A stretch of DNA of 56,654 bases, from assembly GCA_016218865.1 (NCBI GenBank), contig JACRCU010000484.1, positions 1 through 56,654 on the forward strand. The letters run 5' to 3'. The position numbers were made by a program, and so were the translations under genes. The notes beneath the pieces were generated by a model. That model was not told where the DNA came from and did not search any database. It saw only the letters and a program-made list of their open reading frames with translations. The stretch comes from Deltaproteobacteria bacterium. Lineage in GTDB: Bacteria; Myxococcota_A; UBA9042. How positions within the stretch are numbered: position 1 is the stretch's first letter; each line of letters opens with the position of its first letter. Positions 1-56,654 of this stretch are shown here, piece after piece.

Positions 1-1
1 C

Positions 2-2929
2 CACCTGGGCTTTGCGCTGCGCACGGTCGATCCCATGGGCGTGCCGTTGCCGATCGAGACCACCGCGGCCTGTCCGGGCGACGTCGCCGACCCGGCCCAA
101 CCAGCGCCGAGCGCGAACGAAGCGGCGGTATTCGGCCTCACCTGGCGCGCCGACCAACCGATTCCGGCCGACGTGGCCGCGGCGCTGCTGCAGCTCGATT
201 GGCACGGCTGGCCGGTGCCCGAAGCGCTGCACGAGCAACTCTCCAGCATGGCTCCCGACGATCTGCCCAGCAGCACCGCCGTGGCGTTGGCCCACGCCAA
301 CTTGTCTGGGGAGCCGGGCGATCGCGCCGAACTGCTGGACCGCTGGCAGCAATTGCGGCCCGACGACGCGGTGCTCATGGCGGCGCGCGCGGCGGCGCTG
401 GACGAAATTGGCCATGCTGACCAAGGGCATCGGCTGTGGGTGAATTGGTCGCGCGCCCACCAGCGCCAGCCCGAGTATCGCTCCACAGCGGCCTGCCGGC
501 AGCGAGTGGCGCTGTGGCGACGCATCTCGGGGGATGGGGCCGCCAGTCGGCTGCTGGACACGTGTCGGCGACAGTGGCCCGATGTGCCGGCGATGCAAGC
601 GGATTGGGCCAGGCAGCTCGAATCCTGGGACGACATCCGTGCGGCGATCGCCGCCCACAGCGCCCTCGCCGGGCAGTCGCCGCGCGCCGACACTCGGGCG
701 CGGCTCGCCGGGGCCCTGATGCAGGCCGGCAAGCTCGCCGAGGCAGCGGCACTGCTTGACGATTTTCGGGCCAAGTACCCGGGGCATACGCGCCCTCTGG
801 AGCAACTGGCCCGCGCCTGGCTGGACGAAGGGCAGTTGGACCAAGCCGAGGCATGGCTGCAGCGCGTGGCCAGCGCGCAACGCCGCACCCAGTGGCTGGA
901 TTTTGCGGCGCGCCTGGCCCTCCGGCGCGGCCAGAGCGACCTGGCCCAGCGGCACCTGCGCCAAGCTGCGGCCATGGCGCCCCAGCGCGCGGACTTGCGG
1001 GCGCGCCTGCAGCGCTTGAGCAAGGGCGCCGACACGCTGAGTGCCCACCACCGCGATCTGCTGGCGCTGGCGCAAAGTGAGCGCGGCAAGGCGCGGGCGG
1101 TGCCTCTGGAAGTCCGCTTCCGGCAAGTTGTCTTGCAGGCGCTGGGCAACGGGCAGCAGGCGCGGCGCGAGGCCGAACTGACCTACCTGGGGCCCAACTG
1201 CAACGGCACCCACACCGTGGCGGTCGACTATGCGCCCGACCTGTCGCAGGCCGACGTGCTGCAGGCGCTGGTGGTGCGGGCCGATGGCCGCATCGACCGC
1301 AACGTGGCGCAAAGTGTCGACCGGTACACCCAAGACGACTCGGGCATGTACTTTGATCTGGAGCGAATTTCGCTCACTTTCAAGAGCTTGCGCCCCGGCG
1401 ACGCCATCGTGGTCGAGTACGAGGTGCGCGACCTGGGCCCGGCGCCATTTGGCCTGGTTTTTGGCGAGCTTCTGCAACTGGCCGATGCGGCGCCGGTGCG
1501 CCAGACCGAGGTGGCGGTGCAACTGCCGGGCGACATGCCACTGCACTTCGCGCTGTACGATCCCCTGCGCCCCGACGCGACCGCGCCGCCCCCGGAAGTG
1601 AGCCTGGTGGGCCGCGCGGACGAGGGCGGTCCATGGCGGCAATGGCGCTGGCAGATCGCGGCGTTGCCGGCCCTGCCGACCGATGCCGATGCGCCGGGCG
1701 ACACCGAGCTCGGCGTCTACCTGCACCTGTCGTCGATGGCGAACTGGCGCGACGCGGCCCGGTGGTATGGCGACGTGCTGGGACAGGCGCTGCCCAAGCC
1801 CGGCCAAGACGCCGTGATCCGCGATCTGGCGCGCAAGCTGACCGCCGGCAAGGCCGATCGCGCCGGCAAGATCAAGGCGGTGTTCGAGTATGCGCGCAGC
1901 CAAGTGCGCTATGTTGGGCTGGAATTCGGTATCCACAGCCTGAAGCCGCACGCGCCGCGCGAGGTGGTGTTGCGGCAATTCGGCGACTGCAAAGACAAGG
2001 CGGCGCTGATCGTGGCACTGCTGGCCGAGGTCGACATCGCCGCGCAGGTGGCGCTGGTGCGGACCGCCGACGGCGGCAAGCTGGCCGACGGCGTGGCCTC
2101 GCTGGGCGTGTTCAACCACGCGATTGCGTACATCGAAGACGAGGAGCTGTGGCTGGACGCTACGGCCAACCTCAACGACATGGCCGAACTGCCCGGCGGC
2201 GACGCGGGCGGCATGGCCCTGCGCATCGGCGAGGACGCGCCCGGCACCTTGGAAACGCTGCCGGAACTGCGGGTAGAGAGCGAGCACGAGCGGCGCGAGG
2301 TGTCGTGGCAACTCAAAGGCGACGGCGGCGCCGACCTGCAGTGGCGCGCCGAGTTGCGTGGCGCCGTGGCTGCCGAGGTCCGCGCGCGCCTGACCGCCGC
2401 GGCCACTCGCAAAGAGCGCGTGGAGCAAGACTTGGCCGCGCGCTGGCCGGGCTTGGCGGTGGCGAGCCTGCTGGCCCATGGCATCGACCCGATCGAAGCG
2501 AGCGTTCGGCTGGAAGCCAGCGGGCAGGTGCCGAAGCTGGGCCAGCTGCGCGATGGCCGCTGGACCATGGCGCCGCTGCGCCCGGGTCAGAGCTGGTCGG
2601 CGGCGCTGGCCGGCGAACAGGTGCGCAAGGCCGACGTGGTGCTGACGCGGCCAGTCGCCATCTCAGAGATTGTCCGCGTGCGAGCGCCGCCCGGCTGGCG
2701 CCACGAGCCGCGCCTGGCGCTGCAGATGCTGCAAACCAAGGTGGGCAAGCTGCGCTTGCAGTCGCGGGTAGAGGGCGATCAACTGGTGTTGGAGGTCGAT
2801 CTGAGTGTGGCGCCGCGGCGGATTGCGGCGGCGGACTACCCGGCGCTGCGCAAGTTCGTGGCGCAGGTCGACGACGCGCTGGGACAGGAGTTTGCACTGG
2901 TGCGCGCCACCGGCGGGGGTGCGCCATGA
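2..2929 (+). CDS. TPR/DUF3857 transglutaminase-like protein (5'-truncated by window edge)
   Basis: Reading frame is open to the window start (HLGFALRTVDPMGV...), so the 35 start is probably internal. DUF3857-like segment (VAVDYAPDLSQADVLQALVVRADGRIDRNVAQ...), then transglutaminase core with Cys (FGDCKDKAALIVALL), His (FNHAIAYI) and Asp (LWLDATA). Confidence 0.85.
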   Translation, partial: HLGFALRTVDPMGVPLPIETTAACPGDVADPAQPAPSANEAAVFGLTWRADQPIPADVAAALLQLDWHGWPVPEALHEQLSSMAPDDLPSSTAVALAHANLSGEPGDRAELLDRWQQLRPDDAVLMAARAAALDEIGHADQGHRLWVNWSRAHQRQPEYRSTAACRQRVALWRRISGDGAASRLLDTCRRQWPDVPAMQADWARQLESWDDIRAAIAAHSALAGQSPRADTRARLAGALMQAGKLAEAAALLDDFRAKYPGHTRPLEQLARAWLDEGQLDQAEAWLQRVASAQRRTQWLDFAARLALRRGQSDLAQRHLRQAAAMAPQRADLRARLQRLSKGADTLSAHHRDLLALAQSERGKARAVPLEVRFRQVVLQALGNGQQARREAELTYLGPNCNGTHTVAVDYAPDLSQADVLQALVVRADGRIDRNVAQSVDRYTQDDSGMYFDLERISLTFKSLRPGDAIVVEYEVRDLGPAPFGLVFGELLQLADAAPVRQTEVAVQLPGDMPLHFALYDPLRPDATAPPPEVSLVGRADEGGPWRQWRWQIAALPALPTDADAPGDTELGVYLHLSSMANWRDAARWYGDVLGQALPKPGQDAVIRDLARKLTAGKADRAGKIKAVFEYARSQVRYVGLEFGIHSLKPHAPREVVLRQFGDCKDKAALIVALLAEVDIAAQVALVRTADGGKLADGVASLGVFNHAIAYIEDEELWLDATANLNDMAELPGGDAGGMALRIGEDAPGTLETLPELRVESEHERREVSWQLKGDGGADLQWRAELRGAVAAEVRARLTAAATRKERVEQDLAARWPGLAVASLLAHGIDPIEASVRLEASGQVPKLGQLRDGRWTMAPLRPGQSWSAALAGEQVRKADVVLTRPVAISEIVRVRAPPGWRHEPRLALQMLQTKVGKLRLQSRVEGDQLVLEVDLSVAPRRIAAADYPALRKFVAQVDDALGQEFALVRATGGGAP

Positions 2930-5900
2930 CCAAGCTATTCGGCAAGGCTGGGTTGGCGCTTATGATGCTCGCGGCCTTGGCGGCGTGCAGCGCCCCGCAA
3001 CAGGCGTGGGAGGTCGACGCCGATCTGGACGAGGTAGAGGCCCGGGCCCGCGCGGACTTGCGCGAGGAGGCCGCTGCTCCGGGCGGGCGCGCGCAAATGG
3101 CGTGGCTGTGCTTGCTGCACGGCCGTGCCTGTTCGGCGGTGGCCGCTCCACCGCTCGACGGCGCCCCAACGCTGGAGCGAACGGTGCGGGTCGCGCTGCT
3201 GACCGATGGCCTGGCCGCGACCGATCGAGCCGTGGCGGCGTGGTGCGACGTGGCCCAGGCCGCACTGGACAGCCCGCAACCCGAGGCCGAGGCCGTGGCG
3301 ACTGCGGCGGCCCGGCGCATCGGCAAGCTGGGACGTGCCGACCCCTGGGCGACCAAGGCGGTGCTGGCCAAGCGCGGCGAGGTCGTGGTGGCGCTGTTGC
3401 AGCAGGGCCCGGTGCGCGAGCGCTTGCGGCGAGCGCGGGAATTGGCGGAGTTGTTGCCCGCGGGAGCGCCGACCTGGGTGCGACCGGCGCTGCAGCAAGC
3501 GACTGCGCCGTGGAGCCGTCGCCTGCTGACTGGCATGTCCGGCGACGTCGAACTGCCGCTCTGGACAACGGCGACGAGCGCCAACTTGCCCGCCCACTTC
3601 GTCGGTTCGAGCGGCGTCGCGTCGCTGGGACTGGCCGCCGAGCCGCCGGGCATCTACCACGTCCGCGCCACCTGGCGGAGTCGCCAAGACGATCCGCAAC
3701 TGCAGCTGGCGGTCGACAGCGCCCGGCCGCTGCGCGCGTGGCTGGACGGCCAACCGCTGCAGGCCTTGGCGAACGGCGCCGACATTACCCCCAAAGCCGG
3801 CTTGCGCACTCTGGATTTGCTGGTTCCGGCCAGTGCCGACGGCGAGACGGTGTGGCTGGGCTGGTTTGCCCGAGAGGGGGTGGGCCCAGATCGCGTGGCC
3901 ACGCGCCAGCCGTTGCCGCCGGGTTTGGCCAAAGCCTTGGCGGTATTGGGCGATCCGCGCGGGTCGGCCCGCCGCGAGCTGCAGCAGTGGTTCCCCAAGG
4001 CCCTGATCGCCGAGCTGGGCGAGGTCCTGCTGGGTGGTGCGGCAGCCGAAGCGGCCGACCTTCTGCTGGGCGTGTGGCCTCGGCACGCCGATGCCGTAGT
4101 GAGCGACGCGGCCCGCCATGTCGACGATGGCAACGCCCAGCTCGCGCTGCGCAGCCTGGCCACGCTGGAGCCATCGGGCGAGGGCCAGCGCGTCACCACC
4201 GAGGGCCGCACCGACGTGGCGCTGCTGCAGGGGCGAGCCTATGCGGCCATCGGACTGGACGATCTGGCCGCGGCTGCCGCCGAACAAGCGGCCCGCCGCG
4301 CCGATGGGCACTGCGGAGTTTGGCTGCAAGCGCTTGAATTGGCTACCGATATTGGCAACAAGCCCGCGCTGCGCCACATCCTGGCCGGAGCGCAACCCTG
4401 CGACGCCTCCGACCGCAGCCTGGTGCAAGCCGCGGCGTGGCGCGCCATCGGCCGACCGGACAAGGCCACCGAGCTGACGGTAGCGGCGCTCGCGGTACCC
4501 GCCCAGGCGCGCGAAGCCCGCCGCCGTCTGGAGGCGACCCAAGGCGAACCGGTAACGGCGGAGCTGCCGGGGTGGCTGCGCGACCGCGGCACCGAGCAGT
4601 GGTTGGCCTACCAGGCGTTGGCGTTGGGTCGGCCGGATGCACCCGCCGCGCGCCGGGAGGCCGAGTGGCTGCAGGCGCAGGACCAGCTCGACGCCATCCT
4701 GGTCGGCGCAGAGGCCAGTTCGACGATCCGCCAGCGCGCCTTGCAGGCGGGAGCGCGGGCGCCATGGCACAGCTTCTTGCGCGACGGCAAGGCCTTGGCG
4801 CAGGCAGCCGACGACCCCAGCTGGGCGAGCTCGGCCAGCACCGCTTACCTGCTGGACCAGGAAATCGTGGTGTTGCTGCCGCGGGGTGGGGCGCTGCGCC
4901 GCGTGCACCAGGTCCTGCGGGTGCTGACCGACGACGCCGCCGACCAGGTAGGCGAAGTGCGCGTGGCCCAGGGCGCAGACCTGGAGTTTGCCCGCACCCT
5001 GCTGGCCGATGGCACCGTGGTCGCGGCAGCGGCCACCGCAGACAAAGAGACCATTTCGCTGCGCGCGGTCGCCAGCGGCGCCGCGGTGGAATACGCGCAG
5101 GTCGTGCTGGTCGAACCCGAGGACCCGACCACGGGTGCTACCCGCTTGGACCCCTTCTTGCTGCAGTCTGGCGATGGACCGACGCGCCTGTCGGAGTACG
5201 TCGTCTTGGTTCCCACCGGTCTTGCCGTCGATCTGCGCCCTTCGCTGCGGGCACCGCCGCCCGAGCAGCGCCTCCTGCCCGGGTGGACCGCCTACATCTT
5301 CCGCAGCGCCAACGTGCCGCGCGCCCGCATCGAGCCGCGCGCCGTGCGCCCCGATCTGGCCCTTCCGAGTGTGCAAGTCGCCAGCCGCAATAGCCTGGCG
5401 GCGCTGATCGAGCCCTGGGATGAACGCCTGGAGGCCGCAGCCCAGGCCACCAGCCCAGAAATCGACAAGTGGCAGGCCTTGCTGCTGGCCCAACCCGAGG
5501 GCCTGCCGCGCTGGCGCTACCTGGCACAGCGGCTGGCGCGCGGCGTGCAGCACAGCCACGACGGCGGCGCCCCAGGGTCCCCGTCGGCGGCCCTGCAGCA
5601 GCAACGCGGCGACCGCGCAGCGGTTTTCTACAGCATGCTGCGGCAGCAGGGCTTGGCGGCGTGCATGGTGCGGGTCCACAGCCTGGCCCGCCAGGCGCCG
5701 CGCGCCGGTGCACAATCGCTCGATCCACTGGACTTCCCGATGGAACTGGTGCGGTTCGAACTGGCCGACGGCCCCCACTGGTACGACCCGGGCCTGGAGG
5801 GCGGCCTGCTCGATCACCTCCGCTCGGGCCTGCGCGGCCGGCCGGCGCTGGCGGTGGGCTGCAAGACCAGCGACCGGCGCATCACAACGCCACAATTGGG

Positions 5901-6519
5901 CCAAGACCGCGACGCTCGCGAGGTGACGGCCGAGTTGGACTGGCGCGACGACGGCAGCGTCGAGGCCAGCTTCCGCGAGCACCTGACCGGGGCGGTCGCC
6001 GCCTTCGTGCGGCAATTCTTGACCACGGCCACCGCCGACGAGCGCAGCGCGCTGTTCGTGGAGCTGGCCAAGGGCGTGCTGCCTGGAGCGCAGGTCGAAG
6101 GCGCCGACATCCAAGGCCTGGCCGACCCGGATGGGCCGCTGGATCTGCGCTGGACCCTGCGCAGCGAAGCCAGCGAGAGCCGCCGCCAGACGCTGGCGCT
6201 GGGGCTGTTGCCGTCGGAGTTGGGCAAGGATTTCGCGGCCCTGCCCGCCCGGACCATGCCGCTGGTGTTCGGCCACGGCCAACGCCAACAACTGCGGCTG
6301 CTGGTGCGGTCTTCGGCGCCGCTGCAACCGCTTCCGGATCAGACCGGCCGCACGCCCCACGTCGCCTGGCAACGGCGCTGGCAGCCACAGCCGGGCGGCG
6401 CCGTGCTCGAATGGCAGGTGGCAACTACGCCGGGCGTGGTGGAGGTCGAGGCCTACCGGGAGTTTGCCGCCGCTGCCCAGGGCGCCGATGCCGCCGAGCA
6501 CGTCCGCCTGCGGCGCTGA
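2926..6519 (+). CDS. Lipoprotein paralogous to upstream gene; DUF3857/transglutaminase-like, apparently catalytically degenerate
   Basis: ATG at 2926 overlaps upstream stop (ATGA). MTKLFGKAGLALMMLAALAACSA lipobox. DUF3857-like region (EYAQVVLVEPEDPTTGATRLDPFLLQ) and TGase-like region with Cys replaced (RGDRAAVFYSMLRQQGLAACMVRVHS). Confidence 0.8.
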   Translation: MTKLFGKAGLALMMLAALAACSAPQQAWEVDADLDEVEARARADLREEAAAPGGRAQMAWLCLLHGRACSAVAAPPLDGAPTLERTVRVALLTDGLAATDRAVAAWCDVAQAALDSPQPEAEAVATAAARRIGKLGRADPWATKAVLAKRGEVVVALLQQGPVRERLRRARELAELLPAGAPTWVRPALQQATAPWSRRLLTGMSGDVELPLWTTATSANLPAHFVGSSGVASLGLAAEPPGIYHVRATWRSRQDDPQLQLAVDSARPLRAWLDGQPLQALANGADITPKAGLRTLDLLVPASADGETVWLGWFAREGVGPDRVATRQPLPPGLAKALAVLGDPRGSARRELQQWFPKALIAELGEVLLGGAAAEAADLLLGVWPRHADAVVSDAARHVDDGNAQLALRSLATLEPSGEGQRVTTEGRTDVALLQGRAYAAIGLDDLAAAAAEQAARRADGHCGVWLQALELATDIGNKPALRHILAGAQPCDASDRSLVQAAAWRAIGRPDKATELTVAALAVPAQAREARRRLEATQGEPVTAELPGWLRDRGTEQWLAYQALALGRPDAPAARREAEWLQAQDQLDAILVGAEASSTIRQRALQAGARAPWHSFLRDGKALAQAADDPSWASSASTAYLLDQEIVVLLPRGGALRRVHQVLRVLTDDAADQVGEVRVAQGADLEFARTLLADGTVVAAAATADKETISLRAVASGAAVEYAQVVLVEPEDPTTGATRLDPFLLQSGDGPTRLSEYVVLVPTGLAVDLRPSLRAPPPEQRLLPGWTAYIFRSANVPRARIEPRAVRPDLALPSVQVASRNSLAALIEPWDERLEAAAQATSPEIDKWQALLLAQPEGLPRWRYLAQRLARGVQHSHDGGAPGSPSAALQQQRGDRAAVFYSMLRQQGLAACMVRVHSLARQAPRAGAQSLDPLDFPMELVRFELADGPHWYDPGLEGGLLDHLRSGLRGRPALAVGCKTSDRRITTPQLGQDRDAREVTAELDWRDDGSVEASFREHLTGAVAAFVRQFLTTATADERSALFVELAKGVLPGAQVEGADIQGLADPDGPLDLRWTLRSEASESRRQTLALGLLPSELGKDFAALPARTMPLVFGHGQRQQLRLLVRSSAPLQPLPDQTGRTPHVAWQRRWQPQPGGAVLEWQVATTPGVVEVEAYREFAAAAQGADAAEHVRLRR

Positions 6520-6541
6520 GCGCGGCGGACCCGGGCGGAGT

Positions 6542-6617
6542 TCCGTTCAATCCGACTGAAAGGACTGGGCGAGTCTCAGCGCCCGAACGGGACATCACGC
6601 CCAATTCTCGCCAGTGG
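6542..6617 (+). repeat. Diverged ~75-bp intergenic repeat, copy 1 (after the anti-sigma gene)
   Basis: TCCGTTCAATCCGACTGAAA...TCTCAGCGCCCGAACGGG...GCCCAATTCTCGCCAGTGGC aligns with 8589-8666. Confidence 0.5.
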
Positions 6618-6666
6618 CCAATCCGGCCCAAGGGGCCCTTTCGGCGAAAATCCGGTGCAGTGCCTG

Positions 6667-7788
6667 TCAGTAGGAAGTCTTCTCGCTGGCCGGCGCCGCG
6701 GACTTGGCGGGCGCCGCCTTGGCCTTGTTCGGCACGCCGCCGGGCGAGGACTCGTTGGCGTTGCTCGCCGCCAGAGCCTGATCAGCCCACTGCGCCGTCT
6801 TGCCGTCGCCCGCCTGCAGCGCCACCGCCCGCAGCTTGACCAGGAGTGCCTTGCGCTTGGCCGGATCGGTCGTTTTGTCGACCGCGGCCTTGAGTTGCTG
6901 CACGTCGGACTTGGCCACCTCGGCGCTGTCCTTGGCGACGTCCTGAGTCTTCTTGTCCTGCGCGACCGCCATCGGCTCGGCTTCGGCCTTGGCTTCGGCC
7001 CGCGGCGCTTGCGCAAACTGGTTGGCCTTGTTCATGGCCTCCAAGTTCTGGCCCCGGTTCTCCGCAGCGCGCGCCATGCCCATCACCGGGGCGGGCGGCA
7101 GCTTGCGCTGGTCGTCGGCGATGCCCTCGGCCAGGGCGGCCTGCTGCGGCGCCTGCCGCTCCGGTTCGGTATTGGCAGCCATGTCGGGAGCGATCGACGC
7201 CGGTTGCGCGGCAATGGTCCGGGTTGGCCGCGCGGCTTCGGCCTTGGCGACGGCGGGCGGCGGCTCGGCGACTGCAGGCGGCGGGGCAGCGGCCGGCGGG
7301 CTCGGCGGCTTGTCTCCCTCTTTGGCAATACCTTGGGCCACTTGCGCCTCCGCCGGCGGGTTCGGCGCTGGGGCCGGCGCGGCCTGCGCCACTTCCGGCG
7401 GAGCCAAGGGCTCGCTGACCGCAACCGCACCGGCATCAACCGCCGGCTTGCTCTCGCGCTGACCGACCGCGACCAGCAATGCCAGCGCGGCGGCCGTGGC
7501 GAGGATCGGGCCAGGGCGCATCAGAAATTCCGCGATCTTGGACCACAGCGACTGCGGTCGCTCGGACGCCGCTTGCGCCGCAGCAGTCAGAACCGCCGAT
7601 CGCACCGCTGGCGACACGTCCGGCAGGGGCAAGGCCGCCAACCGCTCGTGGATCACCACCATCTGCTCAATTTCTTCGCGCCACGCCGCCGGCACGTCTT
7701 CCGGCCGACCGCCCGCCAGCCGCCGCTCGTAGGCGTCGACGAAGGCTGCGTCGTCGTGTTCGCGCTTGTCGTGGGTCATCTCGACCAT
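6667..7788 (-). CDS. Putative anti-sigma factor-like membrane protein, Ala/Pro-rich
   Basis: Single TM segment (PGPILATAAALALLVAVGQ) after a ~100 aa cytoplasmic N-terminus; directly downstream of an ECF sigma gene; SD GGGAGGAGA before ATG. Confidence 0.6.
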   Translation of the reverse strand: MVEMTHDKREHDDAAFVDAYERRLAGGRPEDVPAAWREEIEQMVVIHERLAALPLPDVSPAVRSAVLTAAAQAASERPQSLWSKIAEFLMRPGPILATAAALALLVAVGQRESKPAVDAGAVAVSEPLAPPEVAQAAPAPAPNPPAEAQVAQGIAKEGDKPPSPPAAAPPPAVAEPPPAVAKAEAARPTRTIAAQPASIAPDMAANTEPERQAPQQAALAEGIADDQRKLPPAPVMGMARAAENRGQNLEAMNKANQFAQAPRAEAKAEAEPMAVAQDKKTQDVAKDSAEVAKSDVQQLKAAVDKTTDPAKRKALLVKLRAVALQAGDGKTAQWADQALAASNANESSPGGVPNKAKAAPAKSAAPASEKTSY

Positions 7789-7848
7789 GGTCTCCTCCCG
7801 GTGGGTCCCTGCCTGCGGCCGTTGGGCGCACAGGCTCCCACGGGTCGC

Positions 7849-8466
7849 TTAGGCAAAGTCTGCCAATGCCTCGCGCAAGGCCTTGAGTGCGTACCGCATT
7901 CGGCTCTTGACGGTGTTCTCGTTGGTGGCCGTCGCTTCGGCGATCTCGGCGAAGCTCAAGCCACTGATTTCGCGCAAGGTAAACACCTCACGTTGTTCGT
8001 CCGGCAGCGTCTGCATGGCCGCCTCGTAGGCCTGGCGGAACTGCTTGTCCGCGGTGTTGCGCGAGGCGTCCAGGCCCGGCGCGTCCGAGGCGATGCGCTC
8101 GCCCAGGGTCAGTCCGTCGTCGTCGCCCATCGGCGCGTCGAGCGAGGGGCCCGAGCGGAACTTGTCGCGCCGCGACGCGTCCACGCACAGATTGCGGGCA
8201 ATGGTGTAAAGCCAAGTCTTGAACTTGCTTTGCCCTTTGAACCCTTGTGCATTGCGCACCACCCGTACAAAGGCGTCTTGCACTACGTCGTCGGGACGGG
8301 CTGCCCCCTGCTGAATTGCAAAGGCTTTCAAGGCCCTGCAATGCCGGTCGTACAGCACCCCTAGCGCTCGGCTATCTCCGCCGACGAACCGCTCGTACAG
8401 CGCCTCGTCACTTGCATTCTCTGTGGCCGCAAGAGCCACAAGTGCCGCCATCATCAGGAGCCACAT
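7849..8466 (-). CDS. ECF-type RNA polymerase sigma factor
   Basis: Region 2 (LYDRHCRALKAFAIQQGAARPDDVVQDAFVRVVRNAQGFKGQSKFKTWLYTIARNLCVDASRR) and region 4 (LPDEQREVFTLREISGLSFAEIAEATATNENTVKSRMRYALKALREAL). ATG at 8466 preceded by AAGGAAGG. Confidence 0.9.
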   Translation of the reverse strand: MWLLMMAALVALAATENASDEALYERFVGGDSRALGVLYDRHCRALKAFAIQQGAARPDDVVQDAFVRVVRNAQGFKGQSKFKTWLYTIARNLCVDASRRDKFRSGPSLDAPMGDDDGLTLGERIASDAPGLDASRNTADKQFRQAYEAAMQTLPDEQREVFTLREISGLSFAEIAEATATNENTVKSRMRYALKALREALADFA

Positions 8467-8588
8467 CGGCGCCCTTCCTTTCCGACGCGCCACGCGCGAG
8501 TTCGATCTACCTTGCCGCCAACGGCCTGTCCGCGGCGCCCAGGACCTGAGCCCGGCCTGCCGAATGCGCAGCAGCGGATTGTAGCAAA

Positions 8589-8666
8589 TCCGTTCAATTC
8601 GGCTCGAAAACCCAGGCAATTCTCCGGGCCCGAGCCGGGGTCCCCGCCTGATTCTCGCCAATTGCG
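8589..8666 (+). repeat. Diverged ~75-bp intergenic repeat, copy 2 (upstream of the sigma gene)
   Basis: TCCGTTCAATTCGGCTCGAAA...TCTCCGGGCCCGAGCCGGGG...GCCTGATTCTCGCCAATTGC; same order and spacing of blocks as copy 1. Confidence 0.5.
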
Positions 8667-8734
8667 TGGCGGGCCCGGGCAGACTTCCACGCGTGAATCA
8701 GGTTGGGGTGCATATTAGCAGGCCGATCGGGCAG

Positions 8735-10006
8735 TTACAAGCCGGCCGACCCCGCTGGCGGCAGGAGCGTCACCACCGACTCCAGGTGTACCGTCCACAC
8801 AAAAGCATCTATCAAAGCCGCCTGTTGCACAACCCAGCCCGCCTTGCGCAGCGGGCCGAGGTCGCGCACCAGCTTGTCGAGCGCGCAGGATACGTAGATG
8901 AGCCCCGCTGGCTGCAGGCGGGCCGCCGCGGCACACACTTCGGGCGCACCCTGTCGGCCCGGATCGAGTAGCCAGATTTCGCTGGGTTGTGTGGGCAGCG
9001 CCGCGCGCTCGGCCTGGGCGCAGACCACCTCGACGCGGTCGCTCAAGCCGGCGGCCGCGACGGAGCGCCGCAGGCGTCGCACGGCGTCCACATCGGCCTC
9101 GACCGCGCGGACGCTGGCGCCCCGCTGCAGGAACATTCCGGTGAAGTTGCCGGATCCGGCATAGAATTCCTGGACGTAGCTGGGCGGCGCCAAGCCGTCG
9201 AGCGCCCGCGCAACCTGCTCCCGCAAGGCGCGGTTGCCGTGGGCACTGGCCTGGCAGAAACCGGCGGCGTCGGTGGCCACAGTTAGCGGACCGTCGACCT
9301 CGGGCAGGTCGACCTCGCCCAGGCCCCAGCGGTCGGCGTGACGGCCAATCTGCAGTTGCAGGCCGACCACGCCCAGCGCGCCGGCCAACTCGGCCGCCGG
9401 CGGCACCGCCGCACCGGTGGGACGGCCAGTCAAGTCGGCGATCACCCCCTGCCTGCCCAGCACCGCCCGCAGTTCACCGCGGTCCAGGTAAGGGCCCAGG
9501 ACGGCGCCGGCGCGGGCCCGCAGGTGCTCCAGCTCGGGCGCGAGGACCGCGCAGGCGGCGTCGGCCACCAGCACATCGGACTGGCTGCGCAAGAACCCAG
9601 CCCCCAGGCCATCTTGCCGCATGCGCAAGTGCAGGCGGGTGCGGCGGCGGTGGCCGCGCGGCTCGACCGCTGCCAGGGCGATCGCCGCGGTCGGCAGGCC
9701 CAAAGCCCGCGCCAGCTGGGCCCTTTTCCACTCGCGCTGGCGCTCGAGGTCCCAGCGCTGCAGCCCGCAACCGCCGCACTCGTCGAACACGGCACAGGCG
9801 GGGGCGCACCGCTGCGGCGACTCGGCCACGACCTGGAAGGCGCCGGCACGCAACACCCCGCGCTGCTTGGTCAATTGCTCGATGCGCAGCCGGTCGCCCG
9901 GCACGACGCCAGCGGCAAGCACCACAGGGCCATCGGGATGGCGGACGATACCGTCGCCCAGGCCCCCCAGGTCAGCGACGTCAGCCTCGAAGGGACAGTC
10001 AATCAC
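8735..10006 (-). CDS. TrmA/RlmD-family class I SAM-dependent RNA (uracil-5-)methyltransferase
   Basis: Fe-S Cys cluster motif (CAPACAVFDECGGCGLQ), SAM-binding region (YVQEFYAGSGNFTGMFL), catalytic YVSC and terminal HLESVVTLLP. Confidence 0.85.
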   Translation of the reverse strand: MIDCPFEADVADLGGLGDGIVRHPDGPVVLAAGVVPGDRLRIEQLTKQRGVLRAGAFQVVAESPQRCAPACAVFDECGGCGLQRWDLERQREWKRAQLARALGLPTAAIALAAVEPRGHRRRTRLHLRMRQDGLGAGFLRSQSDVLVADAACAVLAPELEHLRARAGAVLGPYLDRGELRAVLGRQGVIADLTGRPTGAAVPPAAELAGALGVVGLQLQIGRHADRWGLGEVDLPEVDGPLTVATDAAGFCQASAHGNRALREQVARALDGLAPPSYVQEFYAGSGNFTGMFLQRGASVRAVEADVDAVRRLRRSVAAAGLSDRVEVVCAQAERAALPTQPSEIWLLDPGRQGAPEVCAAAARLQPAGLIYVSCALDKLVRDLGPLRKAGWVVQQAALIDAFVWTVHLESVVTLLPPAGSAGL

Positions 10007-10085
10007 GGTGCGATCGCCAAGGTGGAGTGGCTGCGGCGGCGAGCGTCCACGTTGGGCGGGACCTCAGCGGCAGAGGACGGACCCG

Positions 10086-11603
10086 CTAGGTCGCGCCGCG
10101 GACGCCGCCCAAAGCGTCGATGAGCCGCAGCATCTCGGTCGCGTGGGCGTCGAAGGCCTTGCGATCGCGAGCCGGCAGGGCCGGTTCCAGTACTTCGCCC
10201 AGCCCGGTCGGATCCAGATAGGCGCCGTTCTTCTTGACGCCGAAGTGCAGGTGCGGCCCAGTCGAGCGGCCAGTCGTGCCGACCTGACCGATGACCTGGC
10301 CCTTGCGCACGCTGTCGCCCGCCTTCAGGTTGGTGGCGAAGCGGTGCAAGTGCATGTATTCGGTCACGTAGCCGTCTACGTGGCGCAGACGCACCATATT
10401 GCCGGCGGCGCCAGCCCGGTGGGCCGAGACCAGCGTGCCGTCGGCCGCAGCATAGATCGGCGTGCCGGTCGCGGCCGCAAAGTCCACACCGTAGTGGGCC
10501 TTCATGCGGTGCAGGATCGGGTGCAGGCGCATCCCGAAGCCCGAGGTGCGGTTGCCCACGCGCAGCGGCTGGCGCAGGAACATCGCTTCCAAGCTCTGAC
10601 CGTCCAAGCCGAAGTAGCCGGCGGCCCCGCGCTCGTCGTCGAAGAACACGGCCGTGGTGCGCTGGCCGGCCGGAGTGCGAATGTCCACCGCCGCCACGTC
10701 CAGGTAGCGGACCAGCTGATCGCCGTCGACCAACTTGTCGACCACCAGGCGCAACTCGTCGCCGGTCTTGAGGTCCACCGCGGGATGCAGACGATCCGAA
10801 AGAATCACAGCCAGTTGCGCAGCCAGGGCCTCGCCCTCGCCGCAGCGCTGCAGCGACGCTTCCAGGCTGCCGACGATGCCGCAGCGCACGGCCTGACGCA
10901 GCAAGGTGCCCGGCATGCCGCCTTCTTCGGCTACATAGCGATCGCCGCGGCGCTCGATGGTCACGCCCTCGCCGCTCGCCGGCGCAATCACCAGGGAGTG
11001 CAGCGCGCCCGCGTCCATCACGGCCACCGGCCGCAGGCGCGCCCACAGGCGCCAGCCGGCCTGCAGGTGCTCGGGCTTGCGCAGCGTGGAATAGGCCTCG
11101 ATCACCTCGCGCTGCGCCGCGCCATTGATGTCGAGATGGGCCAGGGCCAGACCAAGGCTTTCGCCGGGTTGCACGACCCAGCTGCGGGTGCGCTCGCTGG
11201 TGGCGGCGGGCTGGGAACCGGCCATCGGCGCCTGTACGCGGGGTGCGGGGCTGGCCGCTGCCGCCGTGCCTGCAACGGCGTCGCCGCGCGCTCCGCCAGT
11301 GTGCCCCAGATCGGCATTGGCTTCGGCGGTGGCGGGCAAAGCCGCCGCAGCGTGCAGTGCCGACAGGCGCTCAAGCGGCTCCATGGGCGTCAGCTCGGGC
11401 GCAGAGTGCCACAACGACCAGAGGTTGGTGGCCACTACGCCCAGGACCACCACTGCGCCAGCCAGGCTGGGCCACAGGGCACCGCGGCCACCGCGCGCCA
11501 AGCCACGGCCAAGGGCACCGGTGCGGTAAGCGCTTGAGGTGTGGGCGATTTTCAGGGGCACTGGCACTCCAATGTGGGGGATTCGGCCGGGCGAAGGTGA
11601 CAC
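10086..11603 (-). CDS. M23-family metallopeptidase, membrane-anchored, with LysM/OapA-like N-terminal part
   Basis: GFGMRLHPILHRMKAHYGVDFAAATGTPIYAAADG...GPHLHFGVKKNG; N-terminal TM (LAGAVVVLGVVATNLWSLW). Start codon uncertain. Confidence 0.88.
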   Translation of the reverse strand: MSPSPGRIPHIGVPVPLKIAHTSSAYRTGALGRGLARGGRGALWPSLAGAVVVLGVVATNLWSLWHSAPELTPMEPLERLSALHAAAALPATAEANADLGHTGGARGDAVAGTAAAASPAPRVQAPMAGSQPAATSERTRSWVVQPGESLGLALAHLDINGAAQREVIEAYSTLRKPEHLQAGWRLWARLRPVAVMDAGALHSLVIAPASGEGVTIERRGDRYVAEEGGMPGTLLRQAVRCGIVGSLEASLQRCGEGEALAAQLAVILSDRLHPAVDLKTGDELRLVVDKLVDGDQLVRYLDVAAVDIRTPAGQRTTAVFFDDERGAAGYFGLDGQSLEAMFLRQPLRVGNRTSGFGMRLHPILHRMKAHYGVDFAAATGTPIYAAADGTLVSAHRAGAAGNMVRLRHVDGYVTEYMHLHRFATNLKAGDSVRKGQVIGQVGTTGRSTGPHLHFGVKKNGAYLDPTGLGEVLEPALPARDRKAFDAHATEMLRLIDALGGVRGAT

Positions 11604-11770
11604 TTCTCCGACTATCTGTCAACCGCAACCCGACCTCGCGATGGGGCCGAACCGGGCAGTGATCGTCGTACTGTGGGCTCGGCGCGCACCTGTCGCCCCT
11701 TGCCGAAGGGGGGAGCGAGGCATAGGCTGCGATCAGGCGGCCGGTTCCGGCGGCCCGCGGAAGGGCGGCT

Positions 11771-14014
11771 GTGGCACAGGGACGGTCTCTGCTGAAAAAC
11801 CTGCTCCGTCATCGCATTGTCACGTCGACTTGCGCGGCGGCTGCGCTCCTGTCCCAGGGGTGCGGCGGGCCCACCAACGCGGCCACTGTGGCCGATGCAC
11901 AGGCGTCGGACGCGACTGCCGCGGGCGATTCGCTTGCAGATACCATCCTATGGACGGATTCTGGCGACGGGGACCAGGCCGCCACGGCAGACGACGGCGC
12001 GGCCACCACCGATCTGCCCGGTGATCTGGGCCCGGCCGATGCGACGGCCGACCAAGGGCCCGCACCCGATGCCGCCGCCGACGCAGACGCGGGATCCGCC
12101 CCAGACGCGGCCGCCTTGGACACGGCGCCGGACGCCGCCCCGACCGACACGGCGAGCCCGATCGCCCTGGACGGCAACTCGCCGGCCCAGTTCGGCGGCA
12201 GCCTGAACACCTGGAACGTGCTGCCCACCAGCGCCATCGTGGCGGTGGGCAAGCCGCCGTTCAAGCCCGGCCAACCGCCCAATCCCTATCCGAATTACTC
12301 GGCGGGGCTCATCGACGATCTGACCGGCGACGGCGTGGCAGACCTGCTGCTGTTTGCCCAGTCCGGCGATGCGCGGGTGGTGACCGGGCCGGTGGGCCCG
12401 AGCGCGTCCGTCGCCAAGCTGCAGGGCCAGCCAGACCAGGACCCGCGGGTCCACTCGGCGGCGCTGTGGATGCGCCCGGACGGTACCCGCTACGCGCTGT
12501 TGGCCGGCTCGCAACTGCACGCCTGGCGCTGGACGGGCAGCACTTGGGTCGACGAAGGGGAAACTTTTGGTGTGCCCGAGGCCGGTTCCAATGCCCGCCA
12601 CTGCGTGAGCACCGTCGACTTGGACAGCGACGGCCTGCTGGACCTGCTGGAGTGCCGCTACCAGTGCGATCCGGGCGCCGCCCACCGCGCCTGGATCGAC
12701 CGGGGCGATGGACTGCTGGTGGACAAGACCGCGACCTTTGGCCTGGTCGGCAGCGGCGCGGCCTGGAACGCCGGCGCCTTCGATCTGCACGACGACGGCC
12801 AACTGGACATCGTGTGGATGCACGACGGCTGCGCCAACCCGAACAACACCCAGGCGCTGTACGAGAACAAGGGCCGCGACGGCGCCGGGCAGGTGCTGTT
12901 CGAACGCGTGCAGCCAAACCCGCTGTTCGACTTCCCCAAGGCGCCGATGCCGTACACGTCGCCGATGGGCTGCGACAACGCTGATTTTGACGGCGACGGC
13001 CACCTGGACCTGGCGATCGCCAACGTGGGGCTGATCTATCCGCTGGAAACGGCGATGAAATACCTGATGACCGAGGATCCCGACATCCCGCGGCTGGCGC
13101 AGAACAACCTGCTGCTGCAGAAGGCGGACGGGAGCTTCAGCGACGCAGGCCTCAAGGCTGGGCTGAAGTCGCTGGTGGACCCGCAAAAGGGCCTGGACAT
13201 CACGGTATGGGGCATCGGCGCCTGGGATTTCGACCGCGACGGCTGGGTCGACTTGGCCTATGCCGCCGCGCCGGATGCCGACTCGTACGAGAACCAGCTG
13301 CGCGGGCCGATGCGGCCGCTGCTGCTGCGCAACCAGGGCAATGCCAGCTTCGTCTCGGTCAGCGACAGCCTGAACCTGCCGCAGCCGGAGCTGGCCAATA
13401 CCCTGGCCCTGGGCGATCTGGACGGCGACGGCGACCAGGACTGGGTGCTGGGGCAACTGGCCGCGCCGCCGATCGTGCTGCAAAACCAAATCACTACGCC
13501 CTTCCATGAGTTGCGCGTGCAACTGCGGGGCCGGCTAAGCAACCCGCTGGGCGTCGGCGCGCGCATCACCGTGACCGCCGGCCAGGTGGCGCGGACGCGT
13601 TTGCACGGCACCACGGGCACTTTTGCGACCCACCACCAGCTGCTGAGCGCGTTCGGCCTGGGCACAGCGACCGCAGCACAGGTCCAGGTGCGCTGGCCGT
13701 CGGGCCGGGTGCAGGATCTGGGCACGGTTGCGGCCGACCAGACGCTGAACGTCGAGGAGCCGGACACGCTGCAACTGTCGGCGCGGACGGGCAAAATCGG
13801 CACAACTTTTGAAGTGGAGCTGGGCCTGGGCGCGCAGCCGCAGGTCGAGCTGGTGCCGCCGGGGGTGCTGGCGTGGGCGTCGCCACTGCAGTGCGACAGC
13901 GCCCTGAAATGCAAAGGCAAGCTGGTTGCGCAAAACGTCGGGACGGGCTATCTCAAGCTAGCAGTGGCCGGCCAGACGCTGGCGGTGTGGCCCAAGCTGA
14001 CGGTGCTGCCCTAG
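11771..14014 (+). CDS. Lipoprotein with FG-GAP/VCBS repeats and C-terminal ASPIC/UnbV-like domain
   Basis: Lipobox-like LLSQGC; Asp/Ala-rich linker; DFDGDGHLDLAIANV, DFDRDGWVDLAYAA, DLDGDGDQDWVLGQL; C-terminal GVGARITVTAG...TRLHGTTGTFATHHQ...VQVRWPSGRVQDLG. Confidence 0.8.
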   Translation: MAQGRSLLKNLLRHRIVTSTCAAAALLSQGCGGPTNAATVADAQASDATAAGDSLADTILWTDSGDGDQAATADDGAATTDLPGDLGPADATADQGPAPDAAADADAGSAPDAAALDTAPDAAPTDTASPIALDGNSPAQFGGSLNTWNVLPTSAIVAVGKPPFKPGQPPNPYPNYSAGLIDDLTGDGVADLLLFAQSGDARVVTGPVGPSASVAKLQGQPDQDPRVHSAALWMRPDGTRYALLAGSQLHAWRWTGSTWVDEGETFGVPEAGSNARHCVSTVDLDSDGLLDLLECRYQCDPGAAHRAWIDRGDGLLVDKTATFGLVGSGAAWNAGAFDLHDDGQLDIVWMHDGCANPNNTQALYENKGRDGAGQVLFERVQPNPLFDFPKAPMPYTSPMGCDNADFDGDGHLDLAIANVGLIYPLETAMKYLMTEDPDIPRLAQNNLLLQKADGSFSDAGLKAGLKSLVDPQKGLDITVWGIGAWDFDRDGWVDLAYAAAPDADSYENQLRGPMRPLLLRNQGNASFVSVSDSLNLPQPELANTLALGDLDGDGDQDWVLGQLAAPPIVLQNQITTPFHELRVQLRGRLSNPLGVGARITVTAGQVARTRLHGTTGTFATHHQLLSAFGLGTATAAQVQVRWPSGRVQDLGTVAADQTLNVEEPDTLQLSARTGKIGTTFEVELGLGAQPQVELVPPGVLAWASPLQCDSALKCKGKLVAQNVGTGYLKLAVAGQTLAVWPKLTVLP

Positions 14015-14036
14015 TCGCCAGGGCGCGAGGATTGCG

Positions 14037-15194
14037 ATGTCCCAGGAATTTGCCCAGGCTACGGTGGACGAACAGGGCCGGCCGCAGCTGCGCGTCGACG
14101 GCGGGCTGGTGGTGGCGCACACCCACCTCTACTCGGCCCTGGCGCGGGGAATGCCGCCGGCGAGCCCGCCGCCTGGCAATTTTTTCGAGATCCTGCAGCG
14201 GGTTTGGTGGCGTCTGGACCGCGCCCTGGATCGCGACGGTCTAGCGGCCGCGGCGCAGTGGGGTCTGGCCGAGGCGGTGGGACGCGGCGCCACCTGCGTC
14301 ATCGACCACCACGAATCGCCTGGGTTCATCGAGGGTTCGCTGGATGTGATCGCCGATGCGATGCAGGAACTGGGGGTGCGCGGCGCCGTGGCCTACGGCA
14401 TCACCGCCCGCAACTTCGGGTCGGCCGAGTGGCGCGCCGGTCTGGCAGAAAACATCCGATTTCTAAAGACCAATCGCCGCCCGCTGGTGCGCGGTCTGGT
14501 CGGCATCCACGCCGCCTTCACGGTGCCGGATCAGGCCCTGCGGGAAGCGGCGCAAGTGGCGCGGGATTTTGGCGTGGGCCTGCATGTGCACGTGGCCGAG
14601 GACGCCATGGATCGCGACGCGTTGGAGCGGCTGGCGGCGGCCGACGCACTGGTGCCGGGCTCGGTGTTCGGCCACGGGGTGCACGCCACGCCCGAGCAGG
14701 TGCAGCTGGCCGCCCAGAGCGGCGTGTGGTGGGTGCACAACCCGCGCTCGAACGCCATGAATCGCGTGGGCTATGCCGAGCTGGGGGCGGCGGGCGCCCA
14801 GGTGGCGCTGGGCACCGACGGTATGGACGGCGACATGCTCGCCGAGGCGCGGGCAGCCATGCAACTGAGCAGCGCGACGGGGCATTCTCTGGATCCGCTC
14901 GATCGGCTGCGCGCGGGACAGGCGCTGGCCCGGCAGCTGTTCGGTGGGTGCGACGACGCCACCGTGTTCGACTACGCGCCGCCGACGCCGCTGCACCCGG
15001 GCAACGTGGCCGGCCACCTGTTGTTCGGTCATCCGCGCGTCAGCGCCGTGCAGGTCGACGGCCGGCGCCTGACTTTGGAACACAGCGAGCTTGCAGCGAA
15101 AGTTCGCCCCGAAGCCATGCGAATGTGGCAGATCATGGCCGGTCTGCAGGCCGAGCCCGAGCATGGCCTTTTGCTGCAGCGCCTGCAAAGCTAG
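14037..15194 (+). CDS. ssnA: SsnA-like metal-dependent amidohydrolase
   Basis: HTHLYSALARGM, FFEILQRVWWRLDRALDRDGL, CVIDHHESPGFIEGSL, VFGHGVHATPEQ, LGTDGMDGDM; adjacent to a YgfK-like gene, as in known ssnA-ygfK clusters. Confidence 0.75.
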   Translation: MSQEFAQATVDEQGRPQLRVDGGLVVAHTHLYSALARGMPPASPPPGNFFEILQRVWWRLDRALDRDGLAAAAQWGLAEAVGRGATCVIDHHESPGFIEGSLDVIADAMQELGVRGAVAYGITARNFGSAEWRAGLAENIRFLKTNRRPLVRGLVGIHAAFTVPDQALREAAQVARDFGVGLHVHVAEDAMDRDALERLAAADALVPGSVFGHGVHATPEQVQLAAQSGVWWVHNPRSNAMNRVGYAELGAAGAQVALGTDGMDGDMLAEARAAMQLSSATGHSLDPLDRLRAGQALARQLFGGCDDATVFDYAPPTPLHPGNVAGHLLFGHPRVSAVQVDGRRLTLEHSELAAKVRPEAMRMWQIMAGLQAEPEHGLLLQRLQS

Positions 15195-15227
15195 CGAGCG
15201 CCGCACCGGCACAGCGAGGACAAGCAC

Positions 15228-17144
15228 ATGGCGGAACTGCGACCGATTGGCTTGGGCGATCTGCTCGGCCGCCTGCAGCGCGAGTGGCCGAGCAAGCAGC
15301 GCCTGTTCGACATGGAAGGCGGCGATTTCTGGCGCGGTTCGCCGCTGGACCTGGGCGTGGCGGTCCACGGTCAGCGCGCCAGTACCCCGGTGGGGCCGGC
15401 GGCGGGTCCGCACAGCCAGCTGGCGCAGAACATCGCCATGGCCTGGCTGGCCGGCTCGCGGATCGTCGAGCTCAAGACGGTGCAGATCAACGATCAGCTA
15501 GTCATTCCAAGACCTTGTATCGACGTGCAGACCGTCGGCTTCAACGTCGAGTGGTCGCAGGAGCTGCGTCTGGAGCAGTCGGCTCTGGAGTACGCCAAGG
15601 CCTGGGTGCTGGTGCACGCGCTGGCGGCGTGGAACCCGCTTGGGCTCAAAACCAGCGAACTGGACACGGTCTTTGACCTGTCGGTCGGCTACTCGCTGGC
15701 CGGCGTGCAGAGCGAGCGGGTGGCGCGCTGGATCGACGGCCTGCGCGACGGCCGGGCGCTGATCGCGCAGGCCAGGCAGCAGGTCCCCAGCGAACTGCAG
15801 CACTTGGTTCAGGTGCCGGTACCGGATTGCGTGAGCCGGACCCTGACGCTGTCGACCTTCCACGGCTGCCCGGCCGACGAGATCGAGAAGATCGCCGAGC
15901 ACCTGCTGGTCGCCCACGACCTGGACGTGGTGCTCAAGCTCAACCCGACGCTGCTGGGCCACGACTTCGTCGCGCACACCCTGAACGACGTGCTGGGCTA
16001 CAAGGAACTGCGGGTGCGGCCCGACGATTTTGCCCACGACCTGCAGTGGCCCGACGCGCTGGCGCTGATCGGTCGGTTGCGCGCGGTGGCCGAGCGGCAG
16101 GGTCGCGCCCTGGGCGTCAAGGTCAGCAACACGCTGGTGGTCGAGAATCACAAGGACTTCTTCCCCAAGACCGAGAAGGTCATGTACCTGTCCGGCCAGC
16201 CGCTGCATGTGCTGACCAGCGAGCTGGGCGCCCGCGTGGATGCGGCGCTGAATCACGAAGTTCCGCTGTCGTTCTCGGCAGGTGTCGACGCGGTGAACTT
16301 CGCCGAGGTGGTGGCCTGCGGTTTCGTCCCCGTGACCGTGTGCACCGCCCTGTTGCGCCCGGGCGGCTACGGGCGGCTGCCCAAGTACCTGGCGCGGCTG
16401 CAGAGCGACATGGAGAAGCTGGGCGTGGCCGACCTGCCGGCCTATGTGGCCGCCAAGGACGCCGGCAAGCCTGGGCAATTCCTGCAGGACTACGCCAAGC
16501 GGGTGCCGACCGAGGCGCGCTACGCCGCCGCCAAGAACGCGTCGATCCCGCGGCGCTTGGCCAAGGATCTGCAGTACTTCGACTGTGTCGACTGCGGCAA
16601 GTGCGTGCCGGTGTGCCCCAACGGCGCCAACTTCGCGCTGAAGGTGATGCCGCGCCAGCTGTCGGGCGACGTGCTGGTGGTGCAGGCGTCCGGGCAGGTG
16701 ACGGTAGAGGCCGGCCCCGTGCAAGTGCTGGCCGCGGCGCGGCAATTCCTCAATTTTGCCGATGCCTGCAACGAGTGCGGCAACTGCGACGTCTTCTGCC
16801 CCGAGGTGGGCGGGCCGTACCGGGTCAAGCCGCGCTTCTTCAGCAGCGAAGCCAGCTTGCACGAGTCGCCGCACCTCGACGGGCTGTGGGCGCAGTCGGC
16901 CACGGCCGCGCTGGGGCGCATCGACGGCCAGCAGGTGCGGGTCGCGCGCGAGGGCACACACCTCCTTGTAGATGATGGGCAAATTCAGGCACGGCTCGAC
17001 GCGGCGACCGGCGCGGTGCTGTCGGCCAGCTGTGCCGAGACGGCGGCGGCGGGGCATCGGTTGCCGGCGTGGCGGGCCGCGGCGCTGGGGCTGCTCCTCG
17101 ACCTGGCGCTGCAGGAGCCGACCTCGGTGCAAGTACCGGAGTAA
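15228..17144 (+). CDS. YgfK-like protein: DHOD-like TIM-barrel domain plus two 4Fe-4S-type Cys motifs
   Basis: STPVGPAAGPHSQLAQNIAMAWLAGSRIVELKTVQ; TLSTFHGCPADEIEKIAEHLL; FDCVDCGKCVPVCPNGANF; CNECGNCDVFCPEVGGPY. Confidence 0.75.
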   Translation: MAELRPIGLGDLLGRLQREWPSKQRLFDMEGGDFWRGSPLDLGVAVHGQRASTPVGPAAGPHSQLAQNIAMAWLAGSRIVELKTVQINDQLVIPRPCIDVQTVGFNVEWSQELRLEQSALEYAKAWVLVHALAAWNPLGLKTSELDTVFDLSVGYSLAGVQSERVARWIDGLRDGRALIAQARQQVPSELQHLVQVPVPDCVSRTLTLSTFHGCPADEIEKIAEHLLVAHDLDVVLKLNPTLLGHDFVAHTLNDVLGYKELRVRPDDFAHDLQWPDALALIGRLRAVAERQGRALGVKVSNTLVVENHKDFFPKTEKVMYLSGQPLHVLTSELGARVDAALNHEVPLSFSAGVDAVNFAEVVACGFVPVTVCTALLRPGGYGRLPKYLARLQSDMEKLGVADLPAYVAAKDAGKPGQFLQDYAKRVPTEARYAAAKNASIPRRLAKDLQYFDCVDCGKCVPVCPNGANFALKVMPRQLSGDVLVVQASGQVTVEAGPVQVLAAARQFLNFADACNECGNCDVFCPEVGGPYRVKPRFFSSEASLHESPHLDGLWAQSATAALGRIDGQQVRVAREGTHLLVDDGQIQARLDAATGAVLSASCAETAAAGHRLPAWRAAALGLLLDLALQEPTSVQVPE

Positions 17145-17269
17145 TTGGCTGTTCATTGGCAGTTGGCGGCGGTGCATGGCAGTGCTAGCATGGCCGGGCG
17201 GCCGCAGGGTCCGCGCGGCAGTGGCATCGGCGCAGGATCCAAGATCGGCGCAGTAGGGAAAGGTGTGGC

Positions 17270-17779
17270 ATGGTCCGGCTTCGCACGATGGCTTCCCGGT
17301 TGACGTTCCTGGCTCTTTTGGCCGGCGCGTGGCTGCTGCTGGCGGGCTTCCGGCCGTTTTCGCCGATCCAGACGGTGTGCCCCAACTGCCCGGAAAAGGG
17401 CGACAAGGTCGTGCTACCCGACGGGCGCATCCTGGTTGCCAACGTCGTCGCCAAGAATCAGGACGGCTGGGTGATCGAGCGCTACGGCGAGCTGCGCTTC
17501 GTCCAGTTCGCCGAGGTCAAGAAGGTGGAGTGGTCGGCGGGCGCCGAGCCGCGCGGCCTGGACGGCTACGACCAGATTCTGCTGAAGAACAAAGAGCAAA
17601 CCGTGTTGCACGGCACGCTGATCCAGGTAGAGGCCGGCAAGCCGATGGCGCTGCGCAGCCCGCGCGGCAACGTCTATACGGTGATCAGCTCGGCCGCACT
17701 GCTCTATTACCAGCGCGGTCAGCGGCGCGCGCCGCCCAAGGACCCGTCGGCGCCCGAAGTTCCGCACGCCGCGCCCTAA
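17270..17779 (+). CDS. Small secreted/membrane-anchored hypothetical protein
   Basis: Signal-like N-terminus (LTFLALLAGAWLLLAGF), followed by CPNCPEKGDKVVLPDGRILVANVVAKNQDGW. ATG at 17288 is an alternative start. Confidence 0.55.
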   Translation: MVRLRTMASRLTFLALLAGAWLLLAGFRPFSPIQTVCPNCPEKGDKVVLPDGRILVANVVAKNQDGWVIERYGELRFVQFAEVKKVEWSAGAEPRGLDGYDQILLKNKEQTVLHGTLIQVEAGKPMALRSPRGNVYTVISSAALLYYQRGQRRAPPKDPSAPEVPHAAP

Positions 17780-17795
17780 AGGCCTGAAGTCCATC

Positions 17796-18578
17796 ATGAA
17801 AGACTTGCTCCTGACTGTGGATGTTGGCAACACCAACACCGTGCTCGGCGTCTACCGCGGCGCCGAGCTGCTCGACCACTTTCGCCTGGAAAGTCGCCGA
17901 GGTATGACCACCGACGAGGCGATGGTGCTGGTCGGCCAGCTCATGCACCACAAGGGCTACGACACCCGCGACCTGGGCGCGGCGGTGGTCGGCTCGGTAG
18001 TTCCACAATTGACCACGGTTTTCGCGGACGTATGCAGCCGAGCGCTGGGGCATCCCGCACTGGTGGTGGGGCCCGGCACCCGCACCGGCATGCCGATCCT
18101 GGTCGACAACCCCAAGGAAGTGGGCGCCGACCGCATCGTCAACGCCATAGCCGCCTTCGCCATCTACAAAGGCCCGTGCATCGTTGTGGATTTTGGCACC
18201 GCCACCACCTTCGACGTGGTGAACGCCAAGGGCCAGTACCTGGGCGGCGTGATCGTGCCGGGCATCGGCATCAGCGCCGACGCGCTCTTTGCCCGGGCGG
18301 CCAAGTTGCCGCGCGTGGAAATTACCTTGCCGCCCAGCGTGATCGGCCGCACCACCGTGCAAGCGATCCAGTCGGGGCTGGTGTACGGCTACGTGGGCCT
18401 GGTCGACGGGCTGTGCACACGGCTGCGCCAAGCGATGGGCGTGCCCGACGCGCCGGTCTGCGCCACTGGCGGGTTGGCCAACCTCATCGGCGCCGAGAGC
18501 GCCTGCATCGGCGACGTGCTGGAATTCCTTACGCTCGACGGCCTGCGCATGGTGTGGGAGCGCAACCGCGATGAGTAG
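17796..18578 (+). CDS. coaX: Type III pantothenate kinase
   Basis: LTVDVGNTNTVLGVYRG; NPKEVGADRIVNAIAAF; CIVVDFGTATTFDVV; YLGGVIVPGIGISADALFARAAKLPRV. Confidence 0.95.
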   Translation: MKDLLLTVDVGNTNTVLGVYRGAELLDHFRLESRRGMTTDEAMVLVGQLMHHKGYDTRDLGAAVVGSVVPQLTTVFADVCSRALGHPALVVGPGTRTGMPILVDNPKEVGADRIVNAIAAFAIYKGPCIVVDFGTATTFDVVNAKGQYLGGVIVPGIGISADALFARAAKLPRVEITLPPSVIGRTTVQAIQSGLVYGYVGLVDGLCTRLRQAMGVPDAPVCATGGLANLIGAESACIGDVLEFLTLDGLRMVWERNRDE

Positions 18579-19230
18579 CGACCCGTCGCTGCGGCTGGCG
18601 GTCACCGAGATCTACGCATCCATCCAAGGCGAATCGACCCACGCGGGTCGGCCGTGCGCGTTCGTCCGCCTGGCCGGCTGCCCGCTGCGCTGCACTTGGT
18701 GCGACACCGAGTACAGCTTCGCGGCGGGCGAGCGGCGGTCGATCGACGACATCTGCCAACAAGTCAACAACTTGGGCGTCGCGCTGGTGGAGGTGACCGG
18801 CGGCGAGCCGCTGGCGCAAAAGCCGACGCCAGAGCTGCTGCGGGCGCTGTGCGAGGGCGGCTTCGAAGTGTTGATCGAGACGAGCGGCGCCTATCCGTGG
18901 CGGCACCTGGACCCGCGGGTCAAGATCATCGCGGACCTGAAGTGCCCCGGCTCGGCCGAGTCGCACCGCAACCTGCTGCCCGAGCTGGCGCAATTGCGCC
19001 CACAGGACGAGCTAAAGATCGTGGTGGCCAGCCGCGGCGACTTCGACTGGGCGCTGCAGGTACTGCGCGGCGAGCTGGCCGGGGTGGCGGCGACGGTGCT
19101 GTGGAGCGCGGTGTGGCAAAATGTCGCACTTGCCGACCTGGCGGCGTGGCTGCTGGCCGAGCGCGCCCCGGGCCGCATGCAAGTCCAGCTGCACAAGGTG
19201 ATCTGGCCCGACCTCGATCGCGGCGTGTAG
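18571..19230 (+). CDS. queE: 7-carboxy-7-deazaguanine synthase (radical SAM)
   Basis: EIYASIQGESTHAGRPCAFVRLAGCPLRCTWCDTEYSF; EVTGGEPLAQK; DLKCPGSAE. Overlaps coaX by 8 bp. Confidence 0.9.
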   Translation: MSSDPSLRLAVTEIYASIQGESTHAGRPCAFVRLAGCPLRCTWCDTEYSFAAGERRSIDDICQQVNNLGVALVEVTGGEPLAQKPTPELLRALCEGGFEVLIETSGAYPWRHLDPRVKIIADLKCPGSAESHRNLLPELAQLRPQDELKIVVASRGDFDWALQVLRGELAGVAATVLWSAVWQNVALADLAAWLLAERAPGRMQVQLHKVIWPDLDRGV

Positions 19231-19238
19231 GCCGCAGT

Positions 19239-21359
19239 TCAAGGTCCGATCAAGTCGCCCACGTGCCGGTCGAGCCACTGCAGCTGCAGGAGCAAGACCT
19301 GCACCGCGTCCAGGGCCGGCCCGTACAGCTGGGGAGCGGCCGGCGCATCCTGCAACCCCGCCAGCGCCAAAGACATTCCGTAGGCCGCCCGGCTGCCCAG
19401 CAGGAGCGCGGCCAGCCCCTGGTCGCCTGGATCGTTGCCGCCCGCTTGGCGATAGCCCTGCCGCAAGGCGCGCGCCAGCTCGGGTCGCGCCGCCGGATCC
19501 TGGTGCGTAGTCAAGCGCTTCCAGTTGGCGGACGTCCGGCAGATGGCTTGGGCGAGATCGCTCTCTGGGAAGTCCCAGGCGGCGTAGTCGAAGTCCAGGG
19601 CGCCAACCACCCGTGCCTGCCGCCCCTCCCCCTGCCACTGCAGGTTGTGCCAGCCAAAGTCGCCGTGGACGATGCCATGCGGCCGATTCCGTAAGGTCTG
19701 CGCCAACGTACCGAGCCAAGGCTCCAGCAGGGCCTGCAGCTGGTCGCCCAGCGCCTCGCCCTGGTCGAACAGGCCCAGCTGAGCACGCAAAGCTAGCCAA
19801 TGGCTGGGGTTTTCGTGCAGGCGCAGCAGCGGCGCCACCGCGCTCGACAGGCCCTGCGGCGCGCGCTGCCAGCCACCGACGCGCTGCAACCCCTGATGCA
19901 ACTTGGCCAAGGCCGCGCCCATCGCCTCCGCCTGGCCGGGCTCCAGCTGGAGCAGGGGCTCCTTCACGGTCTGGCGCAGTGGCTGGCCGGCAATGGCGTG
20001 CTGCACCACTGCGAAGCCGCCGCCGCACGGCTGGGCCGCCTGACCCTGGCCATCGCGCAGCGGTTGCGGCACGGCCAGGCCCAAATCCGCTTGCCGCGCC
20101 AAACGTTCTTCCAGGTCGGCGGTCTGCTCCACGTGCTCGGCACTGCGCCGCCCGGGCAGATAGCACTTGGCGTACAGGTCGCTGGCGCCAGCCTGCTGCA
20201 GCTGGACCAGCAGGGCGTTGTGCCCCATGCGGAGCCGCGCCACTTGCCAGTCGGACCCGGTCGCCACTTGGGCAAGCACCTCCGGCACTTGCTCTAGAAT
20301 CTGCCGCACCGCCGTGGTGGCCTTGCCGGCCTGGGCGTCGACGCGACCGTCCAGAGCCATGGCGCGCTGCATCGCCGCCTCAGCCCGGTCGTCGTGGCCC
20401 AACTCGGCACAAACGCGGGCCATTTCCAGCCAAGCGCCGGCGTGCTCGGGGGCGCGCGCCAGCACCGACTCCAACAGCGGCAGCGCCCGATCGGCCTGAC
20501 CGCGGCGAGTGAGCGCGTCGGCCCAAGCCAGCAGCGTGCTCGGGGCCAGTGCGCCGCGGTTGGCCAGCGGCTCTAGCACGGTCACCGCGCGCTCGGTCTG
20601 TCCGCACAGCAGCAGCGCCTCGCCCAGCAGTTGCTGGAAGGCATCGACCTGCGGCCGCAGCTGCACCGCCTGATTCGCCGCCTGGCGCGCCGCCTCGGGT
20701 TGACGCAGCGCGACCCAGCGCACTGCCCGCAGCCCGGCCAAGGCGGCAGGGTCGGCGCCGGCCTGTTCCAGTGTGCTCAGCGCCCCTTCCATGGCGTCGC
20801 TGGCGCCCAACTCGGGGGCAAGTCGCTGCACGGCCGCCAGAACGAGGGGCGCTGGAGCGGCCGGTTGCAGGTCCAAAAGGCCCTGGAGCGCCTCGTCGGC
20901 CACGTCGAGTCGGCCAAGATCGGCCGCAGTATCGACAAGTTGCGCCCAGGCCTCGGCCGCGGTCGCGGGATCGTCGGTGGCCTCGGCCAGCCAAGCCAAG
21001 GCGTCGTCGCCGCGTCCCGCCGCCAAGAAGTCGTTCGCCAGCAGCAGTGCTGGGCGACCACCGCCGCGCGGATGCCGGGCCGCTCGCGCCAGCAGCTGCG
21101 CCCGCCGATCCGCGCGCGTCCCAGACAGTTGCGCAAGGGCCATCCAAGCGGCGGGGTCGTCGATACCGCGCTCGACGGCAGCTTCCAGGTGGTCGCGGGC
21201 CCCCTGGGGATCGTCCAGGGCCAGCGCCAGCTTGCCGATGAGCGCGTGCAGGGCCGCAGGATCCGCGTCGGTCCGCGCCAGCCCGGCCAGCGCCGCCGCG
21301 CGCGCCCCTGCCAGATCGCCCACTTGCAGGGCCTGGCGGATGCGGTCAGCGGGATGCAC
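19239..21359 (-). CDS. TPR protein fused to a C-terminal aminoglycoside-phosphotransferase (APH)-like kinase domain
   Basis: N-terminal TPR-like half; C-terminal Brenner-like loop IVHGDFGWHNLQW and ALDFDYAAWDFPESDLA. Confidence 0.75.
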   Translation of the reverse strand: MHPADRIRQALQVGDLAGARAAALAGLARTDADPAALHALIGKLALALDDPQGARDHLEAAVERGIDDPAAWMALAQLSGTRADRRAQLLARAARHPRGGGRPALLLANDFLAAGRGDDALAWLAEATDDPATAAEAWAQLVDTAADLGRLDVADEALQGLLDLQPAAPAPLVLAAVQRLAPELGASDAMEGALSTLEQAGADPAALAGLRAVRWVALRQPEAARQAANQAVQLRPQVDAFQQLLGEALLLCGQTERAVTVLEPLANRGALAPSTLLAWADALTRRGQADRALPLLESVLARAPEHAGAWLEMARVCAELGHDDRAEAAMQRAMALDGRVDAQAGKATTAVRQILEQVPEVLAQVATGSDWQVARLRMGHNALLVQLQQAGASDLYAKCYLPGRRSAEHVEQTADLEERLARQADLGLAVPQPLRDGQGQAAQPCGGGFAVVQHAIAGQPLRQTVKEPLLQLEPGQAEAMGAALAKLHQGLQRVGGWQRAPQGLSSAVAPLLRLHENPSHWLALRAQLGLFDQGEALGDQLQALLEPWLGTLAQTLRNRPHGIVHGDFGWHNLQWQGEGRQARVVGALDFDYAAWDFPESDLAQAICRTSANWKRLTTHQDPAARPELARALRQGYRQAGGNDPGDQGLAALLLGSRAAYGMSLALAGLQDAPAAPQLYGPALDAVQVLLLQLQWLDRHVGDLIGP

Positions 21360-22638
21360 GTTCGGCCTCGTCGACGTGGGCCTGCCATTGGCGGCAGGCA
21401 GCGGTCACCCGCGCCACACCAAGGCGCTCGGCCAGTTCGTGGGCGGCGGTCAGTTCGGCGCGCGCCTGCCGATAAAGGCCTTGAGCCGTCAGAACTTGCG
21501 CCACCACCCAGCGCGCCTGAGCGTGGGCCACCGGCTGCAGCAGCTCGGCCGCCAACTGCGCCGCGATCCGCGCGTCCTGCCGCGCTTCGTCGCTGCGCTC
21601 CTGCGCCAGCAGGGCCTGGGCCCGCGCCAGCCGCCCCTGCAGCTCGCGGTGCGGGTCGCGGTTGGCCTGGGCTTCGGCGATCCACAGCGCCGCATCGGCG
21701 TGCGACAAGCTGGGCTCCTGGTTGGCCTGCATAGCATCCAACGCCGCCTGCGCCAGGGCGGCCAGCTCGGGCCGGGTCCGCCGCGCCAGGTCACGCAACT
21801 CTGCCGCCGTGCTCGGGTTCTCTGGGTCCAGGCCCAGTTGCGCCAGCGCGCGCCACAGCCGCAGCTCGTCGCCCTGGGCGTCGCCCCACGCCAGATCGCC
21901 CAAGCCCAGGTCGCTCGCCTCGATCGCCTCGACGAAGTGGCCGCCCTGCACTGCCAGCCGCGCCCGCAGCCCGGCCGCCGCCGCCCGCAGCGCCGCCTGC
22001 TCGGGGGGCAAAAGCTGCGCCGTCCCATGCGCTTGCCTGGCATACTCCAGCGCCTGGCCGCGGTCGCCGTCCTGCTCGGCTTGCTCGGCCAGCACGCACG
22101 CCCCCTGCACCTGGGCGCCGCGGTCGCCGGCCAAGTGACCCTGGTCGATCAGCCCCTGTCCCACTACCCGCACGCCCTGGGTGTGGCCGCCGGTCACCAG
22201 CAGCGTCAGCAGCACCTGCAGCGTCGCCACCCGCGGCCGCGGATCGGCCAGCGCCGTGGCCAGGCGATCGGCCTCGGCGGCAAAGGCGATCGCCACGCGC
22301 GGCTCGGCCTCGACCGTGGCGGCCTGGCACAGCAGCCGGGCGCGAACCGCGCCATCCAGGTCCATCGCCAAGTACTTGCCCAGCACCTGCCGCGCCTCGC
22401 TCGGCTGGCTCAGGGCCGCCAACAGCTCCGCCAGGTGACTGGCCAGCAGCGCGCCCAGCTCGGGGTCGGCGGCGGCCGGGTCTTGCAGCAACTGCCGCAG
22501 GATGTCGGCGGCTTGGGCGTACTGGCCATCGGCCGCCAGCGCCAGCGCCCCGGCCAGAGCGGCGGCAAATTCCGGCGGTGCCTCGGCAGCGCGGCCCGGA
22601 TCGGCGCCTTCAGGGTTTTGATTCGGGTCCAGCGGCAT
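21346..22638 (-). CDS. TPR-like repeat protein
   Basis: Ala/Leu-rich helical repeats (AALAADGQYAQAADILRQLLQDPAAADPELGALLASHLAELL...). Overlaps the downstream TPR-APH gene by 14 bp. Confidence 0.65.
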   Translation of the reverse strand: MPLDPNQNPEGADPGRAAEAPPEFAAALAGALALAADGQYAQAADILRQLLQDPAAADPELGALLASHLAELLAALSQPSEARQVLGKYLAMDLDGAVRARLLCQAATVEAEPRVAIAFAAEADRLATALADPRPRVATLQVLLTLLVTGGHTQGVRVVGQGLIDQGHLAGDRGAQVQGACVLAEQAEQDGDRGQALEYARQAHGTAQLLPPEQAALRAAAAGLRARLAVQGGHFVEAIEASDLGLGDLAWGDAQGDELRLWRALAQLGLDPENPSTAAELRDLARRTRPELAALAQAALDAMQANQEPSLSHADAALWIAEAQANRDPHRELQGRLARAQALLAQERSDEARQDARIAAQLAAELLQPVAHAQARWVVAQVLTAQGLYRQARAELTAAHELAERLGVARVTAACRQWQAHVDEAERASR

Positions 22639-22733
22639 TTCGGCACCTCATCGCCGCGCCGACCTTGCCGCTGGGGCCGGGCTGTGTCAAGAAGCACACC
22701 ACCCGGCGCCGCGACGCGCACTTGCGAGACTCC

Positions 22734-24089
22734 ATGGCCAGCGCGCCGACTGTGAACGACGACCGACCCTTTGGCGTGCGCCTGCGCCAGGACCTGAACG
22801 CCCTGGTGCGCGGGCCGCGCGAGCTGTGGCTGCTGTTCGCCCTGAAATTCCTAGAAAGCGTCGCGCACTTCGCCATCTACAACCTGCTGGCGGTCTACCT
22901 GAGCGAGGACCTGCACTACGGCGACCAGCAAGCGGGCATCATCGCCGGCACGTGGCTGACCGCGGTGTCGATCGTCATGTTCTTCTCGGGTTTCATCGCC
23001 GACGTGATGGGCATCCGCAAGGCGATGCTGCTGGCGGTCTCGTCGGTGTTGGTGGGCCGCACCATGATGGCGGTGCTCCACGACCCGGTGCTGCCGCTGG
23101 TGGGCCTGGGCATCTCGACCTGGGGCGTGGCGTCGATGATTCCAACGATGACCGCTGGCGTGCGCCGCTACACCACCAAGGACACGGTTTCGTTTGGCTT
23201 TTCGCTGTTCTACGTGATCATGAACGTGGGCGCGCTGGTGGCGCCGCTGCTGGTGGGGTCGCTGCGCGGCTGGCTCAAAGCCGGCCTGGACTTCGACTTG
23301 TTGGGTCTGCACGCCCACTTCTCCACCAGTCAGCTGGTGTTCAGTGTCGCCTCGGCCGTGACAGCGCTGTCGGGTGTGCTGGCCCTGGGTCTGACCGGCG
23401 AGCCTGCCGTCGACAAGGACGCTCCGCCCAAAAACAATTCGCTGCTGGCCGTGCTGAAGGACGTGGCGGGCGAGCGGGCCTTTTGGGGCTTCATGCTGTT
23501 CGTCAGCCTGTTGGTGTTGGTGCGTTTGATCTTCCAGCACGCGCACTTGACGTGGCCCAAGTACACCCAGCGCGAGATCAGCCCGGACTTCAACTTCGCG
23601 TTTTACTGGGCAATCAACCCGGCAATGATCATCCTGCTCACGCCGTTGGTGACCGCTCTGACCCGGCGGCTGCCGGCGTTCTGGTGCATCGTGACCGGAT
23701 CGCTGATCACCACTGCCTCGGTGTTCTTCCTGGCAGCTTCGTCGGCGGTGTGGGCGCAAGTGGCCTTCATCGTGACCCTTTCGCTGGGCGAGACGCTGTG
23801 GTCGCCGCGTCTGTACGAATACACGGCCACCGTGGCGCCGCCGGGGCGCGAGGCGTCGTACATGGGCCTGTCGCAAGTGCCGATGTTCGTAGCCAAACCG
23901 GTGGTGGGTTGGATGTCGGGTTGGATGCTCGCCACCTGGTGCCCAGACACCGGTCCGCGCGACGCCCAGTTCATGTGGCTCATCATCGGCCTGACCACCC
24001 TGGTGGGCCCGTTGGCCATCGTGGGCTTGAAGAAAGCCATCGAAACGGGCAAGAATTCGCCAGGCAACGCTGCCACAGCCGCTGCGTAG
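22734..24089 (+). CDS. MFS transporter (POT-like)
   Basis: About 12 hydrophobic segments; FALKFLESVAHFAIYNLLAVYLSEDL; GFIADVMGIRKAML. ATG at 22734 chosen over the extended ORF start. Confidence 0.8.
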   Translation: MASAPTVNDDRPFGVRLRQDLNALVRGPRELWLLFALKFLESVAHFAIYNLLAVYLSEDLHYGDQQAGIIAGTWLTAVSIVMFFSGFIADVMGIRKAMLLAVSSVLVGRTMMAVLHDPVLPLVGLGISTWGVASMIPTMTAGVRRYTTKDTVSFGFSLFYVIMNVGALVAPLLVGSLRGWLKAGLDFDLLGLHAHFSTSQLVFSVASAVTALSGVLALGLTGEPAVDKDAPPKNNSLLAVLKDVAGERAFWGFMLFVSLLVLVRLIFQHAHLTWPKYTQREISPDFNFAFYWAINPAMIILLTPLVTALTRRLPAFWCIVTGSLITTASVFFLAASSAVWAQVAFIVTLSLGETLWSPRLYEYTATVAPPGREASYMGLSQVPMFVAKPVVGWMSGWMLATWCPDTGPRDAQFMWLIIGLTTLVGPLAIVGLKKAIETGKNSPGNAATAAA

Positions 24090-24219
24090 ACCGCGGTGAC
24101 GTCCTCGGGCGTCGAACAGTCACCGCCCGGGCCTGCCGCAGGTGGCACGCGTTCGCGGCGCACCCCATCGTGTGCAACGTACCCATTCGTCCCTATCCGT
24201 TTTTGGCAAGGAGTCGCTC

Positions 24220-27033
24220 ATGAAAACTCTGTTTCAGCACCGCCACTGGTCGCGCTATCTGGCGGGCCTGTGCAGCTTCGGCGCCACCATGTGCCTGGGT
24301 CTGCTGCCCGCGATCGCCGACGCGCCGCGCAAAGCGATGTTCTCGGCCAATCAGACCGGCACGCCCGCGCCGTCGTTCTTGAGCGGGGCCCTGGGCATGA
24401 ATGCCAGCGCCCTGGGCGAGGTCAAGCCCGACAACGACAAGGTGGCGATCCGCCTGGCCACCGACGTGTTCAACCGCGAGTTCCTGCTGCAGGCCGCCTA
24501 TACCGAATTCGAGGAAACGCCCAAGTTCCACGGCCTCAAGTCGCGCATCGTCAACTTTAGGAAAATGCACAACAAGGTCTACATGATCGAGGCGTCGGCG
24601 GGCAACACCGGCTCCGAGGACATGCCGACCACGCTGCTGCTGGCCGAGTTCCCCATCGTGGGCGAGACCGGCGACTGGGTGGAGATCGACTGGGGCGCGG
24701 GCATGAAGAACGTGTTTGCTTCCGAAGAGATGCACGCCTCGGACACTGGCGACGGCAGCCAGGCCACGCCGATGCTGCGCGCCTACAAGATCCGCTTCGA
24801 CTTCGTCGACTCGGCGGTGGTGACCAGCGAGAACCAGATCGTCATCCGCCAGGTCGCCCAGCTGGAAGTGCCCGATCGCCAAGGCGCCATGGAGCCCACG
24901 GTCGAGATCAAGTACTACCTGACGCTGTACCAGCCCGACAAGTCCTTCAAGCCCACGGTATCCAAGGGCTTCCAGAAGATGGGCTTCTTCGAAGTCGCAC
25001 CGCAGCTGGAAAAGGGCGGCGGTCAGGTCATCTATGCGGCCAAGTACAACATCGCCAAGCCCATCGTCTATGCCATCAGCGCCAACACCCCGGCCGAGTA
25101 CAAGAAGGCGGTCAAGGAAGGCGTGTTGTACTGGAACAAGGTGCTGGGCGAAGACCGCATTCAGGTGGTGGACGCGCCGGCCGGAATCGTGCCGCCCGAC
25201 TTCAACTTGAACATCATCCAGTGGATCAACTACGAGGCCGCGGGCGCTGCCTATGCCGACGCGCAGATGGACCCGCGCACGGGCGAAATCCTGCACGCCC
25301 AAGTGTACTTGCCCAGCTCGTTTGCCATCGGCGGCAAGGAGTTGGCGCGCGCCGCGGTGTTGCGCTCGCAGGCGGGCACGGTGGGCTCGGCGCCGCGGGC
25401 CAAGACTGCCGGTTTGGTGATGGGCGGCGGCAAGACCAGCCAGCTCTGCAACCTGGATCTCGCGGACTTTGCGTCGCATTCCATCGCCGGACTGGACGCG
25501 ATCCTCAGCCCCGAGGTGCCCGACGACAAGTTGCTGAAGGCGAGCCAGGACACCATCCGCGCCGTGGTGGCGCACGAAGTTGGCCACACCCTGGGTCTGC
25601 GCCACAATTTCGCCGGCTCGCTGGCCTCGAACCTGCCGCGCGACGAGGTCGACCAGATCTTTGCCGCCTACCTGGCCGGCAAGACCAGCCAGAAACTGCC
25701 CTCGTCCACGGTGATGGACTACCTGGAACAGCGCGAGATGATGATGATGGGCGACCAGATCGCCCGCGGCGTGGTGCTGGACTACGACAAGAAGGCCATG
25801 GCCGCGCTGTACAAAGGCAAGGACACGCCGCCGGAAGAAATGCCGCCGTTCTGCACCGACTCGGCCGTGGGCAAGTACCTGGACTGTCAGCGGTTCGACG
25901 CCGGCAAAAGCGTCATCTCGTCGCGCACCAGCCGGGTGGCCCTGAACAGCGAGCAAGTCGCGCAGACCGTTCTGGAAGTGGCGGTAGCCCTGACCAAGAC
26001 GCCGCCCAAGGGCGTGCAGCCGATGGCCGTAGAAAAGCTGTCGTTCAACCCGCAGGCGCTGGCGCGTTTCATCTTGGGCGAGCGGCACTTGCTGTTCGCG
26101 GCGCTGAGCGAGCAGGTCCAGCTGCTGGGCATCCGCCGCAACCTGGCCTTCGAAGGTCCGCTGCAAGACGAAGAGGCCAAGGTCGCCGAGCTGGAGTACC
26201 TGGCCAAGGAGTTCGAGGCTGCGGGCGGCGTGGCCAAGGTGTTCGCGCCCTTGCCGGCCGACTACGCGGACAAGGTCCTGGCGCACTGGAACGCGCTGCT
26301 GGCCGACAAGCGCTTCATCTCGGGCAAGCGCAAAGACGGCTCGACCTGGCAGTACAGCGACGCGGAGGTGGTCAAGCTCAAGAAGTTCGGCGAGATTCTG
26401 TTCGGCAAGATGAAGCGGTCGCTGGTGATCGAGGACATCCTGGTGATGGCCGGCGCGGCCTTTGGCGGCAAGCTGCGGCTGGTCGACCACGATCTGTCGC
26501 GCGATCTGGCGGCGGTGCTCGAGCAGCGCGGGCTGGAGATCATCACGGCCACCGTGCCCGGCCAGGACATCGTCGTGCCGCTCGACGGCCCGGCGTCCAA
26601 GTTTTTCGCCGAGCAGTTCATCGACGCCGAACAGGTGCAAGTACCCACAGTCAAGGGGATTTCTGGCGCACTCGGTGGCTTCCCAGAAGTGCCGCTGACG
26701 CCCAAGCCGGGCTCGGGTACGCCGGGCAAGCCGGCAGTGGCGGGTACGCCCCCGGCGACGCCTCCGCCCCCCAAGGTCCTGACGCTGCCGCGGTTTGTCT
26801 ATCCGCTGGAAATTCGCCGCGCCGCCGCCGGTCTGCTGGCGCCGGGACGCTGCAGTGCGCCGGAGTGGGGCCTGGCCGAGCGGGTGCGCTTGCACGTCAG
26901 CTACATGAAATTCGTGCAGGCCGCCCTGGCGGGCAAGCTTCCGCCCGGCGAGCTGCGCCCCGACGCGCTGCCGCGGCCGCTGCTGCGCTGGCTGGTCGAG
27001 ATGAAGATGGTCGAGGCGTCGATCGGCGGCTGA
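24220..27033 (+). CDS. Secreted zinc-dependent metalloprotease, DUF5117/DUF4953-like
   Basis: Zn motif VAHEVGHTLGLRHNFAGSL; signal-like N-terminus MKTLFQHRHWSRYLAGLCSFGATMCLGLLPAIA; SD AAGGAG at 24208. Confidence 0.8.
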   Translation: MKTLFQHRHWSRYLAGLCSFGATMCLGLLPAIADAPRKAMFSANQTGTPAPSFLSGALGMNASALGEVKPDNDKVAIRLATDVFNREFLLQAAYTEFEETPKFHGLKSRIVNFRKMHNKVYMIEASAGNTGSEDMPTTLLLAEFPIVGETGDWVEIDWGAGMKNVFASEEMHASDTGDGSQATPMLRAYKIRFDFVDSAVVTSENQIVIRQVAQLEVPDRQGAMEPTVEIKYYLTLYQPDKSFKPTVSKGFQKMGFFEVAPQLEKGGGQVIYAAKYNIAKPIVYAISANTPAEYKKAVKEGVLYWNKVLGEDRIQVVDAPAGIVPPDFNLNIIQWINYEAAGAAYADAQMDPRTGEILHAQVYLPSSFAIGGKELARAAVLRSQAGTVGSAPRAKTAGLVMGGGKTSQLCNLDLADFASHSIAGLDAILSPEVPDDKLLKASQDTIRAVVAHEVGHTLGLRHNFAGSLASNLPRDEVDQIFAAYLAGKTSQKLPSSTVMDYLEQREMMMMGDQIARGVVLDYDKKAMAALYKGKDTPPEEMPPFCTDSAVGKYLDCQRFDAGKSVISSRTSRVALNSEQVAQTVLEVAVALTKTPPKGVQPMAVEKLSFNPQALARFILGERHLLFAALSEQVQLLGIRRNLAFEGPLQDEEAKVAELEYLAKEFEAAGGVAKVFAPLPADYADKVLAHWNALLADKRFISGKRKDGSTWQYSDAEVVKLKKFGEILFGKMKRSLVIEDILVMAGAAFGGKLRLVDHDLSRDLAAVLEQRGLEIITATVPGQDIVVPLDGPASKFFAEQFIDAEQVQVPTVKGISGALGGFPEVPLTPKPGSGTPGKPAVAGTPPATPPPPKVLTLPRFVYPLEIRRAAAGLLAPGRCSAPEWGLAERVRLHVSYMKFVQAALAGKLPPGELRPDALPRPLLRWLVEMKMVEASIGG

Positions 27034-27101
27034 TTCTCTAGCCGAATCACGATCTTGCCGCTAGCTGGCGCCGCCCACCGGATGGGCGTATCATCCCCGC
27101 C

Positions 27102-28433
27102 ATGAACCGCTGGTCGTCGATCCTCGCCTTCGTCGCCTGCCTGGCCAGTTCGCTGGCGGCCCCTGCCTTGGCGGCCCCCAAGGCCGACTCGCCCAAGGTG
27201 GTGCGCGCCAAGGCCGAAGCGCTCAACGCCGAAGCCAAAGAAGCCTTCAAGTCCGGTCAGTTCGATCGCGCCGCCGAGCTGTTCATGCAGGTCTACGACC
27301 TGAGCAAGCAGCCGGCCGCCGTCTACAACGCCGCGCGCGCGCGCGAGCAGGGCGGCAAGCTGGTCGAGGCCAAGGCGCTGTTCGAGCTGTTCCTGCGCCT
27401 GGAGCGCACGGCCAAGGGCCAGGAAGACGCCAAGAAGCGCATCGCCGACATCGACGCCAAGCTCAAGCAAGATGCCGAGGACAAGGCCAAAGCCGAGGCA
27501 GAGGCCAAGGCCAAGGCCGAAGCCGAGCAGAAGGCCCGCCAAGAAGAGGCCGATCGCCGGCTGCGCGAGGCCGAGCAGAAAACCCGCGACGCCGAGCAGA
27601 AGGCCCGCGAGGCGCAGATCCTGGCCGAAAAGGAGCAGGCCGCCAAAGCCGAGGCCGAAGCCCGCGCCCGCGCCGAAGCCGAGGCCCGCGGGCGGATCGA
27701 GGCGGAAAAAAAGGCCAAGGAAGCGGAGTTGCGCGCCAAGGATGCCGAGGCCCGCGCCAAAGAAGCCGAGGCCCGCGCCCGCCAGGTGCCGGTGGGGCCG
27801 GCGCCAACGCCGCGCGCCAGCAACCCGCCGGCCGCGGACAAGACCCCGCCCGTAGCCACCGCGCCGCAGCCCAAGCCGCAGCCGGATCCGCTGCCGCCAG
27901 AGCCGACCAGCAAGAGCCTTTTGGGCGGCGTGGTGCTCGCGGCCCTGGGCGGTGCCAGCTTGCAGCAAGCCGCGCCCGACGCGCGCGCCAAGCCGGACTT
28001 GAGTTTTGGTGTGGGCGCCTGGGGTTGGATGTCGTGGGGCGCCAAAGGCGCCGCGCCGTGGTGGGCGGCGGTGTGCGAGGCGGGCTGGGAGGGCTACTCG
28101 GGCTTCTCGGTCAGCGGCACCGCGGCAACGCCGACCGGGCTGGTGGCGGGCGGCGGGATCGCGCTGCCCCGGCTGGCGGGCCTGATGGTGACGGTCAAGC
28201 GCCACCAGGTGCAGTTGGCCAACGGCAAGCCCGATTTCGGCTACACCACCTTGGGCGTCCGGGTGGTGGTGGCGCCCAAGACCACCGTGGTCGCCCTGGG
28301 TTTCGAGGGTCTGGTCGCCTCGGATCGCTCCGACGTGGACCTGAAAGCCACCGACGAGTTTGGCTACGGCCCCGTCGGCCGGCTGACCCTGGAATTCGGC
28401 TTCAATATCGCCAACGCACCCCTTTCGAAGTAG
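27102..28433 (+). CDS. Secreted TPR protein with long Ala/Glu/Lys-rich (TolA-like) helix and C-terminal beta-rich domain
   Basis: Signal peptide; TPR-like AKEAFKSGQFDRAAELFMQVYDLSKQPAAVYNAARAREQGGKLVEAKALFELFLRLE; repeated EAEAKAKAEAE/RAKDAEARAKEAEARA. Confidence 0.7.
   Translation: MNRWSSILAFVACLASSLAAPALAAPKADSPKVVRAKAEALNAEAKEAFKSGQFDRAAELFMQVYDLSKQPAAVYNAARAREQGGKLVEAKALFELFLRLERTAKGQEDAKKRIADIDAKLKQDAEDKAKAEAEAKAKAEAEQKARQEEADRRLREAEQKTRDAEQKAREAQILAEKEQAAKAEAEARARAEAEARGRIEAEKKAKEAELRAKDAEARAKEAEARARQVPVGPAPTPRASNPPAADKTPPVATAPQPKPQPDPLPPEPTSKSLLGGVVLAALGGASLQQAAPDARAKPDLSFGVGAWGWMSWGAKGAAPWWAAVCEAGWEGYSGFSVSGTAATPTGLVAGGGIALPRLAGLMVTVKRHQVQLANGKPDFGYTTLGVRVVVAPKTTVVALGFEGLVASDRSDVDLKATDEFGYGPVGRLTLEFGFNIANAPLSK
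27470..27785 (+). repeat. Degenerate GCC-GAG-GCC-AAG-like coding repeat (AEAK coiled coil)
   Basis: Approximately 100 codons of A/E/K/R low complexity. Confidence 0.7.
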
Positions 28434-28541
28434 CGCCGCTGGGGCCTTGCCGCCCCGATCCGGGCGCGCCGCGCCGCCAGCCGTTGCTGCAGGTGGGCGA
28501 TTGGGCTAGATTGCAGAGCAGACGCCGTCGCGTCGTGTGGA

Positions 28542-28868
28542 GTGCCTATGCCCGCCCAAAGTCGACTCGGCGACAAGTCGCAGGTACCGGCCGACGCCCA
28601 CGGCTGCCCGGCTTGCCCACACCCCTGCATCGGCCCGGCGGTCGCCGGCTCGCCCAACGTCAACGTGAACAGCCGCGCGGCACTGCGCGTCGGCGATCCC
28701 GGCGTGCACGCCGCTTGCTGTGGTCCCAACACGTGGACCGCGGCAGCGGGCTCGGGCACCGTCTTCATCAACAAGAAGGCGGCGCACCGCCTGGGCGACG
28801 CGGACACGCACTGCGGCGGCAGCGGCAAGATGGTCGAAGGCTCGGGCGACGTCATCACCGGCGGCTGA
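28542..28868 (+). CDS. PAAR-like domain protein
   Basis: RLGDKSQVPADAHGCPACPHPCIGPAVAGSPNVNVNSRAALRVGDPGVHAACCGPNTWTAAAGSGTVFINKKAAHRLGDADTHCGGSGKMVEGSGDVITGG: the G-S-x-x-V-x-x-N...A.R.GD pattern of PAAR proteins. Start is GTG 28542 or ATG 28548. Confidence 0.82.
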   Translation: MPMPAQSRLGDKSQVPADAHGCPACPHPCIGPAVAGSPNVNVNSRAALRVGDPGVHAACCGPNTWTAAAGSGTVFINKKAAHRLGDADTHCGGSGKMVEGSGDVITGG

Positions 28869-29046
28869 GGCCGCGATCCGCGCCACGAAACCGCTCGTCA
28901 CCGCCGGCCGCTCGGCTCGGCAGCGAAACCTCAACACGAATCGGGTCGTTGGGATCGAGCGATTGGCGCGCTCTGCGCAGACACTCGCAGCTAGCGCGCA
29001 CGGGGCCACGGCGGCGTAGCGGGACACCCAGACAATTGACTGGAAT

Positions 29047-29601
29047 TTAGAAGGGCTTGCGGAACTGTAGGCCGAACGGCGACAGGCTGGTGACGCGCAC
29101 CGTACTGCCGGCGATTTCCAGGGTGGTGAACTGCCGGGTCAGGGCGGCCACGTCGATCTGGGGCGCGATGACCGCCTGGCCGGGCTCGGCGTTGCCGATG
29201 AGGCTGGCCGAGCGCACGCACAGGTCGCAGCGCACGTCGCGGCCCGAGACGCGGGCGGCGTGGCGATCGAGCCAGTCTTTGTTGCTGTAGGTGAGCGGAC
29301 TGCCGCCGTCTTCGCCACCGGCGAGCGCCGCCACGATGCCGACGTGCGACACCACGGAACCCGCCTCGTGCTGGGTGGTTGGGGCTTGGGCGCGGTGGCG
29401 CCGATGGCCGTGTGGGCGCGCCCAAGCCGCCGAAGCGAGCAAGGTGCCGGCGAGCGCGCTCAACGCGAGCAACGTCAACGGCAGCCGGGACCGCCGCAGC
29501 GGTCGCGCAGGACATGGAACACGGTCGGACTGGGCTATCCTCACGGGCACCTCAACATCTCTTTCCACACTACAAATCCGTGACGCGATTTGCAAGCACA
29601 A
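29047..29601 (-). CDS. Hypothetical exported protein
   Basis: Hydrophobic segment LPLTLLALSALAGTLLASAAWA; no recognised family. Confidence 0.4.
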   Translation of the reverse strand: MCLQIASRICSVERDVEVPVRIAQSDRVPCPARPLRRSRLPLTLLALSALAGTLLASAAWARPHGHRRHRAQAPTTQHEAGSVVSHVGIVAALAGGEDGGSPLTYSNKDWLDRHAARVSGRDVRCDLCVRSASLIGNAEPGQAVIAPQIDVAALTRQFTTLEIAGSTVRVTSLSPFGLQFRKPF

Positions 29602-29703
29602 AGATCATGAAGAGATGTGGCGGGTCGTGGGCGCCGCGCCTTTGCCCGCTCGCAGCCACAGTGGCACAATGGGGCTGCGGCTCCCTGCCGATGCGAGCGC
29701 CCC

Positions 29704-30843
29704 ATGGCCAACGAGACTCCGCCGTTCGTCAGCGGGACCCCGCTGCAACCCCACGTACTGCAAGGCCCTCTGCTGGGTCTGGCCGGCCGCGATGCGCCCC
29801 TGCCGGCCCGCCAGCGCGTGGCCCGCGCCGCCCTGCCCGCCCCGCCAGACGTGCTGGTGCCGGCGCTGCTGTTCCTGACCCAGGATCCCGAGATTGAAAT
29901 TCGCAAGCTGGCCAAGGAATCGCTGGCGTCGATGCCGATCGAAGTGCTGGGACCCGTGCTGGCGGCGATGAAGGAACCGGCGCTGTTCGATACCGCCGCC
30001 CGCGCGCTGATACGGGTTCCCAAGGCCGCGCGGGCAATCGCCCTGAACGCCGGTTGCGCCGACGACACGCTGCGCTGGATGGCGAGCGCCGCCGACCCGG
30101 ACACGGTGCAGGCGATTGGCCGCAACCACGTGCGCGCCCTGCGCTATCCGGCCATCATCGAGGCGATCTACCTGAACCCGCTGGCGCCGCAGAGCTTGGT
30201 GCAGGACCTGTTCGATCTGGCGGTGCGCGCCGGCGTCAACCTGGACCATGTGCCCGGGTTCCGCGAAGCCAAGGCGATGCTGGTGGGCGAGGAGCCCGCC
30301 GACGAGGAAAAGGGCCTGTCGGACGCGGAGTTTGCCTCGGCGATGCTGATGGCGATGGGCCAAGGCGAGCGCGCCATCCACCACGCCGAGAATACCGACG
30401 GCACCGCGACGACCGAGCGCGAGACCGGCAGCCTGGCCGCGCTGCTGTCGCGCATGAGCGTGGCGCAGAAGATCCGCATCGCCATGGTGGGCGACGCCGC
30501 GACGCGCAAGCTGCTGATCCGCGACCCGAAGAAGATGGTGGCGTTTGCCGTGCTGAAGTCGCCGCGCTTGACCGAAGGCGAGATCACCGCGTTTGCCTCG
30601 AACAAGGCGCTGAGCGAAGACATCCTGGCGAGCATTGCCCGCAACCGCCAGTGGACCAAGGACTATGCCACCCGCAAGGCGCTGGTGTTCATCCCCAAGA
30701 CGCCGCTGTCGCTGAGCATGCAGTTCCTGCGCACCCTTAGCCAGAAGGACATGAAGGACTGCTCGGGCTCGCGCGACGTGAACCCCACCGTGGCGCGCAC
30801 CGCCAAGCGGATCCTGACCGAAGCCAACGAGAAGAAAGGGTAG
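29704..30843 (+). CDS. HEAT-repeat-like conserved hypothetical protein
   Basis: MANETPPFVSGTPLQPHVLQG... helical repeats (PALLFLTQDPEIEIRKLAKESLASMPIEVLGPVLAAMKE). ATG at 29704 chosen. Confidence 0.65.
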   Translation: MANETPPFVSGTPLQPHVLQGPLLGLAGRDAPLPARQRVARAALPAPPDVLVPALLFLTQDPEIEIRKLAKESLASMPIEVLGPVLAAMKEPALFDTAARALIRVPKAARAIALNAGCADDTLRWMASAADPDTVQAIGRNHVRALRYPAIIEAIYLNPLAPQSLVQDLFDLAVRAGVNLDHVPGFREAKAMLVGEEPADEEKGLSDAEFASAMLMAMGQGERAIHHAENTDGTATTERETGSLAALLSRMSVAQKIRIAMVGDAATRKLLIRDPKKMVAFAVLKSPRLTEGEITAFASNKALSEDILASIARNRQWTKDYATRKALVFIPKTPLSLSMQFLRTLSQKDMKDCSGSRDVNPTVARTAKRILTEANEKKG

Positions 30844-30847
30844 TCGA

Positions 30848-32338
30848 CTACTTGGCTGCCGCGACCGGCTTGCCGTCGCTGTCGAGCGCCTGCGCGGTCT
30901 GGCCCTTCAGCGGCCCTTCGGCCAGCAGCGCCTGCACTTGCGGGCCGATCGCCTTGAGGTCGCCGACAATCAGCACCACCAGGTGGTCGTAGTCCAGGTG
31001 CGCCGCTGCGGCCTTCTGCACTGCACCGAGGTCGACCGCCTGCAGCCGCGCCACATGGCCGTCGTACCAGTCTAGCGGCAGCCCGTAGTACGCCAAGCCC
31101 TGGAAGGTGCTGGCGATCGAGCGGCCGGTCGACCAGCGCGCCGGCAGCGACAGGATCGACCCCTCTTTTTCGCGGGCCAGCTCGTCGGCGGTCGCCGGAG
31201 CAGCGCGCAGCGTGGCGATCTCGCTCAGCATCTCGCGGACCGACGGCCCGCTGGCGTCGGCGCGAACCGAGGCCGACAAGCTGAGCAGGCTGCCGCCGCG
31301 CCGGTATTGATAGCCGCCACCGGCGCCGTAGGCCCAGCCGTGCTTCTCGCGCAAGTTCATGTTGATACGGCTGGAAAAGCCCGAGCCGAGCACGCCCATC
31401 ATCAGCTGGGTCGCCTCGTAGTCGGCGGCCGAGCGCTCGGGCCCCTGGCCCAGTACCTGCACCACGGTCTGCTCGGCGCCGGGCACGTCGACGGTGAACA
31501 CCCGGCCCGCGGGCGGCTGCGGGGCGCCGATCGGCGCGAGCTGGGCAGCCGGGGTCTTCCACTCGGCAAACCGCGCCTGCCACGCCTTGGCCAGCGCCGC
31601 GCGGGTCACGTCGCCGACTACGTAAAGGCGCGCGCCCTCTGGCGAAAGCGCGGCGGCGTGCTGCTGACAGCCGGCCACGTCCAGGGCCGCCAGGCTCGCC
31701 TCGGTGCTCAGGCGCCCCCAGGCCTGCGGGCCAAACGCCACGGGACCGACCACCCGCTGGGCCACCGCGGCCGGGTTGCCGCGCGCCTGCATCAGCGACG
31801 CCTTGCGGCGGGCGACGATGCGCGCCAGCTCGTCGGCCCTGAGCCCAGGGCGCAGCAAGCTGTCGGCCAGTAAATCGAGCGCCGGAGCCAGGTTGCGCGA
31901 CAGGACCGCCAGTTGCAGCCCCTGCTGGTCCACACCGCTCCAAGCGTCGATGCTGGCGGCCAGATCGGCCTGGGCCTCGGCGAATTGCACTTTGTCCAGC
32001 TTGGCGGTGCCGGAGCCGAGCAGCTGCATGCAGGCGCTGGCCTGGCCTTCGCGACCGGGCGGATCCCAGGCGGAGCCACCTGCGAGCACCAATTCCATCG
32101 ACACGGTCGGCAGTTCGTGGCGCTCGACCAGCACGACCTCGACGGGCCCGGCGCGGAACACTTGCGGCTTGGGCGTGGCCACCGCCTTGGCGGGTCCAGG
32201 CACCGGTGCCGTGGCGCGCCACGCCTCGGGGTCGGCGGCGGCCTCGGCGGCCCAGCCCTGGGGAACGGCACTGCTGGCCACGAGCGCCGCCAGCCCAAAA
32301 GCGACAGAACTTGTCGCGCACCTGCGGAACTGCATCAT
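30848..32338 (-). CDS. M16-family peptidase-like subunit lacking HxxEH (probably non-catalytic)
   Basis: MELVLAGGSAWDPPGREGQASACMQLLGSGT aligns with the M16 active-site region, but HxxEH is absent; SSRINMNLREKHGWAYGAGGGYQYRRGGSLLSLSASVRAD typical of M16 C-terminal half. Confidence 0.85.
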   Translation of the reverse strand: MMQFRRCATSSVAFGLAALVASSAVPQGWAAEAAADPEAWRATAPVPGPAKAVATPKPQVFRAGPVEVVLVERHELPTVSMELVLAGGSAWDPPGREGQASACMQLLGSGTAKLDKVQFAEAQADLAASIDAWSGVDQQGLQLAVLSRNLAPALDLLADSLLRPGLRADELARIVARRKASLMQARGNPAAVAQRVVGPVAFGPQAWGRLSTEASLAALDVAGCQQHAAALSPEGARLYVVGDVTRAALAKAWQARFAEWKTPAAQLAPIGAPQPPAGRVFTVDVPGAEQTVVQVLGQGPERSAADYEATQLMMGVLGSGFSSRINMNLREKHGWAYGAGGGYQYRRGGSLLSLSASVRADASGPSVREMLSEIATLRAAPATADELAREKEGSILSLPARWSTGRSIASTFQGLAYYGLPLDWYDGHVARLQAVDLGAVQKAAAAHLDYDHLVVLIVGDLKAIGPQVQALLAEGPLKGQTAQALDSDGKPVAAAK

Positions 32339-33699
32339 CGCCCACCCCCTTGACCCGGCGTCGCCGCCTTGGCGGGCACCGAAAAGACGGCTGCGCGCCG
32401 GTCTGGCATCAAGGTGCTGGCGACCGCGGCGGCAATCGACTGCGGCGTGGCACCGCGGTAGCGCTGCAGATCCTGGGCCAGCGCATCGGTCTTGCCCAAG
32501 TAGTGCTGGTAGGCCTGCAGCACTTCGCAGCGGTTCATCAGCCCTTCCAAGCCCCACACGAAGGCGCTCTCTACGTCGAGCACGGCCCGGTTGCGCTCGG
32601 CGGCGCTCGGCGGCTCCTTGGCCAGCCGCGCCAGCTCCTCGTCGATGACCTTCAGCACCGCGTCGCGCGAGGCGCCCGGCTTCAGGTCGACGATCACGTG
32701 GAACACCGACGACAGTTGCTGGCTGCCCTGGTAGACCGCCACGCTCTGGGCGCTCTGGTCCTGGTGCACCAAGCGCTTGTACAGACGCCCAGTTCCGCCG
32801 TGCCCCAGGATGTGCGCCGCCAGATCCAGGTCGGCATCGCCCGGCTTGTACATCGCCGGCGAGTGCCACGCCAGGTGGATGCGCTCCAGGCGCGCCAGCG
32901 GGTCGCTCACGGTCTGCTCTTGCGCCGCGCTGAGTTGCGGGGTGGCGACCGGCCGATGCTGCGGCGCGGGCGCCTTGGGCAGCGTGCCGAACCACTTGTT
33001 CAGCGCAGCCTTGGCTTGCTTGGGGTCGAAGTCGCCGGCCAGGCACAGGGTGGCATTGCTGGGCACGTACCACTGCTTGAAGAACGACTGCACGTCGTCC
33101 ACGCTCGCGGCTTGCAGGTCTTCGTGGCGGCCAATCGTCATGTAGCGATAGGGATGCCCTTCGGGGTAGAGCATCTGCGAAATGGCAAAGCGTTCCTTGC
33201 CATACGGCACGTTGTCGTAGCGCTGGCGCCGCTCGTTGCGCACCACTTCGCGCTGATTGTCCAGCGACTTCTGGTTGAGCGTGTCCAGCAGCCAACCCAT
33301 GCGGTCCGACTCGAGCCGCAGCGCCGTCTCCAGATGGTGGCTGGGCACCTGCTCGAAGTAGTTGGTGCGGTCGGTGTTGGTGGTGCCGTTGATCTGGCTG
33401 GCGCCGGCCTTCTTCAGGATCTCGAAGTGCACGTCTTCGCCGATGTGCTTGGCGCCCTGGAACATCATGTGCTCGAACAGGTGCGCAAATCCGGACTTGC
33501 CCGGCACCTCGTCGCCCGAGCCCACGTGGTACCACACGTCGACCGCCACCAACGGCACGCTGCGGTCGGGCACGAGCACCACCTGCAGCCCCGAGGGCAA
33601 GGTGAAGACTTCGTGCTTGATTTTGGGCGTGTCGTCGGCCGCCGCCGCGCTGGCCCACAGGACTACAGGGGCCAGCAAAGCCCACACTCTCGTTCTCAT
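32335..33699 (-). CDS. M16-family zinc metallopeptidase (active HxxEH)
   Basis: GKSGFAHLFEHMMFQGAKHIGE; signal peptide MRTRVWALLAPVVLWASAAAA; ATGA overlap with the next gene. Confidence 0.92.
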   Translation of the reverse strand: MRTRVWALLAPVVLWASAAAADDTPKIKHEVFTLPSGLQVVLVPDRSVPLVAVDVWYHVGSGDEVPGKSGFAHLFEHMMFQGAKHIGEDVHFEILKKAGASQINGTTNTDRTNYFEQVPSHHLETALRLESDRMGWLLDTLNQKSLDNQREVVRNERRQRYDNVPYGKERFAISQMLYPEGHPYRYMTIGRHEDLQAASVDDVQSFFKQWYVPSNATLCLAGDFDPKQAKAALNKWFGTLPKAPAPQHRPVATPQLSAAQEQTVSDPLARLERIHLAWHSPAMYKPGDADLDLAAHILGHGGTGRLYKRLVHQDQSAQSVAVYQGSQQLSSVFHVIVDLKPGASRDAVLKVIDEELARLAKEPPSAAERNRAVLDVESAFVWGLEGLMNRCEVLQAYQHYLGKTDALAQDLQRYRGATPQSIAAAVASTLMPDRRAAVFSVPAKAATPGQGGGR

Positions 33700-33879
33700 C
33701 GCCGCCTCGGTCGTCGGTTGGGTCGCGGGTCCGCGCCCAGTGTGGCGCAGAACAGGGCTACAAGGAAGCAGCCCGCCGCGACATTCCCGCGGAACCGGCG
33801 CGACCGCCGATACCGGTTGCGACAGGGCGGCGATGTGGGCAGGATGGAGCGACCCGGCGCCGGTGCGAGCGGGCCAAGG

Positions 33880-35706
33880 ATGCCAATGCGCAAGCTCGTT
33901 TGGATGGTGCTGGTGCCGGCCCTGGGCACGCTGTGGGCGGCGCCGCTGCTGGCCATGACGCTGGCGGTCAGCTACTTCGACAACCGCTCGGGCCAGGATC
34001 AGTGGCAGCCGCTGAGCAAGGGCCTGGCCGACATGCTGATCACCGACCTGGCCGAGACGGACGGCGTCACGGTGGTCGAGCGCGAGCGCCTGCAAGCGGT
34101 GCTGGGCGAGATCCAGCTGGGCAAGGGCAAATTCATCGACCCGGCCACGGCGCAGAAGCTGGGCAAGGGCCTGGGGGCGACCCATGTGATGACGGGCAGT
34201 TACCAGCTGTCCGGCAACAAAGTGCGCATCGACGCCCGCGCCATCGAGGTCGCGACCGGCGCCGTGCGCGTGACGGCGGAGCACACCGGTCCGGCCGACG
34301 ACGTGTTCGCGGTGGAGTCGAAACTGGCCGAAAAGCTGCGCGAAGGCCTGACCCTGAAGCGGCGCGGCGAGGCCAAGAAGCCGACCAAGGTCTCGGCCGA
34401 CGAGGTGCGCACCTACGGCTTGGGGCTGGAGGCCATCGACGACGGCCACATGGACGAGGCGCGGCGCATCTTGGGCGCCCTGGCCATGCAGCGGCCGGAC
34501 TTCGCCCAAGTTCAGCGCGGTCTTGAGCAACTCTCCCGACGAATCAAGACGTTGCTTGACCAATCCAAGTACGCGCCCGAAAAGATCGTGGCCCTGGCGG
34601 GGCAGATCGAGGCCGGCAAGCTGGATGCCTGCGGCCCGCTGATGAACGAGCTGATGCAGCTGCAGGGGGCGGCGACGCGCGCGGCCGTGACCATCTTGAA
34701 CCCGGCGAGCGGCGACCGCGCCGAGGTCCAAAAGACGCTGGCGGCGTTCTACGCGGTGACCCTGCTGCTGCTCGACAAGCCACCGCTGAGCCAGCCGATC
34801 TGCCCGGGCGCGCAGTCGCCGGCAGCCACGTCGCTGTCGCTGTTCCTGTTCACCATGCACATGCCGGCCAAGCAGGTGATGGACTGCCACCCGCTGATGT
34901 TGGCCCAGGCCCCCAACCCCAAGCAGCGCCAGGATCAGTGCGACCGCGTGCTCAAGCGTGTGCCCGACCTCGCCGATGCCCAAGGTCGCGTGCTGGTGGC
35001 GGCCGCCGACTACCCGGCGCTGATGGTGCAGCTGGGCCAGGTGATGATCGAGCGCTTCCCCAACTCGGCGTATCTGCAGTCACTTCTGCCGATCGTCCAG
35101 AGCTACGTGGAGTTCTTGAAGGTGACGGCCCTGTCCGGCCCGGCGCGGCAGCAGGCCATCGACCGCGGCATCGTCGACAAGGCCCGCCAGCAGGTGGCGC
35201 AAGCCACGGCCTATGCCGATATGTACCTGGCCATCCTGCAGATTCCGCAGCAGCCGGCCCTGCGCGCCTCGATCGCTCCCGGCACCGCGCGCTTGACCCT
35301 GGGCCTGAGCGAGGGCGACATCACCATGGGCACCGCGCGCATCGAGCTGTCGGTCGACGGCGGCAAGACCTGGCCGCACCGCTGGCCGCTCAAGGGCGAG
35401 GCGCCGGGGGCGGCGTCGGCGTCGGTCAAGCTCGCCGTAGCGCCGGGCAGCAAGCTGCTGGTGGGGCTGGCCGAGCGGCTGCGGCGCGACGGCACGCCCG
35501 AGTTCGACCACGTCGCCCGCTGGTATCAGACTGCGGTGTGGCTGGGCACCGAGTCGACCGCCGCAACCGTGGGCAACGCCATGTTCCGCCTGGTGGCGCT
35601 GGACGACAGCGAGCTGGTGCGCTGCCCGGTTCAGCACGACGCCGAGACCAGCGACCGCACCGAAGGCGCGTGGCTGTTCGCCAAGGCCATGTGCAAGGCG
35701 CCGTAA
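33880..35706 (+). CDS. CsgG/LpoB-like exported protein with TPR-like region
   Basis: LAVSYFDNRSGQDQWQPLSKGLADMLITDLAETDGVTVVERERLQAVLGEIQLGKGKFIDPATAQKLGKGLGATHVMTGSYQ. ATG 33880 or 33886. Confidence 0.75.
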   Translation: MPMRKLVWMVLVPALGTLWAAPLLAMTLAVSYFDNRSGQDQWQPLSKGLADMLITDLAETDGVTVVERERLQAVLGEIQLGKGKFIDPATAQKLGKGLGATHVMTGSYQLSGNKVRIDARAIEVATGAVRVTAEHTGPADDVFAVESKLAEKLREGLTLKRRGEAKKPTKVSADEVRTYGLGLEAIDDGHMDEARRILGALAMQRPDFAQVQRGLEQLSRRIKTLLDQSKYAPEKIVALAGQIEAGKLDACGPLMNELMQLQGAATRAAVTILNPASGDRAEVQKTLAAFYAVTLLLLDKPPLSQPICPGAQSPAATSLSLFLFTMHMPAKQVMDCHPLMLAQAPNPKQRQDQCDRVLKRVPDLADAQGRVLVAAADYPALMVQLGQVMIERFPNSAYLQSLLPIVQSYVEFLKVTALSGPARQQAIDRGIVDKARQQVAQATAYADMYLAILQIPQQPALRASIAPGTARLTLGLSEGDITMGTARIELSVDGGKTWPHRWPLKGEAPGAASASVKLAVAPGSKLLVGLAERLRRDGTPEFDHVARWYQTAVWLGTESTAATVGNAMFRLVALDDSELVRCPVQHDAETSDRTEGAWLFAKAMCKAP

Positions 35707-35727
35707 AGCTTAGTGGAGTAAAAGGAA

Positions 35728-36372
35728 CTACACGGCGCGGTCGCCCTTGTTCTCGCGGCCGTCGATGGTCGACAGGACCTTCTCGATCGCCGCGGCGGCC
35801 TGGGCGATGTTCTCTTCGTCGCCGCCCAGCCAGATGCGGCCGAAGGCGCCAAAGGTAATCATTTCCAGGACTTTGATATTGGCGGCTTTCTCGGCCTCGT
35901 TGGTGGCGAGCAGCGCGTAGCCAGCCGGGTGGACCTCGACCGTCAGCATGGTCTGGCCCTCCAAGATCATGTCGCCGTGGCGCATCCGGTTGATCAGCAT
36001 GGTGTGATAACCCTGGATACCCGTGATGGTCTGCGAAGTCATCACCCGCGGCTTCATCCGCTCTTGGGCGGTGATGCCGTAGTGGTCGAGCACCGCATCG
36101 GCGGCAGCGCGCACCTGACCCTGGTCGGTGTGGTGGACTTCCAGCATGCCAAAGGCGCGCTCGACGATCTGCATGCCCGGAATCACGCTGGTTTGCTTGA
36201 GCACCGCGTCGGTCACGTTGTTGATCGACATGCCGGGGGCCACCTCGACCAGCAGCGCCGCCTGGCCTTCCAGGGGCAGGAAGCCGCGGGCGATGGTCGC
36301 GACGAAGCTGGCCGTCTGCGGTTGCAGCACGTCGATCAGGGTGAAGGTGCGAAGTTCGATGCCGGCGGCCAT
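35728..36372 (-). CDS. Putative circularly permuted tandem BMC-domain (EutL-like) microcompartment shell protein
   Basis: 214 aa with two BMC-like halves, each preceded by a helical/permuted segment: LIDVLQPQTASFVATIARGFLPLEGQAALLVEVAPGMSINNVTDAVLKQTSVIPGMQIVERAFGMLEVHHTDQGQVRAAADAVLDHYG, and MLINRMRHGDMILEGQTMLTVEVHPAGYALLATNEAEKAANIKVLEMITFGAFGRIWLGGDEENIAQAAAAIEKVL. Confidence 0.6.
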   Translation of the reverse strand: MAAGIELRTFTLIDVLQPQTASFVATIARGFLPLEGQAALLVEVAPGMSINNVTDAVLKQTSVIPGMQIVERAFGMLEVHHTDQGQVRAAADAVLDHYGITAQERMKPRVMTSQTITGIQGYHTMLINRMRHGDMILEGQTMLTVEVHPAGYALLATNEAEKAANIKVLEMITFGAFGRIWLGGDEENIAQAAAAIEKVLSTIDGRENKGDRAV

Positions 36373-36469
36373 GGCGTTCCCCCGCGCAAGTGCGCTGTTG
36401 CGGCGTTGTAGTCCAGCGGGCCGGCGAGGTCAAACCGCGGGCGAGTGCAGCCACAACTCCGTTATTAAT

Positions 36470-37333
36470 TCAAGGCTTTGCCTGCACGTCGCGCACCGGC
36501 AGCTCCACGTTGTCGATGAGCCGCGTGGCTCCATAGCGCGCCGCCACCAGCGCCCGGCCCGCGACCGAAAAATCGTCCAGCGGTTCCAGGCTTTCGGCCT
36601 GCACCAGCCCCACGTACTCGGGCTGGCCACCGCTGGCCGCGATGGTGGCGAGCAGCTCGGCCTGCAACTCGGCCGGTGCGCGCGCGGTAGACGCCACCTG
36701 CTGCTGCAAGTGCCAAAGACCCTTCGAGATCGCCAGAGCGTTCGACCGCTGTTCGGCCGACAGGTAGACGTTGCGCGAGCTCATCGCCAAGCCGTCGGGC
36801 TCGCGGACGATGGGCGCGCCCAAAATCTCGGCTGGATGGTCCAGGTCGCGACACATCTGCCGGATCACCTGCAGCTGTTGCCAGTCCTTTTGGCCAAAGA
36901 TGGCCACGTCGGCGCCGGTCTGGTTCAGCAGCTTCAGCACCACTGTGGCCACGCCGCGGAAGTGCCCGGGCCGGCTGGCGCCGCACCAGCGCTGCGAGAC
37001 CTGCTCCACTTCCACGTGCGTCTGGAACCCGTCCGGATACATCCCTGGCACGTCGGGGTGGTACACGGCGTCGACGCCGCGGGCCTCGCACAGGGCGCAA
37101 TCGGTGGGGAACTGCCGCGGGTAGCGGCCGAAGTCCTCGTTCGGCCCGAATTGCAGCGGATTGACGAAGATCGTCACCACCACGCGGTCGGCGTGCGGGC
37201 GGATCTGGTCCACCAGCTGCAAGTGGCCCTCGTGCAAGGCGCCCATGGTCGGCACCACGCCGATGCGCAGGCCGGCGCGATGCTGTTCGGTGTGCCACTG
37301 CCGCAGCGCGTGGGGATTCGTCAGGATTTGCAT
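36470..37333 (-). CDS. panC: Pantothenate synthetase
   Basis: GVVPTMGALHEGHLQLV; VVVTIFVNPLQFGPNEDFGRYPR; GHFRGVATVVLKL; FGQKDWQQLQVIRQM; SSRNVYLS. Confidence 0.97.
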   Translation of the reverse strand: MQILTNPHALRQWHTEQHRAGLRIGVVPTMGALHEGHLQLVDQIRPHADRVVVTIFVNPLQFGPNEDFGRYPRQFPTDCALCEARGVDAVYHPDVPGMYPDGFQTHVEVEQVSQRWCGASRPGHFRGVATVVLKLLNQTGADVAIFGQKDWQQLQVIRQMCRDLDHPAEILGAPIVREPDGLAMSSRNVYLSAEQRSNALAISKGLWHLQQQVASTARAPAELQAELLATIAASGGQPEYVGLVQAESLEPLDDFSVAGRALVAARYGATRLIDNVELPVRDVQAKP

Positions 37334-37380
37334 CGGGTCTCGCAGTGGAGCGGCCTAGGCGGGCTCGGCGCCCGTCGTCC

Positions 37381-38352
<972 letters not shown>

Positions 38353-38474
38353 CGGGTGGCCTCCTGGGTTTGGTAGACCCCACCATGGGTTCACGGTAAG
38401 GGATCGCCGCAGCAAAAGGCAAGCCGGATCGGACCAGCTGGGGATGCCGCCGTCGATTTTGCCGACGCGAGCGA

Positions 38475-40043
<1,569 letters not shown>

Positions 40044-40240
40044 GGCCTACCTGCGGGGCGCGCAAAAGAAGCGGGCGCGCCTGTTTAGCCCGGTTGGCCG
40101 GCGGATTCAAGCACGCGCCGCGTCCGATCCGCCAGTCTGCGACGGAATAACTCAGCAAATTCGCTCCGTGGAAAATGGCTACCACCCTATGCTAGCCTCC
40201 ATCCTCGCTTTTTGCGCCGCCATCGCCATTGGGAGACGAC

Positions 40241-41782
40241 ATGACCGCCGCCGCCGCACCGAACCAGAAGACCTTCATGGGCCACCCGGTTGGCCTGTTC
40301 GTGCTGTTCTTTACCGAGATGTGGGAGCGCTTTTCGTACTACGGCATGCGCGGGCTGCTCAAGCTGTACATGGTCAACTACCTTTTCGTGGGCGTGCGCC
40401 AGATCTACCAGGGCAAGGGCTACGACGGCTTGGGCAACCCGGATCAGGTCCTCGGCTGGGGACTGATTCAGAAGTTCTTGCCGGCCAGCGACTTGGCGGG
40501 CGCGGCCCAGTGCATCACGGCCAAGACCGCGGCGCTGGTGGCCGGCGATGCCGAAAAGGGCCTGCTGCCGATGGCCGTCGATCTCGCGCACAAGGTCGCC
40601 GAGCAGACTTGTGTGGCTGGGCCCAAAGCCTCTGTGATCTACGGCTGGTACACGGGCCTGGTCTACCTGACCCCGCTCCTGGGCGGCTTGCTGGCCGACA
40701 AGTACCTGGGCCAGCGCCGCAGCGTGTTCATCGGCGGTGCGGTGATGGCCGCGGGCCAGTTCTTGCTGTTCGGTCAAGAAGATGCCTTCTTCGTGGGCCT
40801 GCTGCTGCTGATCTTGGGCAACGGCTTCTTCAAGCCGAACATCTCGACCCAGGTGGGCGCGCTGTACCCGGACGGCGATCCGCGCCGCGACGGCGCCTTC
40901 ACCATCTTCTACATGGGCATCAACCTGGGCGCATTCCTGTGCAATTTCGTCGCTGGCACCCTGGCGATGCTGTACGGCTGGCGCTACGGCTTTCTGGCGT
41001 CGGGCATCGGCATGCTGATCGGCCTGGCGGTGCAGTTCTTTGGCGGCCGCTATCTGGCGCCGGACACGTTGGCGCAGCGCAAGCAAGCGGCCCTGGACAA
41101 CCCCGGCGCGCAAAACAAGCAGGCCGAGCACCACCCGCTGAGCAAAGAGGAGTGGAAGCGCGTGTGGGCGCTGGTCGCGCTGTGCCTGCTGAACGTGATC
41201 TTCTGGGCGGTATACGAGCAGCAGGGCAACACGATGCAGACCTGGGCCGACGAGCAGACCATCTGGCCGACCTGGGCCAGCTCGACCTGGTTCCAGAGCA
41301 TCAATCCGTTCTTCATCTTCCTGCTCGCGCCGGTGCTGGACATCGTCTGGCGCAACCAGGCCGCCAAGGGCAAAGAGCCGTCGAGCGTGACCAAGATGGT
41401 CATCGGCTGCTTCGTGCTGGGCCTGTCGTTCATCGTGATGATCGCCGGCGCCAGCGCCATCGGCGACGGCAAGGGCAGCCCGCTGTGGCTGGTGGCCTGC
41501 ACGCTCATGCTGACCATCGGCGAGCTCTACCTGTCGCCGATCGGCCTGTCGCTGGTCACCAAGGTCAGCCCCACCCGCATCGTGAGCATGATGATGGGCA
41601 TGTGGTTCATGTCGAGCTTCTTCGGCAACATCCTGTCGGGCTACATCGGCCAGCTCTACACCTCGATGAGCAAGCAAGGCTTCTTCTTCGTGCTCATGGT
41701 GTTGGGCATCACCGCCGGCCTGATGATGTGGGCGTTCAACAAGCCCCTGAAGCGCGCGATGGGCACGCACGATCCGTCGTAG
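40241..41782 (+). CDS. POT/PTR2-family peptide transporter
   Basis: Signature FFTEMWERFSYYGMRGLLKLYMV; IYGWYTGLVYLTPLLGGLLADKYLGQRR; GNGFFKPNISTQVGALY; FTIFYMGINLGAF. SD GGGAG before ATG 40241. Confidence 0.93.
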   Translation: MTAAAAPNQKTFMGHPVGLFVLFFTEMWERFSYYGMRGLLKLYMVNYLFVGVRQIYQGKGYDGLGNPDQVLGWGLIQKFLPASDLAGAAQCITAKTAALVAGDAEKGLLPMAVDLAHKVAEQTCVAGPKASVIYGWYTGLVYLTPLLGGLLADKYLGQRRSVFIGGAVMAAGQFLLFGQEDAFFVGLLLLILGNGFFKPNISTQVGALYPDGDPRRDGAFTIFYMGINLGAFLCNFVAGTLAMLYGWRYGFLASGIGMLIGLAVQFFGGRYLAPDTLAQRKQAALDNPGAQNKQAEHHPLSKEEWKRVWALVALCLLNVIFWAVYEQQGNTMQTWADEQTIWPTWASSTWFQSINPFFIFLLAPVLDIVWRNQAAKGKEPSSVTKMVIGCFVLGLSFIVMIAGASAIGDGKGSPLWLVACTLMLTIGELYLSPIGLSLVTKVSPTRIVSMMMGMWFMSSFFGNILSGYIGQLYTSMSKQGFFFVLMVLGITAGLMMWAFNKPLKRAMGTHDPS

Positions 41783-41936
41783 CCGCAGCAACCCAGGGCG
41801 CTGCGTGACGATTCAGTAAAGCTGCAGGCTCGGCCCGCAGGCGCGGTTGAATACCAGCCCGATTGGGGTAGTCTTGCGCGTTGGCCCGCGGCCTGCCCAC
41901 GGCCACCCCATCCCCCTTGCCAACGGACACGGAACG

Positions 41937-43136
41937 ATGACGAACACCTGGAGTAACTGGATTTTCAACGGCTTGCTGATTGTCGGCTTGGCGGTGCCCG
42001 CGCTGGCGCCCGCCGACGAGGCCAAGGAGGACCCGGGCCGGCCGCGCCTGCTGGTGGTGCCGCCGGCGCCGATCGGCGACGTGTCCCTGGTGCAGATCAA
42101 GCGCATCGGCAAGGGTCTGGCCGACCAGCTCAAGACCTCGTCGGTCTTCGACGTGGTCACCGACAAGGACAAGGTTGCGCAGAAGACCGACGGCAAGAAG
42201 AACGCGCCCAAGGCCAGCGCCGCGAGCAAGCGCATCGACGCCGCCGACGCGGTGCGCCAAGAGGGCATGAACCTGCAGGCAGAGGGCAAGTACAAGGAAG
42301 CGCTGGATAAATTTGGCGACGCCGTGGGCCTGTACGAGCGGGCATATCTGGAACTGGTCGACTACGGCAACCTGGCATCGTCGTACACCGGCGCGGGCGT
42401 GTCGGCCTTCTATGCCGGCCGGCCGTCGGCCGAGGTGGCGCACTGGTTCGAGCTGGGCATCGCCATCCTGCCCACCCTGGTCATCGATCGGCGCAAGCAA
42501 GACAAGGCCCTGCTGGAGCTGTTCGACAAGACCCACGAGCAGATGGACAAGCTGCCCAAGCTGAACGTGGTCATCGACGGTCCCACCACCGACGGCGTGG
42601 AAGCGTACGTCGACGGCGTCAAGATCGGCCCGCTGCCGGCCAAGGCGACCGGGCTCATCCCCGGCGTGCACTACGCGCAGATTCACGGCGAGGGCTTTGT
42701 GCCCTGGGGCACGGTGGTGCACCTGCGCGGCAAGGACAGCAAGGTGACCGCCAAGGTCGCGGCCATCAAGGTCGAAGAGAAGAAGGTCGAGGCACCGGTC
42801 ACGGTGGACGTGCTGGCAGACTGTGCGCGCTTCGGCGGCTTCCACCTGCCGGTGTGCAAGGGCCCGGCGCCCAAGCTGGCGCGGCAGGTCGGTGCGAATT
42901 TCTTCGTGTTCTCGGCGATCAAGCTGGACCGCTTCAACCGGCCGACCGTGCACGCCTTCGTCATGGAAACCGGTGACTTGCTGACGATCTCGGTCAAGCC
43001 GCAGGAGCTGGCGGCCGACCTGGGCGACCTGAACAAGAAGATGGCCGAGCTGGAGGCCGACGTGAGCAAGGCGGTCGAGAGCTTCCCCAAGGCCCGGGCG
43101 CTGCAGAAAGTGCCGGCGGTGTGGTCCGCCAAGTGA
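41937..43136 (+). CDS. Exported PEGA-like hypothetical protein
   Basis: Signal-like NWIFNGLLIVGLAVPALA; PEGA-like VVIDGPTTDGVEAYVDGVKIGPLPAKATGLIPGVHYAQIHGEGFVPW. Confidence 0.65.
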   Translation: MTNTWSNWIFNGLLIVGLAVPALAPADEAKEDPGRPRLLVVPPAPIGDVSLVQIKRIGKGLADQLKTSSVFDVVTDKDKVAQKTDGKKNAPKASAASKRIDAADAVRQEGMNLQAEGKYKEALDKFGDAVGLYERAYLELVDYGNLASSYTGAGVSAFYAGRPSAEVAHWFELGIAILPTLVIDRRKQDKALLELFDKTHEQMDKLPKLNVVIDGPTTDGVEAYVDGVKIGPLPAKATGLIPGVHYAQIHGEGFVPWGTVVHLRGKDSKVTAKVAAIKVEEKKVEAPVTVDVLADCARFGGFHLPVCKGPAPKLARQVGANFFVFSAIKLDRFNRPTVHAFVMETGDLLTISVKPQELAADLGDLNKKMAELEADVSKAVESFPKARALQKVPAVWSAK

Positions 43137-45091
43137 GCTTCCGTCCTGTCGTTTTTGCGCTGGCGGCGCTGCTGGTCGCGGCCTGCAGCAGCCCCGCTGC
43201 GCCCAGTACCGGGACCACCGTCGCCAAGGACGCCGGCGTCGACACCAACGAAGTGGACACGGCCACAGCCGACACCGGCAAGGTCGACCCCTGCCCAGGG
43301 GGCGAGGGCTGTCCGTGCGAGGACGACGCCGGCTGCGACGACCAAGACCCTTGCACCATCCGGGGTACCTGCGTCGACGGAGCCTGTACCGCGCCGACCG
43401 CCAAGCCCTGCGACGACGGCAACCAGTGCACCGAGGACTTCTGCAAGCCCGGCGGCGCCTGCGGCAGCAAGCCCAGCACCAGCTGGTGCAGCGACGGCAA
43501 CCCCTGCACGGTGGGCGACACGTGCAAGAGCGGAAGCTGCACCTCGGGCGCGGCCAAGGACTGTGGCGACGGCAACCCGTGCACCGACGACAGCTGTGTA
43601 GCGGGTCAGGGCTGCCAGTACGCGGCGAACAGCGGCGAGTGCCTTGCGGAAAATGCTTGCTCGGAGACCAGTTACTGCTCGCTCGGCGAATGCGAGCAGG
43701 GCAAGGCCAAGCCCTGCGACGACGACAACCCCTGCACCTGGAACAGCTGCGACCCCGAAACCGGCTGCCTGTACGTGGGCATCCCCGGCGCGGCCACCTG
43801 CACCGACGGCGAGCTGATCGCCGGTCGCTGCTGGAAGGCCATGAAACAAGACACGACCTGGGTCAAGGCCCGCGAGGCCTGCCACGCCTGGGGCGGCGAG
43901 CTCGCCAGCATGCGCAACCTGGCCGACAACAGCGCCGTGCGCAAAGTCGCCGACCAGGCTTGCGGGCAAGTGCCGGCTTTCTTTGGCCTCAACGACATCG
44001 CCATCGAGGGCAAGTACCGGTGGATCGACAGTGAAAGCAGCAATTACAGCAACTTCCACAGCGGCGAACCCAACAACGTCGGCAACGAAGATGTGTTCGA
44101 GATCTACGTCGACGGCACCTGGAACGACCTGCCCGAAGGCGCCACCCTGGCCTGCGCCGTGTGCAGCCGCTGGGCCAGCTATCCGTGCGACGACGGCGAA
44201 CCCTGTACGGCGCCTACGGTCTGCGAAAGCGGCTCGTGCCTGCCCGCCACGGTGACACCCAGCTGCGACGACGGCAATCCGTGCACGCTGGACGGCTGCG
44301 CCGTGGGCCTGGGCTGCGGCAACACCCCCAGCGACGACGGCAGCGCCTGCGGCGAATCCGGAGCCTGCCTGGGCGGTTACTGCGTGCTCCCCGCCGCCGA
44401 CACCACCCCCACCAGCTGCGCCGAGCTGCCCAAAGACGCCACGAGCGGCGTGTACTGGCTGGACCTGGACGGCCCGGGCGAGGCCACACCGACCCAAGTC
44501 TACTGCGACATGCAAAGCGACGGCGGCGGCTGGGCTTTGGTGCTGGAGGTCGACGGCGGCGCGGACGACAGCGCCTACGACAGCCCGGTCTGGGTCGGCA
44601 CCTCGCCGGACACAACCGCGCCGCCGTGGCCCGCCAAGATGACCGCGCGCCTCAAGGGTTACGCGGTCACGCCGCTCACGGACATCCGGCTCGTCTTCGT
44701 GGTCGACGGCGCGGCCCGCAGCATGGTCATCGCGGGCGGCCCCATGCCACCGGGCAGCAAGGGCCCCACTCTGCACCAACTGCTCACAGGCCCAAAAATC
44801 AGCACGGGCCTGAGTGTTTTGGACTGGGAGGCCCTGCTGCCCAAGGGCTCGCTGCAGGGGAACTGCCTCACTCAGGGCTTCCAGGTCGCGGCGAGCGGCG
44901 TCAAGCTGCGCCTGGGCATCTTTGGCAACAACGAGAAGGACTGCGACAGCGTCGACTCGTGGATCGGCATCGGCAGCTCGGGCGGGCCGTGTGGCGTGGG
45001 CGGCACGCTGGGCGCTGGCAACGTGGCCTGCTATGGCGCGGACCACGGCCCGGCCAAGGTGGCGGCGATGGTGTATGTGTATGTAAGGTAG
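43133..45091 (+). CDS. Lipoprotein with Cys-rich CDDGNPCT repeats, C-type lectin domain and fibrinogen-like segment
   Basis: GTGA overlap with previous gene; lipobox LLVAACSS; CDDGNQCTEDFC.., CSDGNPCTVGDTC.., CGDGNPCTDDSC..; CTLD ...AREACHAWGGELASMRN...FFGLNDIAIEGKYRWIDSESSNYSNFHSGEPNNVGNEDVFEIYVDGTWNDLPE...CAVCSR; fibrinogen-like SCAELPKDATSGVYWLDLDGPGEATPTQVYCDMQSDGGGWALVLEV. Confidence 0.85.
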   Translation: MSFRPVVFALAALLVAACSSPAAPSTGTTVAKDAGVDTNEVDTATADTGKVDPCPGGEGCPCEDDAGCDDQDPCTIRGTCVDGACTAPTAKPCDDGNQCTEDFCKPGGACGSKPSTSWCSDGNPCTVGDTCKSGSCTSGAAKDCGDGNPCTDDSCVAGQGCQYAANSGECLAENACSETSYCSLGECEQGKAKPCDDDNPCTWNSCDPETGCLYVGIPGAATCTDGELIAGRCWKAMKQDTTWVKAREACHAWGGELASMRNLADNSAVRKVADQACGQVPAFFGLNDIAIEGKYRWIDSESSNYSNFHSGEPNNVGNEDVFEIYVDGTWNDLPEGATLACAVCSRWASYPCDDGEPCTAPTVCESGSCLPATVTPSCDDGNPCTLDGCAVGLGCGNTPSDDGSACGESGACLGGYCVLPAADTTPTSCAELPKDATSGVYWLDLDGPGEATPTQVYCDMQSDGGGWALVLEVDGGADDSAYDSPVWVGTSPDTTAPPWPAKMTARLKGYAVTPLTDIRLVFVVDGAARSMVIAGGPMPPGSKGPTLHQLLTGPKISTGLSVLDWEALLPKGSLQGNCLTQGFQVAASGVKLRLGIFGNNEKDCDSVDSWIGIGSSGGPCGVGGTLGAGNVACYGADHGPAKVAAMVYVYVR

Positions 45092-45147
45092 TCACGTTTG
45101 CGTGGCCAGCGCTATTGTCCGTGGCGCCACGTGGCAGACACCGTGAC
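45091..45147 (+). promoter_or_regulatory. Cluster of CGTGRC/GYCACG half-sites (candidate activator enhancer) upstream of the + strand sigma54 promoter
   Basis: GTCACG 45091, CGTGGC 45101, CGTGGC 45120, GCCACG 45126, CGTGGC 45130, CGTGAC 45142; contains CGCCACGTGGCA. Confidence 0.5.
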
Positions 45148-45330
45148 ATCGCGACACCTGTCGACGCGGCTCACTTGCAGGCAGGGCAGAGCCCGCCGGG
45201 CGCCACCTGGTGGAACTGTGAGCACCTGCGCTCGAGTTGTGCTGCGAATTCGGGCAACTGGGAACTTCGATGCCTCAGCGCTGACCCGATCTACCACTTG
45301 AGAATTCAGGACCGACTCGGAATTGGGGAC

Positions 45331-45347
45331 TTGGCACGGCGCTTGCT
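45331..45347 (+). promoter_or_regulatory. Sigma54 (-24/-12) promoter
   Basis: TTGGCACG-GCGC-TTGCT: every specified position of YTGGCACG-N4-TTGCW, GG to GC offset 12, 64 bp before the ATG at 45411. Confidence 0.85.
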
Positions 45348-45410
45348 ACGGATACCAAGCAGCAGGCCGGCGTTCAGGAGCGCGCACCGTAGCCCGCCGA
45401 GGAGGTCCAT

Positions 45411-45740
45411 ATGCTCACGGTCCGCTCATTCGTTTCGACACACAGCCTCAACTGCGCCGCGTTGATCGTCATCACCGGGCTGCTGCTCGCGGCAACCGGT
45501 GCGGCCGACGAGAAAGCAGCCCGCAGCGGCCACCGGACATTTACCCTTAAAGACCAACCGGTTCGATCGCAAGCCGGGCCGCAGGTCAGCCCGCTGCCGG
45601 AGCAGGCGATCACCGCCAAGCCCGACAAGCCGTCGGTGACCTACATCCTCAGCCGCACGCCGCCCGTCTGGGAATGCAGTCCGGCGACCCCCAACTTTCT
45701 GCCGCGCATCCTGGTCAATGCTCGCTCGGGTCGCCTGTAG
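45411..45740 (+). CDS. Small exported hypothetical protein (sigma54-controlled candidate)
   Basis: Strong SD GAGGAGGT before ATG; signal-like LNCAALIVITGLLLAATGAADE; 109 aa. Confidence 0.7.
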   Translation: MLTVRSFVSTHSLNCAALIVITGLLLAATGAADEKAARSGHRTFTLKDQPVRSQAGPQVSPLPEQAITAKPDKPSVTYILSRTPPVWECSPATPNFLPRILVNARSGRL

Positions 45741-45764
45741 CCGCAGGCCCGCGCCAATGTGCAG

Positions 45765-47141
45765 CTACTCCTGCGCCCGCCACGCCGCAAGCTCCTCCTG
45801 CGAAACACCGAAGGACTCAATCCAGCGGTAGATTTGCTTGCGATCGCGGCCAATGGCGCGCGCTGCCGCCCCCAAATTGCCGCGATGGGCCGCAAGAAGC
45901 TGCCGGAACTCGGCGGCTGAGTCCGGTGGCCGGGTCACGCCGTCGCCCGCCGCACTGGACTGCGGGCCGGGCGTGGTGCGTGCATCGACCGACTCTGTCA
46001 GGTAGAGCGGCAGAGCCGCAATTGTCGCGGGGACCTGGGTTGCGGACAGCCCGTACATCACACGGACGACTTCGCGCATGTTGTCAGGCCAGTCGTGACG
46101 GGCAAGCAGTTCGACCACATCGGGCGACCAGCGAGATGCCCAACTGGGCGCCGCAGGCGCTGGAAGTGCCGCCTGGCAAAGTGCCATCAGGTCCGCGCGT
46201 CGTTGGCGGAGCGGGGGGACGACCACTTCGTGGGCGCGAAGGCGCGCCAAGAGATCCTGGCGAAACTGGCCCAGGCCAACCCGCGCCCCCAGGTCGGCGT
46301 TGGTGGTCGCGACGAATTTGACATCGACGCCGTGGTCCATGTGCCCGCCCACCGGGCGGATCACCGTCGATTCCAGCACCCGTAGTAGCTTGACCTGCAA
46401 TGCCAGCGGCAGATCGCCGATCTCGTCCAGCACCAGCGTGCCCCCGTCGGCTTCACGGATGCGCCCAGGCCGGGCTTCCACCGCGCCCGAGAAAGCGCCC
46501 CGCACGTGCCCGAACAGCTCGGACTCGAACAGCGCTTCGGGAATGGCCGTTACGTTGACATAGACCAGCTTGCCATGACGCCCGCTCAGCGCGTGGACTT
46601 CGGCCGCGGCAGCTTCCTTGCCGACGCCCGTTTCGCCAGTGATCAAGACGGGCCGCGAGTCCTTGGCAGCCGCCGCCAGGCCCGCACGCATGGACCGAGC
46701 TGCCGCCGTCGTGCCGGGCGCGGCGCGGGTGGCCTTGTCGAACGCGGGGTGAACTCCTGGGTCCAGCTCGGCCACGCAGACGCACCCGCCAAAACGGAGT
46801 ACGGCGCCGGATTCGACGCTTGTCTTGCCCGTGACGGGCGCGCCGTCGACCCAAGTGCCGTTGCGGCTGCCCAGGTCGGTCACGTCGAGCACATCGCCCG
46901 CGGGCAGCAAGCCGACGTGGCTGCGCGACAGCGTCGCATCGGCGACGGCCAGCAGGTGCCGCGGGGTAGCATCGGGAGCCGGCTCGCGGCCAACAACGGT
47001 GGTCATGGGCGGCAAGGTCGTGGCCACGCCGACCAGACGCGGATCCAATGCGGTCAGGAAGTGCAGGCGCCAGCGCGGGGTGTGGAGTGGTGGTCCGGCC
47101 GAGGCGAAGCGCGGCGCGGTCTGGGTGGTGGTGGCGCACAT
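45765..47141 (-). CDS. FHA-domain sigma54-dependent transcriptional activator (EBP)
   Basis: FHA: VVGREP...LSRSHVGL...VTDLGSRNGTWVDG; AAA+: GETGVGKEAAAAE, ELFGHVRGAFSGAVEARPGRIREADGGTLVLDEIGDLPLALQVKLLRVLE; Fis-type HTH LLAAHRGNLGAAARAIGRDRKQIYRWIESFGVS. Confidence 0.95.
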   Translation of the reverse strand: MCATTTQTAPRFASAGPPLHTPRWRLHFLTALDPRLVGVATTLPPMTTVVGREPAPDATPRHLLAVADATLSRSHVGLLPAGDVLDVTDLGSRNGTWVDGAPVTGKTSVESGAVLRFGGCVCVAELDPGVHPAFDKATRAAPGTTAAARSMRAGLAAAAKDSRPVLITGETGVGKEAAAAEVHALSGRHGKLVYVNVTAIPEALFESELFGHVRGAFSGAVEARPGRIREADGGTLVLDEIGDLPLALQVKLLRVLESTVIRPVGGHMDHGVDVKFVATTNADLGARVGLGQFRQDLLARLRAHEVVVPPLRQRRADLMALCQAALPAPAAPSWASRWSPDVVELLARHDWPDNMREVVRVMYGLSATQVPATIAALPLYLTESVDARTTPGPQSSAAGDGVTRPPDSAAEFRQLLAAHRGNLGAAARAIGRDRKQIYRWIESFGVSQEELAAWRAQE

Positions 47142-47263
47142 GCTTTCCTCACCGGCGCGTTGGACGCGGGCGAGGGTAGCACGGCGGCGGCGGCGGGGAA
47201 ATCGACGCTGTTTTGGTACGGAGTGTCAGGGACTTGGCTGATCATGGCCGCCGGCGGCGGTGA

Positions 47264-50200
47264 TCAGTTCGGGATGTGGACGCAGCCCTTGGCCGGGTCG
47301 CAGAGATCGAGGGTGGTCGGGTCGCCGTCGTTGCAGCTGTCGGGGGTCAGGCCGGCGCAGGCTGTGCAGGTGGCGTTGCCCCAGGGGTCGAGGCGGGCCA
47401 ACATGCCCTTGCCTTTGGCCTCTTCAATGCCGGCCAAGACGATGGCGCCATTCGGGAGTTCTGCCGCGCCATTGACGCGCGAGTTGCCAATCGCAGGGTA
47501 GCCGGCGAGCGAACGCGACCAGAGCGGAAGTCCCTCAATTGTCGTCTTGATTACCAGCCCGTGAGCGTTTCCACCAACAACGTCATAGCCTGCGAGCAAC
47601 ACGCTGCCGTCACTAAGTAGGGTGCCACGGTTGTAGCTCAGCAGGGTCGAGGTGCCAATCTGCTTCTCCCATTGTACGACGCCGCCGCTGTTGAGGCGAA
47701 TGAGTATGAATTTCGACTCCTTGTTCCCAAAATTCGCGGTTCGGGTTCCCGCCACAAGCCAGCCGCTGCCGTCCTTCCCCGGCCACACCGATGCCGCCGC
47801 GCTGGCTCCTAGGCCTGGATATGTTTGCGAGAAGATGACGGTCCCGTCCGGCTTGGTGGCCACAACCAATGCAACATCGATTCCGTTGTTGGCGGCCTGG
47901 CTGCGACGAAAACCCGCCATTGCCCGGTTGCCGGATCCATCAAGACCGATACCCTGGAACTGATCGCTCCAGTCGGCCTCCGCGTAAACGAAGTAGCTCG
48001 GTACCCCGGCGGGACTGACTCCAACGACCCAGCCAGAGTACAATCCTGAGGTGATATTGTTTGGCGTGAATCCGGCGAGCCAGGCCGTGCCGTCCGGGGC
48101 AATGGCGACATCGTTGGCACCGTCTTGGCCTGCCTTTCCTAAGCTGAGGTCGAAGGAGGTTGGCTGTCCGACCACAAGTGGCATTCGGACAACTCTGGCG
48201 TTGCTGCCGTTTGCACCATCCTGGCGCGAGCCCACAGCAATGATGCTGTCCGAGTTTGTTTCGATGGCGGTAAGGTAGTCGGCTTCCGGCAAGGCAATCG
48301 ATCGCGGATAACCGCTCATCTCCTTCCCGTCGGCACCGAACGCATGAATTTCGCTGTCGTAAGAGTCAGCTGGTTTGCCCGTGGCCACAACCCCTGCTGC
48401 GACGACAACACCGCTTGGAGACAGCGCAACGTCGGCCAATGTCTGGACGGTCCCTGGAACCAAGGCCACGCCGAAGGCTTCCGAGGCTCCGGCGCAGGTT
48501 CCGCCTGCGCAGATGTCGCCAGCCGTGCACGCATCGCCATCGTCGCACGGAGCCTTGTCCACCAGCGCAACGTGAGAGCACCCAGCCTTTCCGTCACAGC
48601 CGTCGGCCGTGCACGGCTCGCCGTCGTCGCACGCTGCGGGCAACTTTTCCGCACAGCTTCCTGCATCAGCGCACGCCGTGTGGCCAAACGCGTCGGCACG
48701 GATGGCCCAACCACTGCTGGCCGCGCCTTTGCTAGCAGTGCTACCTACCGCAAGCAGGCCGATTCCTGCGGGTGTGGGCGCCACGTCCCAGAGGACATTG
48801 GGGCCGGACGCCGATCCAAGTACGGACGCCCAAAGTGCATTGCCCTGATGGTCGAGGACGGCCGCCACGGAACTGCCCTGGTCGGGAGCCTGTTTGTCAG
48901 CCCCAACAAGGACCAGCTTGTCGGTGTCGAAGGCGGCAATTCGGCCGTAGCTTGCGGTGAGCGGCAATTTGGGTTCACTGGCCCACATGAGATTGCCGTA
49001 CAGGTCGCAGCGGGCGAGCCAGACAGTGCCACTCGGGAGGGATCCGGAAGCGCCGCCCGCCATGAAGTATCCACCAGGCACCGCTACGACGCTCATTGCG
49101 ACAACCCCTGATCCGAAATACCGGCGTTTCCAAAGGGTTTCGCCGGTTTCCGTCACCATTGCCGCCCACGGATCGGGGTCCGCAGTCGACGATCCATCGC
49201 GGCCCACCAGCAAGTACTTGGTCGTATCGCCCTGCACTTCCAGCATTGCTTCAGCTTCAGTACCTTGTCCGCTTCCAAGGTAGATGTTTGGCTTTACGCC
49301 GCCGAGGTTGTCAACAATCCCAAACCAGGCGTGGTCAACGGACTTCACTTCGGCTGGCTGCGTGGTGCCGCAATAGGCGACGCCGCCATCACTGCGCGCA
49401 ACGACCGCCGCAATCGACTCGTCGTTGGCACCTGGATACGAGACCTGGACCGGCCCCAGCGATGCCACCGCCTCCCCCCAGGTAATCTTCGCCACTAGAC
49501 CCTTGTCTGTACCCTGCGCGGTCCTGCTCCCGCCGACAACAACAGTTTCGCCGCCGACGTCGAGTGCAGATGCGCCTTCGTAGTCGATACCGGCGAGATT
49601 GGGCTGCCACTTGACCGCTCCCGCATCGTCCATCCCGACGACCCACAGATCGGCACCGCCAGTACCTGCCCTGGCACCAACAGCCACGGCGCGACGACTG
49701 TCGAGCCACTTCGTGCGCTTGAGGAACCCACCGCCTAATGCGGGAAACGTGGTCTCGAAGAGGCTGGGCGCACCGGCCTGGCACTTGCCCGACAGGCAGT
49801 TCCCATCCGTCGTGCACGGCTTGCCATCGTCGCAAGCACTGCCATCCGCAAGGTTGCTGTGCTTGCAGCCGGTCTTGTCGTCGCAGGTGTCCGCAGTACA
49901 TGGCAGGCCGTCGTCGCAATCTGCCAATGACTTCCCGTCGCAAACCCCAAGCTTGCCACAGTCAGTGTTGCCAAGATCGTTGACGCGAAGGGCAAGACCG
50001 ATTCCTTTGTTGCCGTCGCTGCCGGCCACCACGACCCCACCGCTTGGCAAGGCGACAACTACATAGCCTAGCTGAGCGCCGGCGCCGCCGAACTCACTGT
50101 GCCACAGCTCTGCGCCAAGCCCGTTGATCTTCGCAAACCACAGCTGTGCCTCGCCGCTTGCGGTGCCCGCAAAAGTGTACCCTGCCAGCATGAACGAGTC

Positions 50201-52738
50201 ATCGGACAGTGTCGCGAATGCACCCGGCAAGACCGACTGAGTCACTGGCAGCTTCTTGTCCCATACCACGCCACCCGTAGAATCGAAGCGAACCAGCCAC
50301 GGCTGATAGTCCGTCTGAAGGCCGGAGCTGTGCCGCAGACCCAGAGCCAGCAGGCCGCCGTCGCTGGCCGCGATCGCCGCAACGAAGCCCTGGTCCTTGC
50401 CGTCTTCGTAGAAGTACTTCCGTGGCCCCTGCGCCTTGAGATTGGTATCGATGCGCTGCAGATAGCCGCCACCGTGATTTCCTGCACCAGAATGGCCCAA
50501 CAAGCAGAACTGGCTGCCGCAGGGTGCGATGGCGTTGACGTCCGTGGGATAGGCGTTGGGAAAGTACCGCGCGCTTCCGAGTTGGATGATGCCGCTGGCG
50601 CTGACGTTGATGTCCGCGATGGTAGCGTCAGGGTGGGCACCACCGCTGGGAAGGGTGCTGGCGCCGCCGACGAGCCACGTACCGTTGGCGAACGCGTGAA
50701 CGGTATTGAACACCATCGTCGTGCCAGGCGTGCCGAGGAACTTCTGGTCGATGAGTTCGCCTTCGGCGTCGATCGTGACCGCCCAGCCGCGGACGTCGGT
50801 CGGGTAGCCCTTGACAGAGCTTTGGCCGACCGCCAATGCTCGGCCATCGCCAATATCGACGACGCCGCTGAACAGCGAGTATGCCGTGCCGGCACCGTAG
50901 GTCCTCAGCCAGACGATCTTGCCGTCGTCTCGGACCCTGGCCGCCCAGCCGGCGTCCGTCGCCGCGCCCGTGCCCTTGCTGGCCTGGCCGATCACCAGGA
51001 ATCCGTCCGCATACGCGGCGGTTGCGCCGGCTGCCACCGCGGTCTTGAAGCCCGGTATGGCGAATTCCACAGGCCCGAGCGCGGGTCCGCCCGCAACGCA
51101 CTTTCCGCCCTTGCAGCTATCCCCGAGCGTGCAAGCACTGCCATCCTGGCAAGCATCGCCATCCGCGACGGCGACGACCACGCAACCCTTGGTCACGTCA
51201 CAGCTATCCTTGGTGCAATCGTTTCCATCGTCACAGTTCTTCAGGCCGCCCGCCAAGCACTTGCCCTCGACGCAGCTGTCGCTGACGGTGCACGGATTGC
51301 CGTCGTCGCAGGCACCACTGGATTTGGTGACGTGCGTGCAGCCCTTGCTGCTGTCGCAGGCGTCGTCGGTGCAGGCGTTGCCGTCGTTGCAGTCGAACTT
51401 GACTCCGGGCGTGCAGGTGCCGCCGGTGCAGGTGTCGGCCAGCGTACAGGCGTCGCCGTCGCTGCAGGCCGCGCCGGTCTGGGTGACGCTGACGCAGCCC
51501 TGGGCGGGGTCGCACTGGTCGGTCGTACAGCCCTTGCCGTCGTCGCAGTTGACCAGCTTGCCCCCGGCACACAGACCTGCGGCGCAGACATCGCCGGTTG
51601 TGCAAGCGCTGCCGTCGCTGCACGGCGCCTGATTGTTGACGAAGGTGCAGCCCTTGGCAGGGTCGCAGCTGTCGTCTGTGCAGGGGTTGCCGTCGCCGCA
51701 GGCCGTCGCGGCTGAACTGGTGCACGCGCCCGCGAGGTCGCAGTGGTCGCCCGCGGTGCAAGCGTCGCCATCACTGCAGGAGGCCCCGACCATCGGGTCG
51801 TTGGCGCAGCCCTTCAGCGGATCGCAATGGTCGAACGTGCAAACCTTGCCGTCGTCGCAGGCTTTGGGCTCGCTGCCCGCGCAGGCCTTGGCGCCGTCGC
51901 AGGCCGATTGCAGCGTGCAGGCATTGCCGTCGTCGCAAGCCGCGCCCTTGGCGGTGGCCTTGAACTCGCAGCCGGTCGCGGGGTTGCAGGTGTCGTCGGT
52001 GCAGGCATTGCCGTCGCTGCAGGCCACCGCCGTGCCGCCACTGCACGCGCCGGTTTGGCAGGACTCGCCAGCGGTGCAGGCGTTCCCATCGCTGCAGGCC
52101 CCCGTCGTGGCCGCGTGCGCGCACCCCTTGGCTGCGTCGCAGCTGTCGACGGTACAGGGGTTGTTGTCACTGCAGTCTACGATTCCGGTGTGGCCACACG
52201 TTCCTGACTTGCAGGCATCGCCAGTGGTACAGGCATCGCCGTCATCGCAGGCGGCGGAGTTGGCGGGATGGGCACAACCGGCCGACTTGTCGCAGGCCGG
52301 ATCATCGGTGCAGGGATTGTTATCCGCGCACACGACGGCGTTGCCGCCCTTGCAGGTGCCACCCTGGCACGTGTCGCCGCTGGTGCACGCGTCACCGTCG
52401 TCGCACGCGCCGGATGTTGGAGTGTTGATGCAGCCCGTGCCCGGGGAGCAGGTGTCCTTGGTGCAGATATTGTCGTCGTCGCAGTCACTGCAGGCGTTCG
52501 TGTCCGCGGTTTCGGCATCCGTGTCTTGGACTTGGCCATTGCCAGCGCCGGTTGCACAAATGGGCACGCCGCCGGCGTCGACCAAGTGGTAGCCGGCAGG
52601 GCAGCCAATCTTGGGCTCGGCACTGCAACCTGCGCCAAGAAGGCATAGCGTGGCAACCACCGCTTTGAGTAGAGGTTGGAGGCGGAAGAGCGGGCGATAC
52701 CAGCAGGCACCCGATGTTTTCGTCGCGGAGTCAGCCAT
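47264..52738 (-). CDS. Giant (1824 aa) lipoprotein: Cys-rich repeat array plus three propeller-like domains
   Basis: Lipobox LLGAGCSAEP; about 18 alternating N-terminal Cys repeats (CxDGNxCTxDxCDxxxGC / ACxDGxACTxGDxCxxGxC); further dyads between SBBP/delta-60-like propeller segments (VIGQASKGTGAATDAGWAARVRDDGKIVWLRTYG...). Confidence 0.88.
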   Translation of the reverse strand: MADSATKTSGACWYRPLFRLQPLLKAVVATLCLLGAGCSAEPKIGCPAGYHLVDAGGVPICATGAGNGQVQDTDAETADTNACSDCDDDNICTKDTCSPGTGCINTPTSGACDDGDACTSGDTCQGGTCKGGNAVVCADNNPCTDDPACDKSAGCAHPANSAACDDGDACTTGDACKSGTCGHTGIVDCSDNNPCTVDSCDAAKGCAHAATTGACSDGNACTAGESCQTGACSGGTAVACSDGNACTDDTCNPATGCEFKATAKGAACDDGNACTLQSACDGAKACAGSEPKACDDGKVCTFDHCDPLKGCANDPMVGASCSDGDACTAGDHCDLAGACTSSAATACGDGNPCTDDSCDPAKGCTFVNNQAPCSDGSACTTGDVCAAGLCAGGKLVNCDDGKGCTTDQCDPAQGCVSVTQTGAACSDGDACTLADTCTGGTCTPGVKFDCNDGNACTDDACDSSKGCTHVTKSSGACDDGNPCTVSDSCVEGKCLAGGLKNCDDGNDCTKDSCDVTKGCVVVAVADGDACQDGSACTLGDSCKGGKCVAGGPALGPVEFAIPGFKTAVAAGATAAYADGFLVIGQASKGTGAATDAGWAARVRDDGKIVWLRTYGAGTAYSLFSGVVDIGDGRALAVGQSSVKGYPTDVRGWAVTIDAEGELIDQKFLGTPGTTMVFNTVHAFANGTWLVGGASTLPSGGAHPDATIADINVSASGIIQLGSARYFPNAYPTDVNAIAPCGSQFCLLGHSGAGNHGGGYLQRIDTNLKAQGPRKYFYEDGKDQGFVAAIAASDGGLLALGLRHSSGLQTDYQPWLVRFDSTGGVVWDKKLPVTQSVLPGAFATLSDDSFMLAGYTFAGTASGEAQLWFAKINGLGAELWHSEFGGAGAQLGYVVVALPSGGVVVAGSDGNKGIGLALRVNDLGNTDCGKLGVCDGKSLADCDDGLPCTADTCDDKTGCKHSNLADGSACDDGKPCTTDGNCLSGKCQAGAPSLFETTFPALGGGFLKRTKWLDSRRAVAVGARAGTGGADLWVVGMDDAGAVKWQPNLAGIDYEGASALDVGGETVVVGGSRTAQGTDKGLVAKITWGEAVASLGPVQVSYPGANDESIAAVVARSDGGVAYCGTTQPAEVKSVDHAWFGIVDNLGGVKPNIYLGSGQGTEAEAMLEVQGDTTKYLLVGRDGSSTADPDPWAAMVTETGETLWKRRYFGSGVVAMSVVAVPGGYFMAGGASGSLPSGTVWLARCDLYGNLMWASEPKLPLTASYGRIAAFDTDKLVLVGADKQAPDQGSSVAAVLDHQGNALWASVLGSASGPNVLWDVAPTPAGIGLLAVGSTASKGAASSGWAIRADAFGHTACADAGSCAEKLPAACDDGEPCTADGCDGKAGCSHVALVDKAPCDDGDACTAGDICAGGTCAGASEAFGVALVPGTVQTLADVALSPSGVVVAAGVVATGKPADSYDSEIHAFGADGKEMSGYPRSIALPEADYLTAIETNSDSIIAVGSRQDGANGSNARVVRMPLVVGQPTSFDLSLGKAGQDGANDVAIAPDGTAWLAGFTPNNITSGLYSGWVVGVSPAGVPSYFVYAEADWSDQFQGIGLDGSGNRAMAGFRRSQAANNGIDVALVVATKPDGTVIFSQTYPGLGASAAASVWPGKDGSGWLVAGTRTANFGNKESKFILIRLNSGGVVQWEKQIGTSTLLSYNRGTLLSDGSVLLAGYDVVGGNAHGLVIKTTIEGLPLWSRSLAGYPAIGNSRVNGAAELPNGAIVLAGIEEAKGKGMLARLDPWGNATCTACAGLTPDSCNDGDPTTLDLCDPAKGCVHIPN
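51080..52510 (-). repeat. Coding array of ~18 Cys-rich repeats (about 9 B-A dyads)
   Basis: Alternating CDDxNPCTxDxCDxxxGCxx and ACDDGDACTxGDxCxxGxCxGG units in the translated minus strand. Confidence 0.85.
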
Positions 52739-52780
52739 GAGAACCCCCTTGAACCTTGCGGATGTGGCCGCACCAAGGAA

Positions 52781-53872
52781 CTAGAAACGCCATGCCAACG
52801 CGGCACCAGACCTGTTCGGCATCACTTGGAATACAGACGTATTTTCCGAATGTTCAGGCCAAAGAGCCAGTACCGCGCTGGCCACCGCCAGTGCACCGGC
52901 GCCTGCCGCGGCGCCCCACATAGCCCCAATGTCGGCCTCGCGCTGACGCAGCTCAGGATACGAAATGCGTGTAAGATCATAGGTATCGCTGGAAGGAAAC
53001 TTCGCGTCGTTGAGGCTGTTGTATTGCAGCAGTGCAGCTGTCGCCACACCGATTGCCACGGCTCCGGCCGCAACCGCAGCCCATCGAACCATGGAACGGC
53101 TGGCAGCCGGAGCCGCCGCACATTCGGCTTGGCTCGCGATCGCGGTGCAGCTGGTCGCCGCAGCTTCGCCGGCCGCCGGCAGCATCGCGACGCGAGCCGC
53201 ACAGGCCTGCTTGGCTTGTTGCAGTGCATTGTTGTGCGCTGCAAGGCGATCCGCCGCACAAGCGGTTTCCGCCAAACACGACGACGACGACGCCACCGCA
53301 TGGTCGGCAAGGGCAAGTTGCTGGTCCACCGGAAGGTCGGCGGCCTTGCCGCATTCCAGCCACTTGGCTGCGGCCGAGCAGGACTGCTTGCGCTCATCGA
53401 AGGCAGCGGCCACGGCGTCGCAGGGAAGCTCACAAATCTCTTTGGTTGCTGCCCTGTTGCAGGCCTCGCGCACCGCTGGCGTCTGCAGGATGTCCGCCAC
53501 GATCGCGAACGAGCTGCGCCGGGCGCAGGCGGCAACGGCCATGGAGGCGTGCTGTCCGCACAAGGCCGGCTGATGGCGGTTGGCCTGGGCGGCGGCGTAC
53601 CAGAGCTCGATGGCCTTGGCCAGACGCAGCATACGGCCGCGCTCTCCCAGTGCCACGGCGCGAACCGACAATTCGTCGTGAAGCGCGGCCGCTTCGCCAT
53701 ACCTGCGGGCGGCCTCGAACTCGTTGGCCTGTTTCACCACAGGCGCGAGACACGCCACCTCGCCCGCAGCAATGCACTGCTCGGCTTCGCTGTCGAGCGC
53801 CGCGGCCTGGCCGGCATCGAAGACGATGGCAAGGAGGGCAAGAGCTAGCGCATAGACGAGCCGTGTGGGCAT
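52781..53872 (-). CDS. Cys-rich exported/membrane hypothetical protein
   Basis: Signal peptide MPTRLVYALALALLAIVFDAGQAAA; multiple Cys; two C-terminal hydrophobic segments (MVRWAAVAAGAVAIGVATAALL; MWGAAAGAGALAVASAVLALW). Confidence 0.75.
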   Translation of the reverse strand: MPTRLVYALALALLAIVFDAGQAAALDSEAEQCIAAGEVACLAPVVKQANEFEAARRYGEAAALHDELSVRAVALGERGRMLRLAKAIELWYAAAQANRHQPALCGQHASMAVAACARRSSFAIVADILQTPAVREACNRAATKEICELPCDAVAAAFDERKQSCSAAAKWLECGKAADLPVDQQLALADHAVASSSSCLAETACAADRLAAHNNALQQAKQACAARVAMLPAAGEAAATSCTAIASQAECAAAPAASRSMVRWAAVAAGAVAIGVATAALLQYNSLNDAKFPSSDTYDLTRISYPELRQREADIGAMWGAAAGAGALAVASAVLALWPEHSENTSVFQVMPNRSGAALAWRF

Positions 53873-53926
53873 CGTGACCTCAGGCGGCGAACAGGTGCCG
53901 GCAACGTTCCGACGAGTGTATACCTG

Positions 53927-53943
53927 AGCAAGATGCGTGCCAA
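53927..53943 (-). promoter_or_regulatory. Sigma54 (-24/-12) promoter
   Basis: Minus strand TTGGCACG-CATC-TTGCT, GG to GC offset 12, about 55 bp before the start codon at 53872. Confidence 0.85.
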
Positions 53944-54150
53944 CGTGGGGGGATTAACCTTCACCTCATTCTAATTACAGACTATCTCGTTCGCTGGCCG
54001 GCGCGCGCAGCCAGACCTGGCCCCGCGCCGCCCCCAGCGACACACCTCGCCCAAGGGCTATCGGCGGGACGGCGGCCACGCGCGAACAAAAGACGATAGG
54101 ATTTCGCTATGTTTCGGGTCGAGACAGCATTCCGACGGGCAGGACTGCCG

Positions 54151-54191
54151 CGTGACCTCGCCGTGACCATGCCACGCCCATGCCACGTGAC
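54151..54191 (-). promoter_or_regulatory. Cluster of CGTGRC/GYCACG half-sites (candidate activator enhancer) upstream of the - strand sigma54 promoter
   Basis: CGTGAC 54151, CGTGAC 54162, GCCACG 54171, GCCACG 54182, CGTGAC 54186; 11-bp spacing within each like-oriented pair; contains TGCCACGTGACA. Confidence 0.5.
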
Positions 54192-54258
54192 AGATTGGGT
54201 GGCCAAGAGATCCCCGCCGTTCCCTAGAAGCGCCCCACCGCATCCCGGGGCAAACCCG

Positions 54259-56433
54259 TCAATGGCAAAGCGGATCACTAGGGAAACAGTCGCACAGGTC
54301 TTCCAAGCTCGCCTTGTTCCTATCGACGATGCAGTGGCAGCGGTAGTCCTTGTGCGATGGGCAACGCGTTTTCGCGCACTTGCACCATGGGCCGTGGGGC
54401 GGTCCCGCAGCTGGCGCGGCACAGTCGAAGTCCCGGCATGGACAGTGCGCGGAGTCGGCGTCGGGGCACTTGTCGCACCACGCCTTCACGTTCGGGCAGA
54501 ACTGAGCGCACAAGACGGCCGGATCGGAGGATTTGCACGGGTCTGGGGGTGGACACCGCGCCGGATCGCGGTCGACGCACGCTTTGCACCATTCCGCATT
54601 GGGCGCATCCGAGCAGTTGGAGCAGTAAAGCTCCTTGGACTTCGAGGCGCAGGTGCTGCACCAGTGCGAGCGGTCGTCGGCGCAAAATTGCTTGCAAAAC
54701 AGCGCGGGATCCTGGGCCTTGCACGGATCGTCCGACGGACACTTGGACGAGTCCGTGTGCGGACACGACTTGCACCAGCGGGTCTGGTCCTCGGGGCAAA
54801 ATTGCCTGCAGAAAACCGCCGCATCCTGCGACTTGCATGGTTCGCAGCGGTCCTGCCAGTGCTTGGCAAAGGGGCTGGATTTGCAGCGGGTGCACCAATC
54901 CTGGCTGTCGGTCAGGCAACTTCCGCAGAAGATGGCCGGGTCCTTGCTCTGGCATGGAGGTGGCGGTGGTGGCGGCGGGGGGTATCCACCACCGGGCGAC
55001 GGCTTCTCATCCTCCCGGCCGCCGCAGTCATCCGCATCGCAAGCGTCGGTGTCGCCACCACAATCACCGTCGTCCACGCAATCGCCAGAGTCCGCGTCGT
55101 CTCCCGTGTCGGTGTATGATTCGGTTTCCGTGTCCGCGTCCGGAGGACTCACGCTGTCGGGCTCGTGGCTTCCTGTCCCGTACCACACGATCGCCACGAC
55201 GACTGCAACGACCAGCGCCAACAGCGCGGCGACTACCAGCGCCGGCACGCCGGACTTGCCGGAAGCTGACGCGATACCTTGGGTTGTCTCCGGAGCCTCG
55301 CCGGGGGGAGCAACTACTGGGGCAGTCTGGCTTGGAACAGGTGGAGTTGGCGTGACCGGCTTGCGAAGGGGCGCCGGCATGGGTGCCGTTGGCGGCTCTG
55401 GAGGCAGCGGCTGCGACGCCAGAACGGGCGCGATCGGTGCCGGGGTGACCGGCAGGGCGCGCTGCGGAGCGGGCTCGGCAAGCCACTGCTCCAGGGCGGC
55501 GCGCATCGCAGCAGCGGACTCGAAACGGTCGTCCGGCGACTTGGCCAGAGCCCGCGCCACCAAGGCCTCCAGCCGCGGGTCGATGCCTGGGACGAATTCA
55601 GACAGTGCCAAAGGCTGCGCATGGACATGGGCAAAGCACAGCGCGATTTGGTCTGTGGCCATGTACGGCTGCTGGCCGGTCAGGCAGCGAAACAGTATAA
55701 TTCCAAGCGAATAGAGATCCGAGCGACCATCCATCGCCGTGCCCATCACCTGCTCTGGGCTCATGTAGTGCGGCGTTCCAAAGATCGTACCGGTTTGCGT
55801 GAGCGCCGCCTGGCCGACATTGCGCAACGCCTTGGCGATGCCCCAGTCGATGACTTTGACGAACGGCTCGTCCTCGCCGCCGATGTCGCACAAGAAGATG
55901 TTGTCCGGCTTCAAGTCGCGGTGGACGAAATTCTTGCTGTGCGCTTCTTGCAGGGACTTGAGAACCTGGACAGCCACCTTGACCGCGTGGCGCGGCTCCA
56001 AGCGTTGGTGGCCCGCCAAATCCCGTTCCAGCACATGGCCGTTCAGGAATTCCATGGCCATGTAGAGGTCGCCTTCGGGCGTCACGCCGGAGTCGAATAC
56101 GCGAACCGTGTTGGGGTGGCTCAGTTTCGCCGTGATGACAGCTTCGGCAAGGAAGCGCGCCTCGGTTTCCTTGTTCTGCTGCAAGCCAGGGCGCAGCAGC
56201 TTGATGGCATATTCTTGTTTATTGTTAATATGATAGGCAACATAGACGACACCAAATCCGCCGCGACTGAGCTCGCGGGTGACCCGGTAGCGACCAGCGA
56301 TGAGGCCGCCAACGCGCGGGAGGCTCGGACTGGTGGCTTCGGCGGTGGGAGTGCCATCGTTTGGACAATTCGCCTCGTCCGTGAGCGTCTCGCAAAGCGG
56401 ACAGACACGCTGAGGCAGGTGCGGCTGGTCCAC
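54259..56433 (-). CDS. Receptor Ser/Thr protein kinase with Cys-rich ectodomain
   Basis: Kinase motifs GRYRVTRELSRGGFGVVYVAYH, YAIKLL, FVHRDLKPDNIFL, VIDWGIAKAL, GTPHYMSPEQ, DGRSDLYSLGIILF; TM VPALVVAALLALVVAVVVAIVWYG; four CxxxDPAxxCxxFC...WCxxC repeats. Confidence 0.94.
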   Translation of the reverse strand: MDQPHLPQRVCPLCETLTDEANCPNDGTPTAEATSPSLPRVGGLIAGRYRVTRELSRGGFGVVYVAYHINNKQEYAIKLLRPGLQQNKETEARFLAEAVITAKLSHPNTVRVFDSGVTPEGDLYMAMEFLNGHVLERDLAGHQRLEPRHAVKVAVQVLKSLQEAHSKNFVHRDLKPDNIFLCDIGGEDEPFVKVIDWGIAKALRNVGQAALTQTGTIFGTPHYMSPEQVMGTAMDGRSDLYSLGIILFRCLTGQQPYMATDQIALCFAHVHAQPLALSEFVPGIDPRLEALVARALAKSPDDRFESAAAMRAALEQWLAEPAPQRALPVTPAPIAPVLASQPLPPEPPTAPMPAPLRKPVTPTPPVPSQTAPVVAPPGEAPETTQGIASASGKSGVPALVVAALLALVVAVVVAIVWYGTGSHEPDSVSPPDADTETESYTDTGDDADSGDCVDDGDCGGDTDACDADDCGGREDEKPSPGGGYPPPPPPPPPCQSKDPAIFCGSCLTDSQDWCTRCKSSPFAKHWQDRCEPCKSQDAAVFCRQFCPEDQTRWCKSCPHTDSSKCPSDDPCKAQDPALFCKQFCADDRSHWCSTCASKSKELYCSNCSDAPNAEWCKACVDRDPARCPPPDPCKSSDPAVLCAQFCPNVKAWCDKCPDADSAHCPCRDFDCAAPAAGPPHGPWCKCAKTRCPSHKDYRCHCIVDRNKASLEDLCDCFPSDPLCH

Positions 56434-56654
56434 GATGGAAGTTCCTCGCTTGGCGATCTGGCCAGAGCTTAGCCGTGGGTCGCAGGGAGGGCAAGCGGCG
56501 TTATTTTTGGATCTTTGGGAGCACCGCAGTTCGCCCGTCGCGCTGCCGTCTCACAGTGCCGCCCAGAACGAGCGATCCGACCGCATGGGTTTTTTGCGGG
56601 CGGCCCTGTCCTCTGGGTGGGGCGCAAGCGAGCGCCTACAGCGACTCGCCGCGC

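Follow-up and report, generated by a model that had tools for sequence, protein, structure and literature searches.

We identified a sigma-54 promoter (positions 53927 to 53943, minus strand) in the window, i.e. the whole stretch of 56,654 nucleotides analysed. It lies in front of a predicted two-gene operon for an exported protein of 363 aa and a giant Cys-rich protein of 1824 aa, and it is accompanied by genes for a Ser/Thr kinase and an FHA-domain sigma-54 activator. On the minus strand the kinase gene comes first, then 386 bp of intergenic DNA holding the promoter, the 363-aa gene, the 1824-aa gene and the FHA activator. We consider it probable, at roughly 60%, that this region encodes an auto-amplifying circuit in which the kinase would act through the FHA activator on the sigma-54 promoter of an envelope lipoprotein. 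The feature is real and its parts are ordinary, FHA activators being already known; their arrangement is informative. This reading is built on the promoter match, the gene order, the encoded domains, the intact FHA, ATPase and GAF[ST]GA motifs of the activator and the recurrence of the arrangement in relatives.

The promoter reads TTGGCACGCATCTTGCT (minus strand, 53943-53927) and matches TTGGCACG-N4-TTGCW exactly at all fixed consensus positions, with GG and GC elements of the TGGCACG-N4-TTGC form at -24/-12 spacing. An initial annotation of this DNA had described a perfect sigma-54 site at these positions with a transcription start near 53916. The site was borne out: the window has exact TGGCACG-N4-TTGC matches at only two positions (45332 plus and 53928 minus; shuffle mean 0.05), and the same predicted start position is implied by the -12 element. 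A looser pattern, TGG-N9-TGC, was discarded as too unspecific (106 matches in the window, where about 60 would be expected). Across the genome (5.35 Mb, 82% complete) there were 34 exact matches vs 0 for the reversed pattern, and the excess over the reversed pattern was also seen in most of 36 related genomes. About 3.6 exact matches in this genome are predicted from base composition, so that roughly one in ten of the exact sites could be due to chance.

Exact sites are positioned like promoters. Among the 90 found across G000, G004 and G002, three genomes of the genus, 44 had a gene start downstream in the sigma-54 direction, taken as a codon-biased ORF with a length of 100 aa or more whose start lay 20-150 nt away, compared to 6 of 90 in the opposite direction (Fisher p ~1e-10). 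Some exact sites fall inside genes, as would be expected of matches that arose by chance and have no promoter function. For the site at 53927-53943 we regard such an origin as very improbable, since it is intergenic, correctly oriented and located 55 bp upstream of the ATG of the 363-aa gene, a distance typical among exact sites, and since a similarly organised locus of the same genus (L199, G004:C58) has a site in the same place. We thus consider the site to be a real sigma-54 promoter, with its activity predicted from sequence.

Genes behind exact sites often encode exported proteins or lipoproteins, and Flp pilin and CpaB genes were also among them. This is in line with published work in which the main role of sigma-54 is seen in control of the cell exterior (PMC3162934). 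RpoN itself is encoded in the genome (L020, G000:C343) with AID, CBD and DBD domains. The rpoN start is preceded, at a distance of 70 nt, by a perfect sigma-54 site, which suggests autoregulation. On another contig (G000:C32, L002-L004) genes for Flp pilin, CpaB and a TadE/TadG-like protein each lie behind an exact sigma-54 site, so the tad pilus may be sigma-54-controlled.

The promoter region also contains a weak sigma-70-like match, TTGGCA-17-TACACT (53915..53943, minus strand), which overlaps the sigma-54 site. Transcription might therefore proceed mainly from a sigma-70-type promoter, with the sigma-54 match incidental or secondary. The sigma-70-like sequence agrees at 9 of 12 positions and the same TTGGCA is common to both elements; however, about 1.2 such matches are expected by chance in an 11.7-kb stretch vs 0.05 exact sigma-54 matches per window, and the exact sigma-54 matches are, as described above, placed like promoters genome-wide. 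We hence judge mainly sigma-70-type transcription to be unlikely, while some additional sigma-70 transcription from the overlapping match is possible.

The sigma-54 promoter is followed by the 363-aa gene (52781..53872, minus strand) and, after an intergenic gap of 42 bp (52739..52780), by the 1824-aa gene (47264..52738, minus strand). The initial annotation had placed about 42 bp and no obvious promoter between the two genes; the ORF coordinates and the gap were confirmed, and no promoter-like match was found within the 42 bp. Both genes lie on the same strand, and in L199 the two genes of the corresponding pair are 30 bp apart. It is well supported by this arrangement that one sigma-54 promoter drives both genes as a unit, i.e. 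that they are probably co-transcribed. The two-gene sigma-54 operon as initially proposed was nevertheless incomplete, in that it missed the FHA activator, the kinase and the gene behind a second sigma-54 site. Similar adjacent gene pairs were found at several other loci of the family, with the promoter kept in one of them (L199).

The 363-aa protein had been called Cys-rich, a label that does not hold, as it contains only 14 Cys (3.9%) and lacks a Cys-rich repeat. It has a signal-like N-terminus and two C-terminal transmembrane (TM) segments. Neither Pfam nor NCBIfam yielded a match and no TPR repeats were detected in the protein itself; we term it TPR-like because its close homologues show weak TPR matches, which are below curated cut-offs. 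A search for related loci with the single protein as query returned no relatives. A profile of its family (A2) linked it to homologues in G002, G004 and G005, and also reached, at E 6e-10, a TPR protein that G010:C28 encodes beside an FHA activator. For the 363-aa protein, AlphaFold gave a model of unusable quality (mean pLDDT 49).

The 1824-aa protein carries a lipoprotein-type signal (LLGAGC), 107 Cys and at least 11 Dicty_CTDC repeats (Pfam PF00526, E 9.9e-52, 11 stretches), along with a weak delta-60 repeat match (TIGR02608) below the cut-off. With its DDGNxCTxDxC repeats and lipoprotein-type signal it resembles the giant Dicty_CTDC proteins of myxobacteria-like bacteria. Unlike those, its gene is tied to a sigma-54/kinase module and to a TPR-like partner with which it is probably co-transcribed. 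Elsewhere in the window a second adjacent pair was observed on the plus strand, where a gene for a 399-aa exported protein (41937-43136) overlaps one for a 656-aa lipoprotein (43121-45091) that combines Dicty_CTDC repeats with C-type lectin and fibrinogen-like domains.

Upstream of the promoter, the gene at 54259..56433 (minus strand) encodes a Hanks-type Ser/Thr kinase of 724 aa (Pfam Pkinase, E 1.6e-46) with the catalytic loop HRDLKPDN, one hydrophobic TM segment apparent in the translation and a Cys-rich C-terminal region; we presume it to be the sensor. The presumed cognate activator is encoded at the other end (45765..47141, minus strand; 458 aa) and combines FHA, AAA+ and HTH domains without a receiver domain (Pfam Sigma54_activat, E 2.7e-52; FHA, E 5.6e-9). 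It holds the Walker A sequence GETGVGKE, the phosphothreonine-binding FHA residues SRSH and NGT, and a C-terminal RDRKQIYRW helix of the HTH that is kept with small changes. Its loop reads GAFSGA and not GAFTGA, and this T-to-S variant is also present in 3 of 12 aligned relatives. The ATPase, GA[FY][ST]GA and FHA motifs were intact in all 13 aligned activators.

The activator gene follows the giant gene after a gap of 123 bp, and a strong stem-loop extends across the stop codon of the giant gene (47238..47267, minus strand; fold z = -2.1 for 149 nt). It lacks a U-tract and was not called as a terminator; it could possibly be an attenuator or an mRNA end. The gap and the stem-loop may separate the activator gene from the operon.

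Relatives of the activator, with about 40-51% identity along almost the entire protein, occur throughout the family with up to five per genome, and the activator of the window is the sole close family member in its own genome. A broader activator search gave mostly matches to the AAA+ domain from many phyla and was not useful. In 13 of 20 mapped neighbourhoods of the family a Ser/Thr kinase was encoded within two genes of the FHA activator, vs 3 kinases in 261 kb of control sequence (gene calls in the loci of relatives came from a simple codon-bias script and not from a trained gene finder). The order kinase, TPR-like protein, activator and lipoprotein was frequent (L207, L214, L216), and exact sigma-54 sites were present inside five modules (L185, L194, L197, L199, L203), often directly before the activator gene. 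In L185 the exact site lies between the kinase and the activator operon, as in the window. The clearest case is L199, which has on one strand a perfect site, a 346-aa protein of the TPR-like type with two TM segments (TPR-like/2TM), a 1159-aa Cys-rich lipoprotein, a kinase and an FHA activator. In L194 (G004:C375) and L197 (G002:C76) separate perfect sigma-54 sites belong to the FHA activator, to a Cys-rich protein about 2000 aa long and to the kinase.

Homologous gene pairs without an activator nearby carried a sigma-54 site in none of four cases (G002:C31, G004:C157, G005:C171, G017:C145), and the suggestion that every TPR/2TM and Cys-rich pair is sigma-54-controlled was rejected on account of these four. 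The promoter and the activator thus appear to travel together, although site presence with and without an activator (2/2 vs 0/4) was compared on small numbers (Fisher p ~0.07). This bears on a further explanation, according to which the two-gene operon is under an unrelated sigma-54 activator encoded elsewhere, and the FHA activator has other target genes or a transcript of its own. In its favour, some 20 or more further sigma-54 activators are encoded in the genome and each of them could act at this promoter, the stem-loop lies in the gap before the FHA activator gene, and the modules share no enhancer motif (no k-mer or dyad was common to ten module promoters). Against this, FHA activators were found repeatedly beside kinases, TPR proteins, Cys-rich lipoproteins and exact sigma-54 sites, and the activator-less pairs lack the site. 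We therefore see control by an unrelated activator as a less likely explanation, albeit one of some weight, and favour regulation by the adjacent FHA activator.

The second perfect sigma-54 promoter (45331..45347, plus strand) reads TTGGCACGGCGCTTGCT and precedes an ORF for a small exported protein of 109 aa (45411..45740, plus strand), which has a strong ribosome-binding site (GAGGAGG) and a signal-like N-terminus, is convergent with the FHA activator gene and gave no Pfam match. In L185 a gene for a 105-aa exported protein likewise lies directly behind a sigma-54 site. Upstream of both perfect sites of the window we noted candidate enhancers. The first (54146..54192, minus strand) comprises TGTCACGTGGCA, a tandem GTGGCATGG with its two copies 11 bp apart, and GGTCACGCGGCA, and is situated about 205-250 bp upstream of the promoter at 53943-53927. 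The second, CGCCACGTGGCA (45125..45136, plus strand), precedes the second promoter by about 200 bp. The window has two exact copies of CACGTGGCA, and one of them lies upstream of each perfect site, within the near-palindromes TGTCACGTGGCA and CGCCACGTGGCA. A partial echo was seen in L199, where two copies of GTGGCATGG and one of GTCACGTG, the only ones in 20 kb, lie upstream of the promoter.

Genome-wide, exact TGYCACGTGRCA was found in two places, one at the locus and one inside a coding region, and with one mismatch allowed it occurred at the control (chance) level, so that the motif alone does not predict targets. Half-sites of the form TGTC[AG]C were enriched at module promoters (mean 1.8 vs 0.66, p 0.0009) in an exploratory comparison for which the motif was picked after looking. 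The palindromes 200-250 bp upstream of the two sites were chosen post hoc and are candidate enhancers only.

The comparison with relatives suggests that the promoter is part of a signalling cassette that recurs among them, and that cell-surface proteins of this type would be switched on there by a receptor-like kinase together with an activator that reads phospho-threonine. The transmembrane Ser/Thr kinase would sense an envelope signal via its Cys-rich outer part and create a phospho-threonine, to which the FHA domain of the presumably paired activator would bind. From a binding site some 200-250 bp upstream, the AAA+ activator would then open sigma-54 polymerase at the 53943-53927 promoter and at the 45332 site. 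The resulting transcript would give rise to the TPR-like, membrane-anchored envelope protein (363 aa) and to the giant Cys-rich lipoprotein (1824 aa), which is predicted to reside at the cell surface. Partial read-through may extend into the FHA activator gene, and the additional activator made would provide positive feedback.

FHA-domain sigma-54 activators have been described in Myxococcus xanthus (Jelsbak, Givskov, Kaiser 2005 PNAS 102:3010, cited in PMC6971385 and PMC12288465). As far as these citing papers describe them, they have in common with the activator at 45765-47141 that an FHA domain takes the place of the receiver domain at the N-terminus. The activator at 45765-47141 is set in a cassette of kinase, TPR-like/2TM protein, giant lipoprotein and perfect site. 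The proposed circuit resembles NtrC-type two-component systems in its membrane kinase, its AAA+ activator that would be controlled by phosphorylation and its sigma-54 promoter. In contrast to these, a Ser/Thr kinase and a phospho-threonine-reading FHA domain replace the histidine kinase and the receiver, and the locus is not a member of this class. Type VI secretion with PpkA and Fha is another case in which a Ser/Thr kinase, an FHA protein and sigma-54 control are part of one system. The locus likewise has these three elements, a likeness that is only a lead; unlike in type VI secretion, no secretion genes were identified at the locus, and the FHA domain is fused to the activator itself.

For a cassette with a kinase, a TPR-like partner and a giant Cys-rich lipoprotein we found no description in the literature searched, with most subscription papers lying outside it. 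Many kinase-rich bacteria encode FHA-domain sigma-54 activators, for which the partner kinases and targets are mostly unknown. At this locus the kinase and the FHA activator lie next to a perfect promoter and its likely output, and a genome of the same genus has a similarly organised copy, which makes the wiring directly testable. The locus also places the giant Cys-rich repeat lipoproteins of these bacteria in a regulatory setting. More tentatively, the kinase, TPR-like/2TM adaptor, FHA-sigma-54 activator and giant lipoprotein might form a dedicated class of one-pathway cassettes that has multiplied in the family, where each copy would control a lipoprotein of its own from an autoregulated sigma-54 promoter. 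If true, kinase signalling through the cassette copies would let cells select between different surface coats.
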